Assembly (NCBI RefSeq): GCF_000217935.1
Contig: NZ_AFHI01000027.1
Span: 1 to 32,267 of the forward strand
Direction: 5' to 3'
Length of the DNA stretch: 32,267 bases
DNA from: Rheinheimera sp. A13L
Lineage (GTDB): Bacteria; Pseudomonadota; Gammaproteobacteria; Enterobacterales; Alteromonadaceae
The notes beneath the pieces were generated by a model, which saw nothing but the letters and a program-made list of their open reading frames with translations, had not been told where the DNA came from and did not search any database. A program made the position numbers and the translations under genes. Positions 1 through 32,267 of the stretch are shown here, one piece after another (position 1 is the first letter of the stretch; each line of letters begins with the position of its first letter).

Positions 1-22
1 TCCGCCTGATGGCGGATTTTTT
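1..22 (+). terminator. Intrinsic terminator of an upstream gene outside the window
   Basis: A 6-bp stem TCCGCC/GGCGGA with a TGAT loop is followed by six T on the plus strand. It probably ends a plus-strand gene that lies before the window. It may also serve the minus-strand DUF3718 gene that ends at 48, but the far side is cut off by the window edge. Confidence 0.7.
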
Positions 23-47
23 ATATGTGTTTCAGGGAGCTAACGGC

Positions 48-422
48 TTAACCACCCGCTCGCTCTTTCAGAACGGCAACCAATGGAGAAGCACCGAAAC
101 CATTGCCTTCTGCCCATGCTATATCACCAGATGCAGCAACCTGAGCAGCTGGTAACTGCTTCACAATAAATTCGCCTACATCTGCTGCGTTATTTTTTAT
201 TGCAAAACGAACCAGGCTATCACCGTTACAGGTCACGCCGTCATAGATGTTACGTAAACGCAGGCGGTAATCACTTAACACTTTCCGTAATCTATTCTTA
301 TCGTCAGCCTTGACATAATCACACATCGAAGCCGCTAACTGGTCGTCAGCATGCACCACCGGGGACACTAATACTGCACCTGCCACCACTACACCACAGA
401 ACACTGCTGGCAACAATTTCAT
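48..422 (-). CDS. Small secreted DUF3718-type protein
   Basis: A 124-residue protein of unknown function. Residues 1-25 form a Sec signal peptide (KLL, a hydrophobic run, then a VHA cleavage site before DDQ), so the mature product should be periplasmic. The mature part has two cysteines, Cys34 in MCDYV and Cys65 in VTCNG, that could form a disulfide. The pattern CDYVKADDKNRLRK...LRNIYDGVTCNG...LVRFAI resembles the DUF3718 family of Alteromonadales, recalled from memory. The ATG at 422 has a good ribosome binding site (AGGAG, 8 bases upstream). It stands alone downstream of folA on the same strand, separated from it by 77 bp. No function should be inferred. Confidence 0.85.
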   Translation of the reverse strand: MKLLPAVFCGVVVAGAVLVSPVVHADDQLAASMCDYVKADDKNRLRKVLSDYRLRLRNIYDGVTCNGDSLVRFAIKNNAADVGEFIVKQLPAAQVAASGDIAWAEGNGFGASPLVAVLKERAGG

Positions 423-499
423 ACATTACTCCTGAAGCAGTCAAAAAACAGACAAAAGTATAGTAACAACATGTAGCAACAGGTGCAATGAAGACTTGT

Positions 500-988
500 T
501 CATTCTCTGTTCAGGGTGCGGAATCGGTAGAAGTAGGGATTTTGTGGGTCGGGTTGATGCTGTTCTGATGCAGACTGATACCAGCTTGCTTCAGCCTGAT
601 AATCAGGAAAAAAGGCATCCCCTTCAACGGTCAAATCAATATCAGTGATATAAAGCGTATCAGCCAGAGGCAGCACCTGACGGTAAATCTCTGCTCCGCC
701 TATAATCATCACCTCAGCCTCATGCTGCACTAAAGCCAAAGCCTGTTCAATACTCTGAACCCAGTCAGCATCAGTGCTAAGCGCATCACTTTGACGGCTG
801 ATGACTATATTGCGCCGCCCAGGCAGGGCCTTACCAATAGACTGATAGGTTTTGCGGCCCATAATCACCGGCTTGCCTAAAGTCACTTTTTTAAAATGCT
901 TCAGATCTGCCGGTAAATGCCAGGGCATCTGGTTATCTTTGCCAATTACTCTGTTATTGGCCATAGCCGCTATCATTGCAATCCGCAT
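500..988 (-). CDS. folA: Dihydrofolate reductase
   Basis: Reduces dihydrofolate to tetrahydrofolate with NADPH in the cytoplasm; this is the target of trimethoprim. The protein has 162 residues, close to the 159 of E. coli FolA. Visible family marks are the N-terminal IAAMANNRVIG, the Met20-loop MPWHLPADL with the catalytic Asp (residue 28), the NADPH-binding MGRKTYQSIG, and IIGGAEIYRQ. I chose the ATG at 988 because GAGG lies five bases ahead of it; an in-frame GTG at 994 is the alternative and would nearly abut the cgtA stop (996-998). The gene therefore follows cgtA directly and is probably co-transcribed with it. Confidence 0.96.
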   Translation of the reverse strand: MRIAMIAAMANNRVIGKDNQMPWHLPADLKHFKKVTLGKPVIMGRKTYQSIGKALPGRRNIVISRQSDALSTDADWVQSIEQALALVQHEAEVMIIGGAEIYRQVLPLADTLYITDIDLTVEGDAFFPDYQAEASWYQSASEQHQPDPQNPYFYRFRTLNRE

Positions 989-995
989 TGTCACC

Positions 996-2168
<1,173 letters not shown>

Positions 2169-2187
2169 CTAAAAAAACTATGGGCTC

Positions 2188-2193
2188 ATTATA
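2188..2193 (-). promoter_or_regulatory. -10 element of the probable cgtA-folA promoter
   Basis: A perfect TATAAT on the minus strand, preceded by G, lies 35 bp upstream of the cgtA ATG and implies a leader of about 27 nt. No good -35 hexamer is seen at 16-18 bp, so the call rests on the -10 and its position after the rpmA terminator. Confidence 0.5.
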
Positions 2194-2302
2194 CTATCAA
2201 TTCCGCCTGAGCATGAATGCATCGCAGGTCTCTGATGAATTGAAAGCAACAAAACTGACATTCAGTACACTGAAGTATCAGCCTTTGATCGATTCTTAAT
2301 AA

Positions 2303-2331
2303 AAAAGCCCCGCACTAGGCGGGGCTTTTCG
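2303..2331 (-). terminator. Intrinsic terminator after rpmA
   Basis: The stem GCCCCGC/GCGGGGC with loop ACTAG (plus-strand reading) is flanked by A6 on one side and T4 on the other. On the minus strand it ends in a T run, just after the rpmA stop. It separates rplU-rpmA from cgtA-folA. Confidence 0.92.
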
Positions 2332-2344
2332 AATCAATGCGTCG

Positions 2345-2602
2345 TTATTCGCTAACGATGCTTACGAATTTGCGATTGTGCTCGCCTTTCGTTTCGAATT
2401 GCACTTTACCGTCAGTTAAGGCGAATAATGTATGGTCTTTACCGATACCAACATTACTACCAGCGTGGAACTTAGTACCACGTTGACGAACGATGATGTT
2501 GCCAGCTAACACTGACTCACCACCAAAACGTTTCACACCTAAGCGTTTCGCTTCTGAATCGCGACCGTTACGAGTGCTACCTACACCTTTTTTACTTGCC
2601 AT
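2345..2602 (-). CDS. rpmA: 50S ribosomal protein L27
   Basis: An 85-residue protein of the large subunit whose N-terminal tail reaches the peptidyl transferase centre. It begins [17 protein letters not shown], the standard start of gammaproteobacterial L27, with no cleavable Firmicutes-type extension. [22 protein letters not shown] is the family signature. The ATG at 2602 has AAGGAG upstream. It lies 18 bp after rplU and is co-transcribed with it. Confidence 0.98.
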
Positions 2603-2620
2603 GAGTAGTTACTCCTTCGA

Positions 2621-2929
2621 TTACGCGCTGATGCCGGTAATTTTCACTTCTGTAAACCACTGGCGGTGACCAGCTTGTTTACGGTAGTGCTTACGACGAC
2701 GGAATTTGACGATTTTTACTTTATCGCCACGGCCATGGTTGACCACTTCCGCTGTTACTTTACTGCCTTCAACTAAAGGAGTACCGATCTTGATGTCTTC
2801 GCCGTTAGCGATCATCAGAGCTGAAAATTCAATAGTTGCGCCGGTTTCTAAGTCTAGTTTTTCTAGACGAAGGGTTTGCCCTTCCGTTACACGGTGCTGT
2901 TTACCACCACTTTGGAAAACCGCGTACAT
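2621..2929 (-). CDS. rplU: 50S ribosomal protein L21
   Basis: A 102-residue large-subunit protein that binds 23S rRNA. It starts [14 protein letters not shown], the canonical L21 N-terminus, and ends with the basic [22 protein letters not shown] typical of the family. The open frame extends 18 codons further upstream, but the ATG at 2929 is preceded by CGGAG eight bases away and matches family length (103 in E. coli), so the longer form is rejected. First gene of the rplU-rpmA unit. Confidence 0.98.
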
Positions 2930-2947
2930 AGTTAACTCCGTACAAAT

Positions 2948-2969
2948 CACGCCGACTTTTAAGGGCGTG
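2948..2969 (-). promoter_or_regulatory. Hairpin in the rplU leader
   Basis: A perfect 6-bp inverted repeat, CACGCC/GGCGTG, with a 10-nt loop lies in the leader RNA between the rplU promoter and its ribosome binding site. Such leader hairpins may mediate feedback by ribosomal proteins, but that role is an inference. Confidence 0.4.
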
Positions 2970-2992
2970 TTAATTATAATCACAGGGCGCGA

Positions 2993-3021
2993 ATTGTACG
3001 CAATTTCCCCTACCCTCGCAA
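2993..3021 (-). promoter_or_regulatory. Sigma-70 promoter of rplU-rpmA
   Basis: On the minus strand TTGCGA (3021-3016) and TACAAT (2998-2993) are separated by exactly 17 bp. Transcription would start near 2986, giving a leader of about 57 nt that contains the CACGCC hairpin. The region is divergent from ispB. Confidence 0.7.
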
Positions 3022-3136
3022 GCAGAATTATTAAAAAGATCAGTGAGCAACAAAAAGGATCGGGTTTTGCTTTAGCTGATCAGCTGCAATGGTGTAGAAT
3101 CAGCCACATTCTATACCTAAGCAGTTGTTTTACCAG

Positions 3137-4108
3137 ATGACGCTCGAAGAGATCCGCCAGCTCAGTCTTAATGACATGACGGCCGTGAACCAACATATAT
3201 TCTCTCAGCTTAGTTCTGAGGTGGCGCTGATTAATCAGCTTGGCATCTATATAGTCAATAGTGGCGGCAAACGCTTGCGTCCACTTTTAGCTGTATTAGC
3301 GGCCCGTGCGCTCGGTTATGAAGGCCAACAACACATTACACTTGCTACTATCGTGGAATTCATTCACACCGCGACTTTGTTACACGATGACGTCGTTGAT
3401 GAATCCATGCTGCGCCGTGGTAAGGAAACAGCCAATGCTGTCTTTGGTAATCAAGCCAGCGTTTTAGTCGGCGATTTCCTTTATACACGAGCTTTTCAGC
3501 TGATGGTGTCGCTGGATAAAATGCAGATAATGCAGATCCTGGCTGATGCCACCAATATCATTGCTGAAGGCGAAGTGTTACAGTTGATGAACGTCAACGA
3601 CCCGGAAACTTCAGAACAAAACTATATGCAGGTTATTTACTGCAAAACCGCAAAATTATTTGAAGCCGCTACCCAGCTTGCCGCTATTCTGGCAAATCAG
3701 CCTGAATCTGTGGTGAATGCGATGAAATTGTATGGCATGCATCTGGGTACCGCCTTCCAGTTAATAGACGATGTACTGGATTATCAGGCTGATGCCGATG
3801 AACTGGGTAAAAACATCGGTGACGACTTGGCTGAAGGTAAACCTACCCTGCCATTGATTTATGCGCTGCGTCATAGCTGCGGTGAAGACCAGCAACTACT
3901 GAAAGATGCGATTGAACATGCCAACGGTATGCAGCATCTGGAACGTATTATGGCGATTTTAGAACAAACCAAGGCTTTTGATTACACTCGCACTATGGCG
4001 GAGCAGGAAGCCGAAAAAGCCCGTCAGGCCATCGCCTTCTTACCAGCATCTGGCTATAAAGAGGCCTTGCTGACGTTGGCTGATATCGCAGTGCAGCGTA
4101 ATCACTGA
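3137..4108 (+). CDS. ispB: Octaprenyl diphosphate synthase
   Basis: A trans-prenyltransferase that extends farnesyl diphosphate with isopentenyl diphosphate to make the ubiquinone/menaquinone side chain. The 323 residues equal E. coli IspB length. It has the first aspartate-rich motif in LLHDDVVDES, the second in LIDDVLDY, GGKRLRP near residue 45, and GDFLYTRAFQ. An in-frame TTG at 3125 would add four residues; the ATG at 3137 aligns with the E. coli start (MTLEEIRQLS versus MNLEKINELT) and is preferred although its ribosome binding site is weak. It is divergent from rplU, as in E. coli. Confidence 0.97.
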   Translation: MTLEEIRQLSLNDMTAVNQHIFSQLSSEVALINQLGIYIVNSGGKRLRPLLAVLAARALGYEGQQHITLATIVEFIHTATLLHDDVVDESMLRRGKETANAVFGNQASVLVGDFLYTRAFQLMVSLDKMQIMQILADATNIIAEGEVLQLMNVNDPETSEQNYMQVIYCKTAKLFEAATQLAAILANQPESVVNAMKLYGMHLGTAFQLIDDVLDYQADADELGKNIGDDLAEGKPTLPLIYALRHSCGEDQQLLKDAIEHANGMQHLERIMAILEQTKAFDYTRTMAEQEAEKARQAIAFLPASGYKEALLTLADIAVQRNH

Positions 4109-4126
4109 AATAACTTCGTAAAAAAG

Positions 4127-4154
4127 AAAAAAGCCAGCATCAGCTGGCTTTTTT
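4127..4154. terminator. Bidirectional terminator between ispB and mdh
   Basis: The stem AGCCAGC/GCTGGCT (4132-4138 with 4143-4149) and loop ATCA are flanked by A-rich and T-rich runs on both sides. It can terminate ispB from the left and mdh from the right. Confidence 0.92.
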
Positions 4155-4169
4155 ACTGGTCAAAGAATC

Positions 4170-5111
4170 TTAGTTTGCGTTAGCAACAAATTCTTCGCCT
4201 AATGTAATGTCAGCTTTTAACGTGCCTAACATGTCGTTCATGGCTTTTTGCTCGTACGCGCTTAACTCACCGATAGGTAGCAGTGCTTCAACACCGTTTT
4301 TGCCTAATACGATAGGTTGTGCGAAGAAACGGGCATGTTCACCCTGACCTTCAACATAAGCGTATTCGTTCACTGTTTCGCCTTGTAAGCCTTTAACTAA
4401 AGATACACAGAAACGTGCAGCAGCCTGCCCCATAGACAGAGTTGCTGATCCGCCACCGGCTTTAGCTTCAACCACTTCAGTACCAGCGTTCTGGATACGG
4501 TAGGTTAAAGAAGAGACTTCTTCATCTGTGAAGCTGACATCTTTGATTTGAGACAACAGAGGCAGAATAGTAGTACCGCTGTGGCCACCAATGACAGGAA
4601 CAATCAATTCAGCCGGGTTTTTGCCTTTTAATTCAGCAACAAAAGTCTCAGCGCGGATCACGTCCAGTGTAGTTACGCCAAATAAACGCTTCGGATCGTA
4701 CGTGCCTGCCTTTTTGAATACTTCAGCAGCGATAGCTACAGTCGTATTCACAGGGTTAGTGATCACACCGACTAAAGCTTTAGGGCAGTTCACTACTATG
4801 GCTTCAGCCAAAGTTTTTACTACACCAGCATTGATGTTAAACAAATCAGAACGGTCCATACCTGGTTTGCGTGGCATACCAGCTGGGATCATCACTATAT
4901 CTGCACCAATCAGGGCTTTGTCCAGGTCTTCTTTACCAAAACCTGTAATCTTCACCGCTGTCGGGATATGACTTAAATCAACAGCTACACCTGGTGTGAC
5001 AGGAGCTAAATCATACAGAGCTAAATCAGTACCAGCTGGTAAGTTTAACTTCAATAATAAGGACAGCGCCTGACCTATACCACCAGCAGCACCTAATACG
5101 GCAACTTTCAT
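4170..5111 (-). CDS. mdh: Malate dehydrogenase (NAD)
   Basis: Interconverts malate and oxaloacetate in the TCA cycle. The 313 residues match the gammaproteobacterial form (312 in E. coli). The Rossmann motif [15 protein letters not shown] is at the N-terminus, the substrate-loop arginines are in [13 protein letters not shown], and the catalytic His is in [14 protein letters not shown]. The ATG at 5111 has GGGAGAA upstream. Transcribed alone and divergent from argR, an arrangement shared with E. coli. The 185-bp gap to argR probably holds both promoters; I saw no convincing ARG box there. Confidence 0.98.
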
Positions 5112-5296
5112 GCTATTCTCCCAATTTACGGTTCAAAAGAAACGCGCCAACAATACTGAAATGTGGCACAAAATACAAATCACTTACGCCTAAAGTCTAA
5201 GCATTTTATCCGATTTTGGTGTAATTTACTTGCTGAACCAGAGTATTAGTCCAAGTTCGGTCAAGACGGCCGAAAAAACAAAAAGTTTAAACAAAA

Positions 5297-5767
5297 ATGA
5301 TGACTAAACAATCCAAACAAGAAGCACTGATCCAGGCCTTTAAATCCTTGCTGAAGGAAGAACGTTTTGGCTCACAAAGCGATATTGTTGATGCGCTGAA
5401 AGCTGAAGGCTTTGACAACATCAGCCAATCAAAAGTGTCCCGTATGTTAAGCAAATACGGCGCAGTGCGCACCCGTAATGCCAAACAGGAGATGGTGTAT
5501 TGTTTGCCGCCTGAATTGGGCGTGCCCACCACCAAAAGCCCGTTACGACAATTAGTGCTGGATATAGAACATAACGATGTGATGATTATTATCCGCACCA
5601 GTCCAGGTGCTGCTCAGCTGATTGCCCGTTTATTGGATTCTGTAGGTAAAGCCGAAGGCGTGCTTGGCACCATTGCAGGTGACGACACCATCTTTATCGC
5701 ACCTACCAGTGTTAAAAATATCAACTTCACCTTAAATAAGGTGACTGAGTTATTTGAAAAGGTCTGA
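5297..5767 (+). CDS. argR: Arginine repressor ArgR
   Basis: A hexameric, arginine-responsive repressor of arginine biosynthesis and co-factor for XerCD recombination at cer-like sites. The 156 residues equal E. coli ArgR length. The N-terminal winged helix contains the recognition segment [20 protein letters not shown]; the C-terminal oligomerisation and arginine-binding domain has [14 protein letters not shown] and [11 protein letters not shown] with the ligand-binding Asp pair. The start has two consecutive ATG codons (5297 and 5300) and no strong ribosome binding site. The last 18 bases overlap the end of the convergent peroxidase gene. Confidence 0.97.
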
Positions 5768-6679
5768 TCCGGCCTGCTCTTCCAGGAAATTGATCGAGGG
5801 GGCAAAAAAAGCAGCCCCCGCTTCCACCTGACAATAATCCAACAGCAAATCTGCGGCATCGCTGTGCTGACCCAACCGGGTTGCCAACCATAACGGCGCA
5901 TCCAAAGCATTGGCTGAAAAACCAATGGAAATCATACCTTGCGAACGAATGTCTGCCACCGGCATATTTTGCCAGAGGATCTGTTTACGGCCAGTTTCAT
6001 TCTCTAAAGCTGCTTTATCGGCGTGCGAATTGGCCTGACGTTGAGCTGACGGCAGCAACTGCCCATCCAGCTTGTTCCGGCCCATCACAGCTTCCTGCTC
6101 TGGCATAGTCAGCTGTTGCCAGCGTTGTAAGTCATACTGATACCTCAGCATATAGACATAGCTGCCAGCACTCATTGGGCTTTTGGGTTCATTGCTGATC
6201 AGCGCACATAAACGACGTAGTTTGCCTTTCGGGTTATCAGGCGTATCGTGAAACCCGGTCAGATTACGGCCATCCAGATAACGAAATGCGTGCACTTGTT
6301 CGTACAAGTCCACATGTTGCTGCAGCAAATGGTAAATCTGCTGGGTAGCAATATGAATGACATCAAAACGGTCAGCACGAATTTGAATCAACAGATCAGG
6401 AGCTACTACAGGTAAATCGGCAAGATTGTCAGTAAAAGCAGGCCAAGGCTGTGGTTGATGCTCCGGATACAAATGCGGCCAGTAATTCTGCCCTATAGCC
6501 ACAACCACATTCAGCATGGCCTCAGAAAATTGATCAGACAAGCGCTCTGCCAGCATGGGTACTTTAGCCAACTGCAAGCGTACATAGTGCTCATGACCAT
6601 CCAGGGCATTCAGCAGCACATAACAACAATGCAAGTTTGCTTCGGCACAAATGCCTGATTGTTCCCGGGCCATATTCAT
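5750..6679 (-). CDS. DyP-type (dye-decolorising) haem peroxidase, divergent active site
   Basis: A cytoplasmic-looking protein of 309 residues (no signal peptide) in the size range of YfeX-like DyP peroxidases, which oxidise diverse substrates with H2O2. Family landmarks are [12 protein letters not shown] (residues 135-145), the GR(N/T)K segment, NSHAD with a candidate proximal haem ligand His219, NMP at 238-240, and FFAPSINFL at 291-299. Two usual features are changed. The GxxDG motif reads GFHDT (142-146; Asp145 kept). The Arg expected just before xNMP is Trp236, whose codon TGG is one base from CGG. Peroxidase activity is therefore uncertain. GGTGAG fits a start at the second ATG (6673) better than at 6679. 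Alternative reading: a haem protein with another activity. Confidence 0.82.
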
Positions 6680-6778
6680 CTCACCAGATTCAAGGGAACG
6701 CGATCATACCAATTTGACTGGTATTGGTCAGTAGTTTTCATTCGAGTCAGTAATTGGCAGGCAATTGCCCTGCATTCG

Positions 6779-6796
6779 TGTGAGATATATCTCACA
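6779..6796. promoter_or_regulatory. UvrY/GacA/VarA-type response-regulator box upstream of csrB
   Basis: A perfect 18-bp palindrome, TGTGAGATATATCTCACA. It matches the known E. coli/Salmonella UvrY (SirA) inverted repeat upstream of csrB. Its centre lies about 180 bp before the inferred csrB start, a distance similar to that in E. coli. The spacing between TGTGA and TCACA is 8, not the 6 of a CRP site. Confidence 0.8.
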
Positions 6797-6955
6797 AATC
6801 AGTAAGCCAATGCAGCATTTTCTGCAAGCAACACCCAGACAGAAAACACATAAGCAATTGATTCAAAACAACTTACAATCAAATGAGGACAAGTTACAAT
6901 AATATTTCACTACAAGTATTTAACAAACATGGTCCTTTTCCGACGCTAAATGTAC

Positions 6956-6961
6956 GATAAT
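6956..6961 (+). promoter_or_regulatory. -10 element of the probable csrB promoter
   Basis: GATAAT lies six to seven bases before the first base of the RNA's 5' hairpin (CGTC...GACG from 6967). No clear -35 hexamer is visible 17 bp upstream, which fits a promoter that depends on an activator. Confidence 0.5.
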
Positions 6962-6966
6962 TATTT

Positions 6967-7301
6967 CGTCGCTGGATGTGACGGCTCAACAAGATGTTAA
7001 GCAGGACAAGCTACAAGATGTAGCAGCAGGACGCTGGGATACCAAAGGATTGTGCAGGGTAGCACAAGGATGAACAGGACAGGCTCCGGATTGAGCATAC
7101 ATCTTCAGGATGAAGATTCAAGGAAAAGGACTCTGCCGGAGGCAGCAGGTACTCTCAGGACGAGAGTTAAATGGAGAAGGATGCTGCGGGAATGCAGCGG
7201 GGATTGTTCAGGACGAACACAGGGATGATCCATCAGGGATAGTGGTTGGAAGGACGCCACCAAGTTTTAGGGGCCGCGAAGTTCGCGGCCCGTCTTATTT
7301 T
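6967..7301 (+). ncRNA. csrB: CsrB-family small RNA that titrates CsrA/RsmA
   Basis: About 335 nt with no plausible coding frame. It contains 22 GGA triplets, many as AGGA or GGGA, and several are in loops of small hairpins: GTTC-AGGAC-GAAC (7206-7218), ACTCTC-AGGAC-GAGAGT (7151-7167), ATCTTC-AGGAT-GAAGAT (7101-7117), GCTGC-GGGAAT-GCAGC (7183-7198), and the 5' hairpin around the GGA at 6974. It ends with a strong intrinsic terminator. This architecture is diagnostic of CsrB/CsrC/RsmZ RNAs, which bind many CsrA dimers and free target mRNAs from CsrA. A perfect UvrY-type box lies upstream. The 5' end is inferred from the -10 and the first hairpin; csrA itself is not in the window. Confidence 0.93.
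7271..7301 (+). terminator. Intrinsic terminator of csrB
   Basis: The stem GGGCCGCG/CGCGGCCC with loop AAGTT is followed by GTCTTATTTT on the plus strand. It marks the 3' end of the CsrB-like RNA. Confidence 0.92.
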
Positions 7302-7548
7302 CAGACCAACCGCTTTTATTTTTCACTATGTCTCACGTCAAAAATCCGCCTGACTATTCATGCACCAGTTTAATGCACTGATTGCGCCACTCTGACGCAC
7401 TTTAGAGTTTTCGCACTAACAATAATGTTGTTTTTTTCACCAGGGCTCTTTTCCTGTTTCAAAACAGCTGTTAGATTACAGGCGTTCTTTGCAAAATGAT
7501 TTGGCGACTGCACTAAAACAGCGCACAGGTCCGTGGCTAAGACCACAA
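7302..7548. other. Intergenic stretch without a recognised gene
   Basis: About 250 bp between the csrB and amtB terminators. I see no supported coding frame; a 77-codon minus frame runs through the amtB terminator and has no family match or ribosome binding site. It contains several GCAC/GTGC words, including two degenerate NtrC-like palindromes (see findings). Confidence 0.6.
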
Positions 7549-7581
7549 GAAAAAACCCCGGAAGCTTGCGCCGCCGGGGTT
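7549..7581 (-). terminator. Intrinsic terminator of the glnK-amtB transcript
   Basis: On the minus strand the stem AACCCCGG/CCGGGGTT (plus positions 7554-7561 and 7574-7581) is followed by six T. It lies about 135 bp after the amtB stop, so the transcript has a long 3' untranslated region. Confidence 0.88.
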
Positions 7582-7632
7582 GTCTGATAAAGACAAAGGA
7601 CAAGGATAGACGAATTTGGTGGTACGGGTTTA

Positions 7633-7677
7633 GTTGCCAAGACCAACTGCTACTTGCGTAGCGGCTGGCTTGGCAAC
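7633..7677 (-). other. Long imperfect hairpin in the amtB 3' untranslated region
   Basis: The outer 9-bp arms GTTGCCAAG/CTTGGCAAC are perfect and enclose a further pairing, CCAACTGCTAC with GTAGCGGCTGG (one mismatch and G-U pairs), around a four-base loop. Located between the amtB stop and its terminator. It could stabilise the mRNA end or be part of a 3'-derived small RNA. Confidence 0.6.
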
Positions 7678-7715
7678 CAGCTCCTGAGAAGCCCCACCGG
7701 CTCTTCCCAGGCTGC

Positions 7716-8987
7716 CTACTTTACTGTCGATACAAATTCAGGATAGGCTTCTACACCACACTCTGAACGATCAACACCTTCATATTCTTCCTGCTCTGAG
7801 ACTCGGATACCCATAGTCATTTTCAAAGCAAACCACACTACAGAGCTGGCCACAAAAACCCAGACAAAAATAGTCGCAGCACCAGCCAGTTGACCCATTA
7901 ATGAGGCCGACTCTTTGGTCAGAGGAACAATCAATAATCCAAATAAACCTACAGTACCGTGCACAGAAATCGCACCTACAGGGTCATCAATTTTTAACTT
8001 ATCTAAGGCCAGAATAGAACCGACCACTAACACACCTGCAATGGCACCGAAGATAGAGGCTTCCAGTGGTGTTGGCATTGAAGGTTCGGCAGTAATAGCC
8101 ACTAAGCCCGCTAAAGCACCGTTTAACGCCATGGTTAAATCAGCCTTTTTGAACAACAGCATAGACAAGCCAATGGCAGCAATAGTTCCCGCAGCAGCAG
8201 CAGCATTGGTATTTAAGAACACCACAGCTACAGCATTAGCATTGGCAATATCACCTAACTTCAGTACTGAACCACCGTTAAAGCCAAACCAGCCTAACCA
8301 CAGAATTAAAGTACCTAAAGCAGCGAGTGGCATATTAGAACCAGGGAAAGCGTGAGCTTTGCCGTCTTTGCCATATTTGCCTTTACGGGCACCTAACAGG
8401 ATAACACCAGCTAAAGCCGCAGCAGCACCAGCTAAATGTACTATGCCTGAACCTGCAAAGTCAGAGAATCCTAAGTCGCCTAAGCTGTATAGACCAAATA
8501 CAGACTGGCCGCCCCAGGTCCATGAACCTTCCATTGGATAGATAAAACCTGTCATCACTACAGCAAAAGTCAGGAAAGCCCATAACTTCATACGTTCAGC
8601 CACAGCACCAGACACGATCGACATAGCAGTGGCAACAAAAACTACCTGGAAGAAGAAATCTGAAGCTTTGGAATAAATAGCTTTACCTTCAAAGCCATTT
8701 TCGCGCTCAGCGAAACTGGTTAAGGTTTGGGCTACATCCACTTCACCTATACCTGATAAGAAGTAGCCACCGCCGTACATCAGCTGGTAACCACAGACCA
8801 GATACATCACACATGACACTGAATACAACACCACGTTTTTAGTCAAAATTTCAGTGGTATTTTTTGCCCTGACTAAACCAGCTTCCAGCATGGAGAAGCC
8901 AGCGGCCATCCACATCACTAAAGCACCACACACCAAAAAGTAGAAAGTGTCCATCGCAAACTGTAAATGATAAATTTGTTCCTGCAT
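7716..8987 (-). CDS. amtB: Ammonium transporter
   Basis: A 423-residue inner-membrane channel of the Amt/Rh family that conducts ammonium/ammonia, gated by GlnK. About 11 hydrophobic segments are visible. Marks include FSMLEAGLVRAKN near residue 31-43, the twin pore histidines in GIVHLAGAAAALAG and ISVHGTVGLFG, and GWFGFNGGS. The N-terminus goes directly into the first membrane segment, without the cleavable leader of E. coli AmtB. The tail after the last helix (RVSEQEEYEGVDRSECG) is the region that binds GlnK in relatives. The ATG at 8987 has AGGGG upstream and lies 10 bp after glnK, so the two form one operon. Confidence 0.97.
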   Translation of the reverse strand: MQEQIYHLQFAMDTFYFLVCGALVMWMAAGFSMLEAGLVRAKNTTEILTKNVVLYSVSCVMYLVCGYQLMYGGGYFLSGIGEVDVAQTLTSFAERENGFEGKAIYSKASDFFFQVVFVATAMSIVSGAVAERMKLWAFLTFAVVMTGFIYPMEGSWTWGGQSVFGLYSLGDLGFSDFAGSGIVHLAGAAAALAGVILLGARKGKYGKDGKAHAFPGSNMPLAALGTLILWLGWFGFNGGSVLKLGDIANANAVAVVFLNTNAAAAAGTIAAIGLSMLLFKKADLTMALNGALAGLVAITAEPSMPTPLEASIFGAIAGVLVVGSILALDKLKIDDPVGAISVHGTVGLFGLLIVPLTKESASLMGQLAGAATIFVWVFVASSVVWFALKMTMGIRVSEQEEYEGVDRSECGVEAYPEFVSTVK

Positions 8988-8997
8988 GATTTACCCC

Positions 8998-9432
<435 letters not shown>

Positions 9433-9449
9433 TTAGATTTCAAATGCTC

Positions 9450-9475
9450 AAAAAAAACGCACCAAGAAGGTGCGT
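9450..9475 (-). terminator. Intrinsic terminator of yacL, overlapping an NtrC-like palindrome
   Basis: The stem ACGCACC/GGTGCGT with loop AAGAA is followed on the minus strand by eight T. It ends the yacL transcript. The core GCACC-N5-GGTGC also matches the NtrC operator core and lies upstream of glnK. Confidence 0.85.
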
Positions 9476-9517
9476 TTATTCACTGCCAGAGTGCAGCCCG
9501 TGGGCATAAAAATCAGA

Positions 9518-9892
9518 TCAGGCTGGTAAAAACTGCTGCCATTGAGCCACTAAATGCAGCAGATCTTCCAGACCACATTCAGCATAAAGCTGACTCTGAT
9601 CCAGCTCCAGGTCCTGTTCAGGATCCAGCTCAGTATCAGCACCTCCTTCCTGCAACAGTGCATAGTGACAAATCACCACTTCAGAGGCCTGTACCGTCAG
9701 GCGATACTCTTTACCATCCCATTGATACTGACTCTGTGCATTCAGCTGTTGTAGCTGCGTGAACAGAGGCTGATAGGCACTGGCTTCAGGCTCAAACTCA
9801 TCCAATAAGAAACACTGCAACGCCAGTTGCTCAGAACTTAACTTCAGGCTATAGCGCTTCGCATCTGTGTTATAAATAAAATCGAATTCCAT
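9518..9892 (-). CDS. yacL: UPF0231 family protein YacL
   Basis: A 124-residue acidic cytoplasmic protein of unknown function. It resembles E. coli YacL in its start (MEFDFIYNTDAKRYSLKLS), the central WDGKEYRLTVQASEVVI and the C-terminal CGLEDLLHLVAQW. The ATG at 9892 has AGG six bases ahead; the GTG at 9895 is the alternative. It lies downstream of acnB as in E. coli, but a strong terminator sits between the two. Confidence 0.87.
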   Translation of the reverse strand: MEFDFIYNTDAKRYSLKLSSEQLALQCFLLDEFEPEASAYQPLFTQLQQLNAQSQYQWDGKEYRLTVQASEVVICHYALLQEGGADTELDPEQDLELDQSQLYAECGLEDLLHLVAQWQQFLPA

Positions 9893-9922
9893 CACTCACC
9901 TGCCCCAAGAATAGTGGCACAT

Positions 9923-9950
9923 AAAAAAGGCCCGCTAAGCGGGCCTTTTC
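9923..9950. terminator. Intrinsic terminator between acnB and yacL
   Basis: The stem GGCCCGC/GCGGGCC with a three-base loop (TAA) is flanked by six A on the left and four T on the right. On the minus strand it ends in a T run just after the acnB stop, so yacL probably needs read-through or its own promoter. Confidence 0.9.
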
Positions 9951-9967
9951 ACATCACTTAAAACGAA

Positions 9968-12565
9968 TTATACAGCTTGCTGAATAATGACATTCGCTGC
10001 TTTGCTGGTGTACTGGCTCATCTGATGGAAATTCAGGTAGCGGTAAGTATCCGCAGCCGTGGTTTCAATCTGTTTAGCGTACTCCAGGTACTCAGGCACT
10101 GTGGGCAGACGGCCGATAATTGCAGACACGGCAGCTAACTCAGCAGACGCCAGATAGACATTAGCGCCCTGACCTAAACGGTTCGGGAAGTTACGGGTAG
10201 AAGTAGATACCACAGTGGTGTTGTCGCCTACACGAGCCTGGTTACCCATACATAATGAGCAACCCGGGATCTCAATACGGGCACCAACACGGCCGTAAAT
10301 ACCGTAATAACCTTCTTCAGTCAGCTGATCTTTATCCATCTTGGTAGGCGGAGCTATCCACAGACGAGTTGGGATCTGGCCTTTGAACTTGTCTAACAAC
10401 TTACCAGCAGCACGGAAGTGGCCGATGTTAGTCATACAAGAACCGATAAAGACTTCATCAATTTTATCGCCTGCCACTTGTGACAATAAACGGGCGTCAT
10501 CCGGATCGTTTGGCGCACACAGAATTGGCTCTTTAATATCAGCCAGGTCGATTTCGATGATGGCCGCATATTCAGCGTCAGCGTCAGCACGTTCCAGTTT
10601 TGGATCCGCTAACCAGGCTTGCATCGCCTGAACACGACGTTCGATAGTACGGACATCGCCATAGCCTTCGCTCAGCATCCACTTTAACATCACGATGTTT
10701 GATTCTAAGTATTCAGCCACTGAAGCTTCAGACAAAGTGATAGTACAACCTGCAGCTGAACGTTCAGCTGAAGCGTCAGACAATTCAAAGGCCTGTTCAG
10801 CCGTTAAATGTTCCAGGCCTTCAATCTCTAACACACGGCCAGAGAAAATGTTGACCTTGCCTTTCTTCTCAACAGTCAGCAAACCCTGCTTGATGCCGTA
10901 GTAAGGAATAGCATGCACTAAATCACGTAAAGTGATACCAGGCTGCATTTCACCTTTAAAACGCACCAGCACAGATTCAGGCATATCCAATGGCATAACA
11001 CCGGTCGCAGCAGCAAAAGCCACTAAACCAGAACCTGCCGGGAAAGAAATACCGATAGGGAAACGGGTGTGAGAGTCACCACCAGTACCTACAGTGTCTG
11101 GTAACAACATACGGTTTAACCAGCTGTGGATTACACCATCACCAGGGCGTAAAGAGATACCACCACGGTTCATAATGAAATCTGGCAGCGTGTGGTGCGT
11201 GTTCACGTCAACAGGCTTTGGATAAGCTGCGGTGTGACAGAACGACTGCATCACTAAGTCAGCAGAGAAACCTAAACAGGCTAAGTCTTTTAACTCATCA
11301 CGGGTCATAGGACCAGTGGTGTCCTGCGAGCCTACTGTGGTCATTTTTGGTTCACAGTATTGGCCTGGACGAATACCTTTCACGCCACAAGCTTTACCGA
11401 CCAGCTTCTGCGCTAAAGTGAAACCTTTGTTGGTCACTTCAGTCACAGCAGGACGCTCAAACACTGTGGAGTGAGGTAAACCTAAAGCTTCACGGGCTTT
11501 GTCAGTTAAACCACGACCGATGATCAGAGGAATACGGCCACCGGCACGCACTTCATCTAACAGCACGTTCGAGCGTAATTCAAAAGTAGAAATCACTTCA
11601 TCAGTGCCGTGGCGCTTGACCACACCCTGATGTGGGAAAATGTCGATCACATCACCCATGTTCATGGTCGACACGTCTAACTCGATAGGTAATGAACCTG
11701 AGTCTTCCATAGTATTGAAGAAAATAGGCGCAATTTTACTGCCTAAACAGACACCACCAGTGCGCTTGTTTGGCACAAATGGAATGTCTTCGCCCATAAA
11801 CCACAGCACAGAGTTCGTGGCTGATTTACGGCTTGAACCAGTACCGACCACGTCACCGACATAAGCCAGTGGGAAACCTTTGGCGATCAAAGCTTCGATT
11901 TGTTTCACCGGGCCTTTTGAACCAGGTGCATCAGGCTCGATACCATCACGCACGTTTTTCAGCATAGCTAAAGCATGCAGAGGAATATCAGGGCGTGACC
12001 ATGCATCCGGAGCTGGTGATAAATCGTCAGTGTTGGTTTCGCCTGTCACTTTAAATACAGTGACAGTGATTTTTTCAGGGATAGCAGGCTTGCTGGTATA
12101 CCACTCGGCATCAGCCCAGCTTTGTAATACAGCCTTGGCGTGTGCATTGCCTGCGTCTGCTTTTTCTTTCACGTCATGGAAAGAATCAAACATCAGTAAA
12201 GTGTGAGATAAACCTTTAGCTGCTAAAGCCGCTAATTTTGGGTTATCCAGCAAGTCGATCATTGGCTGGATATTGTAGCCACCAAACATAGTGCCCAATA
12301 ATTCAGTTGCACGTTCTGCAGTGACTAACGGGCTTGCTACTTCGCCTTTGGCGACAGCAGTTAAAAAGCCGGCTTTGACATAAGCCGCTTCGTCCACACC
12401 TGGTGGAATACGGTTTTCTAACAAATCAACTAAGAATGCACCTTCGTCTGCTGGTGGGTTTTTCAGTAATTCAGTTAACGACGCCACTTGTTGCGCGTTA
12501 AGTGGCAACGGAGGAATGCCTTGGGCGGCACGTTCGGCCACATGTTCACGGTATTGTTGAAGCAC
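9968..12565 (-). CDS. acnB: Aconitate hydratase B
   Basis: The main TCA-cycle aconitase, with a [4Fe-4S] cluster, converting citrate to isocitrate via cis-aconitate; it may also act on 2-methyl-cis-aconitate. The 865 residues equal E. coli AcnB. N-terminal HEAT-like region ([22 protein letters not shown]), swivel domain, then the catalytic domains with cluster cysteines in [10 protein letters not shown] and GCSLCMGNQ. The start codon is GTG at 12565 with AGAGGAC upstream, matching the family N-terminus. Upstream on the minus strand are a perfect -10 (12644-12649), another TATACT (12677-12682), and a Fur-like palindrome at 12731-12747. Iron-linked control is an inference. Confidence 0.98.
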
Positions 12566-12643
12566 AGTAATGTCCTCTGGTTAGGTCGCCACAGAGTACT
12601 GTATCAGTACCGCAGCGATAGACAGGAATCTCGAACAGGCTGG

Positions 12644-12649
12644 ATTATA
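12644..12649 (-). promoter_or_regulatory. -10 element of the probable acnB promoter
   Basis: A perfect TATAAT on the minus strand, about 80 bp before the GTG start of acnB. The -35 region (TGTCAA at 17 bp) is poor, which suggests an activated or weak promoter. A second TATACT at 12677-12682 may be an upstream start. Confidence 0.5.
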
Positions 12650-12730
12650 AGAAAAAACCGCCCGAATTGACATCAGAGTATAAGCAAGCAAGCTTATAGT
12701 CGCTATAACTTTCGTGAATACCACGCCCAG

Positions 12731-12747
12731 TTGAGAATCATTCTCAA
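12731..12747. promoter_or_regulatory. Fur-like operator upstream of acnB
   Basis: The perfect palindrome TTGAGAATCATTCTCAA contains TGAGAAT-C-ATTCTCA, the 7-1-7 layout of Fur boxes (consensus TGATAATNATTATCA) with one change in each half. It is 166 bp before the acnB start and roughly 70-100 bp upstream of the two candidate acnB start sites. Confidence 0.6.
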
Positions 12748-12779
12748 GAATAATACTAGAACTGGTCGTGCAGAAAGCC

Positions 12780-12803
12780 AAATGGCCGCATAAGCGGCCA
12801 TTT
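12780..12803 (-). terminator. Probable terminator hairpin after the M13 peptidase gene
   Basis: A perfect 10-bp stem, AAATGGCCGC/GCGGCCATTT, with loop ATAA starts about 20 bp after the stop codon on the minus strand. The T run is short and interrupted, so it may terminate weakly. Confidence 0.6.
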
Positions 12804-12824
12804 GTCATCGAAAATAAAAGCGGA

Positions 12825-14915
12825 TTACCAAATCTTCACGCGATTTTCCGGCGCTATATACAGCTTGTCACCTTCTTTCACATCAAAAGCCGTGTAGAAC
12901 ACTGGCAAGTTAGACACTATGCCATTCACACGGTAATGTGGAGGTGAATGAGGACCTGTTGCCAGCTGTTGTTTCATCATTTCTTCACGGTATTGAGAAC
13001 GCCATACCTGAGCCCAGCTTAATAACACTCGCTGATCACCGGTGAAACCATCCATCACAGGCGCTTCTTTGCCTTGCAGCGATAACTGATAAGCCTTCAG
13101 AGCTACAGTTAAACCACCTAAATCACCGATGTTTTCACCTAAAGTCAAATCACCATTCACAAAGTGACCTGTTACAGGTTCAAACTTGCTGTACTGAGCG
13201 CTTAAGGCTTTGCCCAAAGCCTGGAACTTGGTTTCGTCCTGCTCTGTCCACCAGTTGCGTAAGTTGCCATCGCCGTCGTATTTAGCGCCTTGATCGTCAA
13301 AACCATGGCCAATTTCGTGACCAATCACAGCACCTATGCCGCCATAGTTCACTGCATCTTCTGCTGCCATATTAAAGAATGGTGGTTGCAAAATAGCTGC
13401 AGGGAATACGATTTCATTGTTCACCGGGTTGTAATAGGCATTGACGGTTTGAGGTGTCATATACCATTCGTCTTTGTCGATTGGCTTGCCTAACTTGGCC
13501 AGCATCTGATCGTAACCCCAGTGGGTAGAACGGACAAAGTTACCCAACAAGTCATCGGCTTTGATCTCCAGATTGGAGTAATCTTTCCACTTATTTGGAT
13601 AACCAATTTTTGGCACAAAAGTACTCAGCTTCACCAAAGCGGCCTTTTTGGTGTCTTCCGACATCCATTCCAGCTCTTTGATCGACTGCTCATAAGCGCT
13701 GATCAAATTGGCAACTAACAACTCCATACGTTGTTTGGCTTCAGGTTTAAAGTGACGTTCCACATACAGCTTGCCGGTTAATTCACCCAGCACAGCATCA
13801 CTGGCATCCACAGCTTTTTTCCAGCGTGGTTTTTGCTCTTTAATGCCACGTAAAGTCGCTGAATAAAACTGGAACTGACGGTCTTCAAAAGCTTTATTCA
13901 GCTTGTCAGCAAAGGAGTTGATGGTATGGAAGGTCAGGTAGTCCTGCCAGCTTTGCACATCTGTGGTTGCAACAAGTTTACCTAAAGCTTCAAAGTAGCT
14001 TGGCTGACCGATAATGACTTCATTGACGTTCGCAAGTTTTGAACCTGCGGCAAAATCGTTCCAGCTAAAGTCACCGAGGGTTTTGCTTAAATCAGCATTA
14101 GATACCTTGTTGTAGGTTTTATCTGCGTCACGGTTTTCAACACGAGTCCACTGATTTTTGGCCAGCTCAGTTTCCAGTGCATAAACACGTTTAGCAGCAG
14201 CTGCAGGGTCGGCATGCTTAGCTAAAGTAAATAAATCCAGCAGGTAGGCCTGGTAGTCGGCCTGAATTTTTTTCGAGGCTTCATCTTCTTTAGTGTAATA
14301 GTCACGGTCTGGTAAACCTAAGCCGCTCTGGTCAAAATACACTGCGTATTCAGTGGATTTTTTCGCGTCGTTGTTGACATACCAGCTTAGCGGAATAGTT
14401 ACGCCATCGCGTTGCAGTGAAGCAAAAGTACTGGCCAGTTGCTTTTTATCTCTTAAACTCTGGATCAGTTCTAACTGTGGCTGCAGGGCTGTTAAGCCTA
14501 ATTCTTCCAGTTTGGCTTCGTTCATATAGCTGTTGTAGAAGCTACCTAACTTATGACCATCTGAACCTGGTGCCAGATCAGTGCGGCTGGCGACTTCATC
14601 AATAATAGCTTTCACAGCTAACTGAGAGTTATCCGCCAGTATATGGAAAGAACCGTAGGAAGATTTGTCTGCCGGAATTTCAGTTTTCTTCAGCCAACCG
14701 CCATTGACTGCTAAAAAGAAGTCATCCTGAAAACGTACTGTCGAATCAAAGTTTTCTTTATCCACACCCGAAACTAATGCTGCTACAGCTGCTGTTGTTT
14801 GTTGTTCTGCTGCTGGTTTTGCCGTTTCAGTGGTGGTGGTTTCAGGGGCTTTGCCACAAGCCGCCAGACCAAGCGCAATAGCCACGCTTAAGGCGGTCAG
14901 AGTAATTTTTTTCAT
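12825..14915 (-). CDS. M13-family (neprilysin/PepO-like) zinc metallopeptidase lipoprotein
   Basis: A 696-residue endopeptidase likely anchored to the outer or inner membrane and facing the periplasm. The N-terminus MKKITLTALSVAIALGLAAC is a lipoprotein signal with lipobox LAAC (Cys20), followed by a Thr/Ala-rich linker. The M13 N-domain motif FYNSYMNEAKLE-type region precedes the catalytic domain with the substrate-binding VNAYYNP, the zinc motif HEIGH, ENIGDLGG supplying the third ligand Glu, and a C-terminal PENRVKIW that replaces the usual CRVW. The open frame starts at a TTG (14933), but the ATG at 14915 gives the proper signal peptide and has AGGA upstream. Physiological substrates are not known. 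Confidence 0.94.
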   Translation of the reverse strand: MKKITLTALSVAIALGLAACGKAPETTTTETAKPAAEQQTTAAVAALVSGVDKENFDSTVRFQDDFFLAVNGGWLKKTEIPADKSSYGSFHILADNSQLAVKAIIDEVASRTDLAPGSDGHKLGSFYNSYMNEAKLEELGLTALQPQLELIQSLRDKKQLASTFASLQRDGVTIPLSWYVNNDAKKSTEYAVYFDQSGLGLPDRDYYTKEDEASKKIQADYQAYLLDLFTLAKHADPAAAAKRVYALETELAKNQWTRVENRDADKTYNKVSNADLSKTLGDFSWNDFAAGSKLANVNEVIIGQPSYFEALGKLVATTDVQSWQDYLTFHTINSFADKLNKAFEDRQFQFYSATLRGIKEQKPRWKKAVDASDAVLGELTGKLYVERHFKPEAKQRMELLVANLISAYEQSIKELEWMSEDTKKAALVKLSTFVPKIGYPNKWKDYSNLEIKADDLLGNFVRSTHWGYDQMLAKLGKPIDKDEWYMTPQTVNAYYNPVNNEIVFPAAILQPPFFNMAAEDAVNYGGIGAVIGHEIGHGFDDQGAKYDGDGNLRNWWTEQDETKFQALGKALSAQYSKFEPVTGHFVNGDLTLGENIGDLGGLTVALKAYQLSLQGKEAPVMDGFTGDQRVLLSWAQVWRSQYREEMMKQQLATGPHSPPHYRVNGIVSNLPVFYTAFDVKEGDKLYIAPENRVKIW

Positions 14916-15004
14916 TCGAAGGGTTCCTGCCAAAAAGGGTTAAATAACCGCACTATACTACTCCGGCAGGCAGTTTTTTGTTAATGGAAGTTGTAACAAA
15001 ATAT

Positions 15005-15041
15005 GAAAAAACCGGCAATGCGAAGCAGTTGCCGGTTTTGT
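15005..15041 (-). terminator. Intrinsic terminator of the pdhR-aceEF-lpdA operon
   Basis: The stem AACCGGCAA/TTGCCGGTT (15010-15018 with 15029-15037), with extra pairing in the loop, is followed by a T run on the minus strand. It lies about 30 bp after the lpdA stop. Confidence 0.9.
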
Positions 15042-15069
15042 TGCTTAGTCTCTTAATAAAGAGCCAGGC

Positions 15070-16482
15070 TTATTTTTTCTTGGCTTTTGGATTTGGCAGG
15101 TCAGTGATAGAACCTTCGTACATCTCAGCTGCTAAACCAATAGATTCGTTTAAAGTTGGGTGAGCATGGATAGTCAGAGCGATGTCTTCAGCGTCTGCAC
15201 CCATTTCTACTGCTAAGCAGATTTCACCTAACATTTCGCCAGCGTTAATACCCACAATAGCGCCACCTAAAATACGGTGTGTTTCTTTGTCGAAAATTAA
15301 CTTAGTGAAGCCTTCAGTGCGGGCTGAAGCGATAGCACGGCCAGAAGCAGCCCAAGGGAAAGTGGCAGTTTCAACAGCAACGCCTTTTTCTTTAGCTTCT
15401 TTTTCAGTGATACCTACCCATGCCATTTCCGGATCTGTGTAAGCCACAGAAGGAATGCAACGTGGGTCGAAGAAGTGCTTCAGACCAGAAATGACTTCAG
15501 CAGCCACATGACCTTCATGTACAGCTTTGTGCGCTAACATTGGCTGACCAATGACGTCACCAATAGCGTAGATATGAGGCACGTTAGTTCGCAGTTGTTT
15601 ATCTACATTGATAAAACCACGCTCATCCACGTTCACACCAGCTTTAGCTGCATCTAACAGAGAACCGTTTGGACGACGGCCCACTGCCACTAAAATTTTG
15701 TCGTAACGTACAGGTGTTGCAGGTGCGTTTTTGCCTTCAAAAGTCACATACAAACCGTCAGCTTTGGCTTCAACTGCAGTCACTTTAGTCGACAGCATGA
15801 TGTTGAAGTTGTCTTTGTTGTATTTGGTGTAGACCTTCACCAGATCCGTATCAGCAGCAGGAACCAGCTGATCAGCAAATTCAACTACAGAAACTTTAGA
15901 GCCTAAAGCACGGTACACAGTACCCATCTCTAAACCAATGATACCGCCACCTAATACCAGCATTTCGCCAGGAATGTCTTTTAATTCCAGAGCGCCGGTA
16001 GAGTCGATCACTCGGGCATCGTCTTTTGGAATAAATGGCAGAGCAACTGGCTCAGAACCAGCAGCGATAATGGCGCTTTCAAAAGTAATAGTGGTATCAC
16101 CCACAACCAGCGTATTTGGGCCAGTGAATTTGCCGTAGCCAGTCACTACTTTGACTTTACGCATTTTAGACATACCGGCTAAGCCGTTAGTCAGCTGAGC
16201 TACTACTTTGTCTTTCCAGGCACGGATTTTGTCTAAATCGATTTGTGGAGCACCAAAAGTCACACCGTGCGAGGCCATTTCTTTTGCATCGTCGATCACT
16301 TTGGCTACATGTAATAAAGCTTTAGATGGGATACAGCCAACATTTAAACAAACACCACCAAGTGTGCTGCGTGCTTCAACTAAAGTCACTTCCAGACCTA
16401 AGTCAGCTGCGCGAAATGCTGCAGAATATCCACCAGGGCCAGCGCCTAACACCACAACTTGAGTTTTGATTTCGTTGCTCAT
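15070..16482 (-). CDS. lpdA: Dihydrolipoyl dehydrogenase (E3)
   Basis: A 470-residue FAD enzyme that reoxidises dihydrolipoyl groups of the pyruvate and 2-oxoglutarate dehydrogenase complexes and the glycine cleavage system. The FAD motif GAGPGGYSAAFRAA is at residues 13-26, the redox disulfide is Cys45-Cys50 in GGVCLNVGCIPSKALLH, the NAD motif GGGIIGLEMG is central, and HAHPTLNES holds the catalytic His/Glu. The ATG at 16482 has AAGG upstream. A 143-bp gap separates it from aceF, longer than other gaps in the operon, which leaves room for a separate lpd promoter as known in E. coli; a GATAAAAT word near the middle is the best -10 candidate. Confidence 0.98.
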   Translation of the reverse strand: MSNEIKTQVVVLGAGPGGYSAAFRAADLGLEVTLVEARSTLGGVCLNVGCIPSKALLHVAKVIDDAKEMASHGVTFGAPQIDLDKIRAWKDKVVAQLTNGLAGMSKMRKVKVVTGYGKFTGPNTLVVGDTTITFESAIIAAGSEPVALPFIPKDDARVIDSTGALELKDIPGEMLVLGGGIIGLEMGTVYRALGSKVSVVEFADQLVPAADTDLVKVYTKYNKDNFNIMLSTKVTAVEAKADGLYVTFEGKNAPATPVRYDKILVAVGRRPNGSLLDAAKAGVNVDERGFINVDKQLRTNVPHIYAIGDVIGQPMLAHKAVHEGHVAAEVISGLKHFFDPRCIPSVAYTDPEMAWVGITEKEAKEKGVAVETATFPWAASGRAIASARTEGFTKLIFDKETHRILGGAIVGINAGEMLGEICLAVEMGADAEDIALTIHAHPTLNESIGLAAEMYEGSITDLPNPKAKKK

Positions 16483-16625
16483 CGGTTTACCTTTTTATCT
16501 TTTGCTAAGATAGCCGCCAGTCAAAACAGACGGCCAGGAAATAAAGTGACGGAATTTTATCACCCTACCTGAAAGATGTCCCGTAACTTTTCAGAACACA
16601 GGACAACTTTCAGTCGTGTTTTGTC

Positions 16626-18248
16626 TTACATAATGATCTGACGGATATCAGCCAGATAAGATGCCAGAGTAGCGGTGAAACGCGCTGCCAAAGCACCATC
16701 AATCACACGGTGATCGTAAGAGACAGACAAAGGCACCATAAGGCGTGGTTCAAATTCTTTACCATTCCACTTAGGTTTGATATCAGATTTTGACACACCC
16801 AGAATAGCCACTTCAGGCGCATTGACTATAGGCGTAAAAGCCGTACCACCAATACCACCTAAGCTGGAGATGGTAAAACATCCGCCCTGCATATCCGCAG
16901 CTGTCAGCTTACCTTCACGGGCTTTTAACGAAATCTCCTGCAGTTCGCGGGATAATTCGATAATGCCTTTTTTGTTTACGTCACGTACTACGGGCACCAC
17001 TAAACCGTTTGGTGTGTCGACCGCTATACCTAAATGCACATATTTTTTCAGAATCAGGCTGGCGCCATCTTCAGATAACGAGCTGTTAAAGGTAGGGAAC
17101 TCTTCCATCGCTTTAGCCACAGCTTTCATAATAAAGACCAATGGGGTGTATTTAACGCCCATTTTCTTTTTATCAGCCAGCGCGTTTTGCTCTTTGCGGA
17201 ATTCTTCCAGGCCAGTGATATCAGCTTCATCAAACTGAGTCACATGCGGAATACGTACCCAGTTGCGGTGTAAGTTAGCACCAGATAATTTCTGAATACG
17301 TGACAGTGGCTTTTCTTCCACAGCGCCAAATTTGCTGAAATCCACTTTTGGCCAAGGGATTAAATCAAAACCAACACTGTTGCTACTGCTGGTGACATTG
17401 CCTTTGCCAGACGCCACTTGCGCAATAATGTTTTTCACATAATTTTGCACGTCTTCGCGCTGTACACGGCCTTTGCGGGCTGTGCCTGTGACCTTGCTTA
17501 AATCGACGCCAAACTCACGGGCTAAACGACGAACCACAGGAGAGGCATGAGCATAAGCCTGATTTTCAGTAAATTCGCTTGCTCGCGCAGATGGCGCTGC
17601 AGCCGGAGCTGATGCTGCAGGCACAGGAGCTGCTACTGGAGCTGGTGCAACAGCGGCCGGAGCTGCTACCGCAGAAGCTGCAGCTGCGGGAGCACTGCCA
17701 GCCACTTCAAATACAAAGACTGAAGAGCCTGTTTGTACTTTGTCGCCAACTTTGACTTTGATTTCTTTGACAGTACCTGCAAATGGCGCTGGTACTTCCA
17801 TTGAGGCTTTATCACCTTCCACCGACAGCAATGATTGATCAGCGGCAACAGTGTCACCGACTTTCACCATCACTTCAGTGACTTCAACGGCGTCACCACC
17901 AATATCAGGCACCTGAACTTCTTTTAGCTCTGCAGCGGCAGAAGCTGCAGGTGCTGCAGTAACAGCGGCTGGTTCAGCCGCAGGAGCTGGAGCTGCTGGC
18001 GCTGCAACAGCGCCACCTTCAGCTTCAAAAACCATAATCAGCGATCCGGTTTTTACTTTATCACCAGCTTTGACTTTAATTTCTTTGACAGTACCAGCTT
18101 GCGCTGCTGGCACTTCCATTGATGCCTTGTCGCCTTCTACCGATAACAAAGACTGGTCCAGCGTGACTTTATCGCCCACTTTTACCAGTACTTCGGTGAC
18201 TTCCACTTCATCCGCACCTATGTCCGGCACATGAATTTCAATCGTCAT
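16626..18248 (-). CDS. aceF: Pyruvate dehydrogenase E2, dihydrolipoyllysine acetyltransferase
   Basis: The 540-residue core subunit of the pyruvate dehydrogenase complex that moves the acetyl group to CoA. There are two lipoyl domains (about 1-77 and 108-182), each with [12 protein letters not shown]; the lipoyl lysines are Lys41 and Lys147. Ala/Pro-rich linkers join them to the E3-binding domain ([26 protein letters not shown] motif region) and the catalytic domain with [10 protein letters not shown] near the end. E. coli AceF has three lipoyl domains, so this is a two-domain form. The ATG at 18248 is 11 bp after aceE, in the same operon. Confidence 0.98.
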
Positions 18249-18259
18249 GACAAATCCTC

Positions 18260-20926
18260 TTATGCGTACAGTGGGTTAGTTTTATTGGTGTCGATACCAA
18301 AGCGGGCAATGGCATCTGCCACTAACTGCTTATCGATTTCACCGCGTTTAGCCAGTTCACGTAAGGACGCCAGTACAACATAACCGGCGTTCACTTCAAA
18401 GTGACGACGCAGGTTTTCACGGCTGTCAGAACGGCCAAAACCATCTGTACCCAAGACTTTATAAGATACCGAAGGCATAAATGAACGCACCTGATCGGCA
18501 TAGTTTTTAATGTAGTCAGTGGCAGCAATAGCTGGAGCTGTGCCTAACACCTGAGCAATATAAGGCACTTTCTCTTCAGCCATAGGATGCAGCATGTTGA
18601 AACGCTCACAATCCTGACCGTCACGCGCCAGCTCGTTAAATGAAGTTACAGAATAAACGTCTGAACCCACGCCGTAGTCTTCACTTAAAATTTCAGCTGC
18701 TTTACGCACTTCGTTCATGATAGTGCCGCTGCCTAATAGCTGAACTTTAGCTTTTTCACCGACATGGCTTTCCAGTTTATAAATACCACGACGAATACCT
18801 TCTTCAGCTCCTGCTGGCATAGCTGGGTGATGGTAGTTTTCGTTCATCACTGTAATGTAGTAATAAATGTTTTCCTGTTCAGCACCGTACATACGACGGA
18901 TACCGTCCTGAATAATCACTGCCAGCTCGTAAGAGTAAGTCGGGTCATAAGAAATACAGTTAGGTACTGTGCCCGCCAGAATATGGCTGTGACCATCTTC
19001 GTGTTGTAAGCCTTCACCGTTTAAGGTAGTACGGCCAGCTGTAGCCCCTAACAGGAAACCACGGGCTTGCTGATCGCCAGCCAACCAGGCCATATCACCA
19101 ACACGTTGGAAACCAAACATGGAGTAGTAAATGTAGAAAGGGATCATCGGCAGATCGTTGGTGCTGTAGGAGGTAGCAGCTGCTACCCATGACGCCATAG
19201 CGCCCAGCTCGTTGATACCTTCCTGCAATACCTGACCTGAAGTTTCTTCTTTGTAGTAAGACACTACAGCACGATCTTCCGGCGTGTACGTCTGGCCACG
19301 AGGGTTATAAATACCAATCTGACGGAATAAACCTTCCATACCAAAGGTACGGGCTTCATCAGCAATAATAGGTACTATTTGCTTACCGATGTTCTGATCT
19401 TTTAACAGCACGTTCAGCGCACGCACAAAAGCCATAGTGGTCGAAATTTCACGTTTTTGCTCTTCCAGTAAAGGCTCAAATACGTTCAGTTCTGGCAGCG
19501 TTAAAGCCTGAGTGAAGTTTGGCAAACGCACAGGCGTGTAACCATTTAACGCAGTACGACGGGCATGCAGGTACTGATGCTCAGGTGAGCCTTCAGGCAA
19601 CTGAATGTAAGGCAGGCTCTGTACTTCATCTTCGCTAATGTAATCTTGCAGATTCAAACGCTTACGAATTTGCAGTACATGGGTCATGTCCATCTTTTTG
19701 ACCTGGTGCGCAATGTTTTTGCCTTCAGCCGCTTCACCCATGCCATACCCTTTAATGGTTTTGGCCAGGATCACAGTTGGGCGACCTTTAGTTTCCTGAG
19801 CTGCTTTAAAGGCGGCGTACAACTTGGATGGTTCATGACCACCGCGTTTTAGCGCGAAGATTTCTTCGTCTGTCATATCAGCCACTAAAGCTGCAGTTTC
19901 AGGGTAACGTCCGAAGAAATGCTGACGTACATAAGCGCCATCTTTGGCTTTGTAAGTCTGGTAGTCACCGTCTACAGTTTCATTCATCAGCTGCAGTAAC
20001 TTGCCTGTGGTGTCTTTGGCCAACAGCTTGTCCCAGCCACTGCCCCATACCACTTTAATCACGTTCCAGCCGGCGCCACGGAATAAACCTTCCAGTTCCT
20101 GGATGATTTTACCGTTGCCCATCACAGGACCATCTAAACGTTGCAGGTTACAGTTCACCAGGAAACACAGGTTATCCAGCTTTTCACGGGCAGCAAAAGA
20201 TAAAGAACCACGGCTTTCCGGCTCATCCATCTCGCCGTCACCTAAGAAGGCATAAACACGTTGCTGGCTGGTGTCTTTCATGCCACGACCATCTAAATAC
20301 TTCAGGAAACGCGCCTGATAGATAGAAGTGATAGGGCCTAAGCCCATAGAAACAGTAGGGAACTGCCAGAATTCAGGCATTAATTTAGGGTGTGGGTAAG
20401 AGGATAAACCTTCACCACCCACTTCCTGACGGAAGTTGTCCAACTGATCAGCTGTTAAACGACCTTCGACAAAAGCACGGGCGTAGATACCCGGAGAAAT
20501 ATGGCCCTGGTAATAGACCAAATCGCCGCCATCTTTTTCATTAGGAGCACGGAAGAAGTGGTTAAAACAAGTTTCGTAAAACGCAGCAGAAGACTGGTAA
20601 GAGGCCATGTGACCGCCTAAATCCAGCTCTTTTTTCGAAGCGCGCAGAACGATCATAATAGCGTTCCAGCGGATCACGGAACGGATACGTTTTTCCAGAT
20701 TTACATCACCCGGATACGCAGGTTCCTGCTGTGGCGGAATGGTATTGATGTAATTGGTGGTGATGCCTGTTGGCATATCCACGCCGTCCAGACGAGCCTG
20801 CTCCAGCACTTGTTCTAACAGGAACTGAGCGCGCTCTACACCTTCGGTGCGAACTACAGATTCAAGAGCCTCTAACCATTCTTTGGTTTCGAGCGCGTCG
20901 ATGTCAGTCTTATTGACTTCAGACAT
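18260..20926 (-). CDS. aceE: Pyruvate dehydrogenase E1, homodimeric type
   Basis: The 888-residue thiamine-diphosphate enzyme that decarboxylates pyruvate and acetylates the E2 lipoyl group. The length matches E. coli AceE (887). It has the ThDP/Mg motif [10 protein letters not shown] with [11 protein letters not shown], the [11 protein letters not shown] region, and [13 protein letters not shown] with active-site histidines. The ATG at 20926 has AAGGAAAC upstream. It follows pdhR by 68 bp and precedes aceF by 11 bp. Confidence 0.98.
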
Positions 20927-20994
20927 ATCAAAGTTTCCTTAATCAGTTCCACGCCAGAGAGCGGAACATTAACAGTTAAAAAGTATGCTTACGC

Positions 20995-21756
20995 TCATTC
21001 GCTCTGTTGTGAACGTCTGAGCGAGCGTTCAATGCGTGAGCGCTCCCGGTCAGCTTCCAGCAATGCCTCTTCGATAAAGGCTAAATGGCTGTTGCTGGCT
21101 TGCCGGGCTTGCTCCGGCTCGCCATTGATCACCGCTTGCATCAGACAATGCCTGTGCGAATTCAGCTGGCTCACTATGCCTTCTTTTTCCTGCAAAACTT
21201 CAAGGTTTAACTTGATGTTTTGCTCTACCAGTGGCGTTAAGCCGCGCACCAAATGCAAAAGCACCACATTATGCGATGCCTCTGCAACCGCCGAATAAAA
21301 CTGGCCAACTGACCGCGCTTCAGCGTCTAAATCCTGTTGCTGCTGAGCAGCACAAATTTCTTCATACCGTTGTTTAATTAAATCGTAGTCTGCTTGTGTG
21401 CCACGAAGTGCAGCGTAATACGCACAAATACCTTCCAGGGCATGACGAAACTCCAGTAAATCAAATTGCGACTCCGGGTGACGACCAATCAGAGCAAACA
21501 ACGGATCTGTCAGCCCAACCGCCAGATTTTCGCAGACATAAGTGCCACCGCCCTGACGGCGATTGACCAAACCTTTGGCTTCGAGTTTCTGAATAGCTTC
21601 ACGCAAGGATGGACGGGAGACATCAAACTGCAGCGCAAGTTCACGTTCAGGCGGTAACTTTTGTCCAGGCGTAAAGGTGCCTTCCAGCAACATATGTTCA
21701 AGTTGCTGGACTATTTGATCAGACAATTTGGCAGGTTTGATTCTCAGACTGGACAT
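20995..21756 (-). CDS. pdhR: Pyruvate-responsive repressor PdhR (GntR/FadR subfamily)
   Basis: A 253-residue transcription factor that represses the pdhR-aceEF-lpd operon and, in E. coli, respiratory genes, and is released by pyruvate. The N-terminal winged helix includes PGQKLPPERELALQFDVSRPSLREAIQKLEAKGLV and RQGGGTYV; the C-terminal FCD domain (about 90-235) holds ligand-binding histidines such as in SHNVVLLH and NSHRHCL. An in-frame GTG lies two codons upstream (21762), but AAGG spaced five bases from the ATG at 21756 favours the latter. A perfect PdhR operator lies just upstream, consistent with autoregulation. Confidence 0.96.
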   Translation of the reverse strand: MSSLRIKPAKLSDQIVQQLEHMLLEGTFTPGQKLPPERELALQFDVSRPSLREAIQKLEAKGLVNRRQGGGTYVCENLAVGLTDPLFALIGRHPESQFDLLEFRHALEGICAYYAALRGTQADYDLIKQRYEEICAAQQQQDLDAEARSVGQFYSAVAEASHNVVLLHLVRGLTPLVEQNIKLNLEVLQEKEGIVSQLNSHRHCLMQAVINGEPEQARQASNSHLAFIEEALLEADRERSRIERSLRRSQQSE

Positions 21757-21815
21757 TGCCACCTTGATGTTAAGTCTCTGGTTATTGTTTGGCTATTTTA
21801 AGCTGACCACTTGTA

Positions 21816-21832
21816 AATTGGTCTTACCAATT
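21816..21832. promoter_or_regulatory. PdhR operator (perfect palindrome)
   Basis: AATTGGTCTTACCAATT matches the known PdhR consensus ATTGGTnnnACCAAT exactly and extends it by one base on each side. It lies about 18 bp after the inferred start site of pdhR, so bound PdhR would block the promoter, as in E. coli. Confidence 0.9.
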
Positions 21833-21848
21833 CAATTTAATGCGGCAT

Positions 21849-21877
21849 AACTTAGCAGAAAGGAGTCAAACTGTAAA
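21849..21877 (-). promoter_or_regulatory. Sigma-70 promoter of the pdhR-aceEF-lpdA operon
   Basis: On the minus strand TTTACA (21877-21872) and TAAGTT (21854-21849) are separated by 17 bp; TGC directly before the -10 gives an extended -10. The predicted start near 21842 places the perfect PdhR box just downstream. Confidence 0.6.
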
Positions 21878-21960
21878 TTAAACTGCGGAATTATGCGACC
21901 AAAGCGGGTAAATAATTAGAGTAAAAGCTCAGAAAAATAGGAAAAAAAATACGGCAAGAA

Positions 21961-21976
21961 AATTGGTCAGACCATT
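21961..21976. promoter_or_regulatory. Second, near-perfect PdhR operator
   Basis: AATTGGTCAGACCATT contains ATTGGT-CAG-ACCATT, one base from the consensus ATTGGTnnnACCAAT. It is about 145 bp upstream of the first operator, before the tandem repeat. The segment between the boxes (21833-21960) is AT-rich and has no gene. Confidence 0.55.
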
Positions 21977-21985
21977 AATGTTGAA

Positions 21986-22236
21986 GACATACCGTCCTTC
22001 CATGGACATCGTCGCAACAAGAGCCCGGCCTCCGCCAGACGCGAAGGCGTGATACCGGCGAAATGCCAAACTGTTGGCATTTCGAAAGACCGCTATCACC
22101 CTACAGTTGCGACATACCGTCCTTCCATGGACATCGTCGCAACACTGTTCCCTACAGTTGCGACATACCGTCCTTCCATGGACATCGTCGCAACACTGTT
22201 CCCTACAGTTGCGACATACCGTCCTTCCATGGACAT
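21986..22236. repeat. 51-bp-period tandem repeat of nested inverted repeats
   Basis: Four copies of a 24-base core (GACATACCGTCC...GGACAT) start at 21986, 22111, 22162 and 22213. The last three are exactly 51 bp apart, with an identical spacer; the first is separated from the second by 92 bp of different sequence that holds its own hairpins. The core is enclosed by GTTGCGAC and GTCGCAAC, and the spacer has ACTGT/ACAGT, so alternative stem-loops can form. Since 51 is 17 codons, several frames stay open here, but no ribosome binding site or family supports a protein. It lies between the ampE terminator and the pdhR regulatory region. No known insertion sequence recognised. Confidence 0.9.
22059..22084. 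repeat. Perfect 11-bp inverted repeat inside the tandem-repeat block
   Basis: CGAAATGCCAA and TTGGCATTTCG pair perfectly around the loop ACTG. It sits in the segment that separates the first repeat copy from the other three. Confidence 0.85.
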
Positions 22237-22262
22237 AAAAAAAGCAGCCGAAGCTGCTTTCT
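22237..22262 (-). terminator. Intrinsic terminator of ampD-ampE
   Basis: The stem AAAGCAGC/GCTGCTTT with loop CGAA (TTCG on the minus strand, an extra-stable tetraloop) is followed by seven T on the minus strand. It directly abuts the last tandem-repeat copy. Confidence 0.92.
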
Positions 22263-22276
22263 TTTATTTGTTCTGC

Positions 22277-23167
22277 TTAACCCAGCCAGCCTGACAAAGT
22301 CAGCACTGCAATTAAAGCAAGGAAAAACAGCACATTACGTTTAGCCAGTTGCACCATACAGGCAGTTTCTTCAGCACAGTTATAGGCATCATCTGGCAAA
22401 GGTTCCGCCGCTTTAGCGACACTGGTAATCACAGTAGTAGATGGCGTACTGAAGTCACCCAAAAATGCCAGCAGCGCAGCGGAAGCGCGGGAGAAATGCC
22501 CAACCAAAGCTAAACCTACCCCAAATAAACGGGCTGGTACCCAGTCGGCCCAGAACATAACCTGCTGGAATGCAGCAGGAATATCGGGGGGTGTTTCAAC
22601 AAATTCGGCTGTTTCTGCATCTTCAGTTTCTGCCAGTTTCACTGGTTTATCCCAGCTGCCAGGCTCGTTCAGTTGGCGCAATAAAGCGTAAGTAATAGCG
22701 CCTGCCCCACCTAAAAGTGCGAACCAGAACAATACGGCGGCATAATAACGAAAGTTCAGCCAGACCAGACGTTGACCATAACTCAGCTCAGGGTCTGTTA
22801 AACCGGCATCGCTGCTTAATTGCTGCATAGTTAAAAAAGCGGCTTCGTTATCTGCTCTTTCGCTGGCATTTAAATACTGTTTGTATAGTTGGCGGTAGTG
22901 CCAGCAGCCAATACACACCAGCAGCACAAGAGTGTTCAGCACTAAAGTCACCAGGCTACTGCCAATTAACCACAGCAGCAGGGCATACAGGATGCCGGGT
23001 AAGACTAACCAAAGGTACTGACCTTTGCTGTCATCTGACAGTTTAGACAAGCCTGAACTCTGACTTAGAGACAGGTACTTTTTGGCATAAAACGAAAACT
23101 GCCAGGCCTCACTGCGAACCGCCAGCCGTTCAATAATTAAGGCGATAAGCATACTGATCAAGGTCAT
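22277..23167 (-). CDS. ampE: AmpE-like inner-membrane protein
   Basis: A 296-residue membrane protein of the AmpE/CobD-like family encoded with ampD. Hydrophobic segments are visible near residues 1-13, about 50-90 (YLWLVLPGILYALLLWLIG and LVTLVLNTLVLLVCIGCW), about 135-160, and at the C-terminus (VLFFLALIAVLTLSGWLG). The start MTLISMLIALIIERL is typical of AmpE. In Enterobacteria it is linked to beta-lactamase regulation but its biochemical role is unclear. The ATG at 23167 touches the ampD stop. Confidence 0.92.
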   Translation of the reverse strand: MTLISMLIALIIERLAVRSEAWQFSFYAKKYLSLSQSSGLSKLSDDSKGQYLWLVLPGILYALLLWLIGSSLVTLVLNTLVLLVCIGCWHYRQLYKQYLNASERADNEAAFLTMQQLSSDAGLTDPELSYGQRLVWLNFRYYAAVLFWFALLGGAGAITYALLRQLNEPGSWDKPVKLAETEDAETAEFVETPPDIPAAFQQVMFWADWVPARLFGVGLALVGHFSRASAALLAFLGDFSTPSTTVITSVAKAAEPLPDDAYNCAEETACMVQLAKRNVLFFLALIAVLTLSGWLG

Positions 23168-23722
23168 TTATCCATTCTCCTTTAACGCAGATTGATAACG
23201 GTTCCAGTCAAACGACGGGCCAGGATCGGTTTTCCGACCCGGTGCAATCTGCTGATGTCCCACAATACGATCCAGGCTAATAGCAGGAAAGTCTTGCATC
23301 AGTTGTCTGGTTAATAGCACCAGACTTTGGTACTGCGCATCGGTATAAGGCTGATGCTCAGTGCCTTCTAATTCTATTCCTATCGAAAAATCGTTACAGT
23401 TTTGTCGTCCGGCAAATTCAGATATCCCAGCGTGCCAGGCTCTGTAGTGAAAAGGCACATACTGTCGGATTAAGCCGTTCCTGAAAATAACACAATGAGC
23501 GGATACCTGCACTCCTGTTAAATCAGTAAAACTCTGATCGGCGCTGGTGTCCAACACACCCATAAACAAATCGTCAATGTAACTGTTACCAAACTGACCT
23601 GCAGGTAAGCTGATGCAATGGATCACCAACAAGCTGATCTCACTTTCTTGTGGTCGCCTGTTCCAATGCGGACTGGCTCGCTGTTCAAGTTCAAGCGGAA
23701 CTTGCAGTTGATTTAACGCCAC
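23168..23722 (-). CDS. ampD: 1,6-anhydro-N-acetylmuramyl-L-alanine amidase AmpD
   Basis: A zinc amidase that cleaves recycled anhydro-muropeptides in the cytoplasm; its loss induces AmpC in other bacteria. Zinc ligands appear as His in LLVIHCISLP, and His and Asp in VGHQQIAPGRKTDPGP; FGIEL-like FSIGIELEG and YRAWHAG are also present. The open frame extends to a TTG at 23821, which would overlap the divergent protease gene. The GTG at 23722 has GGGA eight bases before it and gives 184 residues, like E. coli AmpD (183), so I chose it. No ATG is available near the N-terminus. It forms an operon with ampE. Confidence 0.9.
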   Translation of the reverse strand: MALNQLQVPLELEQRASPHWNRRPQESEISLLVIHCISLPAGQFGNSYIDDLFMGVLDTSADQSFTDLTGVQVSAHCVIFRNGLIRQYVPFHYRAWHAGISEFAGRQNCNDFSIGIELEGTEHQPYTDAQYQSLVLLTRQLMQDFPAISLDRIVGHQQIAPGRKTDPGPSFDWNRYQSALKENG

Positions 23723-23799
23723 AGTGTCAATCCCGTTTTGCAAAAACGCTTCATGCTCGGTTAAGCTGGAGCCTTTATTGTCAACCCTGAGACTTTGGA

Positions 23800-24318
23800 A
23801 TGCAAGCACCTGACAATACAACTAAATTAGGTCGGTTATTTAGCTGGATCAGTTGGCTGCTGTTGCTTGCCCTGCTGTATTGGTTTTTTGAAGATCAGAT
23901 TTCGTTACAAATAAATCCGAATCAGCAGCTGCAAAGTCAGATTGGCAGCAGTGGTGAAAAAGTCACCATATTAAAGCGCAACAAAGCAGGCCATTACGTC
24001 GGTACAGCTTTGTTTAATGGTGTACCTATGGAATTTATGCTCGATACAGGCGCTACAGTTGTCGCAGTGTCAGAACAGGCCGCACTCAAATTAGGCATGC
24101 CCAGAGGCCAGCGTTATCAGGTAAGCACGGCGAATGGGCCTGCTGCTGCGTACGACAGCAGACTGAATAGCCTGCAACTGGGTGATATTGTACTGACAGA
24201 AATACGCGCCAGTATTACCCCTGGCTTGCATGGCAACGATATTTTGTTAGGCATGAGTGCATTAAAACAATTAGAATTCAGCCAACAACAGGACGAGCTG
24301 AAGCTAATCCAACGCTAA
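23800..24318 (+). CDS. Membrane-anchored retropepsin-like aspartic protease
   Basis: A 172-residue protein with one membrane segment near the N-terminus (about residues 12-30, WISWLLLLALLYWFF) and a single clan-AA aspartic protease domain. The catalytic motif is MLDTGATVVAVS (Asp-Thr-Gly), followed by a DILLGMSALKQLEF motif that plays the role of the hydrophobic-hydrophobic-Gly flank. As in retropepsins, two chains would be needed for an active site. It resembles the TIGR02281 family, recalled from memory. The domain probably faces the periplasm. It is divergent from ampD and lies 48 bp before nadC. Its role is unknown. Confidence 0.88.
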   Translation: MQAPDNTTKLGRLFSWISWLLLLALLYWFFEDQISLQINPNQQLQSQIGSSGEKVTILKRNKAGHYVGTALFNGVPMEFMLDTGATVVAVSEQAALKLGMPRGQRYQVSTANGPAAAYDSRLNSLQLGDIVLTEIRASITPGLHGNDILLGMSALKQLEFSQQQDELKLIQR

Positions 24319-24360
24319 CTTTTAATGGGCCACAGCGCCTGTTATTTATCGGAATTATAA

Positions 24361-25236
<876 letters not shown>

Positions 25237-25352
25237 TCCACTGCCTGGGGGTTACGCTTTCTGGCCTGCCCCCTGCCATTCGTCGCAGCAAACAGCAAAG
25301 TAACAAAAGGCTGATACACTTTAATCAGTGTTCCCGCAAAGTTGTGATCCTT

Positions 25353-26015
25353 ATGAATCCTGGTCAATTATTGCAAGGCACTGTCTGTTACTGGCGTGAT
25401 GACAAAGGTTTTGGTTTTATTGCCACAGACTCTGGTGAACGGCTGTTTTTCCATATCCGTGATTTTGAAACAGCCCCCCAACACAGGCCACAACAAGGCG
25501 ATCTGCTCCGCTTTCAACTGGGGCTGGATAAACACCATCGTCCTTGTGCTCTGGCTTTGCAGCTGGCGACAGCCAATACTATCTTGCCCACCCCACCTAC
25601 AAAAACCATCAGTCCTAAAGGGCCTGTGATGCATCAGATCCAGCATCAGGCCTGGTGTTTCCGCTATTTGTTTTTTGTGTTGTTACTCTTGTCTTTATTG
25701 GCCGGTTCTTTTGCTTTTACCGTGCCACTGTTTTATCTCGAAGCCAGTTTGTTTACCTATTGGCTTTATCAAATCGATAAAAAACTGGCGAGCAGCGGAC
25801 AGCAAAGCCGTTTGCCTGAAGAAAGTTTACAGATGTTTAGTTTAATTGGTGGCTGGCCCGGTGCCTGGCTGGCGCAAAAACGTTTGCACCATAAAGTACA
25901 TAAAGCGCCTTTTCAGCGAGAATTTCGTTTTGTTATTTATGGCAATAGTTGTTTTTTACTTTGGCTATTATCTGAATCAGGCACAGAGTTTTTACACAAA
26001 GTAGCACTGTTCTGA
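25353..26015 (+). CDS. Cold-shock domain fused to DUF1294 membrane domain
   Basis: A 220-residue two-part protein. Residues 1-75 form a cold-shock (OB-fold) domain with the RNA-binding motifs KGFGFI and LFFHI. After a Pro/Thr-rich linker, two or three hydrophobic segments (YLFFVLLLLSLLAGSFAF, VPLFYLEASLFTYWLY, and one near the C-terminus) surround a DUF1294 signature RLPEESLQMFSLIGGWPGAWLAQ and HHKVHKAPFQREF. The fusion recurs in proteobacteria; a role as a membrane-tethered nucleic-acid-binding protein is inferred. I chose the ATG at 25353; a GTG at 25344 is possible, and neither has a good ribosome binding site. No close operon partner. Confidence 0.88.
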   Translation: MNPGQLLQGTVCYWRDDKGFGFIATDSGERLFFHIRDFETAPQHRPQQGDLLRFQLGLDKHHRPCALALQLATANTILPTPPTKTISPKGPVMHQIQHQAWCFRYLFFVLLLLSLLAGSFAFTVPLFYLEASLFTYWLYQIDKKLASSGQQSRLPEESLQMFSLIGGWPGAWLAQKRLHHKVHKAPFQREFRFVIYGNSCFLLWLLSESGTEFLHKVALF

Positions 26016-26209
26016 ACAATACAGCTTTATAGCTGCAGTAAGGTAAAAACAAACTGTCTTTAAAAATCAGCTATTTAACCAATATTTCACTTTTTATATC
26101 TGCTCTGTTTGCAACTGAAATTAAACATCAGAGCAAAGCTTGCTTAATGACAAATATTAACCAGAATTAAGTAGCCCCAACAGTGGGCAAACCAATCAGG
26201 AGAAGTTCC

Positions 26210-26584
26210 ATGAAACGTAATCAAGGTTTTACCCTTATTGAATTAATGATAGTTGTTGCGATCATCGGTATATTAGCGGCCATCGCTTTACCTGCTTATC
26301 AGGATTACACGGCCAAAGCCCGTGGCTCGAATGCAGTGGCTTCATTAGGTGGTCAAAAAATTAAAGTCGCTGAAGCTTATGCCACTGGCGGAGCTTTGGG
26401 CTGTACTGACTCTTCAGGTACAGCAATACCAAACTGCACTGGATTAGGCGTTTTGGCTCTGACTTATGATGGTATCACCGCCACTATGACCCCAACAGCA
26501 CCAGCGCAAACGGGACAGAATATTACCTGGGCTTGCGCCTTGTCTGGTTCTGGCGCCGTTCCAATTAAAGGTTGTGGTATTTAA
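26210..26584 (+). CDS. pilA: Type IV major pilin PilA
   Basis: A 124-residue type IV pilin precursor. The short leader MKRNQG is cut by PilD before Phe, and the mature chain starts [27 protein letters not shown] with the conserved Glu5 and a hydrophobic assembly helix. Two cysteine pairs are likely: LGCTDSS...NCTG in the middle and ACALSG...KGCGI at the end, the latter the usual D-region loop. The short length and simple tail suggest a minimal major pilin. The upstream open frame adds nine codons, but the ATG at 26210 has AGGAGAAG in ideal position. It is followed by a terminator hairpin before pilB, which would make pilA mRNA more abundant. Confidence 0.96.
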
Positions 26585-26607
26585 TTTTTAAGTTTTTTAC
26601 ATCATAA

Positions 26608-26631
26608 ACGGCCCGTTCAGGGCCGTTTTTC
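26608..26631 (+). terminator. Intrinsic terminator between pilA and pilB
   Basis: The stem ACGGCCC/GGGCCGT with loop GTTCA is followed by a run of T on the plus strand, 24 bp after the pilA stop. Partial read-through would set the high pilin-to-machinery ratio seen in other pil operons. Confidence 0.88.
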
Positions 26632-26681
26632 TCAGAATAAAGCAAGACCAGAGAGGCCAAGATCCACCACCGGGAATCTGT

Positions 26682-28403
26682 ATGGCATTAAACCCAAACT
26701 CGATATTATTAAAACGTTTGCAGCAAGCTAATTTAGTTGATCCCCAGCAGTGCACTAAATTGCTGCAGGAAAAAAGTCATCAATATCAGACCATTGCTGA
26801 TTTGCTGATCGGCGAAAAACTGATCCAGTCTAAACTACTGGCGGAAGCTGCTGCTTCTTTTACCCTGCACAGCTCACTGGACTTAGATTTTTTTGATATC
26901 AATGCCATTCCGGAACTATTACGTAACGAAAAGCTTATTCGTAAGCACCATATTCTGCCCCTGAGCAAAAGACACAAAACCTTATTTCTGGCCGTAGTCG
27001 ACCCTACTGATATGACGTCAGTGGAAGACTTTGAATTTAATACTGGCCTGAATGCCGAAATGATAGTGGTCGAGTTCGACAAGCTGCATAAAGCCATCGA
27101 CAAGTTATTTGATACCACAGCCACTGACAGTTTTACCGACACCCAATGGGATTTAGCCAAAATGGGGCTGGCTGGTGGTGAAGAAGAAGACACCAAAACC
27201 GTGGGCTCGGACAGCGAAGATCAGCCCATTATTTCTTTTATCAACAAAATGCTGCACGACGCTATTCGAAAAGGTGCTTCCGATCTGCATTTTGAACCTT
27301 ATGAAAAAAGCTACCGTATCCGCTTTCGTATCGACGGCATTTTGCATGAAGTGGCATCACCCCCTGTGGCTTTATCTACGCGTTTATCGGCCCGCTTAAA
27401 AGTGATGTCGCGTCTGGATATAGCGGAAAAACGTGTGCCTCAGGATGGCCGGATAAAACTTAAACTGTCACAGAAAAAGTCCATCGACTTTCGGGTCAGC
27501 ACTTTACCTACTTTGTGGGGCGAAAAAGTAGTAATGCGGATCCTCGACTCCGACAGTGCCATGCTGGGTATTGATATTTTGGGGTATGAAGCTGAACAAA
27601 AGCAGCTGTATCTGGATGCCTTGTCTCAGCCACAAGGCATGATTTTAGTCACAGGCCCCACAGGTTCAGGTAAAACCGTATCCCTGTATACAGGCTTGAA
27701 TATTCTCAATACCGAAGAAACTAATATTTCCACAGCTGAAGATCCGGTCGAAATTAACTTGCCCGGCATCAATCAGGTGCAGGTGAATCCCAGAGCAGGA
27801 CTGACCTTTCCTTCAGCGCTAAAGGCTTTTTTACGTCAGGACCCTGATGTGATTATGGTCGGCGAAATCCGTGATTTAGAAACGGCCGAAATCGCTATTA
27901 AAGCAGCCCAAACAGGCCATTTGGTGCTCAGCACTTTACACACCAATTCTGCACCTGAAACCTTAACCCGTTTACTGAATATGGGGGTGCCCGCTTACAA
28001 CGTCGCCAGTTCAGTCACGCTTATTATTGCCCAGCGACTTGCCCGGCGCCTATGTAATCATTGTAAAGCCCTTGAACAAATCCCAGAGCAGGAAGGGTTA
28101 AAACAAGGGTTCTCAGCCATCCAGATCAGCAACCTAAAGCTATTTAAACCTGTGGGTTGTGACCATTGCACCGGCGGATACAAAGGTCGTTTGGGTATTT
28201 ATGAAGTGATGCCTATTACAGGTCAAATTGCCGCTAAAATTATGGCAGGCGCTAATTCGCTGGACATTGCTGCCCAGGCTCAAATTGAGGGGTTTCCAAA
28301 CTTACGCCAGTCAGCTCTAAAAAAGGCAGCAGCAGGGCTCACCAGCCTGGCTGAAGTGAATCGGGTGACTAACGCCACAGATCACAGTGCAAACAAGGAT
28401 TAG
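26682..28403 (+). CDS. pilB: Type IV pilus assembly ATPase PilB
   Basis: A 573-residue hexameric secretion ATPase that drives pilus extension at the inner membrane. The N-terminal MshEN-like domain (about 1-150) precedes the ATPase core with Walker A GPTGSGKT, the Asp box [11 protein letters not shown], Walker [13 protein letters not shown] and the His box [13 protein letters not shown] tetracysteine zinc motif, CNHC...CDHC, follows. The length matches Pseudomonas PilB (566). The ATG at 26682 has GGGA upstream. First of the pilB-pilC-pilD string; pilC starts four bases after its stop. Confidence 0.97.
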
Positions 28404-28407
28404 AATT

Positions 28408-29628
28408 ATGGCCGAAGTAAAAGTAAAGCAGCTCGATATCTTCTTGTGGAAAGGCATTAACAGAAGAGGCAAAACAAGCAATGGTGAAATCAGAGCTGGC
28501 TCTGTGGCTGAAGCCAAAGCTTTGTTACGTCAGCAAGGTTTTACTCCTTCGTCAGTAAAGAAAAAAAGCAAACCCCTGTCTTTTACTCAGCCCAGTATCA
28601 AGTCCTCTGATATTTCAGTGGTCACACGGCAAATCGCCACTATGTTAGGTGCAGGTGTACCTTTAGTACAAAGCATTGACCTGATTGCCAGCGGTGCCAG
28701 CAATGAAACTTTGCGCCAGTTGATGGCAAAAATTTCCGTTAAAGTACAAGGGGGTACGCCTTTATCTGAAGTGCTGCGTGAACACAAAGATCATTTTGAT
28801 GAGCTGTACTGCGATTTAGTCAAATCCGGCGAACAGTCAGGTGCTTTGGACAGAATTTTTGACCGCATCGCCATTTACAAAGAAAAAGCCGAAGCACTGA
28901 AATCCAAGATTAAAAAAGCCATGTTTTATCCTATAGCCGTTATTGTAGTAGCTGGCATAGTAACTTCTATTTTATTAATTTTTGTCGTGCCCCAATTTGC
29001 GGAAATCTTTGGCAGTATGGGCGCTGAATTACCTGCTTTTACTTTGTTTGTATTAGGTATTTCGGAGTTTATGCAAAGTTACTGGTACATAGTGCTGGGC
29101 GCTATAGTGGGTGCAGTTTTTACCTTTTCCAAATCCTACAAAACCAGCCAGAGTTTTAAAGTAGCGGCCGACCATGCCATTTTAAAGATGCCTATTATGG
29201 GCATGATTTTAAACAAAGCAGCTGTGGCACGGTACGCCCGCACTTTATCCACCACTTTTGCTGCAGGCGTACCTTTGATTGAAGCTTTGGAATCCGCCGC
29301 TGGCGCTGCGGGCAACGAGAAATACAGGGCGGCTATTTTGTCGGTTAGGGAAGAAGTAGCGGCTGGTAATCAGATGCATCTGGCAATGAAAAATACCGGC
29401 TGCTTTCCTGAGATGGTGAATCAAATGGTATCGATAGGCGAAGAGTCAGGCGCCTTGGACAGTATGTTGGCGAAAGTGGCTTCAATTTATGAGCAGGAAG
29501 TAGACGATGCAGTCGATGGTTTAACTGCCTTGCTTGAACCCTTGATTATGGCTGTGTTAGGTGTCTTAATAGGCGGACTTATTATCGCGATGTATCTTCC
29601 GATCTTCCAACTGGGCAGTATTGTGTAA
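28408..29628 (+). CDS. pilC: Type IV pilus inner-membrane platform protein PilC
   Basis: A 406-residue polytopic protein that couples the PilB/PilT ATPases to pilin assembly. Two GspF-type domains are seen (about 75-200 and 275-400), each with a TLL-like helical bundle and membrane segments such as FYPIAVIVVAGIVTSILLIF and LIMAVLGVLIGGLIIAMYLP. The repeat signature GVPLVQSIDL...GVPLIEALES supports the duplicated fold. The frame extends seven codons into pilB, but the ATG at 28408 has AAGGA upstream and avoids overlap. Ends with TAATG shared with pilD. Confidence 0.97.
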   Translation: MAEVKVKQLDIFLWKGINRRGKTSNGEIRAGSVAEAKALLRQQGFTPSSVKKKSKPLSFTQPSIKSSDISVVTRQIATMLGAGVPLVQSIDLIASGASNETLRQLMAKISVKVQGGTPLSEVLREHKDHFDELYCDLVKSGEQSGALDRIFDRIAIYKEKAEALKSKIKKAMFYPIAVIVVAGIVTSILLIFVVPQFAEIFGSMGAELPAFTLFVLGISEFMQSYWYIVLGAIVGAVFTFSKSYKTSQSFKVAADHAILKMPIMGMILNKAAVARYARTLSTTFAAGVPLIEALESAAGAAGNEKYRAAILSVREEVAAGNQMHLAMKNTGCFPEMVNQMVSIGEESGALDSMLAKVASIYEQEVDDAVDGLTALLEPLIMAVLGVLIGGLIIAMYLPIFQLGSIV

Positions 29629-30509
29629 TGGATTTTTTTTCTCCTTTGGTGCAGGTGTTTGAACAATCAGCTGTGACCTTTTATGTAGTTGTAGTGTTGT
29701 TTAGTCTGGCTGTAGGCAGTTTTCTGAATGTGGTGATTTATCGTTTACCAAAAATGATGGAACTGGCCTGGCAACAGGACTACCAACAATATTTCAATCA
29801 AAACCCTGAGCAAACACCAACACGGTTTAATCTGGCTTTGCCTCATTCACACTGCCCGAAATGCCAGCATCAGCTGTCCGCTTTGGACAATATCCCGCTG
29901 TTGAGCTGGCTGGTACTCAAAGCCAAATGCCGTTACTGCAAAGCCCCTATCAGCGCCCGTTATCCGGCGATTGAAGCTTTCACAGGCCTGTTGTCTTTGC
30001 TGGTTGCTATGCATTTTGGTGTGACAGAACAAACACTGATTTATTTACTGGTGACCTGGTTGCTGATCGCCTTGTCTTTTATCGACATCGACAAAATGCT
30101 GTTGCCGGATCAACTTACTCAGCCCCTTCTGTGGTTTGCTTTATTGCTCAGCGTCACAGGATTTACCGTATCCCCTACAGACTCGCTGATTGGTGCTGCT
30201 GCCGGCTACTTAAGTTTATGGTCTGTGTTCTGGTTATTTAAGCTGGTCACGGGTAAAGAAGGCATGGGTTATGGCGATTTTAAACTGCTGGCCATTTTTG
30301 GTGCCCTGCTTGGCTGGCAATTATTGCCACTGATTATTTTGTTGTCCTCTGTAGTAGGTGCTGTTTTGGGCTCATTGATGCTGCTTATCCAGGGCAAAGG
30401 CAAAGCTACCCCAATTCCTTTTGGGCCATATATAGCAGCTGCAGGCTGGATAGCTATTTTATGGGGTAAAGATATAACGGCCTGGTATCTTGGCACCATG
30501 GGCCTGTAA
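29628..30509 (+). CDS. pilD: Prepilin peptidase / N-methyltransferase PilD
   Basis: A 293-residue inner-membrane aspartic protease that cleaves prepilin leaders and methylates the new N-terminal Phe. The cytoplasmic zinc motif CPKC...CRYC sits near residues 77-110. The catalytic aspartates appear in SFIDIDKMLLPDQLT and the GMGYGDFKLLA (GxGD) motif. Eight hydrophobic segments fit the family. The ATG overlaps the pilC stop by one base, indicating translational coupling. It would process PilA and pseudopilins elsewhere in the genome. Confidence 0.97.
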   Translation: MDFFSPLVQVFEQSAVTFYVVVVLFSLAVGSFLNVVIYRLPKMMELAWQQDYQQYFNQNPEQTPTRFNLALPHSHCPKCQHQLSALDNIPLLSWLVLKAKCRYCKAPISARYPAIEAFTGLLSLLVAMHFGVTEQTLIYLLVTWLLIALSFIDIDKMLLPDQLTQPLLWFALLLSVTGFTVSPTDSLIGAAAGYLSLWSVFWLFKLVTGKEGMGYGDFKLLAIFGALLGWQLLPLIILLSSVVGAVLGSLMLLIQGKGKATPIPFGPYIAAAGWIAILWGKDITAWYLGTMGL

Positions 30510-30525
30510 AGAATGGGTCTTTAAC

Positions 30526-31149
30526 ATGTCTGGATATATAGTAGGCCTGACCGGCGGCATAGGCAGCGGTAAAACCACAGTTGCCACTCTGTTTCATGAG
30601 CTGGGTGTACAAAGCGTAGATGCCGATTTAGTGGCACGCGATGTGGTGATGCCGGGAGAGGCAGCTCTGGTTGCTATCACTGAGCACTTTGGTCAGAGCA
30701 TACTGCAAAAGGACGGTCAATTGGATCGCGCTGCGCTCAGAGCACGGATTTTTGCCGATGAAACAGAAAAGCAGTGGCTTAATCAGTTATTGCATCCTCT
30801 GATCCGCCAGCGTTTGCTACAGCAGTTAGCAGACTGTACATCAGGTTATGCCTTGCTCATTGCCCCCTTACTGCTGGAAAACAAACTACAAACTTATACC
30901 GACAGAATACTGGTAGTGGATGTTCCCCCAGAACTGCAACTTAGCCGCACTATCCAAAGGGATGGGGTACCTGCAGAACAAGTACAAAACATCCTGAACA
31001 GTCAGCTCTCACGGCCTGAACGTTTGCAGGGTGCAGATGATGTGCTGCTCAATACAGTGCCACTTTCACAACTTCAAGCCCAAATACAGCAGCTGCACCA
31101 GCGTTATCAGCAGTTTGCCAAGGAAAAACTAGCAAAAAGCTCTACTTAG
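30526..31149 (+). CDS. coaE: Dephospho-CoA kinase
   Basis: A 207-residue kinase for the last step of coenzyme A synthesis. MSGYIVGLTGGIGSGKTTVA holds the P-loop GGIGSGKT, DADLVARDVV binds dephospho-CoA, and LLIAPLLLENKL is a family motif. The open frame starts 12 codons earlier inside pilD, but the ATG at 30526 gives the standard N-terminus. It lies 16 bp after pilD and precedes zapD by 38 bp, as in E. coli. Confidence 0.96.
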   Translation: MSGYIVGLTGGIGSGKTTVATLFHELGVQSVDADLVARDVVMPGEAALVAITEHFGQSILQKDGQLDRAALRARIFADETEKQWLNQLLHPLIRQRLLQQLADCTSGYALLIAPLLLENKLQTYTDRILVVDVPPELQLSRTIQRDGVPAEQVQNILNSQLSRPERLQGADDVLLNTVPLSQLQAQIQQLHQRYQQFAKEKLAKSST

Positions 31150-31187
31150 GTTTATGGTAATGAACATTGTTAACAAATGTTTCAGTC

Positions 31188-31934
31188 ATGACTTCAATCA
31201 TCTACGAACATCCGCTGAACGAAAAAGTACGCACCTATTTACGGGTTGAGTACTTGTTTCAGCAAGTCACCAAGCTGCTGCCGCTGGAAACAGAATGGCA
31301 ACAGCAAGGCTTTTTTAGCTCGTTATTTTCGTTGATTGAAGTATTAGAACGTAATGATGTACGGCCTGATTTGATCAAAGATGTAGAGCGCTGTGAATCA
31401 GCTCTGGTGAACTGGTCCCGCCACCCTGCCATTTCAGATGAGATGTTACAAAGCATGCTGCAAAAGGCAGTGCGGTTACAAAGTGATTTGTTACGCTGCG
31501 GAAAATTTGCCAGCAGTTTAAAAGAAGATAAATTCCTCGCCCCGTTGCGCCAGCGTTTTTTTATTCCAGGTGGCACCTGCTATTTTGATTTACCTCAGTT
31601 GCAGTATTGGTTCTCTCAGCCTTTAGCTCAGCGCAAAAAGGTGGCCCAGGAGTGGCTTGATCAACTCTCTCTGGTTGAAACTGCCATCTCTTATGTGCTG
31701 ACCTTCATCCGGGAACGTGGACAATTTAAAGAACTTATTGCTGAAAACGGTTTTTTCCAGAGCAATACCGAACAGTTCGAATTACTGCGTATCGACTACT
31801 CTATGGAATACCAAAGTTACCCTACCATCAGCGGTAACAGATACCGCTATGCCATACGCTTCATGCAGCTCTGCAACAGTGTAGGACGCACCACTATGGA
31901 TAAAGCTATTCCTTTTAAATTGGCTTGTTGTTAG
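31188..31934 (+). CDS. zapD: Cell division protein ZapD
   Basis: A 248-residue FtsZ-associated protein that bundles FtsZ protofilaments at the division ring. The start MTSIIYEHPLNEKVRTYLRVEYLFQQV aligns with E. coli ZapD (EHPLNEKMRTWLRIEFL), and RQRFFIPGGTCYFDLPQLQYWF and GRTTMDKAIPFKLACC match its later conserved parts. The ATG at 31188 is chosen by homology; its ribosome binding site is weak, and a TTG- or ATG-type upstream extension to 31167 is unlikely. Between coaE and yacG, the classical arrangement. Confidence 0.95.
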   Translation: MTSIIYEHPLNEKVRTYLRVEYLFQQVTKLLPLETEWQQQGFFSSLFSLIEVLERNDVRPDLIKDVERCESALVNWSRHPAISDEMLQSMLQKAVRLQSDLLRCGKFASSLKEDKFLAPLRQRFFIPGGTCYFDLPQLQYWFSQPLAQRKKVAQEWLDQLSLVETAISYVLTFIRERGQFKELIAENGFFQSNTEQFELLRIDYSMEYQSYPTISGNRYRYAIRFMQLCNSVGRTTMDKAIPFKLACC

Positions 31935-32039
31935 ATTGTATTAACTGCGTGACGGGCGTGGATAAACCCCGCCCCTACCTGAAATCCACAGTCTGCGTTA
32001 CACTAGCGCACTTTTGAAGATGCTGTTGGAGTATGCCTT

Positions 32040-32267
32040 ATGGCCACTATCGTTAAATGCCCGACCTGCCAGAAAGAAGTTATCTGGGGTCCTGGATCTG
32101 CTTTCCGGCCTTTTTGTTCTGACCGTTGTCGTTTAATAGATTTAGGCGCATGGGCCAATGAAGAACATAAAATACCGGATAAAGGCCGTGCCGATCAGCC
32201 GCTGTCTGAGCAGCAATTAGAACAGTTAGAAAATGAGTTACTAGAACAGGACAATGAATTCTTTAAA
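32040..32267 (+). CDS. yacG: DNA gyrase inhibitor YacG (3' end cut by window)
   Basis: Seventy-six codons to the window edge with no stop, so the gene continues at least a few bases. The zinc ribbon CPTC...CSDRC (Cys7, Cys10, Cys26, Cys30) and the [24 protein letters not shown] segment identify YacG, which binds GyrB and inhibits gyrase in E. coli. The C-terminal tail is acidic and glutamine-rich. The ATG at 32040 has GGAG nine bases ahead. It lies 105 bp after zapD, with no terminator with a T run between them. Confidence 0.93.

Follow-up and report, generated by a model that had tools for sequence, protein, structure and literature searches.

What lies between a DyP peroxidase gene and glnK-amtB in Rheinheimera sp. 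A13L, where a gene-only annotation shows nothing? The gap belongs to the window analyzed here, the whole 32,267-nucleotide stretch of contig NZ_AFHI01000027.1, and a sequence-only reading had placed a CsrB-family regulatory RNA in it. Gene coordinates confirm the neighbors named in that reading: dyp (5750-6679), amtB (7716-8987), and glnK (8998-9420) are all encoded on the minus strand. The putative RNA gene (6967..7302, plus strand) is oriented divergently from dyp and convergently with amtB. Because a -10-like hexamer, GATAAT, is found at 6956..6961 on the plus strand, we infer that the RNA starts at 6967/6968; this hexamer was read from the sequence, was left unreported by a sigma-70 scan, and has no good -35 element that we could see nearby. 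The other end corresponds to the tail of an intrinsic terminator, the stem-loop of which (7271..7291, plus strand) had been described as strong. That description suits the 9-bp stem, which contains 8 G-C pairs and all nine pairs of which are invariant in 12/12 homologues, but not the T tail that follows it, which is broken (GTCTTATTTT).

By direct count, 22 GGA triplets fall within 6967-7302 on the plus strand (from the first, at 6974, to the last, at 7252), exactly as claimed earlier. A scan of the window returned a plus-strand mean of 3.1 GGA per 336 nt and, outside the RNA region, maxima of 9 (plus strand) and 11 (minus strand). The resemblance in length to E. coli CsrB also holds (about 335 nt versus 369 nt), and the two RNAs have 22 GGA triplets each.

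No Rfam family reaches its curated gathering cutoff anywhere in the window. Under permissive settings, the covariance-model search that had been proposed as a check aligned RF00018 (CsrB) over its full model length with 7083-7323 (42.4 bits, E 5.2e-10), with a second, weak piece at 7024-7066 (10 bits); since the curated gathering cutoff of RF00018 is 71 bits and was missed by the RNA region, we assign the RNA to the functional class and not to the curated family. This region is nevertheless the best RF00018 match in the genome, which comprises 4.52 Mb in 71 contigs. The next one, C51:26085-26119 (35 nt, 20.7 bits, E 0.0019), covers model positions 312-346 only, is located between convergent genes, and has at most 5 GGA per 200 nt around it; we rejected it as a second CsrB copy and regard it as a shared terminator. 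At E <= 10, RF00018 finds matches in 8 of 14 control genomes, so weak scores are uninformative and only a strong E value counts; at E <= 0.01, E. coli was the sole match among the 14 named control genomes. At this same threshold, 34 of 60 relatives' genomes match, nine of them above the cutoff, and none of those nine is a Rheinheimera genome. Among the Rheinheimera matches inspected, none reaches 71 bits, the best (59.8 bits) belonging to a group with a longer form of the RNA, described below. A match at E <= 0.01 or better was nonetheless obtained in 20 of the 22 Rheinheimera genomes (16, plus G008, G012, G018, and G021 in a further search). For the other two, G019 yielded an rsmX match only (E 0.019) and G017 yielded nothing at E <= 0.1; both still carry the upstream palindrome and dense GGA.

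The genome also encodes the proteins expected to act with such an RNA. There is one match to CsrA, the best match to UvrY is 62% identical to the E. coli protein (358.8 bits against an NCBIfam cutoff of 280), and the best match to BarA is 41% identical to its E. coli counterpart (1078.4 bits against a cutoff of 890). Upstream of the RNA, a UvrY/GacA-type palindrome, TGTGAGATATATCTCACA (6779..6796), is the only sequence in the window to match TGTRAG-N6-CTYACA without a mismatch, with its center about 180 bp 5' of the inferred start. Of 22 Rheinheimera loci, 20 carry it unchanged; the copy in G003 has a single mismatch, and in G020 its expected place is past the contig end. Comparison with the K-12 sequence showed a palindrome at an equal distance upstream of E. 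coli csrB, where, in PMC4682653, the UvrY site is mapped at -183/-182 and both a second, partial UvrY site (TGTAGGAGA, 5 bp downstream) and a role for IHF are reported. In the Rheinheimera locus, AGTAAG (6801..6806, plus strand; compare TGTAGGAGA) is a possible second UvrY half-site, kept in position in 17 of 18 aligned loci, with AGTAGG in L033. Farther downstream, an IHF-like site on the minus strand (AATCAATTGCTTA, 6851..6863) perfectly matches the IHF consensus, WATCAANNNNTTR. This site has no more than one mismatch to that consensus in 12/12 short-form loci, four of them perfect, while among six long-form loci scanned, a minus-strand IHF-like site was found at that place in L031 only.

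The same palindrome invites another explanation, in which a genuine CsrA-binding RNA would be governed chiefly by a factor other than UvrY, for example through a CRP-type site, given that the ends of the palindrome (TGTGA at the start and TCACA at the end) resemble CRP sites. We consider this very unlikely. In the CRP consensus, TGTGA and TCACA stand 6 positions apart, whereas here they are separated by 8, and a similar palindrome precedes a second RNA elsewhere in the genome (see below). Moreover, the 18-mer fits TGTRAG-N6-CTYACA exactly and does so at the distance described for the UvrY site of E. coli csrB in PMC4682653.

The RNA and its position are conserved among relatives. A search with the DyP protein identified eight related contigs, including those of Rheinheimera sp. 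YQF-1, R. faecalis, Rheinheimera sp. 1928-s, R. soli, R. tangshanensis, and R. mesophila, the other two being metagenome-assembled genomes. DNA similarity to the RNA itself was detected in 12 of 60 relatives' genomes (its own included), all Rheinheimera, at 87 to 100% identity. The RNA sits between dyp and amtB in all 18 loci compared, with dyp only 48 to 54% identical in six of them, and a GGA-dense stretch (21 to 30 triplets in 336 nt), located by means of a 22-nt block at the amtB end, is present beside that end in 22/22 Rheinheimera genomes.

Could the GGA density merely reflect composition? Mononucleotide shuffles of the bases of the RNA region (n = 10,000), which are G+A rich, contained 10.4 GGA on average and 22 at most, and composition therefore accounts for part of the count. 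That the stretch is nothing but purine-rich DNA or a decayed copy, devoid of CsrA function, is extremely unlikely, however, in view of how the triplets are placed and preserved. Loops with closing stems of four or more Watson-Crick pairs contain eight of the 22, whereas 300 shuffles in which GGA was held in place gave 1.7 on average and never more than 5; the earlier statement that many triplets sit in loops of short perfect hairpins thus stands as far as "many" is concerned, but they do not form the majority. The plus strand as a whole is predicted to fold at -110.4 kcal/mol (z -3.87), a value equaled by none of 100 shuffles. Twenty of the 22 GGA triplets do not vary among the 12 close homologues, compared with 62 of 181 triplets not overlapping GGA; counted by column, this amounts to 63/66 versus 149/224 (Fisher p 4.5e-7, with columns treated as independent). 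A lack of conservation of the GGA-hairpin pattern had been named in the sequence-only reading as grounds for its refutation, and the GGA triplets proved to be conserved. These sequences are so close that covariation among them is slight, with both positions changed in 2 of 84 consensus pairs. The palindrome, for its part, is kept in all 21 loci that reach it if the copy with a single mismatch is included. Finally, a short or repetitive protein gene is scarcely conceivable here: ATG frames of 87 codons (7110-7373) and 58 codons (7052-7228) do exist, but the former reads through the terminator, there is no long reading frame in the region, single-base indels separate the homologues at alignment columns 152, 195, and 234, and the conserved feature is the GGA triplets, spread over all frames.

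Judged at the sequence level, then, 6967-7302 combines an excess of GGA, their placement in loops, their conservation, an upstream UvrY/GacA-type site, and a genome encoding CsrA and BarA/UvrY, as a CsrA sponge should. The CsrB-type reading is the best supported because of the RF00018 match, the conserved position and GGA triplets, the distance of the palindrome, and the presence of csrA, barA, and uvrY. It is highly probable, in our view, that 6967-7302 represents a CsrB-type small RNA gene of Rheinheimera, the product of which is predicted to sequester CsrA, in keeping with the original proposal. That proposal had overlooked the palindrome, the long form of the RNA in other Rheinheimera, and the second RNA, the latter two of which are described next.

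The RNA occurs in two forms. The short form, found in 12 Rheinheimera genomes, measures 330 to 332 nt and has 21 to 23 GGA triplets; the long form, found in nine, measures 541 to 706 nt, has 33 to 43 GGA triplets, and is mostly built of a tandem unit of 49 to 52 nt. In the remaining genome, G020, the RNA is interrupted by the contig end, with an array of the long-form kind. Each unit of about 50 nt contains two hairpins with GGA and, in the linkers, two more GGA triplets. Between genomes, the stem letters of the unit vary on both arms (for example, AGCTC/GAGCT, GCTTC/GAAGC, and GCTAC/GTAGC) while the loop GGA is kept, differences that we read as apparent compensatory change. Two further observations were made at these loci. 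In L030, L031, L032, L033, L036, and L037, a GGA-poor segment of roughly 150 to 200 nt, absent from the window's short form, is located between the array and the terminator, and in L030, L032, and L033, the stretch from the RNA terminator to the amtB end contains runs of short simple repeats (CCAACTAT, CCAATTCA, and CCAACA types).

The palindrome was found in three other places in the genome. Two of these (C71:91096-91135; 22 bp apart) lie upstream of a second RNA (G000:C71:91263-91556, equivalent to L056 1668-1961; plus strand), which has 8 GGA in 294 nt. The third (C71:334484-334501) was taken as a chance match, as it is located inside a 542-codon frame of L058 and no GGA-dense stretch adjoins it. 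The second RNA is present in 22/22 Rheinheimera genomes; a strict palindrome precedes it in 18 of 20 loci, all 20 preserve six of its GGA triplets, and in 11 of 45 consensus pairs both positions have changed. The gene order in L056 is yihA, a cytochrome-like gene, the second RNA, another gene, and yihI, the last of which is clipped by the locus end and scores 77.2 bits, below the cutoff of 90. At E <= 1, neither Rfam CsrB nor CsrC matched in L056, nor did RF00084 (CsrC) match in L093 or L095, and the RF00084 piece seen in L089 is 26 nt long (15.2 bits, E 0.57). In a single genome (L086), the second RNA carries a 21-nt tandem duplication (alignment A3 columns 167-187) that adds one extra GGA. 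The second RNA is likely a CsrC counterpart, an assignment less certain than that of the CsrB-type RNA, and its occurrence where E. coli has csrC suggests an origin of this locus before the enterobacteria.

On the amtB side of the CsrB-type gene, the amtB 3' UTR (7543-7715, minus strand) contains a structured element made up of two covarying stem-loops, a possible pseudoknot, the 22-nt block, and a terminator. The block (7592-7613 in plus-strand coordinates) is exact in 22/22 Rheinheimera genomes and absent from the rest of the 60 relatives' genomes. In the alignment of the element, both positions have changed in 18 of 45 pairs, 97.2% of cells are paired, and none of 500 shuffles was as good; the pseudoknot loses two pairs in 6 sequences, which may be a matter of register. 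No Rfam family matches the element at gathering, and when 148 genomes of the order were searched with a model of it, the only two matches were in Rheinheimera. We regard the element as a candidate 3' UTR-derived sRNA. Pairing between the block and the CsrB-type RNA was considered and rejected as a composition effect: in two of the eight homologues tested, the pairing beat that of 95% of shuffled blocks, and the window's own block failed (fraction 0.395). The proximity to the ammonium-uptake genes had been left as possibly due to chance; with the pairing test mostly negative and no supporting link found, the position of the RNA beside amtB is probably incidental.

We propose that BarA would phosphorylate UvrY and that UvrY-P would bind the palindrome at 6779-6796, perhaps aided by IHF bending the DNA between palindrome and promoter. 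UvrY-P would then turn on an RNA of roughly 335 nt, running from near 6967 to the terminator at 7271-7302, whose hairpin loops and single-stranded linkers could present approximately 20 GGA sites to several CsrA dimers, and CsrA would thereby be drawn off its mRNA targets. In this role, the RNA would likely be the main CsrA antagonist of a genus common in freshwater and marine environments, encoded in a gap that stays blank under the curated Rfam cutoff and that automatic annotation tends to overlook. More tentatively, and with slightly less than even confidence, we speculate that Rheinheimera CsrB is a modular CsrA sponge, the capacity of which shifts by gain or loss of units of about 50 nt, with the likeness of units within a genome reflecting concerted evolution of a dosage-tunable array and with the sponge specializing into a strong copy and a weak one at the old csrC position. 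A natural series of orthologous sponges with 21 to 43 GGA at a fixed locus makes the relation between CsrA-site number and sponge strength testable.

Among open-licence PMC papers, we found no publication on CsrB in Rheinheimera. The Rheinheimera RNA shares with E. coli CsrB (b4408) the AGGA hairpin loops, the intrinsic terminator, and the 18-bp palindrome centered about 180 bp upstream, but there is little likeness in sequence, and its score against RF00018 is subthreshold. The loci differ as well: the former lies between dyp and amtB, whereas csrB is located between yqcC and syd, a placement given in the sequence-only reading and confirmed in K-12. CsrB-family copies of vibrios are described as changing loci in PMC6262261. 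E. coli CsrC (b4457) resembles the second RNA in its position between yihA and yihI and in its upstream UvrY-type palindromes, but is richer in GGA (14 in 246 nt versus 8 in 294 nt). The CsrB-family sRNA Pf1 of Pseudoalteromonas fuliginea, a member of the same broad marine group of Gammaproteobacteria, carries some 21 GGA triplets and likewise has a GacA-type site; according to PMC9927453, it is hardly similar to E. coli CsrB in sequence, its matches are reported within Pseudoalteromonas only, and glycogen assays in E. coli showed that it acts on CsrA. In Shewanella oneidensis, CsrB1 and CsrB2 are likewise preceded by a TGTAAG-N6-CTTACA box, and, in PMC3171408, dependence on BarA/UvrY is shown for them; they are two adjacent copies of ~420 nt at another locus, in contrast to the one dyp-amtB RNA and the GGA-poor RNA elsewhere in Rheinheimera. 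Since CsrB-family RNAs unlike that of E. coli in sequence are thus known in both Pseudoalteromonas and Shewanella, the putative Rheinheimera sponge would be a fresh example of an established class.
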